Source: Celeribacter persicus (GTDB taxonomy: Bacteria > Pseudomonadota > Alphaproteobacteria > Rhodobacterales > Rhodobacteraceae). From it: a DNA stretch of 64,000 nucleotides. A program made the position numbers and the translations under genes. Every line of letters starts with the position of its first letter. The first letter of the stretch is position 1. The stretch covers positions 1 to 64,000 of the forward strand of contig NZ_QAOH01000011.1 in assembly GCF_003050785.1 (NCBI RefSeq), given 5' to 3'. Positions 1 through 64,000 of this stretch are shown in pieces. The notes under the pieces are model-generated. The model did no database searches. It had not been told where the DNA came from and was given only the letters and a program-made list of their open reading frames with translations.

Positions 1-97
1 ACTGGCCGCCAGCGCTCTGTGCGCCCGTCACGCTAAACCCACAAGTGGTCTACTTTTGCGCCGCCCTTTGGTAGGTTTTTACTCCGCCGTTGACACA
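1..97. mobile_element. Probable terminal end of an IS21-family insertion sequence (partial, runs off window)
   Basis: On the minus strand the flgI reading frame breaks off at position 97 and is followed by DNA starting TGTGTCAACGGCGGAGTAAA. Two related internal motifs are visible, GGCGGAGTAAAA (76-88) and GGCGGCGCAAAA (53-65), spaced as imperfect direct repeats. A TG...CA end and repeated GGCGG-N3-AAAA motifs near the tip resemble the multiple terminal repeats of IS21-family elements as I remember them. No istA/istB transposase gene lies within the 97 bases, so the family call rests on the terminus alone. The window edge may also be a contig end, since assemblies often break at IS copies. Confidence 0.5.
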
Positions 98-483
98 TTC
101 AAAGGCGTCATGATCAGGGTGCCGCCCAACAGGCTCTTGGCATCGCCGATCGCGGAGACGGTCACGTCGATCTTGCTGCCTGCCCGCGAGAAAGGCGGAA
201 AATCGGCCGTTACAAACACTGCGGCCACATTCTTCGGTCGGAATTGTTCCCCGGTCACATTGACCCCGAGACGTTCTAGGATGCTGGACATGATCTCTTC
301 CGTGAACGGGGCGTTGCGGATGCCGTCTCCGGTACCGTTCAAACCGACCACCAGACCATAACCGACAAGATCATTGCCACGCACGCCATCGAATTCCACG
401 AGGTCCTTGATCCGGATGGGGTTCGCCATGGTTGGCAGGGCAAAACAGATGGTGAGCATCAGGGAGAAAAGCGTTTTGAACAT
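79..483 (-). pseudogene. flgI: Flagellar P-ring protein FlgI, truncated by insertion
   Basis: FlgI forms the periplasmic P-ring around the flagellar rod. The N terminus is typical: a Sec signal peptide (about residues 1-20, ending near PTMA), then the conserved IRIKDLVEFDGVRGNDLVGYG region and GLNGTGDG. Full-length FlgI is about 370 residues. Here the family sequence runs only to TPL (residue 128); the last codons to the TAA at 79-81 come from the inserted element. Its ATG shares one base with the flgL stop (TGATG at 481-485), so it was the last visible gene of the motB-flgE-flgK-flgL-flgI operon. The missing two thirds include the ring-forming body, so the fragment should not make a P-ring. 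Whether the rest of flgI lies beyond the insertion cannot be seen. Confidence 0.85.
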
Positions 484-1496
484 CAGAGATAATCCGCGAG
501 GCTGAGTTGCGACATGCGAGCGGTCAGGGTGTAAATCAGTTCAAGCTGCGTTTCCGTTTGCTTGAGCAACGAAGCCGACTCATACGCGTCCGCCGAAATG
601 ATTTCGGATTTGGCCGTCTCGTAGGAATAGGTCATGGCAGAGTTCGACAGGTTGGCCTCCTCGATCCGGGCTTCGACACTGCCGACACGCGCCTGAAGAT
701 CGGCCAACCCAGCCTGCGCCCCCATGAGCCATTCCCCGGAGCTTCGCAGCAAGGATGCCTGGGCACTTACATCGTTCTCGAAAACGCCTTCATCGACGAG
801 CGAAGCCAGCGCTAGGCCCTTCAAGGTTTCGCGAACAGAATCGTCCAGCGCCGTGATTTCAAGACGTACTGATTCATCCTGGCCGAGCGAGAAGGGAGAA
901 AGCGCGTTGGCGGACCCCTGATAGGCGATGGTTTCATAACCACCACCTGAGGACATGAACCAGTCTTCCACGATGGTTTCGACATCTTCGACGGTGGTCG
1001 CACCGGAAACGGCAGCCATCAGTTCTGCCATCATATCGTCTGCGGAAATCAGGGAGGTTTTTCCCGTGGCAGTCCCACTGAGCAGCGACCGATCCCCAAT
1101 ACGCGTGTTCAGGGTCGAAACCACAGCATCAAAACGGGTTCTCGCGTCGGTCGCAGTAACGGAAATGCTCGTCGCATCCGCATTGGTCGAAGCGGTCAGG
1201 AGGGTTGAGGACAATTCCTCGACATGGGTGGACACCGACTCAAAACTGGTCTGCATCGCAGTCGTGAACAAACCGGCCTCCTGAATTGCCGTGTCGTAGG
1301 AACTCAGGGTTCGCAGGGCCCGTTCGATGGAGGCCAAAGGCGTGAAATTACCGGAGACAGCCTTGGCAAGATCATATTTCTCGCCGCTTGCTACCTCGTA
1401 ATTGTACCGATCGAGATCCTGTTTCACCTGAGCCGTCATCCGCATGTTGCGCAAAGAAGACGCCATATCCCCGAAAGAAATCGCGCTCACCGTCAA
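483..1496 (-). CDS. flgL: Flagellar hook-filament junction protein FlgL
   Basis: 337 residues, a flagellin-superfamily protein joining the hook to the filament. The N-terminal coiled coil (about residues 10-100, with YNYEVASGEKYDLAKAV) and C-terminal helix (about 270-335, ending in ETQLELIYTLTARMSQLSL) are the two halves of the conserved D0/D1 domain; the middle is the variable D2 region. The ATG overlaps the flgK stop by four bases and its TGA overlaps the flgI ATG, showing translational coupling. Placement directly after flgK separates FlgL from flagellin. Export is through the flagellar type III apparatus, so no signal peptide is expected, and none is seen. Confidence 0.9.
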   Translation of the reverse strand: MTVSAISFGDMASSLRNMRMTAQVKQDLDRYNYEVASGEKYDLAKAVSGNFTPLASIERALRTLSSYDTAIQEAGLFTTAMQTSFESVSTHVEELSSTLLTASTNADATSISVTATDARTRFDAVVSTLNTRIGDRSLLSGTATGKTSLISADDMMAELMAAVSGATTVEDVETIVEDWFMSSGGGYETIAYQGSANALSPFSLGQDESVRLEITALDDSVRETLKGLALASLVDEGVFENDVSAQASLLRSSGEWLMGAQAGLADLQARVGSVEARIEEANLSNSAMTYSYETAKSEIISADAYESASLLKQTETQLELIYTLTARMSQLSLADYL

Positions 1497-2950
1497 ATCT
1501 CCATCAGTTGATCCATGAGCGTCTGGATCGTTTCGATCACCTTTGCGTTGGCCGCATAGGCTTGTTCGATCACCAGAAGCTGTTGCATTTCGTAGTCGGT
1601 ATCGACCCCGTTCGCCAATTCGATCTCCTCCAGAGACTCCTGCCGCGCCGAAGCGTAGCTCAGATCCGCTTCGGCATTGAGCTGGCTGGTTTCCGCCAGA
1701 GAATAGATATCGGAGGCAAAGCCCAGCGCGGACCGTTCAATTCCCGTCAGACCGCCCGAAGAGGCAACACGGGAATTTTGCAAGGCTTCGGTCAGGGAAT
1801 TCAGAATGGTTGCGTCGCCCTGATCGCCCTCGACCGAAGCTCCAAGACCATCGCGAAGTTTCCAAAGGTCACCGCCCTGATCGGGATCGACCAGAGCGTT
1901 GACCGAAATACGTCCCGCAAGCCCCTCTTCATCGACAGCGTCGAAAGCGGCACCCCCATCGGTAAACAGGCCAGCCGCACCCGCGACCAAGGTTGTATCG
2001 GCATCCATCGTTTGAAACCGTTCGATGAGATCGCGTGCAAGTGCGTCAAGCTCGACCTGGGCCTGTGGAGCAAGTTCGTCGCGCACCTCAAAAAGCCCGG
2101 CCAGCTTGCCACCCGCAATCGCGCCCTTTTCCGCATCGGTCGACACAGAAACCCCATTGATCGTCAGCCCCGAAAGCGCCCCGTTTTCAATCGTCATATC
2201 AGCCGAGATCGTCGGGGTTGCGGTGAACTCCAAAGTGGCCGCTTTCGAGTCGACCAGAAAGGCACCACCGGAGGTGTAGAGCGAGATCATCCCGTTGTCT
2301 TTCTGGATCTCGTTGATCGGTATAAGTTCGGAAATCTGATCCACAAGAGTCTGCCGCTGATCCATAAGGGCATTGGCGTCATAACCTTGGGTGATCTGCT
2401 TCTGAATGGCGACGTTGAGATCGACGACTTGTTGCAAAGCGGAATTGAGGAAATCGACGGTCTGGCCGATTTCCTTGTCGGCGGCCATTCTAATGTCAGA
2501 GATCGCGTCAGAAGCATCGTTGATCTGTTTTACAAGATCCTGTGCCGCATCGAGGACCGTGGCCAGCCGCGCTTCCGAATCCGGACGGCTGGCGGCTTCG
2601 ATCAGGGCTGTTTCGAGGCCGGTGATCCGGCCGGCAATCGAATCTTCCTCGTCCACCTGCCCCATCGCGTCGGCATAGGTGTCGTAGAAACCCGCACGCG
2701 TATCTTCGAGCGCGACCTCCGCATCCGCGTAGCGGCGCTCGCCCGTCGTCACCGGATCATAGTACCGATTGACGCCGACGACGGAGACACCCGAGCCGGT
2801 CTTGCCGACCTGTTGCGACATCAATTCGATCTCGCGCTTGCCATAACCTTCGGTCATGGCATTGGCGACATTCGAGGACACCACATCGGCTGCACGAGAC
2901 ACGGCATTCAAACCCGTCAGCGCATTTGCCAGAGCATTTCCAATACTCAT
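1493..2950 (-). CDS. flgK: Flagellar hook-associated protein FlgK (HAP1)
   Basis: 485 residues. The N terminus (LANALTGLNAVSRAADVVSSNVANAMTEGYGKRE) is the rod/hook/HAP signature with the SNVANAxTxGY core, and the C terminus (EMQQLLVIEQAYAANAKVIETIQTLMDQL) is the matching FlgK helix. A long coiled-coil stretch around residues 75-190 fits HAP1. It caps the hook and receives FlgL. It follows flgE after 34 bp and overlaps flgL by four bases. The length is short-to-normal for alphaproteobacterial FlgK. Nothing looks damaged. Confidence 0.92.
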   Translation of the reverse strand: MSIGNALANALTGLNAVSRAADVVSSNVANAMTEGYGKREIELMSQQVGKTGSGVSVVGVNRYYDPVTTGERRYADAEVALEDTRAGFYDTYADAMGQVDEEDSIAGRITGLETALIEAASRPDSEARLATVLDAAQDLVKQINDASDAISDIRMAADKEIGQTVDFLNSALQQVVDLNVAIQKQITQGYDANALMDQRQTLVDQISELIPINEIQKDNGMISLYTSGGAFLVDSKAATLEFTATPTISADMTIENGALSGLTINGVSVSTDAEKGAIAGGKLAGLFEVRDELAPQAQVELDALARDLIERFQTMDADTTLVAGAAGLFTDGGAAFDAVDEEGLAGRISVNALVDPDQGGDLWKLRDGLGASVEGDQGDATILNSLTEALQNSRVASSGGLTGIERSALGFASDIYSLAETSQLNAEADLSYASARQESLEEIELANGVDTDYEMQQLLVIEQAYAANAKVIETIQTLMDQLMEI

Positions 2951-2984
2951 CGTCTATCCTCCTGCCCCCGAAGGTCTTTCAACG

Positions 2985-4280
2985 TTAGCGTTTGATGTTG
3001 GTGGTCTCCTGCAACATTTCATCGACCGTCTGGATGACCTTCGCATTCGACGAATAGGCACGCTGTGTCTGGATAAGGTCGGTCAGTTCAGCCGCGACAT
3101 CCGTGGTGGAGCTTTCACGTGCGTAACCTTCGATGGTGCCCGTCGGTCCGTCGCCAGCATCCCACAGGAAGAAGGAACCGGAATTCGGCGACACTTGATA
3201 GGTCTGGTTGCCCAAAGCGGTGAGACCATTGGCATTCGGAACGTCCACGAGCGGAATCTGATAGATCACACGGGTAAAGCCGGTGTCGTAGGTCGCGGTG
3301 ATATAGCCACCATCGTCAATCTCTACCGAGGTGAGGTTCCCAACAGGCGAACCGTCCTTGGTGATCGAGGTCGGTGCGAAACTGTCGGACAGCTGGGTGA
3401 GGCCGTTGGTGTCCCCTGGCTTGCCGATGGTCATTTCGATCGGGCCGCCATCGACCGTCAAAGCCAGCGTGCCATCCGTGGAGTCGTAATCGGCCCCCAC
3501 CGGGTTGTTCGCCGTCGGCGTCACGGAGGACAAGGTCCCTCCGGAACCCCGGGAGTCATCGAACACAAGCGTGTATTCCCCGATGATCGCCCCACCCGAA
3601 GCGGAATCGGTGATCGTCATCGTCCAGGTGTTTTCCGTCGAGGTGTCCGGCGTGAAGGTGATGTCGAGCGATTCAGACGTGCCAAGGTTGCCGAAATATT
3701 CCACGGAAAGCGGCAAGGCGGAATCGGCATCCTCAGCCGGAAGGTTGACGCCTAGGTTGATTTCCGTCGTCGGATCGCCAGCGGTCTGGTTCGAATTGAT
3801 GACCACAGGTTCGAGCCCGGTCATCGTGTCACGCGCATAAGTGGCGATCGAGCCATCCGCCTCCGCTGGCCAGCCAAGAAGCACAAGACCCGAGTCGGTT
3901 TTCAGAATTCCGTCGGCATCGGTGTAAAATGAACCCGTGGTGGTCATCATCAGGGGTTGATCGCCCATTGTGCCATCCAGAGAAACCTCGGTCGTGACCG
4001 GGATGAAACCATTGCCGGAAACCGCAATGTCGGTGGCATTGGAGGTGGACACGAGTGCGCCCTGTTCCCCGATCAGACGCGAGCTGCTGGCACGCACACC
4101 ACCGGCCGAATAAGTCCCGGAATTCGTCGAACCACTGATGACAAAGGATTCGAATTCCGTCTCCGCCCGTTTGTAACCATAGGTCCCGGAATTCGCGATA
4201 TTGTCAGAGATGGTCCCAAGACGGGTGGCATTGGCGGCAAGCCCGGCCACACCCGCGTTGAGTGAGGAAGAAATAGACAT
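2985..4280 (-). CDS. flgE: Flagellar hook protein FlgE
   Basis: 431 residues. The N terminus SISSSLNAGVAGLAANATRL and SDNIANSGTYGYKRAETEF is the flagellar basal body rod signature, and the C terminus (LIQTQRAYSSNAKVIQTVDEMLQETTNIKR) is the Flg_bbr_C helix typical of FlgE. The central region is rich in Thr/Ser/Gly beta strands (FlgE D1/D2). It polymerises into the hook. It lies 91 bp downstream of motB and 34 bp upstream of flgK. The motB-flgE gap carries a CtrA-box-like sequence, so it may start its own transcript. Confidence 0.93.
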   Translation of the reverse strand: MSISSSLNAGVAGLAANATRLGTISDNIANSGTYGYKRAETEFESFVISGSTNSGTYSAGGVRASSSRLIGEQGALVSTSNATDIAVSGNGFIPVTTEVSLDGTMGDQPLMMTTTGSFYTDADGILKTDSGLVLLGWPAEADGSIATYARDTMTGLEPVVINSNQTAGDPTTEINLGVNLPAEDADSALPLSVEYFGNLGTSESLDITFTPDTSTENTWTMTITDSASGGAIIGEYTLVFDDSRGSGGTLSSVTPTANNPVGADYDSTDGTLALTVDGGPIEMTIGKPGDTNGLTQLSDSFAPTSITKDGSPVGNLTSVEIDDGGYITATYDTGFTRVIYQIPLVDVPNANGLTALGNQTYQVSPNSGSFFLWDAGDGPTGTIEGYARESSTTDVAAELTDLIQTQRAYSSNAKVIQTVDEMLQETTNIKR

Positions 4281-4341
4281 GGGGATAGCGCCTTTCTGCT
4301 GCTGAAACCCGAAGAACTGATCCCAGCATGCACGGCGCGCC

Positions 4342-4356
4342 TTAACGCCCCCCTAA
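4342..4356. promoter_or_regulatory. Imperfect CtrA-box-like sequence upstream of flgE
   Basis: TTAA-N7-CTAA in the motB-flgE gap, one mismatch from the TTAA-N7-TTAA consensus for CtrA binding. CtrA is the usual class I flagellar activator in Alphaproteobacteria, so the location is plausible. With one half-site degenerate the match could arise by chance. Confidence 0.3.
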
Positions 4357-4371
4357 CGTCTAAAATGCGAT

Positions 4372-5220
4372 CTATTTCCTGATCTGATTGCGCAGCAAAA
4401 CGATCTCGACCCGGTTGTTACGCGGCGCCATGGGATTGCCGACCACCGGCTTTCGATCCGCAGAACCGGTCACGCGTTGCATGCGTATCGACAGGGTGCC
4501 ACCCGCCTCCAGCAATAGACGAATCCGGTCGGCGCGCCGGGTCGACAAATCCCAGACAGGGTTCTCCGCCACGACCAGAGGTTCGGACCGCACATGGCCT
4601 GTGATCGCGATGTCATTGCGCACGATCTTGAACACTTCGGACAACATGCCGACCAAAACCACGAGAACCTCCTCGGGTTCCGCCGTTCCGGGGGTAAAAA
4701 GCGGCTCTCCCTCCAGATCGTAAAGTTCGATGATCAACCCCTCGTCGGTGACACGGGTCACGATATGACGCAGGGCCTTGTCCGCCGCCATGCTTTCCCC
4801 GCTATAGGCGGTGAGAAGTTCCTGCGCCTCGGCGAAAGACTTGGCCTCCATGGCCTTTGCCGCATCCTGCTCGGCGGAGGTATCATTTTTGGCCGCCCCG
4901 CTGTCGCTTGCGGCATGAGCACTCGAAGCACCCGTACCGTTTTGCGACAGGGTTTCCTCGGTAAACACGGAATCACCGCCGAAGGAGCCATCGCCACCAC
5001 CGGAAACACGGTTCACCGGAATGGTCGGATTGAAATAATCCGCCAGACCCTTGCGCTGTTTTTCCGTTGTCGCATTGAGCAACCACATCAGGAGGAAGAA
5101 AGCCATCATTGCCGTCACGAAGTCCGCATAGGCAACCTTCCAGGCCCCGCCGTGATGGCCGCCGCCCTGAATGACCTTTTTCCTCTTGATGATAATCGGA
5201 GCGTTACCCTTCCCGCTCAT
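4372..5220 (-). CDS. motB: Flagellar motor stator protein MotB
   Basis: 282 residues. A basic N terminus is followed by AWKVAYADFVTAMMAFFLLMWLL, the single MotB membrane helix (about 28-50) carrying the proton-channel aspartate (D33). The linker helix after it (TTEKQRKGLADYF) is the plug region. The C-terminal third (about 165-280) is an OmpA-like peptidoglycan-binding domain containing WDLSTRRADRIR and PRNNRVEIVL. MotB anchors the MotA/B stator to the cell wall. motA is not adjacent. It is the first visible gene of the leftward flagellar cluster, with a terminator belonging to the nuclease gene just upstream. Confidence 0.93.
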   Translation of the reverse strand: MSGKGNAPIIIKRKKVIQGGGHHGGAWKVAYADFVTAMMAFFLLMWLLNATTEKQRKGLADYFNPTIPVNRVSGGGDGSFGGDSVFTEETLSQNGTGASSAHAASDSGAAKNDTSAEQDAAKAMEAKSFAEAQELLTAYSGESMAADKALRHIVTRVTDEGLIIELYDLEGEPLFTPGTAEPEEVLVVLVGMLSEVFKIVRNDIAITGHVRSEPLVVAENPVWDLSTRRADRIRLLLEAGGTLSIRMQRVTGSADRKPVVGNPMAPRNNRVEIVLLRNQIRK

Positions 5221-5322
5221 ACCACCACCTCATATTCACCCGAAGCGAGAAATATCAGAGAGGAATGAACACGGGCTTAACCCATAAAATTGAAGGGATT
5301 CTGCACATTCCGATTGGACAAA

Positions 5323-5349
5323 GAAAAAGCGCGAAACCCGCGCTTTTTC
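5323..5349 (-). terminator. Rho-independent terminator after the nuclease gene
   Basis: An 11-bp perfect stem (GAAAAAGCGCG / CGCGCTTTTTC) with a 5-base loop, ending in a T-run when read on the minus strand. It lies 25 bp past the stop of the large nuclease gene and separates it from motB. The A/T arms could make it work in both directions. Confidence 0.8.
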
Positions 5350-5373
5350 CTGTTTCGTGCTGCCGTCTGGAGA

Positions 5374-8300
5374 TCAGGCAACCAGCGGCGTGTCACCAAA
5401 ATCCAGACCGATGATCAGCGGATCGTGGTCAGAGGAAGCATAGACACCGTCGTTGTAGAAATCTGGATCGTTGTAATCCGTGTCATAACCGATCAGGTCC
5501 GGCTCATCGGCATTGATATGCCATTCGGTGACGCCGGTCACGTTATCAGCCAGTTCGCTGTCGGCGAGACCCTGATCCAGCGTACCCTGCTGCCCGTCGT
5601 AGACATAGGAATAGGCGTTCTCCTGGCCAATGAATTCGTCGATCAGATCCACGAGACCCGCCTCGTCATCGAGATATTGGACCGCGTCTTCTTCGGCATA
5701 AGAGTTCATATCGCCCAGAAGCAGATAATTGCTCACCCCCGTGCCGTCCTCGCCGTATTCCGTGGCAATCCATTCAGTGAGTTCTTCGGCTGCGTCGAGA
5801 CGCACACCGTTCCAGAAGCCCTGACCATCGCCTTGGTCAAAGTTCTCGTCAGCGTAGAGCTGAGCCAGAAGGTCGGCCACGGTGTCGTAATCCGCAGACC
5901 CTGCATTGGAGGTCAACCAACTTTCGGCTGCATCGGCCACATCCTGAAGATCGCTGTCGCCTTTCGATTTGAAATGCGAGGAGACCACGGTGAAGGTTTC
6001 GCCGCTTTCATTGTCCATGAAGGTTGCGGCAACAGAAGGACGGTTGCGCTGATAATCTTTGAAGCTCGTACCCACGAGATCGGCAAGCGCAGAAGCGATG
6101 CCATAGGTCACAGCGGCGGAGCTTTCGTCGTACACGAGATAATCGGTGTAGAGCAGGGTCACCGCCGAACTGTCGTAAATGATCCCTGTGGTGATGGCAT
6201 CCGTCCCGATCTCACCGCCTGTACCGGTCGGATCGACATAGGCGTAAGTCGCGTCTGTCCCTTCGGCGTTCAACAGATCGACCAGCGTGGCAATCGCGGT
6301 GCCGTTGTTCTCGATCTCCTGGAGCGCCAAAACCTCGGCCCCCGTGCCAATGATGCCCTCGACGATTTTCGAGGACTGGCGGTCGAATTCTTCCTGATTG
6401 TCCGCACCGCGTTCCCCGAAACTCGTGAAGAAGTTGAGCACGTTGTAGGAAGCGACCTGAAGCGTGCCACCGACTTCTTCGGGGCTGTCCTCACGTGCGC
6501 CGACGTTGGTGCTCTCATCGAACACGATCGTGTCGGAGACGTTCACCGTCCATTCGTCATAGGAGAAGGTCAGAACCCCTTCGACGCTATCGACGATCTC
6601 GGCGCCCAGACGCACGGTGGTGCCGTCGTCGGAGAAATCGTCGCCGCTGTCGAGCACACCGTCGCCATCGTCGCCCGCCCCGCCCGGAAGATAGGAAATC
6701 TCGGTCGGGTTGCTTTCCGAAGAGCCGTCATCGAGCACGAGGGACGCATTCTCATTGGCCTCGACCAGCGCCGCGATTTCATCTGCCTGTGTCTGAGCGT
6801 CATAAATCTGCGTCGGCGTGGTCTGTGTACCGGCGGAAATGCTGATCGTGCCATAGTAATCGAGATTGTAATTCTCGATCACGGTCAGCGGATCGGCGGT
6901 TCCGGTGGTCACGGAAACCAGCATACCCTCGATGGCCTCGTAATTCTGTGCCGTGTCTGGGGACAGCGCAATGGTAACCCGTTCCGGCAGGATATTATCC
7001 GAGGAAATAATCTCGACCCCGGTCACGGAAGTGATCTCGGTCAGCCCGTAATATTCGGTCACGGACCCGGAAACCTCGACCAGATCGCCAAGGCTGACGG
7101 CATAGCCGCCGCCGGTATAGACATAGATCGCCTCGGAGGTCAGCGCATTGCCGTCGCTGTCGGCATCCTCTTCCTGAATGTAAAACCCGTCATCGGTGAC
7201 ATAGGTCACAACCGCCGATACGGTGACTCCCTGCCCCACGAAACCGGAGCTTTCACCCTCGCCCTGAATTTCCGAGATCAGCGTGATTTCAGCCGGTTCG
7301 TCATCACCGCCGGGCACGGACGCCTCCGGGCCGGAGGTTACGAAAACATTGTCGATATAGAGCGCTTCGCTGGCAGCGTTGCTGTCGAACTCGACAATCA
7401 GGCTTGCCGTGGAAACATCCGCAGACAGCGTGGCCGTCAGCGTCATCCAGGAGCCCTCGATGTTCATGTCATCAATGTCCTGCCCGGTGCTGTCGAGCAG
7501 CGTCACAATGCCAAGATCGGTCTGGATGTAGATGTTCACCAGATCGTCGGCTTCCCATCCGGTCGATTGCAGGAAGGTATCCAGAGAAACGGTCACCTCG
7601 CCCATCCCGGACAGGTTCAGCTCATCGAAGGTCATGGTCAGAAGCCCGTCACTATCGGACAGTTCATAACCCTGAACACCATCGGTGAAACTGCCCACGG
7701 CACCGGTGTAGTCTTGCACCCCGATATAATCGCCGTCCGAGATGCCGACATCGTCGCGCGTGTCGGTCCAGCTCAAATCATAACCCCAATAGCCATTCGA
7801 AGCCTCGGTGCTGTCGACAGAGGCCAAGCCGTCCACATTGACCAGATCGACCGTCGCGCCATCTTCGACAAGGCTGCCATCGGCCTCGGCAAAAACATAT
7901 TGCGACCCGGCCGCTTCGGTCTCAAAGCTTTGGGTGAGCTGGAAAATCTCCTCGACCGCCACGTTGTCGATATAGAGAGTTTCCGAACTGGAATTGCTGT
8001 CGAGTTCAACAATCAGCGTCGCCTCGGTCACATCGGCGCCAAGCGTCGCAGAGAGCGACAGCCATTCGCCCTCGATGCCCATATCGTCGATGTCCTGCCC
8101 GGTGCTGTCGAGCAACGTCACCACACCCTGATCGGTCTGGATGTAGATCTTCACCAGATCGTCGGCTTCCCATCCGGTTTCCTGCAAGATGGCGTCGATG
8201 GAGAATTTCACCACGGTGTTGGCGTTCAGCGTGGACATATCGACCGTGTCGAAGGTTAGGCGCAAAAGCCCGTCGGCGTCCTGAAGCTCATAGCCCTGAA

Positions 8301-9606
8301 TACCGTCACTGAAACTCCCGACGGTGCTGGAATAATCCGTCACACCGACGTAATCGCCATCCGAAAGCCCGGTATCGCCACGGGTGTTTTCCCAGCTCAA
8401 ATCGAAACCGAGATAGCCATCGGAGGCCTCGGTGCTGTCGACCGTGGCCGTACCGTCGTTTTCAACGTCGATAATCGTGCCAAGTTCCGTCAGGGAACCG
8501 TCGGTTTCCGCGACCGTGTAGGAGCCACCCGCCGCTTCGGTTTCAAAGCTCTGTGTGATCTGGATCGGATCCCAGAGGTTTTCGACGGCGACACTCACCA
8601 CGACACTGTCGGAAGCGCCGTATTCGTCGGTCACGACCACGCTCAGCTCATAGATGTTGTCACCATCGGCATCGGTCGGGGCCTCGTAATCGGGGGCCGT
8701 AGCGAAAGTAATCTCACCCGTTTCGGCGTCGATGAGAAACAGCGCGGCATCGGCCCCTTCGAGCGAGTAGCTCAGCACTGCGCCTGCATCGACATCGGAG
8801 GCAGAGAGATCGAACACAACGGCAGTGCTGTTCTCTTCCGCGGAAATTTCGACTGTCGCGATGCTCAGAACCGGCGCATCGTTTTTACCAGTGATGGTCA
8901 CGGTCACGGTTGCCGTATCGCTGCCGCCGAACCCGTCGTCGACCGTATAGGTGAAGGTATCGGTAATCGTTTCGCCCTCGGCAAGCGCATCGAACAACGT
9001 GCCCGGATCGTAGCTGATCTGCCCGCCGATCAACGTCACAGAGGCACCAAGCTCAGAGATCGCGGACACGGCGGCAATTACCATCTCGTCACCATCGAAT
9101 TCCGCATCATTGGCCAGAAGCGCTTCGGCGTCGATCACAAGCACAGCGTTCTCGGTGGTTTCCACCGCATCGTCACCTGCCAGAACCGCGTTGTTCCTCC
9201 CGTTGAGGTAAAGCGTGTAATCGTCCGCTTTGAAATAAAGCGCTTCGATCCCCGTCAGGATGTCTCGGCCCCGGTCCGCCACATCGCCAACCGACGCGAT
9301 GGTCAACGCCAGCGGTGCAGAGAAACAGCGATGCCCGTACGCCCGAATATCATAATCGAAAATCGACCCGTCATAGACCGCGGTATCGAAACCTCTGCCC
9401 CCATCGAGGACATCATTACCCGCCCCGCCATAGAGCGTGTCGTTGCCGCTCAGGCCCTTGATCAGATCCTTGCCATCGCCGCCTTCGAGCATATCGTTAA
9501 ACCGGGAGCCGATCACAGGCTCGACACGGTGATGCGCCCCTCTGTCATGATGCCCACGGGCAAATTTATGGGCGCTACCGCCCGCATAACCAAATCGCTT
9601 ATTCAT
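5374..9606 (-). CDS. Large secreted ExeM/NucH-like nuclease with N-terminal RTX repeats
   Basis: 1410 residues from the ATG at 9606, which has AGGG nine bases upstream; a TTG at 9636 would add ten residues. Domains in order: His/Gly-rich N terminus; RTX-type GGxGxD repeats (about 40-90: GGDGKDLIKG, GGAGNDVLDG); cadherin-like/VCBS modules (about 150-345); two tandem modules of about 200 residues (347-550 and 554-755); an OB-fold-like region (about 770-880); and a C-terminal endonuclease/exonuclease/phosphatase domain (about 1045-1400). The last shows ASYNVLNFF, ALQEIEN, SSHFKSKG, LLGDMNSY and the catalytic SSDHDP. The set matches extracellular DNases of the ExeM/NucH type, which degrade extracellular DNA for phosphate or biofilm release. 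The composition is very acidic, as in secreted marine proteins. No classical signal peptide is visible and no type I secretion genes lie nearby. RTX repeats at the N rather than the C terminus are unusual. Confidence 0.8.
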   Translation of the reverse strand: MNKRFGYAGGSAHKFARGHHDRGAHHRVEPVIGSRFNDMLEGGDGKDLIKGLSGNDTLYGGAGNDVLDGGRGFDTAVYDGSIFDYDIRAYGHRCFSAPLALTIASVGDVADRGRDILTGIEALYFKADDYTLYLNGRNNAVLAGDDAVETTENAVLVIDAEALLANDAEFDGDEMVIAAVSAISELGASVTLIGGQISYDPGTLFDALAEGETITDTFTYTVDDGFGGSDTATVTVTITGKNDAPVLSIATVEISAEENSTAVVFDLSASDVDAGAVLSYSLEGADAALFLIDAETGEITFATAPDYEAPTDADGDNIYELSVVVTDEYGASDSVVVSVAVENLWDPIQITQSFETEAAGGSYTVAETDGSLTELGTIIDVENDGTATVDSTEASDGYLGFDLSWENTRGDTGLSDGDYVGVTDYSSTVGSFSDGIQGYELQDADGLLRLTFDTVDMSTLNANTVVKFSIDAILQETGWEADDLVKIYIQTDQGVVTLLDSTGQDIDDMGIEGEWLSLSATLGADVTEATLIVELDSNSSSETLYIDNVAVEEIFQLTQSFETEAAGSQYVFAEADGSLVEDGATVDLVNVDGLASVDSTEASNGYWGYDLSWTDTRDDVGISDGDYIGVQDYTGAVGSFTDGVQGYELSDSDGLLTMTFDELNLSGMGEVTVSLDTFLQSTGWEADDLVNIYIQTDLGIVTLLDSTGQDIDDMNIEGSWMTLTATLSADVSTASLIVEFDSNAASEALYIDNVFVTSGPEASVPGGDDEPAEITLISEIQGEGESSGFVGQGVTVSAVVTYVTDDGFYIQEEDADSDGNALTSEAIYVYTGGGYAVSLGDLVEVSGSVTEYYGLTEITSVTGVEIISSDNILPERVTIALSPDTAQNYEAIEGMLVSVTTGTADPLTVIENYNLDYYGTISISAGTQTTPTQIYDAQTQADEIAALVEANENASLVLDDGSSESNPTEISYLPGGAGDDGDGVLDSGDDFSDDGTTVRLGAEIVDSVEGVLTFSYDEWTVNVSDTIVFDESTNVGAREDSPEEVGGTLQVASYNVLNFFTSFGERGADNQEEFDRQSSKIVEGIIGTGAEVLALQEIENNGTAIATLVDLLNAEGTDATYAYVDPTGTGGEIGTDAITTGIIYDSSAVTLLYTDYLVYDESSAAVTYGIASALADLVGTSFKDYQRNRPSVAATFMDNESGETFTVVSSHFKSKGDSDLQDVADAAESWLTSNAGSADYDTVADLLAQLYADENFDQGDGQGFWNGVRLDAAEELTEWIATEYGEDGTGVSNYLLLGDMNSYAEEDAVQYLDDEAGLVDLIDEFIGQENAYSYVYDGQQGTLDQGLADSELADNVTGVTEWHINADEPDLIGYDTDYNDPDFYNDGVYASSDHDPLIIGLDFGDTPLVA
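7340..8566 (-). repeat. Two tandem ~200-residue modules inside the nuclease gene
   Basis: Module A is about 7955-8566 and module B about 7340-7944. Both begin QSFETEAAG, contain DSTEAS-GY, GSF-DG-QGYEL-D-DGLL, TGWEADDLV-IYIQTD and TLLDSTGQDIDDM, and end LYIDNV. They look like duplicated beta-sandwich, carbohydrate-binding-like modules. The duplication is clear by eye; the fold is inferred. Confidence 0.75.
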
Positions 9607-9843
9607 CAGAGAAGCCCTCACATGTAACAGACCCAATCAGGCTAATCGGATGTCAGAATCAGATCACAGCCACATGACATGGTGAGGGAAAAAATTTCGG
9701 ACAGCGCATATTTTTTTATCAATTAATCAGAAATTGACCAAGGAAAGCGCCAGAAAACAACAGCGTAACACCATGTACAACCCGACCTTCGGGGAAACGC
9801 CCGGTACAACCTGCTGCTTTGAGATGATTTCTCTTTTGGAAAG

Positions 9844-9919
9844 TGGTGCCGGTGAAGGGACTCGAACCCCCGACCCCATCATTACGAATGACGTGCTCTA
9901 CCAGCTGAGCTACACCGGC
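9844..9919 (-). tRNA. tRNA-Thr (anticodon CGT)
   Basis: Read on the minus strand, the 76-nt sequence has a 7-bp acceptor stem (GCCGGTG/CACCGGC), a D arm with AGCTGGTAGA, the anticodon stem CGTCA/TGATG with loop TTCGTAA (anticodon CGT, codon ACG), a TTCGAGT T-loop and an encoded CCA. The T stem uses two G-T pairs. An 8-bp inverted repeat (GCCGGAAG/CTTCCGGC, 9930-9951) sits between the hemY-like gene end and the tRNA 5' end. It lacks a T-run on either strand, so I do not call it a terminator. Confidence 0.95.
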
Positions 9920-9992
9920 ACTTTCCTTTGCCGGAAGACCGCGCTTCCGGCGTGAACGGGTCTTTAACACCCTCTTTCAAAGGTGTGTAGCC

Positions 9993-11483
9993 CTAATTTT
10001 CAACCTTGGTCTTTTCCTCCGGCTCGGCAGGGGTCACATCGACCATTGAGGGCATGTCGTTCCCGTCTTCCTCAAGGATTTCCGCCTCCTCGCTCTCCGG
10101 TTCCGGTGTGGCGCCCACGATCATCGGAAGCATTTCGGTGCCAGCCGGCATCGCCACCTCGGAATGCGTCGGTTTGCGCCAGCTCAGCGTGTCGAACCCA
10201 CCGCAATTCTCACAGACCGGCGTCCATTCCGCGTGGATCGTCTGGCATTTGTCGCAGACCCATTGCGGGCCGCGCGGCGCGGTCAATGCCCGGGTCAACC
10301 AGCCACGCACCACGACATCGTCGGAACCTTCGCCGCGCTCGATCGCCGCCAGAATCGTCAGGCTGCGGGCGGTCGGGTTGATCTCTGCCAGATCGCCCAG
10401 CGCACGCCGCGCCGCCGGGAAATCTTCGGCGGCAATGTAAAGCTCCGCCAGAAGCATTTTCGTCTCAGGGTCCTCCGGGTGAATCTTGGTCAGAGCTCCA
10501 AACCGTTTGAGGCGTTGCTCCGGGGTTTCCTTCGGTTCGATGCGCGCGAAAGCGGCGGCCAGATCGGGATGCGGCTGGGCCTCCCAAGCCTTTTTGAGCA
10601 CCCGCGCGGCCTGCCGCCCCTTGCCCTCCGTAACATATTCGTCGGAGGCCATGACCGCCGCCGGGATCAGATCCGGGGATTTTTTATTGGCCTCAATCGC
10701 TGCTTCGCGCGCCTCAATGCTCGCACCTTTTTCGAACACACCCTTGGCCTGCGACAGGGCCAGAACCGCATCGCGCCGTTTGTGAACGTCCCGCGGAATC
10801 GCTCCGTGTTTCAGCTTGGCCGACAACGTGCCACGCGCGGCAGACCAATCGCCTTTCTCCGCCTGAAGACGCAGCAGGATATCCTGCGTTTCAACATGTT
10901 TCGGTTTCAGCGCAAAGGCTTTTTCCGCCAGTTTCAGCGCCGTATCCGTATCGCCCTCTTCGAGCTTTTGCTTCATGATGCCCTGAACACCCACGAACCG
11001 CGTGCGCTCATCGGCCACAAGTTGCTTGAAGGCGCGCTCTGCGGTCAGCTTGTCGCCATTCATCACCGCTGCCTGAGCCTTCAAAAGATTGGTCAGTTCG
11101 GGTTTTTGCAGGTATTTCTCCGCTTTTGCCGCCTTGGCCAGCGCCTGCCTCCCATCACCAGAGGCCAGCGCCATCATGCCCTCGGTCACAGCTTCGATGC
11201 CCTTTTTCTCCCGGTTTCGGTCGAAATAACGCGAGATCGCGGTTTCATCACCGAGCAGGAATTTCATCACAGCCACCAGAAGCCCGAGTAGTTTCAAGAC
11301 GACATAAATCACAACCACCAAGGCAATCAGCGCCAGAACAACCTTGAGCGGGGTCAGGCTGATCTCCACAGAACCAAAGGCAATCTGTGCACCGCCCTCC
11401 ATGTCCATGAGCACCATGCCGCCGTAGGCAAGTGCTGCAACGATCAGAACGAAAAGAACGATTTTGACGAGGGACCAGAGCAT
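9993..11483 (-). CDS. HemY-domain TPR membrane protein (Mic60 operon partner)
   Basis: 496 residues. Two N-terminal membrane helices (about 5-25 and 44-72) precede a HemY_N-like segment and a long TPR-type helical repeat region (about 90-400: ALASGDGRQALAKAAKAEKYL, AFALKPKHVETQDILLRL). The C terminus carries a zinc-ribbon pattern, CDKC-x12-CENC, followed by an acidic tail. HemY here is the TPR protein named after its heme-operon position, not the oxidase of the same name. The gene follows the mitofilin gene after 12 bp in the order hemD-mic60-hemY. Homologues in this position are thought to work with Mic60 in membrane shaping or heme biosynthesis; the biochemical role is not settled. Confidence 0.8.
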   Translation of the reverse strand: MLWSLVKIVLFVLIVAALAYGGMVLMDMEGGAQIAFGSVEISLTPLKVVLALIALVVVIYVVLKLLGLLVAVMKFLLGDETAISRYFDRNREKKGIEAVTEGMMALASGDGRQALAKAAKAEKYLQKPELTNLLKAQAAVMNGDKLTAERAFKQLVADERTRFVGVQGIMKQKLEEGDTDTALKLAEKAFALKPKHVETQDILLRLQAEKGDWSAARGTLSAKLKHGAIPRDVHKRRDAVLALSQAKGVFEKGASIEAREAAIEANKKSPDLIPAAVMASDEYVTEGKGRQAARVLKKAWEAQPHPDLAAAFARIEPKETPEQRLKRFGALTKIHPEDPETKMLLAELYIAAEDFPAARRALGDLAEINPTARSLTILAAIERGEGSDDVVVRGWLTRALTAPRGPQWVCDKCQTIHAEWTPVCENCGGFDTLSWRKPTHSEVAMPAGTEMLPMIVGATPEPESEEAEILEEDGNDMPSMVDVTPAEPEEKTKVEN

Positions 11484-11495
11484 GTTGAACCTCCC

Positions 11496-12674
11496 TTACT
11501 GACCAAGAACTTCATCAAGGGCAGTCATTGCATCCACCCGTTTTTGCGCCTCTGCGATCCAGGGCTGCATTTCGGCCTTGCCCGCCTCCGGCAGTGCCCC
11601 AAGCGTTTCGATGGCCTTGGCGAACATGCCGTCGCGCACCGATTGTTCGGCACGAGACAGAATCGCATCCGCGTCATCGCCCTCTTTCGGCTTGGTCGAC
11701 CGCAACCCGATCTGCGTGCGCAAAACCGTCTGGAACCAGCTTTCCTCCCCGGCTTCATAAGCTACACGCGAAGCCGCAACGAGAGCTTTGCGCGCGGCCT
11801 CAGCATAGCTTTCCTGCAACTCCGTGACACTTGGAATGCCCGTTTGCGCCGCGTCTTGCAGAGCCTGCGGCACATCGCCGCCGATATCCGTCAAAGCTTC
11901 CGCAAAGGGTTCGCCGGCATCGACCAGCGTTTGCAGCCGCGCTTTTGCGGTTGCCGCACGGGCTGCGTTTTCCTCGGCGACGGCCTTGTCCTTGGCCTCT
12001 TCGAGCCGGGCGATTTCACTGTTGAGCAGGTCCTGCATCTGCGCCAGTTGCCGCTCATAGGCAGCCGTTGCTTCTGGCGAGACGATAGCCTCCGCCACAG
12101 GGCGCGCTTCGATCTGCGTCACGCGGTCCTCGAAGCCCTTCAACCGATCCGACAGGGATGCAATCTCCGCACTCTTGTCCATCTCGGAAATTTTTTGCTC
12201 AAGCACGCTGCGCAACGCATCCTGCGACGCGGCTTGTGCCTTCGCCTGCGCTTCGCTTGCGCTTTGCATCTCGGCCAGTTGCGCTTTCAGAGCAGTAATC
12301 TCCTGCACCAACTCTTCGGTATTCGTACCGGGGAAGGGCCAGCCCTCCGGTTTCAAGAAATTCGCAGCGCCATAACCCAGAGCGACACAAATCACCCCAC
12401 CCAGCACCATCGGCACGAAGCCGCCGCGTTTGACGACCGTAGGGGCGGGGACCGTCTCTGGTTGTTTCTCTTCCAAAACCGGTTCTGGCTCAGCAGTGTC
12501 CTCATCGGACGACTCGGAATTCTCCTCAGCCCCTATATCCTCGTCGGAAACCTTCGGTGATTCATCCTCTGGCTCGGCTTCGGATGCCCCTTCCTCTGCC
12601 ACAACCTCTTGATCCTGAACATCTTTCTCGTCGTTTTTCACGGCGTCCAGCGGGGTTTCTTTATCACCTGGCAT
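11496..12674 (-). CDS. Mitofilin/Mic60 homologue
   Basis: 392 residues: a highly acidic, disordered N terminus (1-80), one membrane helix (about 85-107, GGFVPMVLGGVICVALGYG), a long coiled coil (about 115-240, rich in Glu/Ala/Gln) and a helical C-terminal mitofilin domain (about 260-390). This is the architecture of mitochondrial Mic60, which shapes cristae. Alphaproteobacterial Mic60 genes typically sit next to hemD and the HemY-like gene, exactly as here. In photosynthetic relatives the protein has been linked to intracytoplasmic membrane development. The product should be anchored in the inner membrane with its bulk in the periplasm. Confidence 0.82.
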   Translation of the reverse strand: MPGDKETPLDAVKNDEKDVQDQEVVAEEGASEAEPEDESPKVSDEDIGAEENSESSDEDTAEPEPVLEEKQPETVPAPTVVKRGGFVPMVLGGVICVALGYGAANFLKPEGWPFPGTNTEELVQEITALKAQLAEMQSASEAQAKAQAASQDALRSVLEQKISEMDKSAEIASLSDRLKGFEDRVTQIEARPVAEAIVSPEATAAYERQLAQMQDLLNSEIARLEEAKDKAVAEENAARAATAKARLQTLVDAGEPFAEALTDIGGDVPQALQDAAQTGIPSVTELQESYAEAARKALVAASRVAYEAGEESWFQTVLRTQIGLRSTKPKEGDDADAILSRAEQSVRDGMFAKAIETLGALPEAGKAEMQPWIAEAQKRVDAMTALDEVLGQ

Positions 12675-12756
12675 GAGACTAACCTTTCGATTCCAGAACC
12701 AATTTTACGATCGTACAGGAAACTTAGACCCTGAGGCCTGCGCCCTCAAGCCGCGA

Positions 12757-13440
12757 TCAGGAAAGCTTTGATGCAATTACCTGTTTCATTGTTTCACCAT
12801 CCGGATGCTCCGCGACGCAAATGGACTTTACGACCGGGCCTGACCAAGCTTCCCGACAGGCCTCGGAAATCGCGACAAGCGTCAATTCGCCCGTATAACC
12901 GGCAAGATTTTCAGACAGGATTTGCGCCGAACGCGGTGAATAAAGCGGCACCAGGAGGTGGGGCTGATGGAAAATCTCGCACTGCTCCGCGGTGGTCCAA
13001 GATCGCGCAATCTGATCGTAAACGACACGCTCATTCGTCTCTAATCCAGAGGAAATGAGCCTTTCGGCAACATTTCCGCGCGTATGGTACCCATGAAGAT
13101 GCAGCGCCCGACTGCCTTTTTGATCCGCCAGACCACGCACCAGATCATCCGCCGTCGGGAAAACCGCCCGAACCGTCAATCCCGCCACTTCGGCCTTGCG
13201 TGCCGTGGCGGCGCCGACGCAGACCACGGGCAGATTACCGCAATTCAACGCCGCCGGAATCGCATGCTGCGAACTGATCAACACCAGATCAAAGGGCTCA
13301 TCCGGCAGATCAAAGGGCAGGGGGCGGATTTCCAGCACCGGCGCGAGGATCACGGAAAGCTCTGGGACAAGTGCCCGCAACTCCTCCGCCAGCCGTTCGG
13401 CATCGTCCTTCGGGCGCGTGATCAGGAGCGGTAGCGGCAA
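12757..13440 (-). CDS. hemD: Uroporphyrinogen-III synthase HemD
   Basis: 227 residues. HemD cyclises hydroxymethylbilane to uroporphyrinogen III in tetrapyrrole synthesis. The N terminus LPLLITRPKDDAERLAEEL is the family start, and the two-lobed HemD pattern follows (LVLISSQHAI, VVCVGAATARKAEVAGL, LVPLYSPRSAQ, LVAISEACREAW). The only plausible start is a TTG at 13440; no ATG or GTG is in frame nearby and no strong ribosome site is visible, so expression may be weak or the start wrong. It heads the leftward hemD-mic60-hemY cluster. hemC is not next to it, although the two are often neighbours. Confidence 0.85.
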   Translation of the reverse strand: MPLPLLITRPKDDAERLAEELRALVPELSVILAPVLEIRPLPFDLPDEPFDLVLISSQHAIPAALNCGNLPVVCVGAATARKAEVAGLTVRAVFPTADDLVRGLADQKGSRALHLHGYHTRGNVAERLISSGLETNERVVYDQIARSWTTAEQCEIFHQPHLLVPLYSPRSAQILSENLAGYTGELTLVAISEACREAWSGPVVKSICVAEHPDGETMKQVIASKLS

Positions 13441-13540
13441 AATCGGTCTCGGGATTGTCTGACTTCTCTCCCGGTGATACCTCCCAATGAGCCGTTAAAC
13501 AATCTTGCAGAACCGCAGAGGCACAGGGGAGAGATAGGTC

Positions 13541-14509
13541 GTGAGTCAGATTTCCGTCCTCGGCGCAGGCGCTTTCGGAACCGCACTGGCCATTTCACTG
13601 GCGCGCTCGGGTCGCAACATTACCCTCTGGGCACGATCCAGCGAGGCGGCGGATGCAATGCAAGTGACGCGGGAAAATGAGCGACGTCTCCCCGGCAAAG
13701 CTTTTCCCGAGAGCATCACAGCCACCGCTGATCTGCGCATGGCTTGTGAAGCACCTGTGCTATTGCTCACGGTCCCGATGCAACAGCTTGCCGAATTCTG
13801 CGCGACAAACAAGACCCTGATCCAGCACAAAACGCTTGTATGTTGCTGCAAAGGGGTCGATCTCAAATCCGAACGCGGGCCTCTGGCGGTACTCGAAGAC
13901 ACCCTGCCGGAGGCCGATATCGCCATTCTTTCGGGCCCGTCTTTCGCGGTCGATATTGCCGATGGTTTGCCCACGGCGCTGACATTGGCCGGGCGTCACC
14001 AGGACACTGTGGACCGGCTTCAGGCCCTGCTCACGACCAACAATATTCGCCTCTATTCCAGCCTCGACCCCCTCGGCGTCGAGTTTGGTGGGGCGCTCAA
14101 GAATGTTATCGCCATCGCCTGTGGGCTCGCCATCGGCGCGGGCCTAGGAGAAAGCGCGCGCGCCGCACTGATGACGCGTGGATTTGCCGAGATGCAGCGT
14201 CTTGCGCTGCGGCTCGGGGCCGATCCGGCGACGCTTTCGGGCCTGTCCGGATTTGGTGATCTGGTGTTGACCTGTACCTCGAAGAAATCCCGCAACTATT
14301 CGCACGGGCTCAAAATCGGGTCCGACGTCGCCATTGACCCGGCTGTGACGGTCGAAGGTGTCGCAACGGCGCAGGCGGTTACGCATTTGTCTCAAGGGCT
14401 CGGGATTGATATGCCGATCACAACAGCCGTGACACAAATCCTGAACGGCCAGATATCCATATCCGAGGCGGCGGAGGTCCTTCTCGCCCGCCCATTGAAA
14501 AGGGAGTAA
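13541..14509 (+). CDS. gpsA: Glycerol-3-phosphate dehydrogenase [NAD(P)+] GpsA
   Basis: 322 residues from a GTG start preceded by GGGGAGAG. GpsA reduces dihydroxyacetone phosphate to sn-glycerol 3-phosphate for phospholipid synthesis. The nucleotide-binding glycine motif VLGAGAFGTA is at 5-14, the substrate-binding SGPSFA at 131-136, and the catalytic lysine is in GGALKNVIAIACG (K187). The C-terminal helical domain (GLSGFGDLVLTCTS) is complete. It opens a three-gene rightward operon with the YciI and EVE genes (3 bp and overlapping), divergent from hemD with 100 bp between. Confidence 0.95.
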   Translation: MSQISVLGAGAFGTALAISLARSGRNITLWARSSEAADAMQVTRENERRLPGKAFPESITATADLRMACEAPVLLLTVPMQQLAEFCATNKTLIQHKTLVCCCKGVDLKSERGPLAVLEDTLPEADIAILSGPSFAVDIADGLPTALTLAGRHQDTVDRLQALLTTNNIRLYSSLDPLGVEFGGALKNVIAIACGLAIGAGLGESARAALMTRGFAEMQRLALRLGADPATLSGLSGFGDLVLTCTSKKSRNYSHGLKIGSDVAIDPAVTVEGVATAQAVTHLSQGLGIDMPITTAVTQILNGQISISEAAEVLLARPLKRE

Positions 14510-14512
14510 TCC

Positions 14513-14785
14513 ATGAAATACGCGGTCATTTGCACCGACAAACCCGGCGGGCTGCAAATCCGGCTCGACACGCGCCCGGATCATGTCGAATATTTGAAAT
14601 CCTGTGGTGTGGTCGAGCGGGCCGGGCCGTTTCTCGATGCCGAGGGTAACATGTCCGGTTCTCTCGTGATCATCGAGGTCGATGACCTTGAGGCCGCAAA
14701 AGACTGGGCGGCGAACGATCCCTACGCCAAGGCGGGACTTTTCGCGGATGTTCGTATCGAAGCGTGGAAACAGGTGATCGGCTGA
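14513..14785 (+). CDS. YciI-family protein
   Basis: 90 residues, a single YciI-like alpha/beta domain (MKYAVICTDKPGG at the start; GPFLDAEGNMSGSLVIIE in the middle, with DPYAKAGLFADVRIEAW at the end). YciI proteins resemble muconolactone isomerase dimers and carry a conserved His/Asp pair near the N terminus; here R-P-D-H-V-E-Y (about 21-27) supplies them. Substrate unknown. The start is 3 bp after gpsA and the stop overlaps the next ATG, so it is co-translated with both neighbours. Conservation of this trio in Rhodobacterales suggests linked expression, not a known shared reaction. Confidence 0.85.
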   Translation: MKYAVICTDKPGGLQIRLDTRPDHVEYLKSCGVVERAGPFLDAEGNMSGSLVIIEVDDLEAAKDWAANDPYAKAGLFADVRIEAWKQVIG

Positions 14786-15207
14786 TGGCACACTGGCTTT
14801 TCAAATCCGAAGCGGAAGTCTGGTCATGGGATCAGCAGGTTGCCAAAGGCGAGGCTGGCGAGGAATGGGACGGCGTGCGCAACTATCAGGCACGCAACAA
14901 CATGCGGGCGATGAAGCTTGGCGAACGCGGGTTCTTTTATCATTCGCGCAAGGAAACGGAGATCGTCGGCATCGTCGAGGTCTGCGCCGAGGCGCACCCG
15001 GACAGCAAGGCAAATGATCCGCGCTGGGAATGCGTGGACATCAAGGCCGTGCGTCCTTTCAAAAAACCGGTGACGCTTGCCATGTGCAAGGAAGATCCGC
15101 GGCTCAAGGATATGGTTCTGGTGAACAACAGCCGCCTGTCGGTTCAGCCGGTCACGGACGAAGAGTGGAAGATCGTCTGCGAACTCGGTGAAACCGATCC
15201 GTCCTGA
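14785..15207 (+). CDS. EVE-domain protein
   Basis: 140 residues starting at the ATG that overlaps the upstream stop (TGATG). The MAHWLFKSEAEVWSWDQQ opening, GVRNYQARNNMRAMKLGERGFFYHS and the C-terminal LVNNSRLSVQPVTDEEW are the EVE (PUA-like) fold signatures. EVE domains bind modified bases in nucleic acids, and bacterial stand-alone members are often called thymocyte nuclear protein 1-like. A role in RNA or modified-DNA recognition is inferred from the family only. It is the last gene of the gpsA operon. Confidence 0.85.
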   Translation: MAHWLFKSEAEVWSWDQQVAKGEAGEEWDGVRNYQARNNMRAMKLGERGFFYHSRKETEIVGIVEVCAEAHPDSKANDPRWECVDIKAVRPFKKPVTLAMCKEDPRLKDMVLVNNSRLSVQPVTDEEWKIVCELGETDPS

Positions 15208-15223
15208 CCCGATGATGTCATGA

Positions 15224-15255
15224 AAAAGGAGGGTTCCGAGCCCCCGGAACCCTCC
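15224..15255 (-). terminator. Strong hairpin with minus-strand T-run
   Basis: An 11-bp perfect stem (GGAGGGTTCCG / CGGAACCCTCC, 15228-15255) with A5 at 15223-15227, so the U-run follows the hairpin only for leftward transcripts. The leftward gene upstream (DUF2853) already has its own terminator at 15426-15450. This one therefore suggests a separate short leftward transcript. Confidence 0.7.
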
Positions 15256-15323
15256 ACCACCCCACGTGCTCCCAAGCACCACACGTGTTCGAATTTCAAA
15301 GGGTCCGGGCCGTCCTGGTCCGT
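15224..15323 (-). ncRNA. Candidate small RNA between the EVE and DUF2853 genes
   Basis: Between two leftward terminators lies a possible transcription unit: a -35-like TTGCAC (15353-15358), a 17-bp spacer, a weak -10-like TAGGTT (15330-15335), then about 100 nt ending in the 15224-15255 terminator. The body contains a perfect 5-bp hairpin (GTGCT-TGGG-AGCAC on the minus strand) and no ORF. The promoter is a weak match, so this is a hypothesis. No known RNA family was recognised. Confidence 0.28.
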
Positions 15324-15425
15324 GTATTCAACCTAGGGTTTTTGCCGATTCCGTGCAAACCCGAAGTAATTCAGGTTGGATATGAATTCGAAACCTCTGC
15401 TTAACCCGCAAAGCCCCCGGACATG

Positions 15426-15450
15426 ACAAAGCCGCCCCAAAAGGAGCGGC
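15426..15450 (-). terminator. Terminator of the DUF2853 gene
   Basis: In the leftward RNA, GCCGCUCC-UUUU-GGGGCGGC forms an 8-bp stem (one G-U pair) followed by UUUGU, 25 bp past the stop codon. Confidence 0.75.
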
Positions 15451-15474
15451 CCTGTTAGTAATGCGCGATCAAGA

Positions 15475-15816
15475 TCAGGCGTAGACAGCTTCCTTGCCGA
15501 AATGCTTGACCAGAAGATAGTAGAAAACCGCGCGGTATTTGTTGCGCTCGGACTGGCCGTAGGTTTCGATCGCCGCGTTGATCCCGTCCATCAGTTCCGG
15601 ACCATCAGCAAGGCCAAGTTTCTTGATGAGGAAGTTGTTCTTGACGGTCTCAAGTTCGCTCTCCTGAGACGCCGCCACGGTGGAGGCATCGTCATTGTAG
15701 ATCGCCGGACCGCAGCCGATGGTCACTTTCGTCAAGAGATCCATATCCGGTTCCATACCGCATTTGGATTTCAGATCTTCGGCATATTTCGCGATCAGGT
15801 CGTCACGTTTTCCCAT
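15475..15816 (-). CDS. DUF2853 family protein
   Basis: 113 residues from the ATG at 15816 (GGGAGAA seven bases upstream); a longer frame exists, but the family starts MGKRDDLIAKYA. The sequence follows the DUF2853 pattern: MDLLTKVTIGCGPAIYNDDASTVA in the centre and NKYRAVFYYLLVKHFGKE at the end. It is a small, soluble, all-helical protein of unknown function found in Rhodobacterales and some other marine bacteria. It appears monocistronic, with its own terminator, and lies downstream of ahcY on the same strand but past the ahcY terminator. Confidence 0.8.
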   Translation of the reverse strand: MGKRDDLIAKYAEDLKSKCGMEPDMDLLTKVTIGCGPAIYNDDASTVAASQESELETVKNNFLIKKLGLADGPELMDGINAAIETYGQSERNKYRAVFYYLLVKHFGKEAVYA

Positions 15817-15925
15817 AGTCGTTCTCCCACCATCAAAGAGTTTCAGGCTTATCATAAAAGCCGTTTTTCAGGCTCGAAGTGAGCCTAGAAGGAAGCCAGC
15901 CCAATACAAAGGGAAAATTTTCATG

Positions 15926-15958
15926 AAAAAGGCCCCCTCGTAGCGTCACGAGAGGGCC
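15926..15958 (-). terminator. Terminator of ahcY
   Basis: Leftward RNA: GGCCCTCTCGT and ACGAGGGGGCC form an 11-bp stem (one G-U) around a 6-base loop, followed by U5 (A5 at 15926-15930). It lies 20 bp past the ahcY stop. Confidence 0.88.
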
Positions 15959-15977
15959 TCATCCTGAAAGCACAGAA

Positions 15978-17372
15978 TCAGTAGCGGTAATGCTCCGGTT
16001 TGAACGGACCGTCCTGAGTCACACCGATGTAGTCCGCCTGCTCTTTCGACAGTTGCGTCAGTTTGACTCCGATCCGCTCAAGGTGCAGACGTGCCACTTT
16101 CTCGTCGAGGTGCTTCGGCAGGATGTAGACATCGTTCTCGTATGTGTCGCCATTGGTCCAAAGCTCGATCTGCGCCAGCACCTGATTGGTGAAGGAGGCA
16201 GACATCACGAAGGACGGGTGGCCGGTGGCGTTCCCGAGGTTGAGAAGGCGGCCTTCGGAGAGAAGGATGATCTTGTTGCCCGAAGGCATTTCGATCATGT
16301 CCACCTGATCCTTGACGTTGGTCCATTTGTGGTTCTTGAGCGCTGCGACCTGAATTTCATTGTCGAAATGGCCGATATTGCCGACGATGGCCATGTTCTT
16401 CATCTCGCGCATATGCTCGATGCGGATGATGTCCTTGTTGCCGGTGGTGGTGATGAAGATGTCGGCGTCCTTCACCACATCTTCGAGCAGAACGACCTCG
16501 AATCCGTCCATCGCCGCCTGAAGCGCACAGATCGGATCGACCTCCGTCACTTTCACGCGCGCACCGGCACCCCGCAGGGAGGCGGCGGAGCCTTTGCCCA
16601 CATCGCCATAACCGCAGACCACAGCGACTTTGCCCGCCATCATCACATCGGTCGCGCGGCGAATGCCATCGACGAGCGATTCCTTGCAGCCGTATTTGTT
16701 GTCGAATTTCGATTTGGTCACGGAATCGTTCACGTTGATCGCCGGGAAGGGCAGGAGGCCCTTTTTCACCAACTCATAGAGACGGTGCACGCCGGTCGTG
16801 GTTTCTTCCGACACACCCTTGATCGCATCGCGCTGTTTGGTGAACCAGCCGGGGCTGTCCTTCAGGCGTTTCCTGATCTGGTTGAACAGGGCCACTTCTT
16901 CTTCCGAAGTCGGCACTTCGATCAAATCTGTTTCACCGGCTTCGACGCGGGCCCCCAGAAGGATGTAAAGCGTCGCATCGCCACCGTCATCGAGGATCAT
17001 GTTGCAGGCGCCTTCCTCGAACTGGAAGATTTTATCCGCATAATCCCAATATTCCTCAAGGGTTTCGCCCTTGGTCGCAAAGACTGGAATACCAGCCGCC
17101 GCAATCGCCGCTGCGGCATGGTCCTGCGTCGAGAAGATGTTGCACGACGCCCAGCGCACATCCGCACCCAACGCCACCAGCGTTTCGATCAGAACCGCAG
17201 TCTGAATCGTCATGTGCAGGGAGCCCGCAATGCGTGCGCCCTTGAGCGGTTTGCTTTCACCGTACTCATCCCGCAGAGCCATCAGCCCCGGCATTTCGGT
17301 TTCGGCAATATCGAGCTCCTTGCGCCCGAATTCCGCGAGAGAGATGTCTTTGACGATATAATCGGTGCCCAT
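15978..17372 (-). CDS. ahcY: S-adenosyl-L-homocysteine hydrolase AhcY
   Basis: 464 residues. AhcY splits S-adenosylhomocysteine into adenosine and homocysteine, keeping methylation going. I chose the ATG at 17372 because the family begins [17 protein letters not shown] and AGGAG sits seven bases upstream; an in-frame ATG at 17447 would add 25 atypical residues. Landmarks: [14 protein letters not shown], the NAD-binding [16 protein letters not shown], the [17 protein letters not shown] signature and the C-terminal KPEHYRY that reaches into the partner subunit's NAD site. It stands alone between two terminated units and is divergent from the HD-domain gene. Confidence 0.96.
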
Positions 17373-17404
17373 CGGTGGCTCCTGCTTGAACATGAGAGTT
17401 TGGA

Positions 17405-17445
17405 GGCTGGTTAGCAGCTTGGCCCTCTGCTTACAACGCAGAGCC
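17405..17445 (-). promoter_or_regulatory. Hairpin-forming leader of ahcY
   Basis: Two stem-loops precede the ahcY ribosome site on the minus strand: GGCTCTGC-loop-GCAGAGGGCC (17421-17445, 6 bp plus a bulge and 2 bp) and GCTG-CTAAC-CAGC (17405-17418). It may be a regulatory 5' leader. I could not match it to a SAM-, SAH- or SAM/SAH-riboswitch consensus. It is open in frame with ahcY, so part of it could be coding if the upstream ATG is used. Confidence 0.25.
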
Positions 17446-17528
17446 ATTGATTTCCGGTTAAGCCGAGAAAAATCATAGAAACCGAATGGGGACGGAGATA
17501 CCTAAAGCGTGACACAGAAGAGGGTGAC

Positions 17529-18119
17529 ATGGCTCAGACGCGCGCATGGCAAAGGATGCTGTCGGGACGCAGGCTCGATCTGCTCGACCCGACGCCGATG
17601 GATATCGAGATCGAGGACATCGCCCACGGGCTCGCTTTTGTGGCGCGCTGGAACGGGCAGACGCGGGGCGATTATGCCTATTCCGTCGCCGAACATTCCA
17701 TTCTGGTCGAAGAGATTTTCCGCCGTCTCTACCCGAAAGAGCCGATCAAATGGCAATTGGCAGCGCTTTTGCACGATGCGCCGGAATATGTCATCGGCGA
17801 TATGATTTCCCCGGTAAAGGCCGCAATCGGCCCGGATTACGGTGCACTGGACGAACGCCTCACCGCCGCAATTCATATCCGGTTCGGCTTACCCGCAAAA
17901 ATTCCGGCGACGATCAAGAAGAAGATCAAAAAGGCGGACAAGGTCTCCGCCTGGCTGGAAGCCACTCAGATCGCCGGGTTTTCAGAAGCGGAAAGCAACA
18001 GGTTCTTTGGTCGGATGAACCCCGACCTGGTCCGCGATCTGCGCATCCATCTGCGCCCGCCGGTCGAGACACGCAATGCGTTCACGCGGCGGCATGCGGA
18101 ACTGATGGCTGCGCTTTGA
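17529..18119 (+). CDS. HD-domain phosphohydrolase
   Basis: 196 residues; the start follows AGAGGG. The HD-superfamily metal-binding pattern is visible: YSVAEHSILVEE (His), ALLHDAPEYVIGD (His-Asp) and a later Asp in KKADKVSAW. Proteins of this build resemble the YfbR/YqeK-type HD hydrolases that remove phosphate from nucleotides (for example 5'-deoxynucleotidase activity). The exact substrate is not known. Divergent from ahcY with 156 bp between. Its 3' end overlaps a possible small leftward ORF. Confidence 0.8.
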   Translation: MAQTRAWQRMLSGRRLDLLDPTPMDIEIEDIAHGLAFVARWNGQTRGDYAYSVAEHSILVEEIFRRLYPKEPIKWQLAALLHDAPEYVIGDMISPVKAAIGPDYGALDERLTAAIHIRFGLPAKIPATIKKKIKKADKVSAWLEATQIAGFSEAESNRFFGRMNPDLVRDLRIHLRPPVETRNAFTRRHAELMAAL

Positions 18120-18300
18120 TCTCGTGTCGCACAGAAAAAAGGCCGAGCTTTCCGGGAAACACCCGAAGATGCTGAACCCATGCGGCGCGGACGAATTGGC
18201 CTGTCTTGCGCCGGCGCGCCAGAATCTCGCGGCGATGCTGCACCTCCGGGGAGGTCATATCCGGCCCGCGCATCATTTCGTTTGCGATTATCTGTAACAT
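18082..18300 (-). CDS. Possible small protein, unrecognised
   Basis: 72 residues, basic (RRREILARRRKTGQFVRAAW-like centre), with no membrane helix and no recognised domain. It is supported by an AGGAGT ribosome site six bases before the ATG and by its position divergent from the LysR gene (98 bp apart), the usual place for a LysR target. Against it: its last 38 bp overlap the end of the HD gene in antisense, and its C terminus looks uncomposed. It may be a remnant. Confidence 0.35.
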   Translation of the reverse strand: MLQIIANEMMRGPDMTSPEVQHRREILARRRKTGQFVRAAWVQHLRVFPGKLGLFSVRHEIKAQPSVPHAAA

Positions 18301-18398
18301 GGGTTTACTCCTGAAAAGCTCGACATTGGCTTTATCTATTACCTATGATGAAATCGTTCCACTCAGGGATTTTTTGAAACTGTAAGTAAAATTTACAT

Positions 18399-19292
18399 AT
18401 GCCCGACATCGACTGGCGTCATATGCCTTCCCTCTCAACCCTGCGCGCCTTTGAGGCAACCGCACGTCTTGGTTCGTTCACAGCCGCGGGTCGGGCGCTA
18501 AACGTCACCCATGCTGCGATCACACAGCAAGTCCGCGCGCTGGAAAAGGACCTCGGGCTGACATTGGTGCAGCGGGAGGGCAGGGGGATGGCGCTTACCG
18601 AAGCCGGACGGCAATTGGCGGAGGCGCTGTCCGAAGGTTTTGCCACAATTTCCGACGGGATTGCAGAGGCACGCAACGGGCCAAGATCGCGCGGGCTTCG
18701 GGTGACCTGCACCCCCGCGCTGTCCTATGCCTTCATCATTCCGCGGCTCGGACAATTCTGGGACGATCACCCCGACATTCCCGTTTCCCTGACGCCCTCC
18801 GGTTCGGTTGACGACCTGAAACGGCGGCAATTCGATCTCGGCATTCGCACCGGCAGCGGCAACTGGCCCGGTGTCGATGTCGAGCCCCTGTGGAGGACGC
18901 GGATCATCCTTGTCGCCAGTCCGATCCTGATCGGCAAACACGGCGGGGATGTGGCGGCTCTGCCGCTGCAAAACATGCCTTGGATACGGTCGCGGGCACA
19001 GCTGGACGACATTGAGTTGATGCGAAAATGCGGGGTGGACGAAAACAAAGTGTCGGCAATCTTCATTGAGGGACAATCGGAAAGCGTACAGGCCGTTGTG
19101 CGTGGCGTCGGCATGACGTTCGTGTCGGAAATCGCGGTGAGCGACGATCTGAAAAGCGGGGGGTTGGTGCACTTGCCCTACGATCTCGGGCAGGGCTTCA
19201 CCTATTTCGCCGCCACCCCTAAAGGGGTGGAGCACCCTTCCACCCGGTTGTTTATCGACTGGTTGAAGACGCTTGCGCCTGAAGCATCTTAA
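18399..19292 (+). CDS. LysR-family transcriptional regulator (GcvA-like)
   Basis: 297 residues. The N-terminal winged helix-turn-helix (about 10-68: LSTLRAFEATARLGSFTAAGRALNVTHAAITQQVRALE) is followed by a type 2 periplasmic-binding-like effector domain (about 95-290). The PSLSTLRAFEAAARLGSF-type opening is typical of the GcvA/AmpR subgroup. Target and effector are unknown; the divergent small ORF upstream is the first candidate target. Its stop overlaps the convergent regA stop by four bases. Confidence 0.9.
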   Translation: MPDIDWRHMPSLSTLRAFEATARLGSFTAAGRALNVTHAAITQQVRALEKDLGLTLVQREGRGMALTEAGRQLAEALSEGFATISDGIAEARNGPRSRGLRVTCTPALSYAFIIPRLGQFWDDHPDIPVSLTPSGSVDDLKRRQFDLGIRTGSGNWPGVDVEPLWRTRIILVASPILIGKHGGDVAALPLQNMPWIRSRAQLDDIELMRKCGVDENKVSAIFIEGQSESVQAVVRGVGMTFVSEIAVSDDLKSGGLVHLPYDLGQGFTYFAATPKGVEHPSTRLFIDWLKTLAPEAS

Positions 19293-19843
19293 CGCGGGGA
19301 GCGTTTCGCCAAAATGCGCTGAAGTGTCCGGCGGTGCATGTTGAGACGGCGCGCGGTTTCCGAGACGTTGCGGTCGCAAAGCTCATAGACCCGCTGGATA
19401 TGCTCCCAACGCACACGATCAGCGGACATTGGGTTTTCCGGCGGCGGCGGAAGCTCGTCGCTCGTGGCCAGAAGCGCATGCACGATGTCATTCGCGTCAG
19501 CGGGCTTCGAGAGATAATCCGTCGCGCCGATCTTCACGGCGGCTACGGCGGTGGCAATGGCTCCATAGCCGGTCAGAACCACGATCCGGCTGTCCGGGCG
19601 TTTTTCGCGCAACACTTCGACCACATCGAGACCGTTACCATCTTCAAGTCGCAAATCGACGACCGCATAGGCTGGCGGGCGCGCCGTGGCGATTGCACGA
19701 CCGGCAGCGACGGAACCGGCCATTTCGACATCGAAACCGCGTTTTTCCATCGCACGCGCAAGGCGCCGCAGAAACGGTTCGTCGTCATCGACCAAAAGCA
19801 GCGACTTGTCTTCGCCCAGTTCCAGTGTCTCGTCCGCGTCCAT
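19289..19843 (-). CDS. regA: Redox response regulator RegA (PrrA/ActR)
   Basis: 184 residues from the ATG at 19843, chosen for the GGGAGGG ribosome site just upstream and because Rhodobacter RegA is 184 residues; an ATG at 19867 would add eight. The receiver domain has DDDE (19-22), the phospho-acceptor D63 in VVDLRLEDGNG, and the TGYG and LSKP motifs. A proline run (PPPP) links it to a Fis-type helix-turn-helix, SETARRLNMHRRTLQRILAK. RegA controls photosynthesis, respiration, nitrogen and carbon fixation genes in response to redox. It follows senC in a senC-regA unit divergent from regB, the classic arrangement. Confidence 0.96.
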   Translation of the reverse strand: MDADETLELGEDKSLLLVDDDEPFLRRLARAMEKRGFDVEMAGSVAAGRAIATARPPAYAVVDLRLEDGNGLDVVEVLREKRPDSRIVVLTGYGAIATAVAAVKIGATDYLSKPADANDIVHALLATSDELPPPPENPMSADRVRWEHIQRVYELCDRNVSETARRLNMHRRTLQRILAKRSPR

Positions 19844-19919
19844 CCCGGACCCTCCCGCCATCGGCATAATCTGATAATTTCAGATAGGTTTTAGAACGTG
19901 TCTAAGGGAGGGTCAATTT

Positions 19920-20549
19920 TTACCCTGCGGCGTCGATGAAACAGGCCACCCGGTCGGCCATTTGCTCGGGCGTATCCTCACGCTTGAAGAAATCGACAAA
20001 ACCGATTTCCGGGAAGACGAGGTAGGCGAAGGTCGAGTGATCTACGAGGTAATATTCTGGATCGCCGTCTTCCTGTTTCTTGTAATAGGTCTTGTAAGCC
20101 ATCGAGGCGGCCTTGACCTGTTCCGGGGTGCCGGTAAGACCGATCATGTTGTCATGGAACAGCGAGGTGAATTCCTTGACGATCTCCGGCGTGTCGCGTT
20201 CCGGGTCGATGGAAATGAACGCCGCCTGTGCATCATATCCGCGCTCATCGAGAATGCGCAGGGCATCGGCATTGCGCATATTGTCGAGCGGGCAGACATC
20301 GGGGCAGAAGGTATAGCCGAAATAGAGGATTGTCGGTTTTGTAAAGACATCCTTGTCGGTCACCGTCACACCGTCTTCGTTCACAAGCTCGAACGGCCCG
20401 CCTATCGCGGAAGCTCCGCCCCCCACAGAGGACACGCGACATTGGGCAAAGGGATCGTCGGCGGCAGGGCGGCTGACAAACCATAAGCCGGCTCCAAGAC
20501 CCGCGACAACAAGGGCAACAGCCGCAACGGCAATGGTTTTCGTGGACAT
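19920..20549 (-). CDS. senC: SCO/SenC (PrrC) copper chaperone
   Basis: 209 residues from the ATG with AGAGGAG upstream. One N-terminal membrane helix (about 5-25) anchors a periplasmic thioredoxin-like domain. The copper ligands of the SCO1/SenC family are present: C82 and C86 in YTFCPDVCP, and H171 in VDHSTFAY. It helps insert Cu(A) into cytochrome oxidase and, with RegB/PrrB, relays oxidase redox status. It precedes regA by 76 bp and faces regB across 91 bp. Confidence 0.94.
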   Translation of the reverse strand: MSTKTIAVAAVALVVAGLGAGLWFVSRPAADDPFAQCRVSSVGGGASAIGGPFELVNEDGVTVTDKDVFTKPTILYFGYTFCPDVCPLDNMRNADALRILDERGYDAQAAFISIDPERDTPEIVKEFTSLFHDNMIGLTGTPEQVKAASMAYKTYYKKQEDGDPEYYLVDHSTFAYLVFPEIGFVDFFKREDTPEQMADRVACFIDAAG

Positions 20550-20640
20550 CTTTGCTCTCCTCTCGTTGCCACGCATTGATCGAGAGAAACGCAGGCACTA
20601 ACAAGGGTTTTAATGCCGCAGCGAGGTAAAAAGAGCGTCA

Positions 20641-22035
20641 ATGATTGAAAACGGAAACGGTGTCATGGCCGGAGAACGGCGATCCGATTGGGTGCGGTTG
20701 CGCACTCTGGTTGCCGTGCGCTGGATCGCAATCGCCGGTCAGATCGGCACGATTCTGGTCGCCATGCTCACCCTCGATCTGCGGTTCGACTACGGCGCTT
20801 TCGCACTGGTGATCGGAGCCTCGATCATCCTCAACATCGTATCCAGCTTCATTTATCCGGAAAACACCCGGCTGAGCGAACGCGGTGCGACGCTGATGCT
20901 GTTGTTCGACATCCTCCAACTGTCGGCACTTCTCTATTTCTCCGGCGGACTGAACAATCCGTTCTCCATGCTCATTCTCGCGCCCGTGTCGATTTCCGCC
21001 TCTGCCCTGCGTCCGAAATCCTCGATCCTCACCGGTGCCGTCGCCATTGCTTTGGTCAGTGTTCTGGCGCTCTATTATTTACCCTTGCAGACCGGGGATG
21101 GACAAATCCTGACCGTGCCGGGGCTGTTTCTCTTCGGGACTTGGGCGGGGATCGTCATCGGTGTGGTCTTTCTCGGCGTCTTCTCCTGGAAAGTCGCTTC
21201 GGAAATTCACACCATGTCGGAGGCGCTTCTGGCCACCCAGATGGCGCTTACCCGCGAACAGAAGCTGACCGATATCGGCGGTGTCGTCGCCGCCGCCGCG
21301 CATGAGCTGGGAACCCCTCTGGCAACGATTAAACTTGTGTCGAGCGAGTTGGTCGACGATCTCGAAGGTCAGGAAGAGTTGCGCGACGACGCCCGTTTGA
21401 TCAACGAACAGGCGGATCGGTGTCGCGACATTCTGCATTCGATGGGGCAGGCGGGAAAAGACGACCTCCACATGCGCTTCGCCCCACTTCAGGCGGTGGT
21501 CGAAGAAGCGGCACAACCCCATATGGCGCGCGGCAAATCCGTCACCCTCGATGTTCTGGGCTCCGAGGACGAAAGCGCACAACCCTATGTCTATCGACGC
21601 CCCGAGATCATCCACGGGCTGCGCAACCTGGTTCAGAATGCGGTGGATTTCTGCGAAACAACCGTCTGGATCGACATCGCCTGGAGCGCGGATGATATTC
21701 GTCTTCGGATCATCGACGATGGCGCAGGGTTTCCCGCGTCGGTGATCGGACGGATCGGCGATCCTTTTATGCACGGGCGACGCGCCGACAAGGAATTCGA
21801 GAAACGCCCCGGCTATCAGGGCATGGGGTTGGGCCTTTTTATTGCCAAAACCCTGCTGGAGCGCACCGGAGCGGAGATAGCATTTTCGAACGGGTCGGAC
21901 CCGCACGATCTGCATTTGCATGCCGGCCGTCGGTCGGGCGCAATCGTGGAATTGTCCTGGCAAAGGCATATGATCAGCGTTCCCGAAGGAGAACAAAACA
22001 AGGCACTGGGAGAAAATACTCTTCTGACATCGTGA
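20641..22035 (+). CDS. regB: Redox sensor histidine kinase RegB (PrrB/ActS)
   Basis: 464 residues. Six membrane helices (about 20-185) include the quinone-sensing segment FSGGLNNPFSML. The H-box AAAAHELGTPLATIK carries H221, and the redox-active cysteine C261 (QADRCRDILHSMG) is spaced as in Rhodobacter RegB. The ATPase domain (N-box LRNLVQNAVDF, G1 DDGAGFP, G2 GMGLGLF) is intact. RegB phosphorylates RegA under reducing conditions. A second ATG at residue 9 is an alternative start. The C-terminal tail after the G2 box is slightly long. It is transcribed divergently from senC-regA. Confidence 0.96.
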   Translation: MIENGNGVMAGERRSDWVRLRTLVAVRWIAIAGQIGTILVAMLTLDLRFDYGAFALVIGASIILNIVSSFIYPENTRLSERGATLMLLFDILQLSALLYFSGGLNNPFSMLILAPVSISASALRPKSSILTGAVAIALVSVLALYYLPLQTGDGQILTVPGLFLFGTWAGIVIGVVFLGVFSWKVASEIHTMSEALLATQMALTREQKLTDIGGVVAAAAHELGTPLATIKLVSSELVDDLEGQEELRDDARLINEQADRCRDILHSMGQAGKDDLHMRFAPLQAVVEEAAQPHMARGKSVTLDVLGSEDESAQPYVYRRPEIIHGLRNLVQNAVDFCETTVWIDIAWSADDIRLRIIDDGAGFPASVIGRIGDPFMHGRRADKEFEKRPGYQGMGLGLFIAKTLLERTGAEIAFSNGSDPHDLHLHAGRRSGAIVELSWQRHMISVPEGEQNKALGENTLLTS

Positions 22036-22046
22036 AGTCCCGCGCT

Positions 22047-22061
22047 TTAACCACGCGTTAA
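22047..22061. promoter_or_regulatory. CtrA-binding box upstream of the divL-like gene
   Basis: A perfect TTAA-N7-TTAA (N7 = CCACGCG) lies 55 bp before the DivL-like start and 11 bp after the regB stop. This is the full CtrA consensus of Alphaproteobacteria. It suggests that CtrA controls this component of its own phosphorelay; binding is not shown. Confidence 0.6.
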
Positions 22062-22116
22062 CCATCATTCCCGACACTGCATCCGTCGCATATGCGCAGT
22101 GTAGGATGGGAATCAC

Positions 22117-23706
22117 ATGTCACCGAATATCCTGTTCACCTTTATTTCTCTGGTTGTCGGAAGTTTCGGCATCGCCTTTCTCGTGCTCTACGGGCTGGCT
22201 CAGCTCGCCGCACATCGGGAGCGGCTGGACGCCATTACTCTGGCCTCTCAGGACAACGATATCGTCTTTCTGTTCGACGACGAAAAGCTGGTGAACGCGA
22301 CTCCCGCCGCGCAGAGCGTTCTTGCCGCCGCTGCCGATGTCGGATCGGATTGGTCGCGGCTGTTGTCCGTCATGATTTCGAAATTCCCGACCCTTCAGCA
22401 CGAAATTTCCGAACTGGCGGACCGGGGCAGCATGGCGCTTGAATCCCGTGACGGGAACGCCGTTCTGAAATGCGAATGGCGCAACGGTCTGGCGCGCATC
22501 ACGCTCTTCGACCGGGAAACCGAACAGGCCCATGTTGATATGGATCGCCATTCTCTCATGGCGATGGAACAGGAGCTGGAAACCCTGCGCGCAACCACGC
22601 AAAACGTCCCGTTTCTGGTCTGGCGCGAGGTTGAGAACGGCACGATCACCTGGGCTAACACCGCATATCTCACTCTCGCCGACAGCCTGTCCGAAACAGG
22701 CGAAAACACAAGCTGGCCGCCAGCCGCCCTGTTCGACACCAAGCTTCTGGCACAAGCCGGACCGAACGAGGCGCGGCGTTTGAGTTTCAAGGACAGGGAC
22801 GGCACCCCACATTGGTTTGACATCTATCGATTCGCCATCGGAAACGATGCGCTTTTTGCGGGCAGTTCGGCGGATCGCACGGTCAAGGCCGAGGAGACCC
22901 TGCGCGAATTCACCCAGACGCTGACAAAAACCTTTTCGCATCTGACCATCGGTCTGGCCGTGTTCGACCGCAATCGGCGCCTCGCCCTGTTCAACCCGGC
23001 GCTGACCGATCTCACCGCTCTGCCTGCAGAATTTCTGATCACCCGTCCGGCCCTCACCACTTTTCTCGATCGCCTGCGCGACAATCAGATGATGCCCGAG
23101 CCCAAGGATTACAAATCCTGGCGTCAGGAAATGACAGCCTTGGAAAATGCCGCCGAAGACGGGACTTACGAAGAGGTCTGGACCTTGCCCGGCGGCATGA
23201 CCTACCGGATTTCCGGGCGTCCCCATCCGGATGGCGCCATCGCCTTCCTGTTCGAAGACATCTCGGCCGAAATGTCGCTCACCCGGCGATTTCGTGCCGA
23301 GATCGAAACCGGGCAGGCCGTACTCGACACCCTGTCGGAAGCGATTGCAGTGTTTTCCAGCGAAGGCATGCTGGTCATGGCGAACAGTGCCTACACAAAT
23401 CTCTGGGGCCTCGACCAACTGGAGGGGATCGTCGAAACCAGCATTACGGATGCCACACGGATCTGGCATGCCAAATGCGCCCCCTCTCCGCTTTGGGGCG
23501 ATATTCGCGAGTTTGTGACACAAACCGAAGAGCGCAGCGACTGGATTGGCCAGACCCGGCTCTGGGATGGCCGCCGTCTGAATTGCCGTTTTGTCCCCTT
23601 GCCCTCCGGGCAGACGCTTGTGGGCTTCACACCCGAGGGGCGCATCAACACTCTGCGCCCGACCTTGCGCCCGCAGGCCAGCACTACGCATTTCGCCGAG
23701 ATGTAA
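22117..23706 (+). CDS. divL: DivL-like PAS protein lacking a kinase domain
   Basis: 529 residues: an N-terminal membrane helix (about 5-28), then several PAS-like segments (about 45-135, 160-250, 270-385 and 400-510), ending in a low-complexity Thr/Pro tail. DivL is the tyrosine-box histidine-kinase-like protein that tunes CckA in the CtrA phosphorelay. Caulobacter DivL is about 770 residues with DHp and ATPase domains; neither is present here (no H/Y-box, N-box or G-boxes). The assignment rests on the PAS content and on synteny with amgK-murU-addB-addA-trxA. As a PAS-only protein it could act as a sensor or scaffold for CckA. It could also be an unrelated PAS sensor. Confidence 0.65.
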   Translation: MSPNILFTFISLVVGSFGIAFLVLYGLAQLAAHRERLDAITLASQDNDIVFLFDDEKLVNATPAAQSVLAAAADVGSDWSRLLSVMISKFPTLQHEISELADRGSMALESRDGNAVLKCEWRNGLARITLFDRETEQAHVDMDRHSLMAMEQELETLRATTQNVPFLVWREVENGTITWANTAYLTLADSLSETGENTSWPPAALFDTKLLAQAGPNEARRLSFKDRDGTPHWFDIYRFAIGNDALFAGSSADRTVKAEETLREFTQTLTKTFSHLTIGLAVFDRNRRLALFNPALTDLTALPAEFLITRPALTTFLDRLRDNQMMPEPKDYKSWRQEMTALENAAEDGTYEEVWTLPGGMTYRISGRPHPDGAIAFLFEDISAEMSLTRRFRAEIETGQAVLDTLSEAIAVFSSEGMLVMANSAYTNLWGLDQLEGIVETSITDATRIWHAKCAPSPLWGDIREFVTQTEERSDWIGQTRLWDGRRLNCRFVPLPSGQTLVGFTPEGRINTLRPTLRPQASTTHFAEM

Positions 23707-23778
23707 AGCCAACCCTTGTGTCCCCCGCAGCGGGGCCTAAAGTCGGGCGACACATGTCCGACGCAAAAGGCCCTTCTC

Positions 23779-24813
23779 GTGACCCAACCCTCCGACCGCA
23801 CCCAAAAACTTGCGGCATTTCTACAGACAAGCGACTGGTCCACGACGCGTTCTCTCGCCTTGGCGGGCGATGCTTCCCGCCGCCGTTACCATCGTTTGTT
23901 CGATGACATCGCCGGGCGTCAGGCCATCGTCATGGATGCCCCACCGGAAGCGGGCGAAGATGTCCGGCCCTTCCTGAAAGTGGCGTCCTATTTGCGTGAA
24001 CTCGGGCTTTCCGCCCCGGAAATCTATGCCGCAGATGAGGAGCAGGGGTTCCTGATCCTCGAAGATTTCGGCGAAGATCTTTACGATCAGGTTTGCCTGC
24101 AAAATCCCGGTTCAGAACCCGAGCTTTACGACGCTGCCGTGGATGTTCTGATCCGGATTTGCGGCGCCCCTCCAATGGAAGGGCTCGAAGATTACGGCCC
24201 GAAAATGACTGACCTCGCCCTGTCCTGCTATCGCTGGTACGCGGAACCGATCCTTGAGCGCGATCTCTCCGAAGAGAGCGATGCCGTTCGCGCATCCCTG
24301 TCTCCGCTGATCGACGATCTCGGTCCGGGCAGCGTCACAATTTTGCGCGATTATCACGCCCAAAACCTGCTTTGGCTGCCAGAGCGGTGTGGAACGGCGC
24401 GGGTCGGCTTACTTGATTTCCAGGACGCCATGCTGGGTCATCCGGCCTACGATCTGATCTCGCTTACGACCGATGCCCGGCGCGATGTACCCGACACCAT
24501 TCAAACCCGCTGCATCGACCAGTTTTGTGATGGTTTGGGCCAGAATCGGGTCGATTTATCACGTCAGGCAGCGATCTGTTCCGTGCAACGCAACCTACGC
24601 ATTCTGATGGTCTTCGGACGCATGTCTCTGCATTTCGGGCGCCCGCATTATGTCGACCTGATCCCGCGCGTCTGGCGCTATTTGCAACAGGACCTGCAAC
24701 ACCCGGACCTTGCGGGCTTGGCGGAACTGCTTCGCAAAACCCTTCCCGAACCCGATGAAAACGCACTCAAGACATTGAAAGCAAAATGCGGCACAATCCC
24801 GACTCTGCAATGA
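23779..24813 (+). CDS. amgK: Anomeric MurNAc/GlcNAc kinase AmgK
   Basis: 344 residues from the GTG at 23779 (TTG at 23716 would add 21 non-homologous residues). It has the aminoglycoside-phosphotransferase fold: GDASRRRYHRL nucleotide loop near residue 30, ILEDFGEDLYD hinge, catalytic D191 in LRDYHAQNLLWL, and metal-binding D213 in LLDFQDAMLGHPAYDL. AmgK phosphorylates recycled MurNAc at C1; MurU, the next gene, then makes UDP-MurNAc. This peptidoglycan-recycling route bypasses de novo synthesis and can lower fosfomycin sensitivity. It overlaps murU. The 72 bp upstream hold a small CCCCGC-A-GCGGGG hairpin and no tsaE. Confidence 0.88.
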   Translation: MTQPSDRTQKLAAFLQTSDWSTTRSLALAGDASRRRYHRLFDDIAGRQAIVMDAPPEAGEDVRPFLKVASYLRELGLSAPEIYAADEEQGFLILEDFGEDLYDQVCLQNPGSEPELYDAAVDVLIRICGAPPMEGLEDYGPKMTDLALSCYRWYAEPILERDLSEESDAVRASLSPLIDDLGPGSVTILRDYHAQNLLWLPERCGTARVGLLDFQDAMLGHPAYDLISLTTDARRDVPDTIQTRCIDQFCDGLGQNRVDLSRQAAICSVQRNLRILMVFGRMSLHFGRPHYVDLIPRVWRYLQQDLQHPDLAGLAELLRKTLPEPDENALKTLKAKCGTIPTLQ

Positions 24814-25463
24814 TCTTTTGCGCGGGGCGCGGCACCCGCATGAAAGAACTGACCATCGACCGCCCGAAGCCCCTGATCGAGGTGGCCGGACGACCCTTGG
24901 TCGATCATGCTCTTGAGCAACTGGAAGGGGTGCATCATCGGGTCGCAAACCTGCATTACCTGCCTGATAAGCTTGAAAAGCATCTCGGGAATGCTGGTGT
25001 TGAGACAATTCATGAGGAAGAACTCCTCGAAACCGGAGGCGGTCTGAAAAACGCCCTGCCGCTGTTTCGTGAAGATGCCATATTCACGATGAACACCGAT
25101 GCGGTCTGGCAAGGTCCGCGTGCGTCCGAAGTCCTCGCCGCGCATTGGCAACCCGACAAAATGGACGCGCTTTTACTGGTCGTCCCCCAATCCCGTACTC
25201 ACGGCCATCTGGGGCAGGGCGATTTCGACCTGTCCCAAGACAGCCAACTGCGCCGCGGCACTCAAACCGTTTACACAGGCGTTCAGATTTTGAAAACTGA
25301 ACCAGTCTCGGCAATCGAAGACAGGCATTTTTCACTCAATCGCGTTTGGGAGGGTCTGTTTGAGGCCGGACGGATTTATGGGGTGGAATATGAGGGGCAT
25401 TGGTGCGATGTCGGCCATCCCGATGGCATTGCCATTGCAGAAAAACTTTTGAAGGGAGTGTGA
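24786..25463 (+). CDS. murU: MurNAc-1-phosphate uridylyltransferase MurU
   Basis: 225 residues. Nucleotidyltransferase fold with the N-terminal motif AMIFCAGRGTRMKELT, a variant of the usual LAAGxGTRM, then RPKPLIEVAGRPLVDH (catalytic Lys) and NTDAVW (metal-binding Asp). I kept the start at 24786, overlapping amgK by 28 bp, since the family has six to eight residues before the AMxxAAG motif; an ATGA-overlap start at 24810 is the alternative. It converts MurNAc 1-phosphate and UTP to UDP-MurNAc after AmgK. Its TGA overlaps the addB ATG. Confidence 0.88.
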   Translation: MRHNPDSAMIFCAGRGTRMKELTIDRPKPLIEVAGRPLVDHALEQLEGVHHRVANLHYLPDKLEKHLGNAGVETIHEEELLETGGGLKNALPLFREDAIFTMNTDAVWQGPRASEVLAAHWQPDKMDALLLVVPQSRTHGHLGQGDFDLSQDSQLRRGTQTVYTGVQILKTEPVSAIEDRHFSLNRVWEGLFEAGRIYGVEYEGHWCDVGHPDGIAIAEKLLKGV

Positions 25464-28435
25464 TGTTCGTCGAAGGAGGGAAACCAGGTCTGTTTGGCGT
25501 GCCCTGCGGTGCGAATTACCCTCTTGCGATCAAAAACGGGCTTCTGAACCGCCTGAAAGACACTCCCCCCGAACTGTTGGCGCGCACCGAAATCTTCGTC
25601 AACACCTCGCGGATGCGCAAAGATATTCAGGGGGCATTCGATAATGGATCGACCCGATTCCTGCCCAGAATACGCCTTTTGTCCGAACTCGGCACCGAAT
25701 ATCAGTTCCTCGATCTCCCGGTTCCCGTGAACAGTTTGCGCAGGCGGTTGGAGCTTTCGCAACTGGTTGCACATTTTCTGCGACAGGAACCCCAATTCGC
25801 CACCCGCGCGTCGATTTTCGACCTCTCCGACAGTCTCGCGCAATTGCTCAGCGAGATGCAGGACGAGGGCGTCAGCCCGGATGATATTCGTGCCCTCAAG
25901 GTTCAGGATTCCTCCGGCCACTGGCAGAAATCCCTGCAATTCCTGTCCATCATTTTCGACTTCTTCGGCCCCGATACTTCCACCGATCCAGGTTCAGAAG
26001 CCCGCATGAAACTGGTCATCGACCGGTTGGAACGACAATGGCGCGAGACACCACCGGATCATCCGATCCTTGTCGCGGGTTCGACGGGCTCACGCGGCAT
26101 GACGGCGCGTTTCATGTCTATCGTCGCGAACTTGCCGATGGGGGCCGTCATTCTGCCCGGCGTGGATTTCGATATGCCGGAGCCGGTCTGGTCGCAAATC
26201 CGGAATGCCGAGCGCGCGGCTTTCGAACATCCCCAAGAGCGGAGCGCCCGTATGGCCGAGCGCCTCGGACTTCGTCCGAAACAAATTGAACATTGGGACA
26301 CGAAAGAGCCTTCAAACCCGGCGCGAAACCGGTTGGTGTCCCTTGCTCTACGTCCCGCGCCCGTGACCGATCAATGGATGGAGGAGGGGCCCGCCTTCAA
26401 GGGCGTCGCACTGGCCACACAAAAGATGACCCTGATCGAAGCGCCGGACATGCGCATCGAATCGAATGCCATCTCTCTCATTTTGCGTCAGGCTACGGAT
26501 GATGACAAAACCGCCGCCCTGGTCACACCGGATCGCGATCTGGCCCGGCGCGTGACGGCTTTGCTGGATCGCTGGAACATTGTGCCGGACGACAGTGCGG
26601 GGATTCCGCTCAATCAAACACCCCCCGGTCGCTTGTTGCGCCACCTTGTCGGCTTCATGGGGCGGAACATTTCCGCGGAAGATCTGCTTGTCTTGCTGAA
26701 ACACCCGCTCTGTGCACGGGGATCACAGGGCGACGAGGGGCGCGGGTATCACCTGCTCTGGACGCGCGAACTCGAAGTACATCTGCGCCGCACAGGACCG
26801 GCCTTTCCCGCGCGCGACGATATCCTGAAATGGGCTGTCAGTTCCGGCGAAGACAAAAAAGACAAAGACGGTCGCAAACATTGGGCAGGCTGGATTTCCG
26901 ATCTTCTGGAACAACTGCGCATCGCGCCCGAAGGTCATCTGTCCGAGCATCTGAATGTGCTTGTTGCGCTGGCCTCGGCTCTTGTCAAAGGGCCGGTCGG
27001 CGAAGATGACAGCGAACTTTGGGCACAGAATGCCGGTCGGGAAACACGGCGACTTGTCGAGGATCTGCAACGCGAAGCGGAATATGGCGGATCCCTGAAC
27101 ATCCATGAATTCGCCGATCTATTCCGCGCCATTCTGGGGCGTGGACAAGTCCGTGATCCCTCTCCCAAACATCCGAAAGTGATGATCTGGGGAACGCTTG
27201 AGGCGCGATCCCTTCAGGCCGATCTTGTGATCCTTGCCGGGCTGAACGAAGGCATCTGGCCCCAAGCCGTCGGGCAGGACCCGTGGTTCAGCCGCGATAT
27301 GCGGCGACAAGCAGGGCTGATTTCTCCAGAGCAATCCATCGGTCTATCCGCACATGATTTTCAACAGGCGATTGCCGCACCTGAGGTTGTCCTGACCCGT
27401 GCGAAACGCGATGCGGAGGCGGAAACGGTCGCCTCGCGCTGGCTGATCCGGCTGACCAACCTTATGGCGGGCATGTCGGACGAAGGACGCGCGGCGCTTG
27501 AAAAGATGCGTGAGCGCGGCGCGGAATGGATGGGACTCGCCGAAGCATTGGACGAACCGGATTTCATCCTTCCACCCGCAAAACGACCAAGCCCGCGCCC
27601 GCCCGCACATGCCCGGCCCCGGCAACTTTCGGTCACACGAATCGAAACGTTGATTCGCGATCCTTACGACATTTACGCCAGCCGCATCTTGCGCCTGAGC
27701 AGACTCGACCCTCTGTCCCGCGATCCGGATATTCGCGAACGCGGCACGGCGCTGCATGCGATCATGGAACGCTATCTCGCACAGATGGGCGATGACAGCC
27801 ATAAGGCGGCGGTGGCGCGGTTTCTGACCGTTGCGGAAGAGGTTCTGGAAAGCGAGGTGGCCTGGCCATCTGCGCGGCGAGTCTGGCTTGCCCGCGTCCG
27901 TCGGATTGCCGATCAACTGGTGCGCGACGAACGGGAAAGACTTGAGAAAGGCGTACCTTGCGGCATTGAAGCCAAAGGCGCGATGCATCTGCCCGAGGTG
28001 GATTTTTCCCTGACCTGCAAGGCCGACCGGATCGACCGGAAAGCGGACGATACATTTGTGATCTACGATTACAAATCCGGCACGCCGCCAAGCGAAAAAC
28101 AAACCCGGAAATTCAGCATTCAGCTTTTGCTGGAGGCGATGATGATGGAAGCGGGAAAATTCGAAGGCGTGCCAAAGGGTCGCGTCTCCGAAGTTGCTTA
28201 TCTCGGGCTCAATGCCGCTTTGAAACAGACGGTGCTGCCACTGGAACCCCATGACATCGCGGAAGTGCGTGAGCGCCTTGTCAAACTCATCGCCGCCTAT
28301 GACGATCCCGAACTGGGATACACCTCCCGCCGGATGATGGAGACCGTGCAATACAAGACCGATTTCGAACATCTCGCACGATTTGGCGAATGGTCGATTT
28401 CCGACAGCCCCACGCCGGAGGACCTCGATGACTGA
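25463..28435 (+). CDS. addB: Double-strand break repair protein AddB
   Basis: 990 residues from the ATG overlapping the murU stop, preceded by GGGAG. AddB is the partner of AddA in the RecBCD-like helicase-nuclease that resects DNA ends for RecA. Alphaproteobacterial AddB keeps a UvrD-like fold with a degenerate N-terminal Walker region (GVPCGANYPLAIKNGL). The C-terminal RecB-type nuclease shows RERGTALHAIMERYL and FVIYDYKSGTPP. VILAGLNEGIWP (about 590-601) is the conserved AddB motif. Its end overlaps the addA start by eight bases. Confidence 0.93.
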   Translation: MFVEGGKPGLFGVPCGANYPLAIKNGLLNRLKDTPPELLARTEIFVNTSRMRKDIQGAFDNGSTRFLPRIRLLSELGTEYQFLDLPVPVNSLRRRLELSQLVAHFLRQEPQFATRASIFDLSDSLAQLLSEMQDEGVSPDDIRALKVQDSSGHWQKSLQFLSIIFDFFGPDTSTDPGSEARMKLVIDRLERQWRETPPDHPILVAGSTGSRGMTARFMSIVANLPMGAVILPGVDFDMPEPVWSQIRNAERAAFEHPQERSARMAERLGLRPKQIEHWDTKEPSNPARNRLVSLALRPAPVTDQWMEEGPAFKGVALATQKMTLIEAPDMRIESNAISLILRQATDDDKTAALVTPDRDLARRVTALLDRWNIVPDDSAGIPLNQTPPGRLLRHLVGFMGRNISAEDLLVLLKHPLCARGSQGDEGRGYHLLWTRELEVHLRRTGPAFPARDDILKWAVSSGEDKKDKDGRKHWAGWISDLLEQLRIAPEGHLSEHLNVLVALASALVKGPVGEDDSELWAQNAGRETRRLVEDLQREAEYGGSLNIHEFADLFRAILGRGQVRDPSPKHPKVMIWGTLEARSLQADLVILAGLNEGIWPQAVGQDPWFSRDMRRQAGLISPEQSIGLSAHDFQQAIAAPEVVLTRAKRDAEAETVASRWLIRLTNLMAGMSDEGRAALEKMRERGAEWMGLAEALDEPDFILPPAKRPSPRPPAHARPRQLSVTRIETLIRDPYDIYASRILRLSRLDPLSRDPDIRERGTALHAIMERYLAQMGDDSHKAAVARFLTVAEEVLESEVAWPSARRVWLARVRRIADQLVRDERERLEKGVPCGIEAKGAMHLPEVDFSLTCKADRIDRKADDTFVIYDYKSGTPPSEKQTRKFSIQLLLEAMMMEAGKFEGVPKGRVSEVAYLGLNAALKQTVLPLEPHDIAEVRERLVKLIAAYDDPELGYTSRRMMETVQYKTDFEHLARFGEWSISDSPTPEDLDD

Positions 28436-31400
28436 GATGAACGAGGCCACCCGGCGTCAGATCATGGCTGCCCGTCCCGACATGTCCACATGGCTTTCGG
28501 CCAATGCGGGCTCGGGCAAGACAAAGGTGCTCACCGATCGCGTAGCGCGGCTGTTGCTCGATGGCACGCCGCCGCAACACATCCTCTGCCTCACCTACAC
28601 CAAGGCCGCCGCCGCCGAGATGCAGAACCGGCTGTTCAAGCGGCTGGGCGACTGGGCCATGTTGCCCAACCCTAAGCTGACAGAAGAACTGCGCGCACTG
28701 GCCCCCGACAAGGATCTGGACAGCGACGTGTTGCGCCATGCTCGCACCTTGTTCGCTCGGGCCATTGAGACGCCGGGCGGGTTGAAAATTCAGACCATCC
28801 ACTCCTTCTGTAGTGCGCTTTTGAGACGATTCCCGCTCGAAGCGGGGGTTTCACCGCAATTCAAGGAGATGGATGAGCGACAATCCCGACGCATGATCGC
28901 GGATATTCTCGAAGAGTTGGCTCTGGGGCCTGAGCGCGATGTGCTCGACGCCGTGGCATTGCATGTCAGCGATCTCGATCTGACGGAACTCGCGCTCAAA
29001 ATCGTGGCAAAACGCGACGGTTTTTTGCCCGCAAAGCAGGCTAAGGACATCTGGTCCTGGTTCGATTTGCCCGAGGGCTATGACGAGAACGCGCTTTTGG
29101 GCGAGGTGTTCCTCGGAGGTGAACAGGAGATATTTGCGTCCTGTGCCGCCTTGATGGAAGGCTCAAGCGCCGCCGATCAGAAAATCGCGCTATTTTTCCG
29201 CCATTGGGCTGGATTAGAGCCGAGTATGAGCCTTGTAGAACAGCTTTGCGGTAAGCTGCTCTCAGGTGAAAACACCAAAACACCCCTGCAATCGAAATTC
29301 TATGCGCAACATTCGAGCCTGCCGACGCGCAAACTGATCGACGCCCATCCCGGCGGGTTTGATCGCCTTGAAGAGCTGATGAAACGGGTGGAGGCCGTCC
29401 GCCCGCGTCTTTTCGCGCTTTACGATGCCAAGCGCACCTTGGCTCTGCACCATTTTGCCCAAACGATCCTGCCGCCTTACCTGGAGCACAAGGCCCGGCT
29501 TGGGCTTCTCGACTTCGACGACATGATCCGGCGCGCGCGCGATCTCCTGTCGATCTCGAACGTGTCGCAATGGGTGCTATATCGGCTCGATGGCGGGATC
29601 GACCACATTCTTGTCGATGAGGCTCAGGACACAAGCCCCGACCAGTGGCGCGTGGTGCAATTGCTTGCCGGAGAATTCACCTCGGGCGAAGGGGCGCGTG
29701 CCGATGTGACCCGCACGATCTTTGTCGTCGGCGATCACAAACAGTCGATCTATTCCTTCCAAGGCGCAGCGCCCGAAGCCTTCGACCAGATGAAGGCGCA
29801 TTTCGGCGAGAGGCTGAACGCCGTCGGCCAACCGCTTCAGGATCTGGCTCTGCAATATTCCTTTCGCTCGTCACCGGCGATTTTGACCGCGACCGATGCA
29901 GTTTTTGCCGCAAGCGGAGGCGAAGGAGTCGGAGGCCCCCCCGAACATATCGCGTTTTTCGACGATATTCCGGGTCGCGTCGATCTCTGGTCTCTGGAGG
30001 AACCGGAGAAATCCGAAGAAGAGGATGAAAACTGGGAAGACCCGGTCGATATCATCCGCCCCGAACACCACAGCGCCCGGCTGGCGACGCGGGTGGCGGA
30101 TTTCGTTGCCGAACTTCTCACATCCGGTTCAATTCCCGATAAGGGTGGCAAGGGCAGGCCGGTTCAACCCGGCGATATCCTGATCCTCGTGCGCAGCCGG
30201 TCCGAATTGTTCGGACGGATGCTCCGCACCCTGAAATCCCATCCAGCGGGCATTCCCGTCGCCGGGGCAGACCGGATGACATTGGGCGAGGAAATGGCCG
30301 TCAAGGACATGCGCTCTCTTCTGGCTTTTCTGTCCTTGCAGGATGACGATCTGGCCCTCGCCGAAGTCTTAAAATCGCCTCTGTTCAACTGGTCCGAACG
30401 CGATCTGTATCGCCTTGCGCACGGGCGTACGACCATCACGCTTTGGCGTCAGCTCTACGAACGCCGCGCGGACTGGACAGAGACCTATGCCATCCTCGAA
30501 GACCTGAGGCAGGTCTCCGACTTTCTGCGGCCTTACGATCTGATCGAACGCGTTTTGATCCGCCATGACGGGCGGCGCAAGTTCATTGCCCGACTGGGCA
30601 AGGAGGCCGAAGACGGGCTCGACGCGCTTTTGCATCAGGCACGCAGCTATGAAACCGCAGAGACACCCAGCCTGACAGGGTTCATCGCATGGCTCGAATC
30701 TCAGGACATTCAGCTCAAACGCGTGCTCGATGAAAATTCCAACCTCGTGCGTGTGATGACGGCACATGGCTCGAAAGGTCTGGAAGCCCCTATCGTGATC
30801 CTGCCGGATACGTTGAAAACCCTGCGTGAAACGCGGGAAGAATTCATCGAACCGGAAACCGGGCAACTGGTCTGGAAGGGTGCGGCGACCCAACGCTCAG
30901 ATCAGGTAAAACAGACCCTAAACCGGCTCAAAATGGCCGATCTTGAGGAGGACAGACGTCTTTTGTACGTGGCGATGACCCGTGCGGAAAAATGGTTGAC
31001 TGTCTGCGGGGCCGGTGAAGAAAAACCCGAAACTTGGTATGAACTTGTGAAACGGGGGCTTTCCGGTCTTGCCACCGAAACCTGTGAACTGGCCGGACGG
31101 ACGGGAACGCGTTATGCGCATGGGGCTTGGCCGGAAACTGCAAACAACATCGGTGATCGACACAGGACATCCCACAGTCTGCCGAACTGGGCCCTGAAAC
31201 CTGCCTCTCAACCGGATGTGAAGACCACCGTCATTTCGCCTTCCGATCTCGGCGGCGCCAAGGCGTTGCCCGGCGAGGATGGGATTTTCGACAAGGAAAC
31301 CGCCATGCGGCGCGGCAGTCAACTTCATCGCCTGATAGAAGTTCTGCCCGATGTTGCCCACGAGAATCACGAAGCTGTCGCACGCTTTGTCCTCTCAATC

Positions 31401-31808
31401 GGCGAAGAAACTGCGCTCGACACGGAAATCCCGGAGTTGATGGCCGAAGCTCTGAATGTCATTCGCGGCCAGTATGACTGGGATATTTTCGGTCCCAATT
31501 CGCTTGCGGAAGTACCTTACACCGGTCGGATGGGTGAACGGATCATTCACGGCATCATCGACAGGCTGATCGTCACCCCGGACCGCATCCGGATCGTGGA
31601 CTATAAATCCAACACGGTAATCCCGGATTGTATCGAAGACATTCCGGAAGGCTTGCTGCGCCAGCTCGGCGCCTATGCGCAGGCCGTGGGAGAGATTTAT
31701 CCGGGTCGCGAAATCGAAGTTGCGCTTTTGTGGACGAAAACGGCAACGCTTTGCCCCGTGCCTCTCGATATCGTGATGGATGCCCTCGGTCGCACCGCCA
31801 CATCTTGA
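28428..31808 (+). CDS. addA: ATP-dependent helicase/nuclease AddA
   Basis: 1126 residues. Start taken at the ATG inside the end of addB; another ATG nine bases later is possible. UvrD/RecB-type 3'-5' helicase motifs: Walker [16 protein letters not shown] near residue 25, Ia [60 protein letters not shown] and [15 protein letters not shown]-terminal RecB nuclease domain carries [13 protein letters not shown] and IRIVDYKSN. With AddB it forms the Chi-regulated repair complex. It is followed by trxA after 56 bp. Confidence 0.95.
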
Positions 31809-31864
31809 CCATCAAGAGGTGCCGACCTAGATTTTTGCCAAGTTCAAAATTCAGGAGAAGCCCC

Positions 31865-32185
31865 ATGGCGACCGTAAAAGTCAGCGACGACACTTTCGCA
31901 TCCGAAGTCCTTGAATCCGACATCCCGGTGGTTGTCGATTTCTGGGCGGAATGGTGCGGCCCCTGCAAACAGATCGGCCCGTCCCTCGAAGAACTGTCCG
32001 AGGAACTCGACGGAAAGGTCAAAATCGTCAAAGTGAACGTGGACGAAAACCCGAACGCACCTGCGCAATTCGGCGTGCGCTCGATCCCCGCGCTCTTCAT
32101 GTTCAAAGGCGGCGAAGTGGCCTCCGCGAAAATCGGCGCCGCTCCGAAAGCGGCTCTGGCCAACTGGATCTCGGAAGAAGCCTGA
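31865..32185 (+). CDS. trxA: Thioredoxin TrxA
   Basis: 106 residues. The active site WCGPC is at 30-34 with VVDFWAEW before it, and the cis-proline is in [12 protein letters not shown]. This is a standard class I cytoplasmic thioredoxin, reducing disulfides in ribonucleotide reductase, methionine sulfoxide reductase and others. The start at 31865 (MATVKVSDD) follows AGGAGAAG; the frame is open far upstream but that part is addA antiphase. A strong terminator follows 24 bp after the stop, closing the amgK-to-trxA run. Confidence 0.96.
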
Positions 32186-32209
32186 TCCTTACGGATATAA
32201 TGCGAATTC

Positions 32210-32234
32210 GGGCGCCCATCGTGGCGCCCTTTTT
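32210..32234 (+). terminator. Terminator of trxA
   Basis: A 7-bp GC stem GGGCGCC/GGCGCCC with a CATCGT loop, followed by T5. Confidence 0.92.
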
Positions 32235-32310
32235 CATGCCGGATTTCAGGCCCCGGTTGCACCCTGCGGTTCACAGTCACATATAGAGAGCCAAGCGAAA
32301 GGAACTCCGA

Positions 32311-32868
32311 ATGTCGAAAGAAGAATTTCCCGGTTGGCACGGCACGACGATCATCGGCGTGCGGCGCGGTGGTGAGGTGGTCGTGGCCGGTGACGGGCAG
32401 GTGAGCCTCGGTCAGACGGTGATCAAGGGCACGGCACGCAAGGTGCGGCGGTTGAAGCCCGGCGGGCATGATGTGGTTTGCGGCTTTGCCGGATCGACCG
32501 CCGACGCGTTTACACTTCTGGAGCGGCTAGAAAGCAAGCTGGAGGCCACGCCCGGCCAACTGGCTCGCGCCTGCGTCGAACTGGCGAAGGACTGGCGCAC
32601 CGACAAATACCTCTCGAAGCTTGAAGCTATGCTGATCGTCACCGATGGTGAGACGCTTCTGGTCGTGACCGGTGCGGGCGACGTGCTTGAGCCAGAACAT
32701 GACATTGCAGCGATTGGATCGGGTGGCAATTTCGCCCTCGCTGCGGCCCGCGGATTGATGGAAACCGAGCACGACGCCGAGACCATCGCACGCAAGGCGA
32801 TGGCGATCGCTTCCGACATCTGCGTGTATACCAATGGCAACCTGACCGTTGAGAAGATTTCCAAATGA
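32311..32868 (+). CDS. hslV: ATP-dependent protease subunit HslV (ClpQ)
   Basis: 185 residues. HslV is the proteasome-like N-terminal threonine peptidase. A short propeptide ([11 protein letters not shown]) precedes the mature [10 protein letters not shown], so T12 is the nucleophile after processing. [22 protein letters not shown] and [16 protein letters not shown] are the family blocks. It forms two hexameric rings capped by HslU, whose ATG overlaps its stop (ATGA). There is no heat-shock promoter I could define in the 77 bp after the trxA terminator. Confidence 0.96.
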
Positions 32869-34166
32869 CTGACCTGACCCCCCGCGAGATCGTGTCCGAG
32901 CTGGACCGCTATATCATCGGCCAGAATGACGCCAAACGCGCCGTCGCTGTGGCGCTGCGTAACCGGTGGCGGCGCAAACAGTTGTCCGATGACCTGCGTG
33001 AAGAGGTTTATCCCAAGAATATCCTGATGATAGGCCCGACCGGCGTCGGCAAGACGGAGATTTCCCGACGTCTGGCAAAACTCGCCAAAGCGCCTTTCGT
33101 CAAAGTCGAAGCCACGAAATTTACCGAGGTCGGCTATGTCGGCCGTGATGTGGAACAGATCGTGCGCGATCTCGTCGATGCGGCGATTTCCCAAACCCGC
33201 GAGCAGATGCGCGAGGATGTGAAAGCCAAGGCACAGGGTGCCGCCGAAGATCGTGTGATCGAAGCCATCGCCGGGAAAGACGCCCGCGAACAGACCCGCG
33301 ACATGTTCCGCAAGAAACTGCGAAGCGGTGAGTTGGACGACACGGTGATTGAGCTTGAGCTTCAGGACACGGGTACGCCGATGGGCATGTTCGAAATCCC
33401 CGGTCAACCGCAGATGGGCGGCATGATGAATCTCGGCGATCTGCTCAAGGGCCTCGGCGGGCGCACTGTCAAGAAACGCCTGACCGTCGCAGAAAGCTAT
33501 GATGTTCTGATCGGTGAAGAAGCCGACAAACTTCTGGACGATGAAATTGTGACCCGCGTGGCGCTTGAAGCCGTCCAGGAAAACGGCATCGTCTTCATCG
33601 ACGAGATCGACAAGGTTTGCGCGCGTCAGGAAACCCGTGGAGGCGATGTGTCGCGTGAAGGGGTACAGCGGGATCTCCTGCCGCTGATCGAGGGCACGAC
33701 GGTTTCGACCAAATACGGGCCGGTGAAAACCGACCATATCCTGTTCATAGCATCGGGTGCGTTCCACATCGCCAAACCTTCGGATTTGTTGCCGGAATTG
33801 CAGGGGCGTTTGCCGATCCGGGTGGAATTACGTGCACTGGAAGAGGGCGATTTCGTCCGCATCCTGACCGAAACCGACAATGCGCTGACGCTGCAATACA
33901 AGGCGCTGATGGAGACCGAAGAGGTCGAAGTGACCTTCACCGACGACGGGATCGCAGCCATCGCCAAACTTGCCGCCGATGTGAACACGACGGTGGAAAA
34001 CATCGGCGCGCGGCGACTTTACACGATCATGGAGCGGGTGTTCGAGGAGCTGTCTTTTGTCGCTCCCGACAAGCCCGGCGAAAAGATCACGGTCGATGCC
34101 GCCTATGTCCACGCCCATGTAGACGAAATGGCGAAGGCGGCGGATGTCAGCCGTTACATGCTCTGA
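32865..34166 (+). CDS. hslU: ATP-dependent protease ATPase subunit HslU (ClpY)
   Basis: 433 residues. AAA+ unfoldase that feeds substrates to HslV. It starts with [34 protein letters not shown]; Walker A GPTGVGKT is at 57-64, Walker [11 protein letters not shown] near 245, and the pore motif GYVGRDVE near 85-92. The I-domain lies between (about 110-230). The C terminus ends SRYML, close to the family's RYIL tail that docks into HslV. A parS-like palindrome lies immediately after the stop, before the convergent smr gene. Confidence 0.96.
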
Positions 34167-34167
34167 C

Positions 34168-34181
34168 GTTTCACATGAAAC
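34168..34181. promoter_or_regulatory. parS-like site, one mismatch
   Basis: GTTTCACATGAAAC differs from the 14-bp parS core GTTTCACGTGAAAC at one central base and lacks the outer T/A pair. It fills the 18-bp gap between hslU and smr, about 6 kb left of the putative origin. It could be a weak ParB site or chance. Confidence 0.35.
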
Positions 34182-34184
34182 CCG

Positions 34185-34784
34185 TCACTTCGGGCGGCGC
34201 AGGTAGACGTAATACGCGCCTGTGCCGCCGTGTTTCAGATGCGCCTCCGAGACCTGCAACACCGCCTCGCGCAGGGGCGATGTGTGCAGCCAATGCGGCA
34301 CCTGATGTTTCAGCACACCTCTGCGCACCGGAATCGGCCCGTCGTCGTCACGATGCTTTCCCTTACCGGTGATCACCAAAACAAGCCGCCGCTCCATCGC
34401 CCAGGAATTGAGGATAAACCGCATGAGCGCAGGATGCGCCTGCGCCAGGGTCATGCCGTGAAGGTCGATACGGGCCTCGGGCAGTATCTTCCCCTTACGC
34501 ATTTTGCCGAATTTCTTGCGATCCATACGTAGCGGTGATTGCGACAGGCGCTCGGAAATCGTCGGTGCCAAGTCGTGACCCAACGCGGTTTTCTCAGCGT
34601 ATTTGCCGATCTCGATCTCAAAGGCCTCCATCTCGCGCGGGACTTTTGGCGCAGGAGTCTTCGTAGGTTCGAGGCGGGGCAGGGGATCGGGCATCCGCTC
34701 GACATGAAGAGGCGTCGCGGTCTTGCGCACCGCGTTCCAGAGCGTCTTGTCCTCTTCCGTCAGCGATTTCTTGCGACGGCTCAC
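34185..34784 (-). CDS. Smr-domain protein
   Basis: 199 residues. A charged N terminus (SRRKKSLTEEDKTLWNAV) precedes a C-terminal Smr (MutS2-type) domain at about 105-198: ARIDLHGMTLAQAH, VLVITGKGKH and the closing GGTGAYYVYLRRPK. Smr domains cut or bind branched nucleic acids or RNA; stand-alone members are like E. coli SmrA/SmrB, the latter a ribosome-collision endonuclease. Which role applies here is unknown. Its ATG overlaps the mltA stop by four bases. Confidence 0.85.
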   Translation of the reverse strand: MSRRKKSLTEEDKTLWNAVRKTATPLHVERMPDPLPRLEPTKTPAPKVPREMEAFEIEIGKYAEKTALGHDLAPTISERLSQSPLRMDRKKFGKMRKGKILPEARIDLHGMTLAQAHPALMRFILNSWAMERRLVLVITGKGKHRDDDGPIPVRRGVLKHQVPHWLHTSPLREAVLQVSEAHLKHGGTGAYYVYLRRPK

Positions 34785-35821
34785 CCCTCCGCCCTCTCTT
34801 CAAGCGCATAGGCAAGCTGAATCGGCATGAGGACGATCATTCGTCCCGGATCACGGATTTTCCCGGCTTGGTCACCTGCCAAATCGCCCGTGCCAAAAAA
34901 GATATCGGCCCGCTGCGCGCCCTTGATCGCCGATCCGGTATCTTGCGCAATCATCAGGCGGTGGAGCGGGGTTTCTCCCTCCTTCTCAATCCAGACCGGC
35001 GCCCCCAAGGTGACGAATTTCGGATCGACCGCGATGGAACGCATGGTCGTGATCGAGCGATGCATCGCGCCGATCGGTCCCTTTTCCGCGGGCAAACGCG
35101 GCAGCTCTCGGAAGAACACATAGGACGGGTTGAAATTCAAAAGCTCCGTCCCCTCATCGGGATTGCGTCGTACCCAGTTCTGAATGACCTTGGCCGAGAC
35201 CTGATGTGCATCGTAGACGCCACGTCGGATCAGTTCCTGCCCAACGGAGCGATAATCGCGCCCGTTGTGACCCGCGTAACCGATGCGGATCACGGACCCA
35301 TTGTCGAGACGAATGCGCCCCGATCCCTGCACCTGGAGGAAAAACAACTCCACCGGATCGTCGACCCAGGCAATCTCAAGCCCGCGCCCGGCCAGCGCCC
35401 CGTCGGTAATGTCCCGACGGGTCAGATAGGGCGCGCCTGAGACGACATCGGGGGGCAAACGATAGACGGGGTAACTGTAGCGCGACGTCTGATGGCGAGA
35501 CCCGCGCAGTTCCGGTTCGAAATAACCGGTGAAAAGAGGGGTTTCGCCGTCCTCGATCAGGACCGGGCGGAAAAACAATTCGAAAAAGGCGCGGGCGTCG
35601 GGCACACGGGCGGCGAGTTCGCAAAGCTGCGGCCATTCCGGCCCATCAATCAGATCGCAAGTGTTGCGAAAAACCGAGAGGGCCGCAGCATGATCGTCTG
35701 CGGCCCATTCGTTCAAATCGTCAAAGGAAAGAACCCGCACCATGAAATCCTCCGCAAAGGATGCTGGCGCGCTCAGGGCGAGCCATGCCGCAAAGGCAGC
35801 CTTGGCCACCCTCGCCCACAT
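34781..35821 (-). CDS. mltA: Membrane-bound lytic murein transglycosylase A (MltA)
   Basis: 346 residues with a Sec signal peptide (about 1-23, ending near PASFAED). No lipobox cysteine is visible, so it is probably periplasmic rather than lipidated. The MltA barrel runs from about 90 (LFTGYFEPELRGSRH, YPVYRLP) and is followed by the 3D domain with SVGQELIRRG and the catalytic-Asp region near the C terminus (MIAQDTGSAIKGAQRADIFFGTG). It cleaves glycan strands to 1,6-anhydroMurNAc, feeding the AmgK/MurU route elsewhere in the window. Its ATG shares a base with the Tim44-like stop. Confidence 0.92.
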   Translation of the reverse strand: MWARVAKAAFAAWLALSAPASFAEDFMVRVLSFDDLNEWAADDHAAALSVFRNTCDLIDGPEWPQLCELAARVPDARAFFELFFRPVLIEDGETPLFTGYFEPELRGSRHQTSRYSYPVYRLPPDVVSGAPYLTRRDITDGALAGRGLEIAWVDDPVELFFLQVQGSGRIRLDNGSVIRIGYAGHNGRDYRSVGQELIRRGVYDAHQVSAKVIQNWVRRNPDEGTELLNFNPSYVFFRELPRLPAEKGPIGAMHRSITTMRSIAVDPKFVTLGAPVWIEKEGETPLHRLMIAQDTGSAIKGAQRADIFFGTGDLAGDQAGKIRDPGRMIVLMPIQLAYALEERAEG

Positions 35822-36486
35822 CAGGCACCGGTCGCGACAAGCTGCCAGTTCGGATCGGCACTCCCCAGATGGCGGGCAAAGGTCCAGATGTCTTTCTGAC
35901 GCTTGACCGCCTTGGGATCGCCTTCGACCACCTCGCCTTCGGCATTGCGCACGACGGAGGTGGTCTCGCCCACGAAGCGGATCTTGATCTCCGCCTCGTC
36001 CGTTGCCCGGTCAAGATCGGCGTCGATGATCTGAATTTCACGCAGACCGACAAACTGGCTGTCGATGGTCAGCCCCTTGGCCTGACGGTCCGCCACAACG
36101 GAGGCAAAGGCCTCGTACACGTCTTCGGAAAGGAAAGGTTTGATGCTGTCGAGATCGTCGTGTTCGAAGGCCATGAGGATCATCTCATAGGCTCCGCGCG
36201 CGCCGGAAAGGAATTCCGTCACGCTGAACGAGGGTTCCACACGCTTGATCGCCGCCAGATTTTCCGCCGCTCGGCTACCCGCTTCGACATTGTCGACGAT
36301 GTCGTGATCGACACCCCCGTCGATGACTTCGAAATCGCGACGCACGCGCCCGGTCTGCTCCGGGTCCGGAAACTCGGCACGGGGTTTTTCAAATCCTTCC
36401 CGCGTACCCAGAACGCTGCGCAGACGCAGGATGAGGAAAATGGCAATGCCCGCGAGGACGAGAATGGACAGAAGGGAATTCCCCAT
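35821..36486 (-). CDS. Tim44-like domain membrane protein
   Basis: 221 residues from the ATG at 36486 (MGNSLLSILVLAGIAIFLILRL); the longer frame lacks homology. One N-terminal membrane helix (about 4-23) and a C-terminal Tim44/TimA domain (about 75-220: FLSGARGAYEMILMAFEHDDLDSIKPFLSEDVYEAF). Bacterial Tim44-like proteins are inner-membrane proteins of unclear function, related to the mitochondrial import motor anchor. It is first in a Tim44-mltA-smr operon, facing fxsA across 107 bp, with secB next door; this neighbourhood is conserved in Alphaproteobacteria. Confidence 0.88.
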   Translation of the reverse strand: MGNSLLSILVLAGIAIFLILRLRSVLGTREGFEKPRAEFPDPEQTGRVRRDFEVIDGGVDHDIVDNVEAGSRAAENLAAIKRVEPSFSVTEFLSGARGAYEMILMAFEHDDLDSIKPFLSEDVYEAFASVVADRQAKGLTIDSQFVGLREIQIIDADLDRATDEAEIKIRFVGETTSVVRNAEGEVVEGDPKAVKRQKDIWTFARHLGSADPNWQLVATGA

Positions 36487-36593
36487 CGGCGTTCGATCTC
36501 CGTTCAAACGTGGAAATAACTGTGTTCCGACCTTATGTAGGTGACGCACCCCGCCAAGTCTACCTGCGGGGCGGAGATAAGAGAGGACTTTCC

Positions 36594-37094
36594 ATGTGGC
36601 TTTTCGCGCTTTTTGTCGCTGTTCCGATCATTGAGATCGCCCTGTTCATTCAGGTCGGCGGTCTGATCGGGCTCTGGCCCACGCTTTTGATCGTCGTCGT
36701 GACGGCTGTTCTGGGCACCGCGCTCGTGCGGCAACAGGGCGCTTTGGCCATGTCACAACTGCGACAGTCCTTTGCCGAACTGAACGATCCGGCAGAGCCT
36801 CTTGCACATGGCGCGATGATCCTTCTCTCCGGTGCGCTCCTGCTTACGCCCGGTTTTTTCACCGATACAATGGGATTTCTGCTGCTTATCCCGGCGTTTC
36901 GCACCTTTGTGCTCAAGGAGCTTCGTAAACGGGTGAAGGTGCAGAGCTTTGTCATGGGACAACAGGCGAGTTTCACGCAGAACACCGCCAATCGGCAAAA
37001 TCCGCATGATCCGGGTGTGATCGACGGAGAATGGGAAGAGCTGGACACAGACAAACCGAAAAATCAGGGGCCGTCTGGCTGGACTCGCCATTGA
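36594..37094 (+). CDS. fxsA: FxsA family membrane protein
   Basis: 166 residues from the ATG at 36594, with GAGAGGA upstream. Three to four hydrophobic stretches (1-20, 27-47, about 75-105) and the FxsA signature FVAVPIIEIALFIQVGGLIG plus MILLSGALLLTPGFFTD identify the family. E. coli FxsA eases phage T7 exclusion by F plasmid when overproduced; its normal role is unknown. A hydrophilic C-terminal tail ends GPSGWTRH. secB follows after 57 bp, probably in one transcript. Confidence 0.85.
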   Translation: MWLFALFVAVPIIEIALFIQVGGLIGLWPTLLIVVVTAVLGTALVRQQGALAMSQLRQSFAELNDPAEPLAHGAMILLSGALLLTPGFFTDTMGFLLLIPAFRTFVLKELRKRVKVQSFVMGQQASFTQNTANRQNPHDPGVIDGEWEELDTDKPKNQGPSGWTRH

Positions 37095-37151
37095 GGCATT
37101 GCCGCCGACCTGATACAAATCCGCGAATTTCATTTTTCGAGGACAGAGAAG

Positions 37152-37667
37152 ATGGCCGAAAACGGCACTACCGCTCCGCAACCCGAGGCCGCCGCTCAAC
37201 CCGCGCCGGTCAAAATGCAGATTCTGGGTCAGTTCATCCGGGACATGTCGTTTGAAAACATTCTGGCTCAGAAAGGCCTGAAGGTCGAAGGCCGCCCGGC
37301 GATCTCCGTTCAGGTCGCGCTCGATGCGAAAAAACGCGAAGAAGAGCATCAATTCGAAGTCGCCACCAAGGTGAAGATTGAATCCAAGACCGAAAGCGGC
37401 GATCAGACCCTGTTCATCCTCGAGCTGGATTACGCCGGTGTATTCCACATCGAAAATGTGCCGGACGAGCAGATGCATCCCTTCCTGATGATCGAATGCC
37501 CGCGTATGCTCTTCCCGTTCCTGCGCCGCGTGACCCATGACATCACCCGCGACGGTGGCTTCCCGCCACTGAACCTCGATAACATCGACTTCGTTCAGCT
37601 CTACCGTCAAGACATGCAACGTCGTGCCGCCGCCCAGCAAGAGGCTGCCTCTGCTCCGGTCAACTAA
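37152..37667 (+). CDS. secB: Protein-export chaperone SecB
   Basis: 171 residues. SecB keeps preproteins unfolded and hands them to SecA. The alphaproteobacterial pattern is complete: QILGQFIRDMSFENILAQ near the start, VKIESKTESGDQTLFILELDYAGVF, and LLFPFLRRVTHDITRDGGFPP-type centre ending LNLDNIDFVQLYRQDM. The N-terminal Ala/Pro-rich extension is normal here. It ends nine bases from the convergent dnaQ stop. Confidence 0.96.
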   Translation: MAENGTTAPQPEAAAQPAPVKMQILGQFIRDMSFENILAQKGLKVEGRPAISVQVALDAKKREEEHQFEVATKVKIESKTESGDQTLFILELDYAGVFHIENVPDEQMHPFLMIECPRMLFPFLRRVTHDITRDGGFPPLNLDNIDFVQLYRQDMQRRAAAQQEAASAPVN

Positions 37668-37676
37668 GTCGCTAGC

Positions 37677-38417
37677 TTAGCTGAATTTCTTCCAAAGTGC
37701 GCCGTCGCCCAACTGCTCGACAAAGGCAGCATGGGCGGCGGCTTCTTCGTCTGTGATGCGAGGAGGCAAAGGTACAGGGCGCCGGGTCGGACGCCATGCT
37801 TCCTGCGGGCCCGTATCGGCGCTGGAAGATTTCTTGCGGACCGGCGCAAGCACAAGATCGGGCTGACGCCCGCCGATCAACTCAAGATAAACTTCCGCCA
37901 GAATTTCGGAGTCGAGAAGCGCGCCGTGCAACGTCCGCGACGAGTTGTCGATCCCGAACCGGCGACACAGCGCATCAAGCGTCGCGGGCGCGCCGGGAAA
38001 TTTCTTGCGTGCCATCGGCAGAGTGTCGATTGCACGTTCATAGGCAATCTCCGGCAAACCGATCCATTTCAGCTCGGCATTCAGGAATTTCATGTCGAAC
38101 GCCGCGTTGTGGATCACGAGTTTCGAATCCGTACCTATGAAATCGAGGAAAGCCCGACCGATCTCCCGGAAAAACGGCTTGTCCTTGAGAATGACCTCGC
38201 CATCCTTTGGCGGGCGCGGATTTCGAAGCAAATCCGGTCCGATGCCATGCACACCAAAGGCCTCGTCCGGCATATCGCGATCCGGGTGGATGTACTGGTG
38301 ATAGGTTCGCCCCGACGGCATGTGATTCTCAAGCTCGATCGCTCCGATTTCCACAAGACGATCTCCGCTGAACGGGTCGAACCCGGTGGTTTCGGTATCG
38401 AGTACGATCTCACGCAT
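37677..38417 (-). CDS. dnaQ: DNA polymerase III epsilon subunit DnaQ
   Basis: 246 residues from the ATG at 38417, where the family starts [15 protein letters not shown]; an upstream in-frame ATG would add 20 residues. DEDDh 3'-5' proofreading exonuclease: Exo[10 protein letters not shown] (D7, E9), Exo[13 protein letters not shown], Exo[21 protein letters not shown] (His and Asp). The C-terminal tail after an Arg/Pro linker binds the polymerase subunit. Its start overlaps the coaE stop by eight bases in the run maf-aroE-coaE-dnaQ. Confidence 0.95.
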
Positions 38418-39009
38418 GGGATAAACGGCTCCTGATTTGGGAGAGCACATCCTGCACCTGTGCGCGGGCGGCTTCAAGGCTTGTACTCTCGATCACGAAA
38501 TCCGCGCGGGCGCGCTTTTCCGCGTCGGGCAGTTGTTTTGCGAGTATGGCCTGAAAATGTTCTCTGGTCATACCGGGACGGGCAAGGACACGCTCAGCCT
38601 GTGTTTCCGCATCTACGGAAACGACGACGACCGCATCCATGGACTTTTCTGCCTGCGTCTCAAAAAGCAAGGGAATGTCGATCAAAAGGATCGGTGCATC
38701 GGAATGATCAATGAAATCAGAACGATCCTTTGCGACGAGCGGATGCACGATCTGCTCGATGGTTTTGAGCGCTGTCGCGTCCTCGGCAATAATCTCTTTC
38801 AGCCGTTCTTTCGACACTGCACCCTCTACAATTGCCTCGGGAAACGCCTCCGATATAGCCTGAACCGCCGCGCCGCCCTTTTCATAGAGCCGCGCCACGG
38901 TCGCATCCGCGTCCCAAACTGGCACGCCTTCCTCGGCAAACAGCTTTGCCGTGGTGCTTTTTCCCATGCCTATAGAGCCGGTGAGACCGATGAGGAAAGG
39001 CCGGGTCAT
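38410..39009 (-). CDS. coaE: Dephospho-CoA kinase CoaE
   Basis: 199 residues. P-loop kinase for the last step of coenzyme A synthesis. GSIGMGKST at 11-19, the [14 protein letters not shown] substrate region at about 34-47, and the lid with [13 protein letters not shown]. It overlaps aroE (four bases) and dnaQ (eight bases), so translation is coupled. Confidence 0.94.
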
Positions 39010-39836
39010 ACGGAAAGAATGAAATCGCGTGTGGCCGCGTCCACCTCGGGGCGCTGACCGAACCAGCGTTCGAACCCGGGCGCAGCCTGATAAAGCAACA
39101 TGCCAAGCCCATCGACCGTCTGACAGCCTTTTTGCGTCGCCTGTTCGAGAAAGGCCGTGCGCAAGGGCGTGTAAACGATGTCAGTCACCACGGCGTCGGA
39201 ACTCAGAAGATCGAGTGGCACTTTCAACTCCGGCTGCCCCTGCATCCCGAGAGAGGTGGTATTCACCACGGTTGCCGCACCTTTCATCATATCGCCTGCA
39301 TTGACCCATTCGACCACGGAGATTTTCGCTCCGAATTCTTCGCGCAAGGCATCGGCACGCGTGCGCGTGCGATTAGACAGGCGGATTTCCGGCACACCGA
39401 CTTCGAGAAGAGAAGCAATCACTGCGCGCGCCGCGCCGCCAGCGCCCAACACCACCGCAGGCCCCGCCTTCGGGTCCCAATCTGCATTCATCCGCAGGTT
39501 TTCGACAAAGCCATAACCGTCCGTATTGTCGGCATGAAGCTTGCCATCCGCCCGGAAGATCAAAGTATTCGCGGCTCCGATCAGCGCAGCACGGTCCGTG
39601 ACGACATCGGCAATCGCCAGAACATGCTCCTTGTGCGGAATGGTCACATTCGCGCCGACAAACCCCATTTTCGGCATGGCGCGCAGCACTTCTTCGAGAT
39701 CGACCTGTTCCACATGCAGGTGCACATAATGCCCCGCAATGCCGTAGCGCTTGAGCCAATACCCATGCAGCGCCGGAGACTTGCTATGGGCGACCGGCGC
39801 ACCAATTACGCCGGCCAATGGAATATGTTCACTCAT
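39006..39836 (-). CDS. aroE: Shikimate dehydrogenase AroE
   Basis: 276 residues. Reduces 3-dehydroshikimate with NADPH in aromatic amino acid synthesis. Substrate-binding [18 protein letters not shown], the catalytic lysine in [10 protein letters not shown], the aspartate in NTDGYGF and the nucleotide-binding [14 protein letters not shown] with [11 protein letters not shown] are all present. It overlaps maf and coaE by four bases each. Confidence 0.95.
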
Positions 39837-40438
39837 GATGCAATCACCCCTCTTTCCGACAGATATGCCAGAAGCGGCAGCAGGGGCAAACCCAGGACGG
39901 TGAAGTAATCGCCGTCAACCCGGGAAAACAGGCGCACACCTTCTGCCTCCAACATATAGGAGCCGACACAATGGCGAATCTGATCCCAGTTGCGGTCCAG
40001 ATAGGCATCAAGATAGCTGTCTGAAAAGCGGTTCATTTCCAAACGCACTTCCCCGACATGACGCCATTTCGGTTCGCCGTTTTCATAGATCACGACCGCG
40101 GACAAAAGCTTGTGCCTCTCCCCGCGCATCGCTTGCAACTGTTCCCGCGCCTCACCCTTGTCCTGCGCTTTCGACAGGAGCTGTCCTTTGAACGACAACG
40201 TTTGATCGCACCCGATCACCATCGCTTCCGGGTGTTTCATCGACACCTTGCGTGCTTTACCTTCGGCCAGCGCATCCGCGATGTCGCGCGGCGTTGCGCC
40301 CTCGGCCACGAGCGCATCCTTTACAGTTTCTTCATCTATACGACCGACGATGACCTCGAACGGCACACCCGCATTGCGCAGGAGCGTTTGACGAATTTCA
40401 GAGCCGGAGGCGAGGATGAGTTGTCCCGGGATGTTCAT
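39833..40438 (-). CDS. Maf-like nucleoside triphosphate pyrophosphatase
   Basis: 201 residues. Maf/YceF-type house-cleaning enzymes hydrolyse non-canonical or methylated NTPs and have been tied to septum inhibition. The motif LILASGSEIRQTLLRNAG, the catalytic aspartate in VIGCDQTLSFKGQ, and the C-terminal SYMLEAEGVRLFSRVDGDYFTVLGLPLLPLL are present. It is the first gene left of the putative origin and leads the maf-aroE-coaE-dnaQ operon. I cannot separate the Maf and YceF subfamilies by eye. Confidence 0.92.
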   Translation of the reverse strand: MNIPGQLILASGSEIRQTLLRNAGVPFEVIVGRIDEETVKDALVAEGATPRDIADALAEGKARKVSMKHPEAMVIGCDQTLSFKGQLLSKAQDKGEAREQLQAMRGERHKLLSAVVIYENGEPKWRHVGEVRLEMNRFSDSYLDAYLDRNWDQIRHCVGSYMLEAEGVRLFSRVDGDYFTVLGLPLLPLLAYLSERGVIAS

Positions 40439-40688
40439 AATTCTGTTGAAAACTCCTGTGTGACCGCGTTGACCATTCCGGTCATATCTTTACCTGTCAT
40501 TTTCACGGGGGATAAATACGCAGTCCAGCCTCATTTGCTCCGCATCTTATATGCGTGGGTAAGACAAATCGTCCCTCTTTGCATAACTGTAAAACTCCCG
40601 GTCAGGGAGCGTTTTCTCCCCATGTGTTCCAGTTTTATCTTTTAACAATACATTGAAATTAAATGAATTCTCTTCATATATCCGCAAG

Positions 40689-40697
40689 TGTGGATAA
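40689..40697 (-). promoter_or_regulatory. DnaA box, perfect
   Basis: TTATCCACA on the minus strand, identical to the consensus high-affinity DnaA box, just right of the first AT-rich tract. Confidence 0.7.
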
Positions 40698-40730
40698 GAA
40701 ATAAAAGACTTTTAAACCTCTGGACGAGAC

Positions 40731-40739
40731 TGGGGATAA
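40731..40739 (-). promoter_or_regulatory. DnaA-box-like site
   Basis: TTATCCCCA on the minus strand, one mismatch from TTATCCACA. A weaker relative, TTATCCCCC, lies at 40508-40516 on the same strand. Confidence 0.45.
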
Positions 40740-40753
40740 GACAATAATCCAGA

Positions 40754-40762
40754 CTATCCACA
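40754..40762 (+). promoter_or_regulatory. DnaA box, one mismatch
   Basis: CTATCCACA on the plus strand, next to the T-rich second AT tract. Confidence 0.5.
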
Positions 40763-40834
40763 GGCTCTACTAAATCATCATCTTTCTTTTTTCTTTTTAT
40801 ATTTTATTTAGAAGGAAACTGCGAAAGGACGGAC

Positions 40835-41287
40835 ATGGGCGATTTTCTGGCAAGCGTTTATCCTTGGACGAAATCGCTTCATGTGATTTCGATTATCGCC
40901 TGGATGGCCGGGATTTTTTACCTGCCACGGCTTTACGTACGGCATACCGAAAGCGTGGAGCAGGGGTCCGAGACCGATCTTCTCTTTCAGGACATGGAAA
41001 TGAAGCTCCTGAAAATGATCATGAACCCAGCGATGATTTCGAGCTGGTTATTCGGTCTCTGCCTTGTCATGACACCCGGCATCATCGTCTGGTCCGATGG
41101 TTGGCCCTGGGTGAAAGCGATCTGCATTCTTGCAATGACATGGTTTCACATGTGGCTCGCCGTCCGTCGCAAGGATTTCGTGGCCGGGACGAATACCCGC
41201 TCCGGGCGCCATTACCGCATGATGAACGAGTTCCCGACGCTCCTGATGATAGTTATCGTCATCATGATTATTGTGAAGCCATTCTGA
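40835..41287 (+). CDS. hemJ: Protoporphyrinogen IX oxidase HemJ
   Basis: 150 residues; AAAGGA precedes the ATG. HemJ is the membrane protoporphyrinogen oxidase used by most Alphaproteobacteria lacking HemG and HemY oxidases. Four membrane helices are visible. The conserved histidine is H16 (SLHVISIIAWMAGIFYLPRLYVRH), with NPAMISSWLFG and the C-terminal MNEFPTLLMIVIVIMIIVKPF. It is the first gene right of the putative origin. rho follows after 128 bp. Confidence 0.92.
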   Translation: MGDFLASVYPWTKSLHVISIIAWMAGIFYLPRLYVRHTESVEQGSETDLLFQDMEMKLLKMIMNPAMISSWLFGLCLVMTPGIIVWSDGWPWVKAICILAMTWFHMWLAVRRKDFVAGTNTRSGRHYRMMNEFPTLLMIVIVIMIIVKPF

Positions 41288-41415
41288 GAAAGATTGACTT
41301 CATCTCTTTCTGCTCTTACTTAGGCGCAAATCCCGGTCGTCCGGCCAAGAGGATTCTCCTGTGATATTTGAGAGAAAAAGACCCGCGCGGAATGCGTTGG
41401 TCATGATGGATTTCC

Positions 41416-42687
41416 ATGACTGAAGAAAAACTCAATCTGGCCGATCTGAAAGCCAAGAGCCCCAAAACCCTCCTGGCAATGGCTGAGGAGCTGGAGATCG
41501 AAAACGCCTCCACCATGCGCAAGGGCGAGATTATGTTCCAGATCTTGCGTGAGCGTGCGGACGAGGGCTGGGAAATCTCCGGTGATGGTGTGCTTGAGGT
41601 ATTGCAGGACGGTTTCGGCTTTCTGCGCTCACCCGAAGCCAACTATCTTCCGGGTCCCGATGACATTTATGTCTCCCCGGAGGTGATCCGCCAATACGGT
41701 CTGCGCACGGGTGACACCGTTGAGGGCGTGATGCAGGCGCCGAACGAGAACGAGCGCTATTTCGCGATCACCAAGGTGACGCAAATCAACTTCGAGGAGC
41801 CGGAAAAGGCGCGTCACAAGATTGCTTTCGACAACCTGACGCCGCTCTATCCCGACGAGCGCCTGAAAATGGAGATCGAAGACCCGACGATCAAGGATCG
41901 CTCGGCCCGGATCATCGACCTGGTGGCGCCGATCGGGAAAGGCCAGCGTGCGCTGATCGTTGCGCCGCCGCGCACGGGTAAGACCGTCCTGCTGCAAAAC
42001 ATCGCGCATTCGATCGAGACCAACCATCCTGAATGCTATCTCATCGTGCTTCTGATCGACGAACGTCCGGAAGAGGTGACAGACATGCAGCGCTCCGTGA
42101 AAGGGGAGGTCGTGTCCTCCACCTTCGATGAACCTGCCACCCGTCACGTTGCCGTTTCCGAGATGGTGATCGAGAAAGCCAAACGTCTCGTTGAACACAA
42201 GCGGGATGTCGTGATTCTGCTCGACTCGATCACCCGTCTGGGCCGGGCCTTCAACACTGTCGTGCCGTCGTCGGGCAAGGTTCTGACCGGCGGTGTCGAT
42301 GCCAATGCTCTGCAACGTCCGAAACGCTTCTTCGGTGCCGCACGGAACATCGAAGAGGGTGGTTCGCTCACCATCATCGCCACCGCGCTCATCGACACCG
42401 GTTCGCGGATGGATGAGGTGATTTTTGAGGAATTCAAAGGCACGGGTAACTCGGAAATCGTTCTGGATCGCAAGGTCGCTGACAAGCGCGTCTTCCCGGC
42501 CATGGACATCCTCAAATCGGGCACCCGGAAAGAGGATCTTCTGGTGGATGCGAAAGATCTCCAGAAAACCTATGTGCTGCGCCGTATCCTGAACCCGATG
42601 GGCACCACGGATGCGATTGAGTTCTTGATTTCCAAGCTCAAGCAGACCAAAACAAACTCAGAGTTCTTCGACTCGATGAACGCTTAA
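41416..42687 (+). CDS. rho: Transcription termination factor Rho
   Basis: 423 residues. The N-terminal helical and cold-shock-like RNA-binding domains (to about 125: [22 protein letters not shown]) precede the RecA-type ATPase with APPRTGKT (183-190), Walker [17 protein letters not shown] and the R-loop region near 285. The hexameric helicase ends untranslated transcripts. The 128-bp upstream gap could hold the autoregulatory leader common for rho; no specific hairpin stood out. Confidence 0.97.
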
Positions 42688-42714
42688 ATCAAAGGATATC
42701 AATAGGTTAAACCT

Positions 42715-44010
42715 ATGGATACGATTTACGCCCTAGCAACGGCTCGTGGCAAGGCGGGTGTCGCAGTGGTCCGGATTTCCGGGCCGCTTGCGTTTTGGGT
42801 TGTCGAAATGCTGGCTGGTGATGTGCCTGCGCCGAAGCGCACGGCGCTGCGGCAGCTCAAGGATCGCGATGGGATTGTACTCGATGAAGCTTTGGTAATT
42901 TGCTTTGAGGAAGGCGCGTCCTTCACTGGCGAACAAAGCGCGGAATTGCAGCTTCATGGTTCGATTGCCATTGTGAATGCAGTGTTGAAATCCCTTTCGG
43001 AAATTGACGGTCTGCGTCTGGCTGAAGCCGGGGAGTTTACGCGGCGTGCATTGGAAAATGAGCGTCTCGACCTGGCACAGGTCGAAGGGCTTGCCGATTT
43101 AATCGAGGCGGAAACCGAAGTTCAAAGACGTCAGGCCTTGAAAGTGTTTTCCGGGGCTCTGGGGGAGAAAACCGAACGCTGGCGTCGCGCGCTTTTGCGG
43201 TCCGCGGCTCTGCTGGAAGCTACGATTGATTTCGCCGATGAAGAGGTTCCTACCGACGTTTCGCCCGAAGTTCTGGTTCTGATCGCGGAGGTGATGATCG
43301 AACTGGAAGCCGAAGTCGCGGGCGCAAAAATGGCCGAACGCATCCGAGATGGGTTTGAAGTTGCCATCGTCGGCCCTCCGAATGTGGGTAAGTCCACCTT
43401 GCTCAATATGCTTGCCGGGCGCGAAGCGGCGATCACGTCCGAAGTTGCGGGCACGACGCGCGATGTTATCGAAGTGCGGATGGAGTTGAAAGGTCTGCCT
43501 GTCACGCTTCTCGATACGGCAGGACTTCGGGAGACCGAAGATGTCGTCGAAGCTATCGGCATCGAGAGGGCGCGCGAGCGGGCCCGGCATGCCGATCTGC
43601 GTGTGATTCTGATTCCATCGCCCGATGCCAAGCCGGAGATCGAACCCGAAGAAGGGGATCTCGTGGTGATCGGAAAAGATGACGCGGGTGAATATTCTGG
43701 AAAGATGCTCTCCGTTTCGGGTAAGACGGGGCGTGGCGTCGATCTCATGGTGGCGGGGATCGCCGAAACCCTGAGCATGCGCGCAAGTTCTGCCTCGACC
43801 GCGATCCGGGAAAGGCATCGTGTGGCTATGAAAGCAGCGCTGGCCTCTATGGAATCGGCGCGAAATGAGGTATTGAACGGGCCTGACCGGACCGAGCTTG
43901 CTGCCGAAGAGCTGCGGCGGGCGATTCATGCGCTGGATTGTCTGGTCGGGCGAATTGATGTGGAAGCTGTGCTTGGTGAGATTTTCTCCAGTTTCTGCAT
44001 CGGTAAATGA
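42715..44010 (+). CDS. mnmE: tRNA modification GTPase MnmE (TrmE)
   Basis: 431 residues, slightly shorter than the usual 450. The N-terminal formyl-THF-binding domain starts [23 protein letters not shown]. The G domain inserted in the helical domain has G1 GPPNVGKST (220-228) and DTAGLRET (G3/switch II). The C-terminal FCIGK carries the essential cysteine. With MnmG it makes the cmnm5 group on U34 of certain tRNAs. The N-K-x-D motif is degenerate: VVIGKDDAG stands where NKxD is expected, a notable weakness to check. It lies 16 bp upstream of the mnmG start, with a parS in between. Confidence 0.93.
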
Positions 44011-44018
44011 GCAAGGAG

Positions 44019-44034
44019 TGTTTCACGTGAAACA
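44019..44034. promoter_or_regulatory. parS centromere site, perfect (overlaps mnmG start)
   Basis: TGTTTCACGTGAAACA, a complete 16-bp parS palindrome, about 3.2 kb right of the putative origin. The mnmG GTG start (44027) lies inside it, so the ParB site overlaps the translation start region. Confidence 0.9.
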
Positions 44035-45895
44035 TACCGACTTCGATGTTGTCGTCGTGGGTGGCGGCCATGCAGGATGCGATGCGGCAGCGGCAGCGGC
44101 GCGAATGGGTGCGCACACCGCACTTGTGACGCTGAAGCGCGAGAACATCGGGGTGATGTCCTGTAACCCTGCAATCGGTGGTCTTGGTAAAGGTCATCTT
44201 GTGCGCGAAGTCGATGCGCTCGACGGTGTGATGGGGCGGATTGCAGATAAGGCGGGGATACAGTTCCGTCTTTTGAATCGCCGCAAAGGCCCAGCCGTGC
44301 AAGGACCGCGTGCGCAGGCGGATCGTAAGATTTACCGCACTGAAATGCTTGCGGAACTTGAGGCGACACCAAATCTGACGATCATCGAAGCCGAAGTGAC
44401 TGATCTCCTGATGGCTGGCGAAGCCGTTGCAGGCGTTGTTTTGGGAGACGGTTCGGAAGTGAAATCCGGTAGTGTGGTTCTTACGACTGGCACTTTCCTG
44501 AATGGTTTGATCCATATCGGAGACGTCAAACGTCCGGGAGGGCGTATGGGGGATAAGCCCTCGATTGCTTTGGCAGATCGTCTTTATGGGTTTGATCTGC
44601 CCATCGGACGGTTGAAAACCGGCACACCCCCTCGTCTCAATGGCAAAACGATCAACTGGGATATTCTTGAAGAACAGCCTGGGGATGAAGATCCTGTGGT
44701 GTTTTCCTTCCTGAATCGCAAACCTTTTGCGCGTCAGGTGTCCTGCGGGATTACCCACACGAACGAGAAAACCCATGACATTATTCGGGGTAACCTGTCC
44801 CGATCCGCGATGTACGGCGGTCATATAGAGGGTGTTGGTCCGCGCTATTGTCCGTCGATCGAAGACAAGATCGTGCGCTTTGCCGACAAAACCTCACATC
44901 AGATTTTCCTTGAACCCGAGGGGATTGATGACGACACCGTCTATCCGAACGGAATCTCAACCTCTTTGCCTGTCGAAGTTCAGGACGATTACGTGCGTTC
45001 GATTCGTGGTCTCGAAGAGGTCGAAATTCTTCAACCGGGTTACGCCATTGAATACGATTACGTGGATCCGCGCGCGTTGCGCCTGACGCTTGAGTTGCGC
45101 GATGTGCCTGGACTTTTCTTGGCGGGACAGATCAACGGCACAACGGGCTATGAAGAAGCGGCCGCACAAGGTCTTGTAGCTGGTATGAATGCTGCCCGTA
45201 AATCTATGGGGCAGGAGGGTGTGACCTTCACCCGTTCCGACAGTTATATCGGAGTTATGATCGACGATTTGGTGACCCGAGGTGTGAGCGAGCCCTATCG
45301 CATGTTTACCTCTCGCGCGGAATTTCGTTTATCCCTGCGCGCAGACAACGCTGACCAACGTCTCACTGAAAAAGGTCTTGAGCTTGGCCTTGTGGGGGAA
45401 GGGCGCAAGATTGCTTTCAGGGAAAAAATGGAAGTTCTGCATAAAGCTCGGGAACAGCTTGAAAGCACCAGCTATACGCCTCGTCAATTGGGCGCAGTCG
45501 GTATTTCTGTGAGTTCTGATGGCGCGCGACGCAATGCTTATCAGGTTCTCGCATTTCCGGATGTGACGTTTGAACACGTGATTTCTCTTGAACCCGCTCT
45601 CGCGGATATTGCGCCTGAAATACAGGAACAGCTTGCACGCGATGCGCTTTATGCGAATTACATCGAACGTCAAAAGCGGGATGTTGAGGCGCTGAAACGG
45701 GATGAAGAAAACATCATTCCGGATGATTTCGATTATTCTGCGTTGAGCGGACTTTCGAACGAATTGCGGACAAAGCTAACCAAAGCACGGCCTCAAACCA
45801 TTGCTCAGGCCGGACGCGTGGAAGGGATGACGCCAGCGGCAGTAACCTTGATCTTGGCGCGCCTACGTCAGGTTCAGCGTCAGAAGGCTTCCTGA
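44027..45895 (+). CDS. mnmG: tRNA uridine-5-carboxymethylaminomethyl modification enzyme MnmG (GidA)
   Basis: 622 residues from the GTG at 44027, eight bases after AAGGAG; a GTG at 44018 would leave no spacing. The FAD-binding motif [17 protein letters not shown] opens the protein, [23 protein letters not shown] and [10 protein letters not shown]-like blocks follow, and the C-terminal helical domain (about 545-620) binds MnmE and tRNA. Partner of MnmE. The stop overlaps the rsmG ATG (TGATG). Confidence 0.95.
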
Positions 45896-46512
45896 TGCAA
45901 ATCGAAAAAATAGCGGGTCTCGATGTTTCACGTGAAACATTGGAGCGCCTTGAAAGTTATCTGGCGCTTTTGAAAAAATGGAATCCGGTGATCAATCTGG
46001 TTTCTAAATCGACGTTGGAACAAGCGTGGCAGCGTCACTTTGTCGATTCGGTTCAGATTTTCTCCATAGCCCCCAAAGGCCTTCGTCATTGGGCTGATTT
46101 CGGAAGTGGCGGTGGTTTTCCTGGTCTTGTCTGTGCGGTTCTGGCCAAGGAATTGTCACCTGAAATCCGCTTCACGCTCATAGAATCGGATCAACGCAAA
46201 GCGACATTTCTCCGAACTGTGGCGCGTAAGTTGGAACTCGATGTCGATGTTCGGTCACAACGTATCGAACAGGTTGCGCCACTTCACGCCGATCTCATAT
46301 CTGCACGTGCCTTGGCCAGCTTATCCAAACTTCTGGGTTTCGCCGAAAGGCATATGGGGCAGGGAGGACACGCCATTTTCATGAAAGGGATTTCTTTCCG
46401 TGAAGAGATCTCCGAATCCCTTGAAAGCTGGCGCTTCAGCTACGAAGAATACCCGAGCGTCACGGATCCCGAATCCGTCATCCTTCTTATCGGAGATATT
46501 GAGCGTGTCTGA
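45895..46512 (+). CDS. rsmG: 16S rRNA m7G527 methyltransferase RsmG (GidB)
   Basis: 205 residues. SAM-binding motif HWADFGSGGGFPGLVCAVL and the LIESDQRKATFLRTVARKL acceptor loop are typical. It methylates G527 of 16S rRNA in the decoding region; loss gives low-level streptomycin resistance. It overlaps mnmG by one base and parA by eight. The codons for DVSRET contain a perfect parS. Confidence 0.94.
   Translation: MQIEKIAGLDVSRETLERLESYLALLKKWNPVINLVSKSTLEQAWQRHFVDSVQIFSIAPKGLRHWADFGSGGGFPGLVCAVLAKELSPEIRFTLIESDQRKATFLRTVARKLELDVDVRSQRIEQVAPLHADLISARALASLSKLLGFAERHMGQGGHAIFMKGISFREEISESLESWRFSYEEYPSVTDPESVILLIGDIERV
45924..45939. promoter_or_regulatory. parS centromere site, perfect (inside rsmG)
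   Basis: TGTTTCACGTGAAACA, a second complete palindrome 1.9 kb from the first, read in frame as part of rsmG codons 10-16. Confidence 0.9.
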
Positions 46513-47305
46513 CCTTTCCAAACCCAACAGTCCGAAAATTATTGCGGTGGCGAACCAGAAGGGCGGGGTTGGAAAAACGACGACTTCGATCAATCTCGCT
46601 GCGGCGCTGGTGAAAACCGGGTGTCGAGTGCTGGTTGTCGATCTTGATCCTCAAGGCAACGCGTCAACCGGCTTGGGGATTGATCCGGAAAACCGGAATT
46701 ATACCACCTATGATCTTGTGCTTGGAGATGTCGATCTTCACGACGTGATTCAGACCACGGAATTCGAAGGACTTTGGATCTCTCCTGCAACGGTGGATTT
46801 AAGCTCCGCCGATATTGAAATGGTTGCCAATGAAAAACGCAGCTATCTCTTGCACGATGCGCTGCGCCAGCCCGCAATTGACGATTTTCTCTTTGATTTT
46901 ATCCTCATCGATTGCCCGCCTTCGCTCAGCCTGCTGACCGTCAACGCAATGGTTGCCGCCGATTCCGTGCTTGTTCCTCTGCAAAGCGAGTTTTTCGCGC
47001 TTGAGGGGCTGTCGCAGCTCATGTTGACTGTCCGCGAAGTGCGGCAAACCGCCAATTCAAAATTAAGAATCGAAGGTGTTGTGTTGACGATGTATGATCA
47101 ACGCAACAACTTGTCCCGGCAAGTGGAACAGGACGCACGTGATAACCTCGGGGATCTGGTGTTTCAGACGGTCATTCCACGCAATGTCCGGATCAGCGAG
47201 GCGCCGTCTTTTGCACTTCCAGTTCTGGATTATGATCCGGCTTCGAAAGGGAGTCAGGCGTATCAGGCGCTCGCCCTCGAAGTTTTGGCAAAAAAAGGAC
47301 GATAA
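46505..47305 (+). CDS. parA: Chromosome partitioning ATPase ParA (Soj)
   Basis: 266 residues from the GTG overlapping the rsmG stop, with GGAG ten bases upstream. Deviant Walker A KGGVGKTTTSINLAAAL, switch I DLDPQGNASTGLGID, and Walker B FILIDCPPSLSLLTVNAM. The short N terminus without an HTH marks it as a chromosomal (type Ib-like small) ParA. It binds DNA with ATP and moves ParB-parS complexes after replication. parB follows after 3 bp. Confidence 0.96.
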   Translation: MSDLSKPNSPKIIAVANQKGGVGKTTTSINLAAALVKTGCRVLVVDLDPQGNASTGLGIDPENRNYTTYDLVLGDVDLHDVIQTTEFEGLWISPATVDLSSADIEMVANEKRSYLLHDALRQPAIDDFLFDFILIDCPPSLSLLTVNAMVAADSVLVPLQSEFFALEGLSQLMLTVREVRQTANSKLRIEGVVLTMYDQRNNLSRQVEQDARDNLGDLVFQTVIPRNVRISEAPSFALPVLDYDPASKGSQAYQALALEVLAKKGR

Positions 47306-47308
47306 AAC

Positions 47309-48217
47309 ATGTCGCAATCGGGCAGAACAAAGAACAGAGGTCTGGGGCGCGGATTGTCAGCATTAATGGCGGATGTCACGCAGGATACTGTGTCCCCTGA
47401 AGCTGCGACTGAGCCTCGTCGTGCCGATATGATGGTTCCGATTGAGAAGATTGAGCCTAATCCAGATCAGCCGCGTCGCACTTTTGATCAGTCTGCGTTG
47501 GATGAGCTGGCCGAATCAATTCGCGAAAAAGGGGTGATTCAGCCTCTGATCGTGCGAGAAAATCCGCGTAAGGCGGGTGAGTATGAGATTGTGGCCGGTG
47601 AACGGCGCTGGCGGGCCTCGCAATTGGCGCGTTTGCACGAACTTCCGGTTCTGGTGCGCGATTATTCCGACACGGAAGTGCTCGAAGTCGCGATTATTGA
47701 GAACATTCAGCGTTCCGATCTGAACGCGATTGAGGAGGCGGCTGGTTACAAACAGCTTATGGAGCGCTTCGGCCATACCCAGGAAAAACTATCTGAAGCT
47801 TTGGGGAAAAGCCGGAGTCACATTGCCAACCTGATGCGTCTTTTGCAGCTTCCGTCTGATGTTCGGGATTATGTGATTGAAGGCCAGCTTTCCGCTGGGC
47901 ACGCGCGGGCGCTCGTGACGGCCGACAATCCATCTGAATTGGCGCGCGAGATTATTCATAAAGGGCTTTCCGTCCGTGAAACTGAAAAGCTGGTGAAGGG
48001 AGAAAAGACCCCAACCCAGCCTAAAAGCCCCAAAACGTCTAGCTCCGCTGAGAAAGATGCGGATACGAGGGCGCTCGAAGGCGATCTCTCGGCAGCAATT
48101 CGCATGAAGGTGAGTATCACACATAAAGATGGTACGGAGCAGGGAACTGTGACGATTTCTTATGAAAGTCTGGATGAACTGGACACGCTTTGCGCGATCT
48201 TGTCGCGGGGTGCTTAA
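47309..48217 (+). CDS. parB: Chromosome partitioning protein ParB (Spo0J)
   Basis: 302 residues. N terminus (RGLGRGLSALMAD) binds ParA. The CTP-binding/ParB N domain has GVIQPLIVRENP, GERRWRAS and IENIQRSDLNAIEEA; a central HTH (about 145-190, TQEKLSEALGKSRSHIANLMRLLQLP) recognises parS; and the C-terminal dimerisation domain ends ELDTLCAILSRGA. It loads at parS, of which two perfect copies lie 2-3 kb upstream. Its last four bases overlap the convergent hemW stop. Confidence 0.96.
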   Translation: MSQSGRTKNRGLGRGLSALMADVTQDTVSPEAATEPRRADMMVPIEKIEPNPDQPRRTFDQSALDELAESIREKGVIQPLIVRENPRKAGEYEIVAGERRWRASQLARLHELPVLVRDYSDTEVLEVAIIENIQRSDLNAIEEAAGYKQLMERFGHTQEKLSEALGKSRSHIANLMRLLQLPSDVRDYVIEGQLSAGHARALVTADNPSELAREIIHKGLSVRETEKLVKGEKTPTQPKSPKTSSSAEKDADTRALEGDLSAAIRMKVSITHKDGTEQGTVTISYESLDELDTLCAILSRGA

Positions 48218-49371
48218 GCGTCCGGGATCAAATCCCGGATGATTGCATTCAGCAGGGGCCGACCTTTTTCCGATACGGAAAGGCGGCCCTTTTCCTTTTT
48301 CACAAAACCATCATCAATTAAGTAATTGCTTTCAATTGAAAATTCTTGTCCCAAAAGGGCCGAGAGCCGCTCAATCTCGACGCCTTCGGTAATTCTTAGC
48401 CCCATCATGAGGTATTCAACGGCCTGATCGTAACCACTGAGCGCTTCGCGAGGATTTTCCCCATGGCCGTTTTGCTCGACCGAGGCGAGCCAGAGTTGCG
48501 GCGACAGGGGGGTGTCGATGGCGTATTTCTGTCCGCCAAATGTCAGCCGCGCATGTGCACCGGGTCCGATCCCGGCATAATCGCCATAGCGCCAGTAGAT
48601 CAGATTATGGTGGCTTTCAGAGCCCTTTTGGGCGTGATTAGACACTTCATAGGCGGGCATACCCGCCTTTTCACACTCTTCCTGAGTGATGAAATACATG
48701 TCTGCTGCGTCATCATCCGTAGGTAAATTGCGAAGCTGACCGCGATTGTAACGATCTCCGAAGGCTGTGCCTTGCTCGATCGTCAGCTGGTAAAGCGACA
48801 AATGATCGACCGCCATGGACAGAGCTTCGCGCAATTCCTTGCGCCAAGCGTCCTTCGTCTGGCCCTGGCGGGCGTAAATCAGATCGAAACTCACGCGATC
48901 AAAGGTGTTTCGGGCAATTTCAAAGGCTTTCTGCGCCTCGGAAACCGAATGTAGCCGACCAAGTCGTCTGAGATCCTCGTCATGCAGAGATTGAATCCCC
49001 ATCGAAACGCGATTGACGCCGGCGTCGCGATAGCCCTGAAAACGACCCGCTTCGACAGAAGTGGGATTGGCTTCAAGCGTGATTTCCACATCGTTCGCAA
49101 GTCTCCAACAGTCTCGAACCTTGCCTAAAATGGCATTTACAAGCTCGGGGTCCATTAGAGAGGGCGTGCCGCCTCCGAAAAATACTGTGTTCAGAACTCG
49201 TCCCGATGTTTCCCGTGAAACACGTTCGATCTCGGACAGATAGGCGCGTTCCCATGCCGACTGATCAATCGACGCGGCAACATGGGAGTTGAAATCGCAA
49301 TAGGGGCATTTCGACTGGCAAAACGGCCAATGGATATAGAGGCCAAAGCCACCGTTTTGCCAGTCTTCCAT
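48214..49371 (-). CDS. hemW: Radical SAM heme chaperone HemW
   Basis: 385 residues. Radical SAM iron-sulfur motif CQSKCPYCDFNSH (C-x3-C-x2-C) near residue 20, then FFGGGTPSL and NPTSVE. The C-terminal HemW/HemN domain follows (YWRYGDYAGIGPGAHARL). It lacks the N-terminal features of the coproporphyrinogen dehydrogenase HemN and, as HemW, is thought to insert heme into respiratory enzymes. A one-mismatch parS lies within codons for VSRETS. RidA and rdgB lie upstream in the same leftward run. Confidence 0.9.
   Translation of the reverse strand: MEDWQNGGFGLYIHWPFCQSKCPYCDFNSHVAASIDQSAWERAYLSEIERVSRETSGRVLNTVFFGGGTPSLMDPELVNAILGKVRDCWRLANDVEITLEANPTSVEAGRFQGYRDAGVNRVSMGIQSLHDEDLRRLGRLHSVSEAQKAFEIARNTFDRVSFDLIYARQGQTKDAWRKELREALSMAVDHLSLYQLTIEQGTAFGDRYNRGQLRNLPTDDDAADMYFITQEECEKAGMPAYEVSNHAQKGSESHHNLIYWRYGDYAGIGPGAHARLTFGGQKYAIDTPLSPQLWLASVEQNGHGENPREALSGYDQAVEYLMMGLRITEGVEIERLSALLGQEFSIESNYLIDDGFVKKEKGRLSVSEKGRPLLNAIIRDLIPDA
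49207..49222. promoter_or_regulatory. parS-like site, one mismatch (inside hemW)
   Basis: TGTTTCCCGTGAAACA, one base from the perfect palindrome (A to C in the centre), keeping the outer T/A. About 8.5 kb from the putative origin. It is the strongest of the imperfect sites. Confidence 0.5.
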
Positions 49372-49373
49372 TG

Positions 49374-49757
49374 TCAGCCTTTGAAAGCCGTGATTTCGAT
49401 TTCGATCTTCATCTCGGGTTTGATGAGATCAGCAACGACCATGGTGGCCGCCGGGCGAATATCGGCAAGAAACTCGCCAAGTGCCGAGACAACTTCGTCC
49501 ACTAGGGCGGCATCGGTGATCGTGTATTGCACACGTACCGTATCCTTGAGCGAGAAATCCTCACCCTCCAGTACGCTGGAGATGGTTTTGAACGCGTTGC
49601 GTGCCTGATCGGCGATGCTCTCCGGCATGGTCATCGTGGCGTAATCGTAACCCGTGGTACCGGACACGAAACACCAGTCACCCTGCACCACGGCTCGGGA
49701 GTAGCCCATGACTTTCTCGAAATCAGAGCCGGAAGAGATCAGTTTGCGGGTACTCAT
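49374..49757 (-). CDS. RidA/YjgF family protein
   Basis: 127 residues. The family pattern is clear: a start [12 protein letters not shown], then [31 protein letters not shown] and the active-site arginine in [11 protein letters not shown]. RidA members hydrolyse reactive enamine/imine intermediates from PLP enzymes such as IlvA (present at 61418). This copy is of a variant subgroup rather than canonical RidA, so its substrate is uncertain. It overlaps rdgB by four bases. Confidence 0.85.
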
Positions 49758-50377
49758 GTGTTGAGATCCTTGAAGGGTCCGGAGACCAGTTTACGAAACG
49801 CATCTGCACGGTGGCTCATGGCCTGTTTCCGTGCGTGGTCCATTTCCCCGAACGTTTCAGATTCACCGTCGGGAAGGAACATCGGGTCGTAGCCGAAGCC
49901 ATGCAGACCGCGTGCGGGCCAAACAATTCGGCCTTCGACGGTGCCTTCGAAAATCTCGTCATGACCATCGGGCCAGGCGAGGCAGAGTGTGCAACAAAAG
50001 CGCGCGGTGCGAGGTTCGGCTGCGTTTGTCTCTTCGAGGCGGTCCCAGACTTTTTGCATAGCCATTGCAAAATCGCGGCCATTGGGCGTTTCGGCCCAGT
50101 CCGCGGAATACACACCGGGTGCGCCCCCAAGCCCATCAATCGCAAGACCGCTGTCATCGGAGAGGGCAGGGAGGCCGCTGGACTTGGCGGCAAAATGCGC
50201 CTTGATCCGCGCGTTTCCGGCAAATGTGTCTTCGGTCTCTTCTGGTTCTTCGAAGCCAAGCTCACCAGCGGAGATGACTTCGATCCCGAAAGGTTCCATA
50301 AGCTCCGCGATTTCACGAAGCTTGCCTTTGTTATGAGAGGCGAGGACCAGTTTGTTGCCGTCGAAGCTGCGCATCAC
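49754..50377 (-). CDS. rdgB: XTP/dITP pyrophosphatase RdgB (HAM1)
   Basis: 207 residues. Removes inosine and xanthosine triphosphates from the nucleotide pool. Motifs [42 protein letters not shown] and [13 protein letters not shown] are those of the family. It overlaps rph and the RidA gene by four bases each, in the order rph-rdgB-ridA-hemW, which is conserved in Alphaproteobacteria. Confidence 0.95.
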
Positions 50378-51087
50378 GCGACCGCCGCGTTTTGTGCGGC
50401 GACAAGTTCCGCCACGCCTTTTTCGGCGAGATCGAGAAGCTCATTCATCTGCGCACGGGAATAGGTGGCCCCTTCGGCGCTCATCTGGGTTTCGATCAGT
50501 TGACCATTCGCCATCATGATGAAGTTCCCGTCAACGCCGGCCTCGGAATCCTCGGGATAATCGAGATCGAGCACCGGCTGGCCAGCATAGATGCCACAGG
50601 ACACGGCCGCGACATTCGACATCAGTGGATCGGAAATGAGATCGCCCGCCTTGATCAGTTTGTTGACGGCGAGACGCAGCGCAACCCAACCACCTGTGAT
50701 GGAGGCGCAGCGGGTGCCGCCATCGGCTTGGATCACATCGCAGTCCACGGTGATCTGACGTTCGCCAAGAGCCACGCGATCCACACCGGCGCGCAGGGAA
50801 CGCCCGATCAGGCGCTGAATTTCTACTGTGCGCCCGCCTTGTTTGCCCTGAGACGCTTCACGCCGCATCCGCGATGAGGTCGAGCGCGGCAGCATGCCAT
50901 ATTCGGCGGTGACCCAGCCCTGACCGGAATTGCGCATGAACGGCGGCACGCGCTCCTCAATCGTGGCGGTGCAAAGCACATGAGTGTCACCGCAGCGGAT
51001 CAGACAAGACCCTTCGGCATGTTTTGTCACACCGGTCTCGATTGAAATCGGCCGCATCTCGTCTAAATTTCTACCCGAGGGTCGCAT
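50374..51087 (-). CDS. rph: Ribonuclease PH
   Basis: 237 residues from the ATG at 51087 (GGAAGGA upstream), matching the family start MRPSGRxLDEMRPI; the longer frame adds 18 residues without homology. Phosphorolytic exonuclease that trims tRNA 3' ends. [25 protein letters not shown], the phosphate-binding [13 protein letters not shown] and [20 protein letters not shown] are present. Divergent from hrcA across 121 bp. Confidence 0.95.
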
Positions 51088-51208
51088 GATAAATCCTTCC
51101 GCATGTGTTGCGGCAGACATAGCGAAGAGGGGCTCGGACACGCAAGCCTCATTGACCCCCGTGCCCGATGTCTTTTAATTGCATGAGGTCTATAAAGACG
51201 CAGGAAAA

Positions 51209-52273
51209 ATGACCGAACGAGCCAATATGATTGCTGAAATGAACGACCGCTCGCGGGAGGTGTTTCGGCGTGTGGTCGAAGGCTATCTCGACAGTGGCGG
51301 TCCCGTCGGTTCGCGTACACTGACGCGGACGATGAGCGAAAAGGTCTCCGCCGCGACGATCCGTAACGTGATGCAGGATCTCGAATATCTCGGACTTCTC
51401 GACAGCCCGCATGTCTCCGCTGGCCGGGTTCCGACCCAGCTCGGGCTGCGGCTTTTTGTCGATGGTCTGCTGGAGGTCGGTACCGTCACAGATGACGTGC
51501 GTGCCAAGATGGAGCACACTGTCCGCAATGAAAGCAGCGATGTTGGTGGTATGCTGGACCGGGTCGGATCGGCGCTTTCGGGGCTCACGCAAGGTGCAAG
51601 CCTTGTGCTTGCGCCGAAACACGAAGCCCCTGTGAAACATGTGGAATTCGTCAGCCTCGCACCGGATCGTGCTCTGGTCATTCTGGTTTTTGCCGACGGG
51701 CAGGTGGAAAATCGCGTCTTCGCGCCGCCCATCGGGCAAACCCCCTCTTCCTTGCGTGAGGCTGCGAATTTTCTCAACGCACTGGCTGAGGGCAAAACCC
51801 TTGCCGAATTGCGGGCTGTCGTTGAGCGTGAGATCAGGATGCGCCGTCAGGAACTCGACAGCCTTGCCGCCGAATTGATCGAAAACGGTTCGGCCTTTTG
51901 GGAGGGCGAGGGATCCTCCTATGAGCGTCTCATCGTGCGCGGGCGTGCAAATCTTCTGGGCGAAAGTGCGGAGGCCGATGAACTCGACCGGATCAGGACC
52001 CTGTTCGACGATCTCGAAAAGAAGCGTGACATCGCCGAATTTCTCGAATTGACCGAGGATGGCGAGGGGGTGCGCATTTTCATCGGCTCTGAGAACAAAC
52101 TTTTCTCTCTTTCGGGTTCCTCTTTGGTGGTTTCTCCATATATGAACGCTGAACGAAAAATTATCGGTGCCGTGGGCGTCATCGGACCGACCCGTCTCAA
52201 TTATGGGCGGATCGTTCCGATCGTCGACTACACGGCCCAGCTTGTGGGGCGGATTTTGTCCGGCAAGGCGTGA
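51209..52273 (+). CDS. hrcA: Heat-inducible transcription repressor HrcA
   Basis: 354 residues from the ATG at 51209; the TTG at 51179 would add ten residues, and an ATG at 51227 is also possible. The N-terminal winged helix (SREVFRRVVEGYLDSGGPVGSRTL, ATIRNVMQDLEYLGLLDSPHVSAGRVPT) binds CIRCE operators; GAF-like and inserted domains follow. It represses groESL/dnaK-type operons. I saw no CIRCE element in the 121-bp promoter region. grpE follows after 11 bp. Confidence 0.95.
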   Translation: MTERANMIAEMNDRSREVFRRVVEGYLDSGGPVGSRTLTRTMSEKVSAATIRNVMQDLEYLGLLDSPHVSAGRVPTQLGLRLFVDGLLEVGTVTDDVRAKMEHTVRNESSDVGGMLDRVGSALSGLTQGASLVLAPKHEAPVKHVEFVSLAPDRALVILVFADGQVENRVFAPPIGQTPSSLREAANFLNALAEGKTLAELRAVVEREIRMRRQELDSLAAELIENGSAFWEGEGSSYERLIVRGRANLLGESAEADELDRIRTLFDDLEKKRDIAEFLELTEDGEGVRIFIGSENKLFSLSGSSLVVSPYMNAERKIIGAVGVIGPTRLNYGRIVPIVDYTAQLVGRILSGKA

Positions 52274-52284
52274 AAAGGTGGAAC

Positions 52285-52860
52285 ATGACGGATCCGAAAA
52301 AAGACATGTCTGAAGAGATCGAAACCGAGATCGACGAAATCATCGATATCACTTCCGAGGAGGCTCTCGAAGGCCCGGATGAGGATGATGTGATGGCCGA
52401 GCTGGAACAGCTCCGTGCCGAGCGCGACGAATTCCGTGACCGCTTCATGCGCGCGGTGGCCGATGCGGAAAACTCCCGCAAACGCGCAGATCGTGACCGT
52501 CGCGAGGCGGAAAACTACGGTGGCTCGAAACTGGCGCGCGATATGTTGCCGGTGTTCGACAACATGAAACGGGCGGTCGATACGATCACCGAAGAACAGC
52601 GCGAACAGCAGGCTGCGCTGATCGAGGGCATCGAGTTGACCATGCGCGAGTTGCTGAACGTTTTCGGCAAGCATGGGATTCAGATCATTGCTCCCGAAGT
52701 GGGCGACAAGTTCGATCCGAACCAGCACGAAGCCATGTTCGAGGCCCCGGTCCCGAACACAAAAGCGGGCGACATCATTCAGGTGATGAACGTCGGTTTC
52801 ATGATCCACGACCGTCTGCTGCGTCCGGCGCAGGTCGGCGTGTCCTCGACGCCCGCTTAA
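52285..52860 (+). CDS. grpE: Nucleotide exchange factor GrpE
   Basis: 191 residues from the ATG at 52285, with AAGGTGG upstream. An acidic N terminus and long coiled coil ([33 protein letters not shown]) precede the C-terminal beta wing ([13 protein letters not shown]-type, [23 protein letters not shown]). It drives ADP release from DnaK. It forms an operon with hrcA and ends in a four-base overlap with the convergent mutS stop. Confidence 0.96.
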
Positions 52861-55514
52861 ATCATCGCTTTGAGATCATAGAGAAGCTGCAACGCTTCTC
52901 TCGGAGACAGCTCGTCGGGGGAAACCTCGGCGAGCTTTTTCTCGACCTTGCTCTCTTTTGGGGCGGCGGGCGGCGGTGCGGGAGGAATGGCGGCGAACAA
53001 CGGCAGATCGTCGATGATCGCTTTCGGGTTTGCGGCACTTTCCGCCTGACCCTTCTCCAGAGTCTCCAGAACGGATTTCGCACGCGCCACCACCGCATCC
53101 GGCAGGCCGGCGAGCCGCGCCACCTGAACCCCGTAGGAACGATCCGCCTTCCCCTTGATCACCTCATGGAGGAAAATCACTTCACCCTCCCATTCCTTTA
53201 CCGCCACAGTCGCATTGTCCGCGCCGGGCAGTTTGTCGGAGAGCGATGTCATTTCATGGTAATGCGTCGCAAACAGTGCTCGGCATTTGTTGACATCGTG
53301 CAGATGTTCGAGCGTCGCCCAGGCAATCGATAACCCGTCATAGGTTGCCGTACCACGTCCGATTTCATCGAGGATGACCAAGGCCCGGTCATCTGCCTGA
53401 TTGAGGATCGCGGCAGTTTCGACCATTTCGACCATGAAGGTCGAGCGCCCACGCGCCAGATCGTCCGACGCACCGACGCGGGAGAAAAGCTGAGATACCA
53501 CCCCGATATGCGCCCGTTCCGCCGGGACATAGGAGCCGGCCTGTGCGATCAGCGCGATCAGCGCGTTTTGCCGCAGAAAGGTCGATTTACCGGCCATGTT
53601 CGGCCCGGTCAAAAGCCAGATCGCAGCACCGTCGTGCCCGTCGGACAGAGCGCAATCGTTGGCAACGAATTTTTCTCCGCCCTGTTTGCGTAGTGCGCGT
53701 TCCACAACCGGGTGACGCCCGCCTGTGACAAGGAATTCGCGACCCAAATCCACCTGAGGGCGCGTCCAACCCTCGTTTTGCGCCAGATCGGCAAGCGCTG
53801 TGATCAGGTCCAGTTCTGCAAGTGCTCCAGAGGCATCGTTGATCGCCGGGGCACGTTCCAGAATGGCCATGCGAAGCACTTCAAAGAGACGTTTTTCGAT
53901 CTCAAGCGCCCGCCCGCCCGCGTTATGGATTTTGGTTTCAAGTTCGGACAACTCCAGCGTCGTAAAGCGCACCTGATTGGCGGTGGTCTGACGATGGATA
54001 AAGGTCTCCGACAGCGGTGCGGAGAGCATTTTTTCCGCATGGGTCGAGGTGGTTTCGATGAAATAGCCGAGCACATTGTTATGCTTGACCTTGAGCGACT
54101 GCACGCCGGTCATTTCGGCGTATTTCTTTTGCAGGGAGGCAATGACGCCGCGTCCTTCATCGCGCAATGTGCGGCATTCGTCGAGTTCCGCGTCGTAATC
54201 TGGGGCAATGAACCCACCGTCGCGAGACAGGAGCGGAGGTTCCGCGACCAGAGCCGCATCCAGAAGGTCTATGAGTTCGGCATGATCGGTCAGAAACGCC
54301 ATTTTCTGCTGGATCAGGGTCGAAACCGGAGCATCTACGAGGATATCTCGAATGCTCTCAGCTTGCGTGAGTCCGTTACGTATTGCGGCAAGATCACGCG
54401 GTCCGCCACGGTCGAGACCGAGCCGGGACAAGGAACGCTCCATATCCGGAACCTTGCGCAACGCTTCGCGCAGGGACTGAGCCGTTCGTGTGTTTTCAAT
54501 CGCGAAAGTGATTGCATCGAGCCGGTCGGTAATCACCGCCACATCACGCGAGGGGCTGGCCAGACGGCGTTCCAGAAGCCGCCCGCCCGCTGCCGTGACC
54601 GTGCGGTCCATGGTTGCGATCAGAGAGCCTTCGCGCGATCCGGAGAGCGAATGCGAAATCTCAAGATTGCGCCGGGTCGAGGCGTCGATCTGCATCGCGC
54701 CACGCAAGGATTCCCGCACGGGCCGCCGCACCAGCGGCAGTTTGCCTTTCTGCGTGATGTCCAGATAGTCGATGATCGCACCCATCGCGGAAATCTCGGG
54801 CAGGGTGAACTGTCCGAAGGCATCCATCGACGAAACTTTGAAAAGCTCCGTCAGGCGGGTTTGCGCTGAGGTGCTGTCAAAAGACGACCGCGACAGGTCG
54901 GTCATGCGATCATGAAAATCAGGCACGAATTCAGCCCAGTTCGCGTCATGAGCCTCGGACACCACGATTTCGGACGGGTTCAGTCGCGCCAGTTCGGGCC
55001 CAAGTCCGACAAGCGGGCAGGGCATGACATGAAAGGCCCCCGTGGAAATATCGACCCAGGCAAGCGCGCCCTCTTCGCGGATTTCCGCATAAGCCGCGAG
55101 GAAATTGTGACGCCGCGCATCCAGAAGGCTGTCTTCGGTCAGTGTGCCAGGGGTAACGAGGCGCACCACATCGCGTTTCACTACCGATTTGGACCCGCGC
55201 TTTTTCGCTTCGGATGGGTCTTCGAGCTGTTCGCAAACGGCGACTTTGAAGCCCTTGCGAATAAGGTTGAGCAAATAGGTTTCCGCTGCGTGTACCGGTA
55301 CGCCGCACATCGGAATATCGTCGCCTGCATGTTTGCCACGTTTCGTCAGCGCGATATCGAGTGCTTCGGAGGCGGCTATCGCGTCGTCAAAGAACATCTC
55401 GTAGAAATCGCCCATGCGGTAAAACAGGAGCGCATCGCGATGCCGCGACTTGATTTCGAGATATTGCGCCATCATAGGCGTGGCGGCGGGCGTTTGTGAG
55501 GTCACTGTTGGCAT
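52857..55514 (-). CDS. mutS: DNA mismatch repair protein MutS
   Basis: 885 residues from the ATG at 55514 ([19 protein letters not shown]). The frame stays open far upstream through the antisense of maeB, but that part is not MutS. Mismatch-recognition motif [11 protein letters not shown] (Phe-x-Glu) lies near residue 40; the ATPase has [16 protein letters not shown] near 636 and a Walker B of [16 protein letters not shown]. The C terminus keeps the short beta-clamp/tetramer tail region. No mutL is nearby. Divergent from maeB over 129 bp. Confidence 0.96.
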
Positions 55515-55643
55515 CCGGTTTTGATTTCGGACCAACTTATCGCTCCGATAGGGGAGGTAAAGGGCCAGATCGCGTTCTTTTTGTTGAGCATCCTCCGGGC
55601 TGTGGGTAAGTAGGACCGACTGACGACGAGGAGGCACGCGCGC

Positions 55644-57908
55644 ATGTCCAAAACCAAGCAAACCCGAGAAGAAGCGCTGACGTTTCACATGAAACCGCGC
55701 CCCGGCAAGTTCGACGTGACGCCGAGTGTGCCGATGTCCACTCAGCGCGATCTGTCGCTGGCCTATTCTCCGGGTGTAGCTGTGCCTTGCGAGGCGATCG
55801 CACAATTGCCCGAGACCGCCTATGACTATACGAACAAGGGCAACCTCGTTGCGGTGATTTCCAACGGTACCGCCGTTCTGGGTCTCGGCAATCTCGGTGC
55901 GCTGGCCTCCAAGCCGGTGATGGAAGGCAAGGCGGTTCTGTTCAAACGCTTCGCCGATGTGAACTCCATCGACATCGAACTCGATACCGAGGACCCGGAG
56001 GAAATCATCCGTGCCGTGCGCCTGATGGGCCCGACCTTTGGCGGCATCAACCTCGAAGACATCAAGGCGCCCGAATGTTTCATTATCGAGCAGAAGCTCA
56101 AGGAAGAGATGGACATTCCTGTCTTCCATGACGACCAACATGGCACGGCTGTGATTTGTGCCGCCGGGCTGATTAATGCGCTGCATATCTCCGGTAAGAA
56201 AATCGAAGACTGTAAAATCGTGCTGAACGGTGCCGGTGCTGCCGGGATCGCCTGTCTTGAATTGGTCAAGGCCATGGGGGCGCGTCATGACAATTGCATC
56301 ATGTGCGACACCAAGGGCGTGATATACCAAGGCCGCACCGAGGGCATGAACCAGTGGAAATCGGCCCATGCCGCCGTGACCGATGCTCGGACGCTGGCGG
56401 AGGCAATGGAGGGGGCGGACGTGTTCCTCGGCGTCTCTGCCAAAGGCGCCGTGACGCAGGACATGGTGAAATCCATGGCGCCCAATGCCGTGATCTTCGC
56501 GATGGCAAACCCGGACCCGGAGATCACGCCCGAAGACGCCCATGCCGTGCGCGATGACGTGATCGTCGCGACCGGGCGTTCCGACTATCCCAATCAGGTG
56601 AACAACGTTCTGGGCTTTCCCTATCTGTTCCGCGGCGCGCTCGACATCCATGCGCGTGCGATCAACGACGAGATGAAAATCGCCTGTGCCGAGGCGCTTG
56701 CCGCGCTCGCTCGCGAAGACGTGCCGGACGAGGTGGCCCTTGCCTATGGTCAGAAACTGTCCTTCGGTCGCGATTATATCATCCCGACACCGTTTGATCC
56801 GCGTCTGATCTATACCATTCCGCCCGCCGTGGCGCAGGCCGGGATGGATACCGGTGTCGCCCGTCGTCCGATCATCGACATGGAAGGCTATGCGCAGGAC
56901 CTTCAGGCCCGTATGGACCCGACCGCGCATCTGCTGCAACGCCTCTATGCCCGCGCCCGTCAGGAGCAGGCCACGATGATCTTTGCCGAGGGTGACGATC
57001 CGCGTGTGCTGCGCGCTGCAGTGGCCTATCACCGGGGCGGTTTCGGGCGTGCGCTTGTGGTCGGACGTACCGATGAGGTGAGCCGCAAGTTGCAGGAAGA
57101 GGGGCTCGGCGAAGCGATTTCGGAGATCGAAATCATCAACGCCGCGAATACCTCGCACCTGCAGGACTACAAGGATTTCCTCTACAAACGCCTGCAACGC
57201 AGAGGATTCGATCAGAAAGACATTCACCGTCTCGCTGCACGCGATCGTCACGCGTTTTCCGCTCTGATGTTGGCCCATGGCCATGCCGACGGTCTTGTTA
57301 CCGGCGCGACGCGCAAATCCGCCCATGTGCTCGACCGGATTAATTCCGTGTTCGACGCGACCGCGAAAGATGGGGCGGTCGGTGTCACGGCGCTTTTGCA
57401 CAAGGGCCGGATCATTTTCATCGCCGATACGCTGGTGCATGAATGGCCGGTCGAAGAAGATCTGGCCGATATCGCTATGGCCGCTGCGCGTGTCGCGCGG
57501 TCCATGGGGATTGAGCCGCGTGTCGCCTTTGCGTCCTTCTCGACCTTCGGTTACCCCGTGTCCGAGCGATCCCATAAGATGCACGTGGCCTCCGAAGTGC
57601 TCGATGCCCGCGGCGCGGATTTTGAATACGATGGCGAGATGACAGTGGACGTGGCGCTGAACCCGGAGGCCATGGCGGCTTACCCGTTCTGTCGCCTTTC
57701 CGGTCCGGCCAATATCCTCGTCGTGCCCGCACGTCACTCCGCCTCCATCTCCGTCAAGCTGATGCAGGAAATGGCCGGTGCGACGGTGATTGGCCCGATC
57801 TTGACCGGCGTCGATAAACCTATTCAGATTTGTTCAACCGTTTCGACGGTAAACGATATTCTGAACATGGCCGTACTCGCGGCCTGCAAGGTGGGCCAGA
57901 CGAAATAA
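55644..57908 (+). CDS. maeB: NADP-dependent malic enzyme MaeB (malic-PTA hybrid)
   Basis: 754 residues. The N-terminal malic domain ([38 protein letters not shown]) and NAD(P)-binding domain ([15 protein letters not shown]) form the malic enzyme, converting malate to pyruvate with NADP reduction. Residues from about 430 form a phosphotransacetylase-like domain ([41 protein letters not shown]) that acts in regulation and oligomerisation, not acetyl transfer. This is the large hybrid type common in Alphaproteobacteria. A parS-like sequence lies in codons 13-18. Confidence 0.95.
55682..55695. promoter_or_regulatory. parS-like core, one mismatch (inside maeB)
   Basis: GTTTCACATGAAAC, the same variant as at 34168-34181. 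It encodes FHMKP in a conserved stretch of the protein, so it may simply reflect coding constraint. Confidence 0.25.
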
Positions 57909-57942
57909 CCTTTGCGGGCCAATCAATGAGGGGAGTGTATAA

Positions 57943-58818
57943 ATGGCGATTTTCAATCTCGGTTCAGTCAATATCGACCGCTTTTATACACTGCCTCGCT
58001 TTCCCGGACCCGGCGAAACGCTAAGTGCCACAGGGCACAAGATCGGGTTGGGGGGCAAGGGGGCCAACCAATCCGTTGCGGCCGCGAAAGCCGGGGCGGA
58101 GGTCTATCATATCGGCGCCATCGGCAAGACCGACCCTTGGGTCCGTCAGCGGATCGAGAGCTACGGGGCAAATTGCAAATTCCTGCGCGAGGTGGATGAG
58201 CCCACTGGCCATGCGGTGATTTATGTCGGCCCCGATGGGGAGAACATGATTGTCATTGATCCGGGTGCGAATGTGCAGCAGGACAGTGAATTCGTCATTC
58301 AGGCGATTGATCAGGCGAAAGCGGGCGACACGCTTTTGTTGCAGAACGAAACCAACCTTCAGGCCCCTGCTGCGACCTTTGCCCTCGTGAAGGGGATGCG
58401 CGTGATCTATTCCGCAGCACCTTTCTCCGTCGAAGCGGTGCGTGCGGTGATTCCGGATGTGTCCATGGCGGTGATGAACGCGGTCGAGGCATCGCAGCTC
58501 TGTTCCGAAATGGGTACGTCTCTTGATCAGCTCCCGGTGCCGCAGGTTCTCGTCACGCTGGGCGCGAAGGGCGCGATGTGGCGGTCGAACGAGACCGGTG
58601 AAGTGATCGAGGTAACCTCGCCGAAAGTCACCGCCGTTGACAGCACTGGAGCGGGAGACACCTTTGTCGGCTATGTGGCGGCGGGGCTCGATTTCGGGAT
58701 GCCGATCCGCACGGCGATGGAATGGGCGGTGCAGGCGGCAGCCCTGAAAGTCACCCGCCCGGGTACGGCGGACGCCATTCCCTCGGCAGCGGATGTAAAG
58801 GCGGCCTTTGGGATGTAA
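57943..58818 (+). CDS. PfkB-family sugar kinase (ribokinase-like)
   Basis: 291 residues. Opening FNLGSVNIDRFYTLPRFPGPGETL and GLGGKGANQSVAAAKAG are those of ribokinases; the anion hole and catalytic base are in DSTGAGDTFVGYVAAGL near residue 230. It phosphorylates a sugar at a terminal hydroxyl; D-ribose is likely but not proven, and no ribose transporter is adjacent. GGGGAG precedes the ATG, 34 bp after maeB. Possibly co-transcribed with maeB, although no metabolic link is obvious. Confidence 0.85.
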   Translation: MAIFNLGSVNIDRFYTLPRFPGPGETLSATGHKIGLGGKGANQSVAAAKAGAEVYHIGAIGKTDPWVRQRIESYGANCKFLREVDEPTGHAVIYVGPDGENMIVIDPGANVQQDSEFVIQAIDQAKAGDTLLLQNETNLQAPAATFALVKGMRVIYSAAPFSVEAVRAVIPDVSMAVMNAVEASQLCSEMGTSLDQLPVPQVLVTLGAKGAMWRSNETGEVIEVTSPKVTAVDSTGAGDTFVGYVAAGLDFGMPIRTAMEWAVQAAALKVTRPGTADAIPSAADVKAAFGM

Positions 58819-58852
58819 TGCATATTGAGACTAACACTTTACTGAGTGGTTT

Positions 58853-58861
58853 TGTTATAAT
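58853..58861 (+). promoter_or_regulatory. Candidate extended -10 promoter
   Basis: TGTTATAAT: a perfect TATAAT (58856-58861) with the TG extension. No good -35 is visible 16-18 bp upstream, as can occur with extended -10 promoters. It would drive the small ORFs that follow. Confidence 0.4.
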
Positions 58862-58923
58862 CACATGCTATATTTTGTAAGAAAAGACTCGACTCATTGA
58901 GCGAATCGTGGAGTCCTAAAGAC

Positions 58924-59046
58924 ATGAACGCCCCCCAGCTGCAACTGGAGAGCGCTCTTACGTCGCTAGGACGCAGTGCTTTAAACACACTTGGATTCTT
59001 CAAGATTGCACCGCTTCCGTCAAGTGGCCTTTCTCTCGGCGAATGA
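58924..59046 (+). CDS. Possible 40-residue ORF, unrecognised
   Basis: ATG to TGA, 40 codons (starting MNAPQLQLE, ending SSGLSLGE), with GGAG ten bases upstream, 39 bp before the DUF1508 gene. No family recognised; weakly amphipathic. It could be a leader peptide or noise. Confidence 0.2.
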   Translation: MNAPQLQLESALTSLGRSALNTLGFFKIAPLPSSGLSLGE

Positions 59047-59085
59047 TTTGGCGAGGGTTCGTCTGTAATCTTAAAGGAAAAAGAA

Positions 59086-59265
59086 ATGTACTTTGTGCTA
59101 TACAAAGACAGGGTTGGCTTTTGGCGCTGGACGCTCAAGGCCTCAAATCATGAAGCAATCGCAGTTTCATCTGAAAGCTATGTGCGCAAGGCTGATGCTG
59201 AATATGGAATTCAGCTTACCAAATCTGCCTATAATGCTCCGGTGTATGAGCGTGAATCTGCATGA
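59086..59265 (+). CDS. DUF1508 (YegP-like) mini-protein
   Basis: 59 residues, AAAGGA eight bases before the ATG. The sequence FVLYKDRVGFWRWTLKAS, then AIAVSSESYVRKADAEYGI, matches the DUF1508 fold (one YegP repeat: Y-K-D-x-x-G-x-WRW-x-LKA and S-S-E-x-Y). Most members have two repeats; this has one. Function unknown; members are often small stress-associated proteins. The codon use and base composition are more AT-rich than the neighbours. It faces argG across a shared terminator. Confidence 0.75.
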   Translation: MYFVLYKDRVGFWRWTLKASNHEAIAVSSESYVRKADAEYGIQLTKSAYNAPVYERESA

Positions 59266-59270
59266 AAACT

Positions 59271-59305
59271 TTGGTCTGGGCGGGAACCAATTTCGCCCAG
59301 ACCAA
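59271..59305. terminator. Bidirectional terminator between DUF1508 and argG
   Basis: A 12-bp perfect stem (TTGGTCTGGGCG / CGCCCAGACCAA) with an 11-base loop, just past both stops. It is followed by T-rich sequence rightward (TTGATCTTTATTT) and AAGTTTTCAT leftward. Confidence 0.88.
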
Positions 59306-59312
59306 TTGATCT

Positions 59313-60536
59313 TTATTTCAAGCGACGGTTCCGCGCCGCCAGAAGTTTCAGACGCAGGGCGTTGAGCTGGATGAAGCCCGCCGCGTCTTTCTGGTCGTAG
59401 GCACCGGCGTCGTCCTCGAAGGTCACGTGTTTCTCGGAGTAAAGCGAGGCCTCGGACCAGCGACCCACGGTATGCGCAGCACCTTTGTAGAGTTTCAGAC
59501 GCACCGTGCCCGACACATGCTCTTGCGACTTGTCGATGGCGGCCTGCAACATTTCACGCTCTGGCGAGAACCAGAACCCGTTGTAGATCAGCTCCGCATA
59601 GCGCGGCATGAGGCTGTCTTTCAGATGACCCGCGCCGCTGTCGAGTGTGATTTGCTCAATCCCCCGGTGCGCGGCCAGAAGGATGGTGCCGCCCGGCGTC
59701 TCGTAGATGCCGCGGGATTTCATGCCGACGAAACGGTTTTCCACCAGATCGAGCACCCCGATCCCATGTTTGCCGCCCAGTTCGTTGAGCTTGGTGAGGA
59801 GCGTTGCGGGTGACATCGCCTCGCCATTGACCGCAACCGCATCACCTTTTTCAAAGGTGACCTCGATGTATTCCGGCTCGTTCGGCGCCTGTTCCACCGG
59901 TACGGTGCGTTGCAGCACGTAATCGGGCGCTTCCTCCGCCGGGTTCTCAAGAACGCGACCTTCAGAGGAGGTATGAAGCAGGTTGGCATCGACCGAGAAC
60001 GGTGCTTCACCGCGTTTGTTCTTGGCGATTGGAATTTGGTTTTTCTCAGCAAAATCAATAAGTTTCGTGCGTGACGACAGATCCCAGATGCGCCAGGGTG
60101 CGATCACCTTGATGTCGGGGTTTAGCGCATAGGCGGAAAGCTCGAACCGCACCTGATCGTTGCCCTTGCCGGTCGCACCATGCGCCACGGCGTCGGCTCC
60201 GGTGGCCTCGGCGATCTCGACAAGACGCTTGGAGATCAGGGGGCGGGCAATCGAGGTGCCCAGAAGGTATTCGCCTTCGTAAAGCGCATTGGCGCGGAAC
60301 ATCGGGAAGACGAAATCGCGCACGAACTCTTCGCGCACGTCTTCGATGTAGATGTTCTCCGGCTTGATGCCGAGCATTTCGGCCTTCTTGCGCGCGGGTT
60401 CCAGTTCCTCGCCCTGACCGAGATCGGCAGTGAAGGTCACGACCTCACAACCGTATTCGGTCTGAAGCCATTTCAGGATGATCGAGGTATCGAGGCCGCC
60501 GGAATAGGCGAGAACCACTTTTTTAGGCGCAGACAT
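59313..60536 (-). CDS. argG: Argininosuccinate synthase ArgG
   Basis: 407 residues. Joins citrulline and aspartate with ATP in arginine synthesis. [18 protein letters not shown] (PP-loop) opens it, with [21 protein letters not shown] and [39 protein letters not shown] after. The C terminus ends ARNRRLK. It is monocistronic, sharing a terminator with the DUF1508 gene. Confidence 0.97.
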
Positions 60537-60672
60537 GGGACAATCCTTTTTCGGAGTTCGCAGGCGCGATTATCGGTTTTTTGGGCTGAGAGCAAGGTTT
60601 GCGCCCAAGATTGCTTTAGCTCTCCCGGCAAAAGCACTAAACCTTCGCTCAGAAGCTTTGAGAAGGGTCGTC

Positions 60673-61425
60673 ATGACGGGTTTCATTCTATTTCAAAACG
60701 CGGTTTTGCGGGTCATCCGGCATCTGGACGAGGCCTTGGCGGTTTCAGGACTGATCTGGATTGGCATTCTGATTGTCCAGATTCTCACCTTCGGCATGGT
60801 CGACATGGAGGCATTGACCTCCGGCGATCCGGAAGCGATGTCGGGTAGCGGTCTCTGGCTCATTCTTCTGTCGAATGTGGTGATGGCAGTGGGCTCCTGC
60901 TGGATCGCTGTGGAGTGGCATCGTTACGTTTTGGAGGGCAAACGCCCCACCTCGGCCTTCCCGTCCTGGAGCGGTTCTCGTGTCTGGGGGTATCTCATCC
61001 TGTCGATCCTCATTGGATTGCTGATTGGCCTGACGATCGGTGTTCTGGCCGGTGTTATTCTGGCGATGTTTGGCGGAGTGTTGGCTCAGGCATTGGGCGG
61101 CCTCTTCGTCATGGTGGTGATCGGCTTGCCTGCCGTGTTCGTTTTCTTCCGTATTTCCCCGACCCTTCCTGCCGTGGCGCTGGGCCAGAAAATGACTTTC
61201 GCACAGGCATGGCAGGCCACAAAACCGCACTCCGCCGTCATCTTGCAGGCTGCGATCCTGTCCATCGCCCTGTTCATCGTGATCCAGTTCATTGCGCCGA
61301 TTTTCGGAGGTGGGCTTCTGGGATTGCTTTATGAATTGCTGGCCGGGTGGTTCCTGTTGATGGTCAATGTGAGCCTGTTGTCTTCCATCTACGAACTGGC
61401 CATGCGGGGAGAGCTCGATGACTGA
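60673..61425 (+). CDS. Multi-pass membrane protein, unknown function
   Basis: 250 residues from the ATG at 60673 (AGAAGG upstream); earlier in-frame codons lie in the argG promoter region. About six hydrophobic helices (20-45, 62-85, 105-140, 140-165, 190-215, 220-240) with Gly-rich stretches; one loop carries WHRYVLEGKRP. No transporter signature recognised. Its stop overlaps the ilvA start by eight bases, so it is expressed with threonine dehydratase. This suggests, but does not show, a link to branched-chain amino acids. Confidence 0.75.
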   Translation: MTGFILFQNAVLRVIRHLDEALAVSGLIWIGILIVQILTFGMVDMEALTSGDPEAMSGSGLWLILLSNVVMAVGSCWIAVEWHRYVLEGKRPTSAFPSWSGSRVWGYLILSILIGLLIGLTIGVLAGVILAMFGGVLAQALGGLFVMVVIGLPAVFVFFRISPTLPAVALGQKMTFAQAWQATKPHSAVILQAAILSIALFIVIQFIAPIFGGGLLGLLYELLAGWFLLMVNVSLLSSIYELAMRGELDD

Positions 61426-62668
61426 AGCGGGGCCTTTCACCAAACGCGCCCGTGCGGCCGAAACGCTTGTCCGGCGCCTGTTCGAGCCGACGCCTTGCCT
61501 GCGCAACGACCATCTTTCCAAAGCCTATGACTGCGATGTCTGGCTAAAACGCGAAGACCTCACGCCGGTGCGTTCCTACAAGTTGCGTGGGGCTTGGAAT
61601 GCGATGATGAAGGCGCGGGAAAAAGACCCGAACATCGGGCTTTTCGTTTGCGCCTCCGCTGGCAACCATGCGCAGGGTGTGGCGTTCGCCTGTCGGCAGT
61701 TCGGGGTGAAAGGCGTGATCTTCATGCCAGTCACGACGCCGCAGCAAAAGATCGACAAGACCAAGGTGTTCGGCGGGGAGAATATCGAGATTCGCTTGGT
61801 GGGTGACTATTTCGACAACACGCTTGAAGCGGCACAGAGCTATTGCGCCGAGCAGGACGGGCATTTCCTCGCGCCTTTCGACGACATGGATGTGATTGAG
61901 GGGCAGGCAACCGTCGCCGTCGAGTTCATGTCCCAGATGGTTCCGGATGTGGTTGTCTTGCCTGTGGGCGGTGGGGGGCTTTCGGCGGGTGTGTTGTCTT
62001 ATTTGCGCGAGGTTGCGCCTGCGGCCGAAGTCTATTTCGTGGAGCCGATGGGGGGGCGTTCGCTTGAAGCAGCGGTTGCTGCGGGTGAACCCGTCACCCT
62101 GAGCGATGTGGACAGTTTCGTGGACGGTGCTGCCGTGGCACGGATCGGTGCGCTTCCCTTCGAAATTCTAAAGGATATTCCAACCGATCATATTCTCGCC
62201 TGTCCCGAGGATCGTATTTGTTCGACCATGCTCGACATGCTGAATGTTGAGGGGATCGTTCTGGAACCCGCCGGGGCGTTGTCGATTGATGCGCTTCAGG
62301 ACATTCGGGAAGAGATTCGGGGCAAACGCGTGCTGTGTGTGACTTCGGGCGGTAATTTCGATTTCGAACGCCTGCCGGAGGTCAAGGAGCGGGCACAGAG
62401 GTTCCGGGAACTCAAGAAATATTTCATTCTGCGTATGCCGCAGCGCCCCGGCGCTTTGCGCGATTTTCTTGATATGTTGGGCCCGAATGATGACATTGCC
62501 CGGTTCGAATACCTCAAGAAATCCGCGCGTAACTTTGGGTCGGTTCTGATCGGCATCGAAACCGACGATCCGGCGAATTTCGCGCATTTGTTCGAGAAGA
62601 TGAACGAAGCAGGGCTTGTCTATCGCGATATTACCAATGATCGTGATCTGGCGGAATTCGTGCTCTGA
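61418..62668 (+). CDS. ilvA: Threonine ammonia-lyase IlvA
   Basis: 416 residues. PLP enzyme making 2-oxobutanoate from threonine, first step to isoleucine. The PLP lysine is K55 in RSYKLRGAWNAM; ASAGNHAQGVAFACR and the phosphate-binding VGGGGLSAGVLSYL follow. A single C-terminal ACT-like regulatory domain (about 335-415: LRMPQRPGALRDFL) marks the short biosynthetic form. RidA-type proteins, one at 49374, detoxify its enamine product. It ends ten bases from the convergent hpt stop. Confidence 0.95.
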   Translation: MTEAGPFTKRARAAETLVRRLFEPTPCLRNDHLSKAYDCDVWLKREDLTPVRSYKLRGAWNAMMKAREKDPNIGLFVCASAGNHAQGVAFACRQFGVKGVIFMPVTTPQQKIDKTKVFGGENIEIRLVGDYFDNTLEAAQSYCAEQDGHFLAPFDDMDVIEGQATVAVEFMSQMVPDVVVLPVGGGGLSAGVLSYLREVAPAAEVYFVEPMGGRSLEAAVAAGEPVTLSDVDSFVDGAAVARIGALPFEILKDIPTDHILACPEDRICSTMLDMLNVEGIVLEPAGALSIDALQDIREEIRGKRVLCVTSGGNFDFERLPEVKERAQRFRELKKYFILRMPQRPGALRDFLDMLGPNDDIARFEYLKKSARNFGSVLIGIETDDPANFAHLFEKMNEAGLVYRDITNDRDLAEFVL

Positions 62669-62677
62669 ACAGGGCTG

Positions 62678-62998
62678 TCAGGTGACATTCTTGCTAAGGA
62701 ATTCTGATCTCGATTGCGCATAGCTTTCGAAAAGTCCGGCCATGTCGATCACGTCGGCATGGCCACCTCTTGCCGCCTTTTCTCCGTCCCGACACAGGGC
62801 CGAAAAGGCCGCAAAACCGAGGTTGAGGGAGCTTCCCTTGAGAAAATGGAGATCCTGTTCGAGACATGAGGTGTCCGGAGTGGATTTCATGCGTTCAATT
62901 GCCTCGTCGACCTCTTCGAGAAACAGCTCCACAACCTCACGAAAATCCTCTGCGCCGACTTCGTCACGCAATTCCGTGACCCTGTTCCAGTCAATCAT
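62678..62998 (-). CDS. Histidine phosphotransfer (Hpt) protein
   Basis: 106 residues, an all-helical HPt domain with the phospho-acceptor H51 in DLHFLKGSSLNLGF. Acts as a relay between hybrid kinases and response regulators. It is divergent, across 175 bp containing a full CtrA box, from a response-regulator/PP2C phosphatase gene, which is likely its partner. The sequence is not like ChpT, the CtrA-pathway phosphotransferase. Confidence 0.88.
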   Translation of the reverse strand: MIDWNRVTELRDEVGAEDFREVVELFLEEVDEAIERMKSTPDTSCLEQDLHFLKGSSLNLGFAAFSALCRDGEKAARGGHADVIDMAGLFESYAQSRSEFLSKNVT

Positions 62999-63083
62999 GG
63001 CAGTCTCCTATCCGGGGCCAATAAGAGGGCAAGAAGGTTACGCAAATGTAAGCGTGCCACCGATTTTCTCGAAAGTTTTAGAT

Positions 63084-63098
63084 TTAAGGCGACATTAA
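63084..63098. promoter_or_regulatory. CtrA-binding box between hpt and the PP2C regulator
   Basis: A perfect TTAA-N7-TTAA (N7 = GGCGACA), 86 bp from the hpt start and 76 bp from the phosphatase start, so it could serve either or both divergent promoters. Confidence 0.6.
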
Positions 63099-63173
63099 AT
63101 CCTCCGCCTGATGATGTGCGGAACATGTTTAAGGTTAGGGTGTTTCGTTTTGCTCATCGCTCAGGAAAATCAA

Positions 63174-64000
63174 GTGTATTTACGGGCCGTGCCTGACCGT
63201 GGCGTCGTGCATAACGTGCTGGTGGTGGACGATTCCCGTGCGCAGTGCCGGATTTTGTCCTCCTATCTCGGGCGCTGGGGCTATGCGGTTTTCGAGGCGG
63301 GGTCCGGTGAAGAGGCCATGGAGATTTGTCAGCGCGAACATATTGATCTCGTGGTGTCCGATTGGATGATGCCGGGCATGAGCGGTCTGGAATTTTGTCA
63401 GGCGTTTCGGCAGCTTGACCGGGCGCATTACGGTTATTTTATTCTGCTGACCTCGAAATCCGACAAGGCGGAAGTGGCGCTGGGGCTGGATGTCGGGGCA
63501 GACGATTTCCTGACGAAACCGGTGGCCGGCGATGAGCTTTTGGCTCGGATTCGCGCGGGAGAGCGGATATTACGGATGGAGCGAGAACTGACGGAGAAGA
63601 ACCGTCTGGTCAGTTCGACTCTGGCAGAAATATCGGAGCTCTATGACTCGCTTGACCGCGATCTGGTCGAGGCCCGGAAGATGCAGCAATCACTCGTGCG
63701 CGAGCGATTCCGGGACTTTCAGACCGCTCAGGTTTCACTACTGTTGCGGCCCAGTGGCCATGTCGGTGGCGATCTTGTCGGTTTCTTCCCGATCAATGAG
63801 CATCAGTTCGGCATCTTCGCTCTCGATGTGTCGGGACATGGTGTTGCTTCGGCGCTGATGACAGCGCGGCTTGCCGCCTATCTCACTGGGTCCACGCCGG
63901 AACAGAATCTGGCAATTCGCAGCGATGCCCAGGGGAATTTCTACCCCACTGATCCATCGAAGGTGGCGGCTGCGCTCAACCGGTTGATGCTCGAAGAGAT
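63174..64000 (+). CDS. Response regulator with PP2C-type (RsbU/SpoIIE) phosphatase domain, partial
   Basis: The first 275 residues; the gene runs past the window. Start at the GTG preceded by AGGA seven bases upstream. Receiver domain with DD (19-20), phospho-site D63 in VVSDWMMPGMSG, and DFLTKP; a coiled-coil linker (about 130-175) then leads into a PP2C/SpoIIE domain with GGDLVGFF and LDVSGHGVASALM (metal-binding Asp/Gly). Such proteins dephosphorylate anti-sigma antagonists or similar targets. Divergent hpt likely feeds its receiver. Confidence 0.88.
   Translation, partial: MYLRAVPDRGVVHNVLVVDDSRAQCRILSSYLGRWGYAVFEAGSGEEAMEICQREHIDLVVSDWMMPGMSGLEFCQAFRQLDRAHYGYFILLTSKSDKAEVALGLDVGADDFLTKPVAGDELLARIRAGERILRMERELTEKNRLVSSTLAEISELYDSLDRDLVEARKMQQSLVRERFRDFQTAQVSLLLRPSGHVGGDLVGFFPINEHQFGIFALDVSGHGVASALMTARLAAYLTGSTPEQNLAIRSDAQGNFYPTDPSKVAAALNRLMLEE

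Follow-up and report, generated by a model that had tools for sequence, protein, structure and literature searches.

The window analysed here is the first 64 kb (64,000 nucleotides) of contig C11 (118,769 bp) from the draft genome of Celeribacter persicus, which amounts to 4.30 Mb in 94 contigs. The locus of interest had been described as a gene-free gap of 396 bp, and it is indeed the whole of the intergenic space between maf and hemJ, its bounds coinciding exactly with the maf start codon on the left and with the hemJ ATG at 40835 on the right. A chromosome partitioning system had been announced nearby and is found there as well:

40439..40834, no strand, proposed oriC region, intergenic from maf to hemJ, 396 bp, GC 39%
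39833..40438, minus strand, maf, left neighbour of the gap
40835..41287, plus strand, hemJ, right neighbour of the gap
44019..44034, plus strand, exact parS (word match)
45924..45939, plus strand, exact parS (word match)
46400..47305, plus strand, parA, a ParA-type ATPase scoring below every NCBIfam equivalog cut-off
47309..48217, plus strand, parB
49207..49222, plus strand, parS-like site with one mismatch (word match)

The exact parS sites at 44019 and 45924 are the only two in the whole genome, and both lie 3 to 5 kb from the gap, with parA and parB at about 46400-48217. Proximity of parABS is expected of an oriC, and parAB has been suggested as an anchor for locating it (PMC8116508). The original prediction further held that gene directions diverge from the gap. 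This is true of the four genes closest to it on the left (maf, aroE, coaE and dnaQ, all on the minus strand) and of the first seven to its right (hemJ through parB, each on the plus strand), but not farther out, where orientations are mixed. Given an assembly in 94 contigs, C11 might belong to a plasmid or chromid, and the gap would then be a secondary origin. We find this barely credible: the core genes rho, aroE, coaE, secB and mnmG surround the gap, and the same block is carried by contigs of 3.1 to 4.5 Mb in G004, G006, G007, G017, G018, G022 and G032.

The gap was said to hold a perfect DnaA box and several near matches; we counted one perfect box, two boxes with one mismatch and seven sites with two mismatches. 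Six of these sites are as follows:

40689..40697, minus strand, perfect DnaA box TTATCCACA (word match)
40731..40739, minus strand, DnaA box with one mismatch TTATCCCCA (word match)
40745..40753, plus strand, DnaA-box-like site with two mismatches TAATCCAGA, abutting the box at 40754-40762; its TAATCC is conserved in the same-genus alignment
40754..40762, plus strand, DnaA box with one mismatch CTATCCACA, pointing at an AT-rich tract
40678..40686, plus strand, DnaA-box-like site with two mismatches ATATCCGCA, oriented toward the perfect box
40444..40452, minus strand, DnaA-box-like site with two mismatches TTTTCAACA, beside the maf start

The perfect box and the two one-mismatch boxes span 74 bp. 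When the gap was shuffled 1,000 times with its dinucleotides preserved, the mean numbers of boxes at zero, up to one and up to two mismatches were 0.006, 0.118 and 1.43, against 1, 3 and 10 observed, and these observed values were matched by 6, 0 and 0 shuffles, respectively. The intergenic cluster of DnaA boxes that is expected of an oriC is thus present (10 sites at up to two mismatches, a number reached in none of 1,000 shuffles). Over the whole window, 13 sites at up to one mismatch were found where 6.2 were expected. Genome-wide, perfect boxes are at the level of a reversed control word (15 and 16 occurrences), so that it is the clustering, and not any single perfect box, that constitutes the signal. 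The spacing of the two opposed boxes was tried as a genome-wide signature and given no weight: it occurs at one place, but so does its reversed control word. A search for an RNA gene in the gap returned a sole match, rejected because its score is far under the threshold (20.1 versus 174.8 bits). Two terminator-like hairpins lie within the gap, at window positions 40470-40484 and 40595-40609, where 0.3 were expected.

A more modest role can be imagined for such boxes. The gap must hold promoters for two divergent genes, and might be a mere divergent maf/hemJ promoter region whose transcription is regulated by DnaA. One promoter-like match was indeed found in it, but this equals the shuffled mean of 1.0. 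Moreover, boxes remain beside hemJ where maf is not found upstream, as in Paracoccus lutimaris (locus L133), and they adjoin hemE, not hemJ, in two genomes from other alphaproteobacterial families, G045 and G048. We consider the promoter reading very improbable.

Of the two AT-rich tracts pointed out beforehand, both are real, and between them they contain the window's least stable 40-mer and 60-mer:

40770..40812, no strand, AT-rich tract with the window's least stable 40-mer, putative unwinding element
40622..40690, no strand, second AT-rich tract, containing the window's least stable 60-mer
40774..40791, minus strand, trio-like run of six triplets with a middle A, 11 bp from the box at 40754-40762

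The 40-mer begins at 40770; the 60-mer, like the least stable 100-mer, starts at 40622. As judged from predicted stability, an easily melted AT-rich tract, such as is expected of an oriC, lies beside the boxes. We applied the published BUS search pattern (PMC8287927), in which at least three NAN triplets are sought within 16 bp of a DnaA box. The gap resembles the BUS / DnaA-trio system described there in its tandem boxes, its 11-bp spacer and its six NAN triplets on the complementary strand; it differs in lacking the preferred 3'-GAT-5' among those six triplets. A run of six was reached in 7 of 500 resampled gaps, some match to the general pattern occurred in 165 of 500, and a run this long appeared in 75 of 2,000 trials in which the downstream bases alone were shuffled.

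Initiation might then proceed as follows. DnaA would occupy the cluster of boxes at 40678-40762 and, starting at the tandem pair (40745-40762), form a filament growing toward hemJ; this filament would contact one strand of the trio-like run and open the AT-rich tract (40770-40812); a helicase would be loaded, two diverging forks would be started, and ParAB would segregate the new parS sites 3 to 5 kb away. The features from which this scheme is built (boxes, unstable tracts, conservation, synteny and a local skew switch) are read directly from the DNA. We give roughly even odds to an unwinding mechanism that uses the tandem boxes, the trio-like run and the hemJ-side AT-rich tract.

The original prediction was exposed to a skew minimum located elsewhere, for example at dnaA. 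The cumulative G-C minimum of the 118.8-kb contig falls inside the gap, at 40793, and dnaA is on another contig. Skew on C11 is -0.034 to the left of the gap and +0.060 to its right, and the strand-corrected third-position breakpoint, obtained by fitting per-gene third-position skew with coding-strand and side terms (genes being called by a simple ORF rule), lies at 40598. Skew was compared in ten genomes, namely the present one and nine relatives chosen from 60. Relative to the hemJ start, the minimum is at -42 bp here, +622 in G004, +1536 in G022, -14728 in G016, -15018 in G001, -15901 in G003, -18288 in G032, -22553 in G018, -23459 in G011 and -30816 in G017. The switch is thus at the gap on C11 and at most 2 kb from hemJ in three of the ten genomes, but it is offset by 15 to 31 kb to the maf side in the other seven. 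The mean profile of the ten genomes lies below zero between -60 and -15 kb and above it between -15 and -5 kb, is negative again between -5 and 0 kb, and is positive in all right-hand bins; the positive mean 5 to 15 kb maf-ward of hemJ (window about 26 to 36 kb) stands against the negative remainder of that arm. Strand-corrected breakpoints are off by 16 kb in G017, 20 kb in G018 and 5 kb in G022, and coding-strand bias was rejected as the cause of the offset because the corrected fit leaves it in place in G017 and G018. Among the matches listed for G017, the segment corresponding to window 0.1-23.7 kb (C1:1695397-1715275) is inverted with respect to the window, and this inversion may account for part of the skew offset of that genome. 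Whole chromosomes were also sampled sparsely, at 20 stretches apiece in G006 and G007 and, in G018, at 20 stretches together with the locus. These samples are consistent with a single switch near the locus for G006 and G018; those of G007 are noisy. Since the minima are spread over the relatives, skew limits the origin to roughly 0 to 31 kb left of hemJ.

Box clusters delimit the region further. In all ten genomes read across the locus, the top-scoring cluster lies at most 225 bp upstream of hemJ, although in G032 a cluster at -3444 ties with the one adjoining hemJ, and in G011 the score is just 2. In G006, the gap cluster is also the best of all sampled DNA. The exception is G007, whose gap holds one box at up to one mismatch, and in which a denser cluster occurs in one of 19 other sampled stretches, at about 3.70 Mb; counting this exception lowered our confidence slightly. 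There (contig C1, about 3.701 Mb, L161:1187-1251), three one-mismatch DnaA-box-like sites fall within 73 bp at a distance from the hemJ locus, and could form a DnaA-titration site or a regulated promoter.

The origin might then be sought elsewhere in the 0 to 31 kb on the maf side (window about 10-40 kb), the gap being a DnaA-binding or titration site. The skew minima of seven of the ten genomes fall in this interval, and the minimum in G018 corresponds in position to an AT-rich intergenic stretch (about 18300-18400) that ranks among the least stable of the window. However, these minima are scattered (14.7, 15.0, 15.9, 18.3, 22.6, 23.5 and 30.8 kb), that of the present genome is in the gap, and no maf-side box cluster was found in the ten genomes, bar the G032 tie at -3.4 kb, nor any at window 18300-18400. 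We hold a displaced origin to be unlikely.

As for dnaA itself, it sits on contig C3 and does not adjoin the origin in the genomes checked. It was rejected as the origin because no box cluster was found in the 80 kb of C3 around it; none was found either near hemE, in 60 kb of contig C5 of the same genome. The skew minimum is also nearer hemJ than dnaA in G017 (31 versus 42 kb), G018 (23 versus 46 kb) and G022 (1.5 versus 84 kb). In G018, two boxes cluster some 4 kb away from dnaA, and G017 has one perfect box beside dnaA.

Conservation was assessed on 80 loci kept out of 262 HemJ relatives in named genomes, with maf starts extrapolated from tblastn. The best HemJ relative among them, at 95% identity, is from Celeribacter ethanolicus; four other Celeribacter records come next (81 to 83%). 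The order maf-gap-hemJ is found in 77 of the 80 loci, with a gap of 339 to 445 bp (median 400); two of the remaining three (L111 and L115) end too close to tell, and the third, that of P. lutimaris, shows no maf match and has six boxes at up to one mismatch in the 380 bp preceding hemJ. The 77 gaps hold 7.5 boxes per kb, versus 0.26 for the flanks of the same loci; at least three boxes are present in 50 of these gaps, a perfect box in 29, and no box at up to one mismatch in 2. A box at this stringency lies close to the maf start in 50 of 78 gaps. Three genomes of the same family, G021, G028 and G030, gave weak HemJ matches alone (E 1.6e-5 to 7e-5), and hemJ may be missing or replaced in them.

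At E ≤ 0.001, the gap DNA itself has a match in 18 of 61 genomes, of which 16 belong to the same genus; in G005, the match is on another contig than hemJ. A 31-bp match in G044 was treated as chance, as none of maf, aroE, hemE, hemJ and rho has a match in the 12-kb stretch that contains it. One short signature of the genus could be defined:

40757..40773, plus strand, genus signature TCCACAGnCnYTACWWA, at the end of the tandem boxes

It occurs once per genome, always beside hemJ, in 17 of the 61 genomes; all 17 are from the genus, which is represented by 20 genomes. The reversed word gives two hits. The exact signature is absent from G004, G005 and G013; near variants exist in G004 and G013, and G005 is divergent. 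Over 78 gaps, a core consensus TAATCCCC(A/G)TTATCCACAGGCCCTACAA is found 71 to 388 bp before hemJ (median 99), some gaps having no convincing core.

In G045 and G048, the gene order is rho, hemJ, hemE, gap, COG1806, maf, aroE, with four and three boxes, respectively, in the hemE-COG1806 gap. This is where the Caulobacter and Rickettsia origins have been placed (PMC1914354). Compared with the Caulobacter crescentus Cori as presented there, the Celeribacter gap is syntenic, with rho-hemJ to one side and maf-aroE to the other, and likewise has DnaA boxes and an AT-rich tract, but it has neither the hemE and COG1806 flanks nor a full CtrA site. In the seven Rhodobacteraceae relatives checked, hemE is at least 250 kb from hemJ (here it is on contig C5), and COG1806 was found in none of eight Rhodobacteraceae genomes, the present one included. 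Exact words for CtrA (TTAA-N7-TTAA), IHF, GANTC and GATC are all absent from the Celeribacter gap; across 78 gaps, the full CtrA site occurs in 1, GANTC in 48 and GATC in 67, and the IHF word is present in 1, or in 11 if read in the other orientation. Judged by exact words, Caulobacter-like CtrA gating is therefore not indicated. The simplest account of gene order in these ten genomes would be that the origin kept its place while its neighbours hemE and COG1806 moved or were lost.

Taken together, a box cluster beyond chance, the skew minimum of C11, the sole pair of exact parS sites, the conserved maf-gap-hemJ order, the genus signature, the lack of any box cluster around dnaA and the synteny with the Caulobacter layout support the reading of the gap as the DnaA-dependent oriC of the main chromosome, to which we assign a probability of about 0.92. 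Counting against it are the skew offset in seven of ten genomes, the single box of G007, the cluster by dnaA in G018, the two boxless gaps among 77, and the control-level frequency of perfect boxes genome-wide.

Origins have been predicted with Ori-Finder in 101 Rhodobacteraceae strains, Celeribacter included, eight strains being left undecided (PMC6699656). By the criteria used in that work (box cluster, local GC minimum, skew minimum, parAB nearby), these predicted oriCs are comparable with the gap. An origin flanked by maf and hemJ is not named in the open-licence PMC literature searched, and may still be in print. The gap is thus a well-supported further case of a known oriC type, whose neighbours differ slightly from the textbook layout. 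Rather tentatively, the Rhodobacterales oriC might even be a distinct subtype, with a near-constant size of about 400 bp, still in place after hemE and COG1806 left, devoid of CtrA sites, and using an unwinding core, box-GGCCCTAC-ATCATC, that is conserved and has triplets unlike the Bacillus consensus.

For Celeribacter, the maf-hemJ gap provides a precise and testable origin. The conserved maf-gap-hemJ unit, present in 77 of 80 kept loci, offers a landmark for the oriC of Rhodobacterales, and the gap suggests an origin that held its position after the loss of both of its textbook neighbours.
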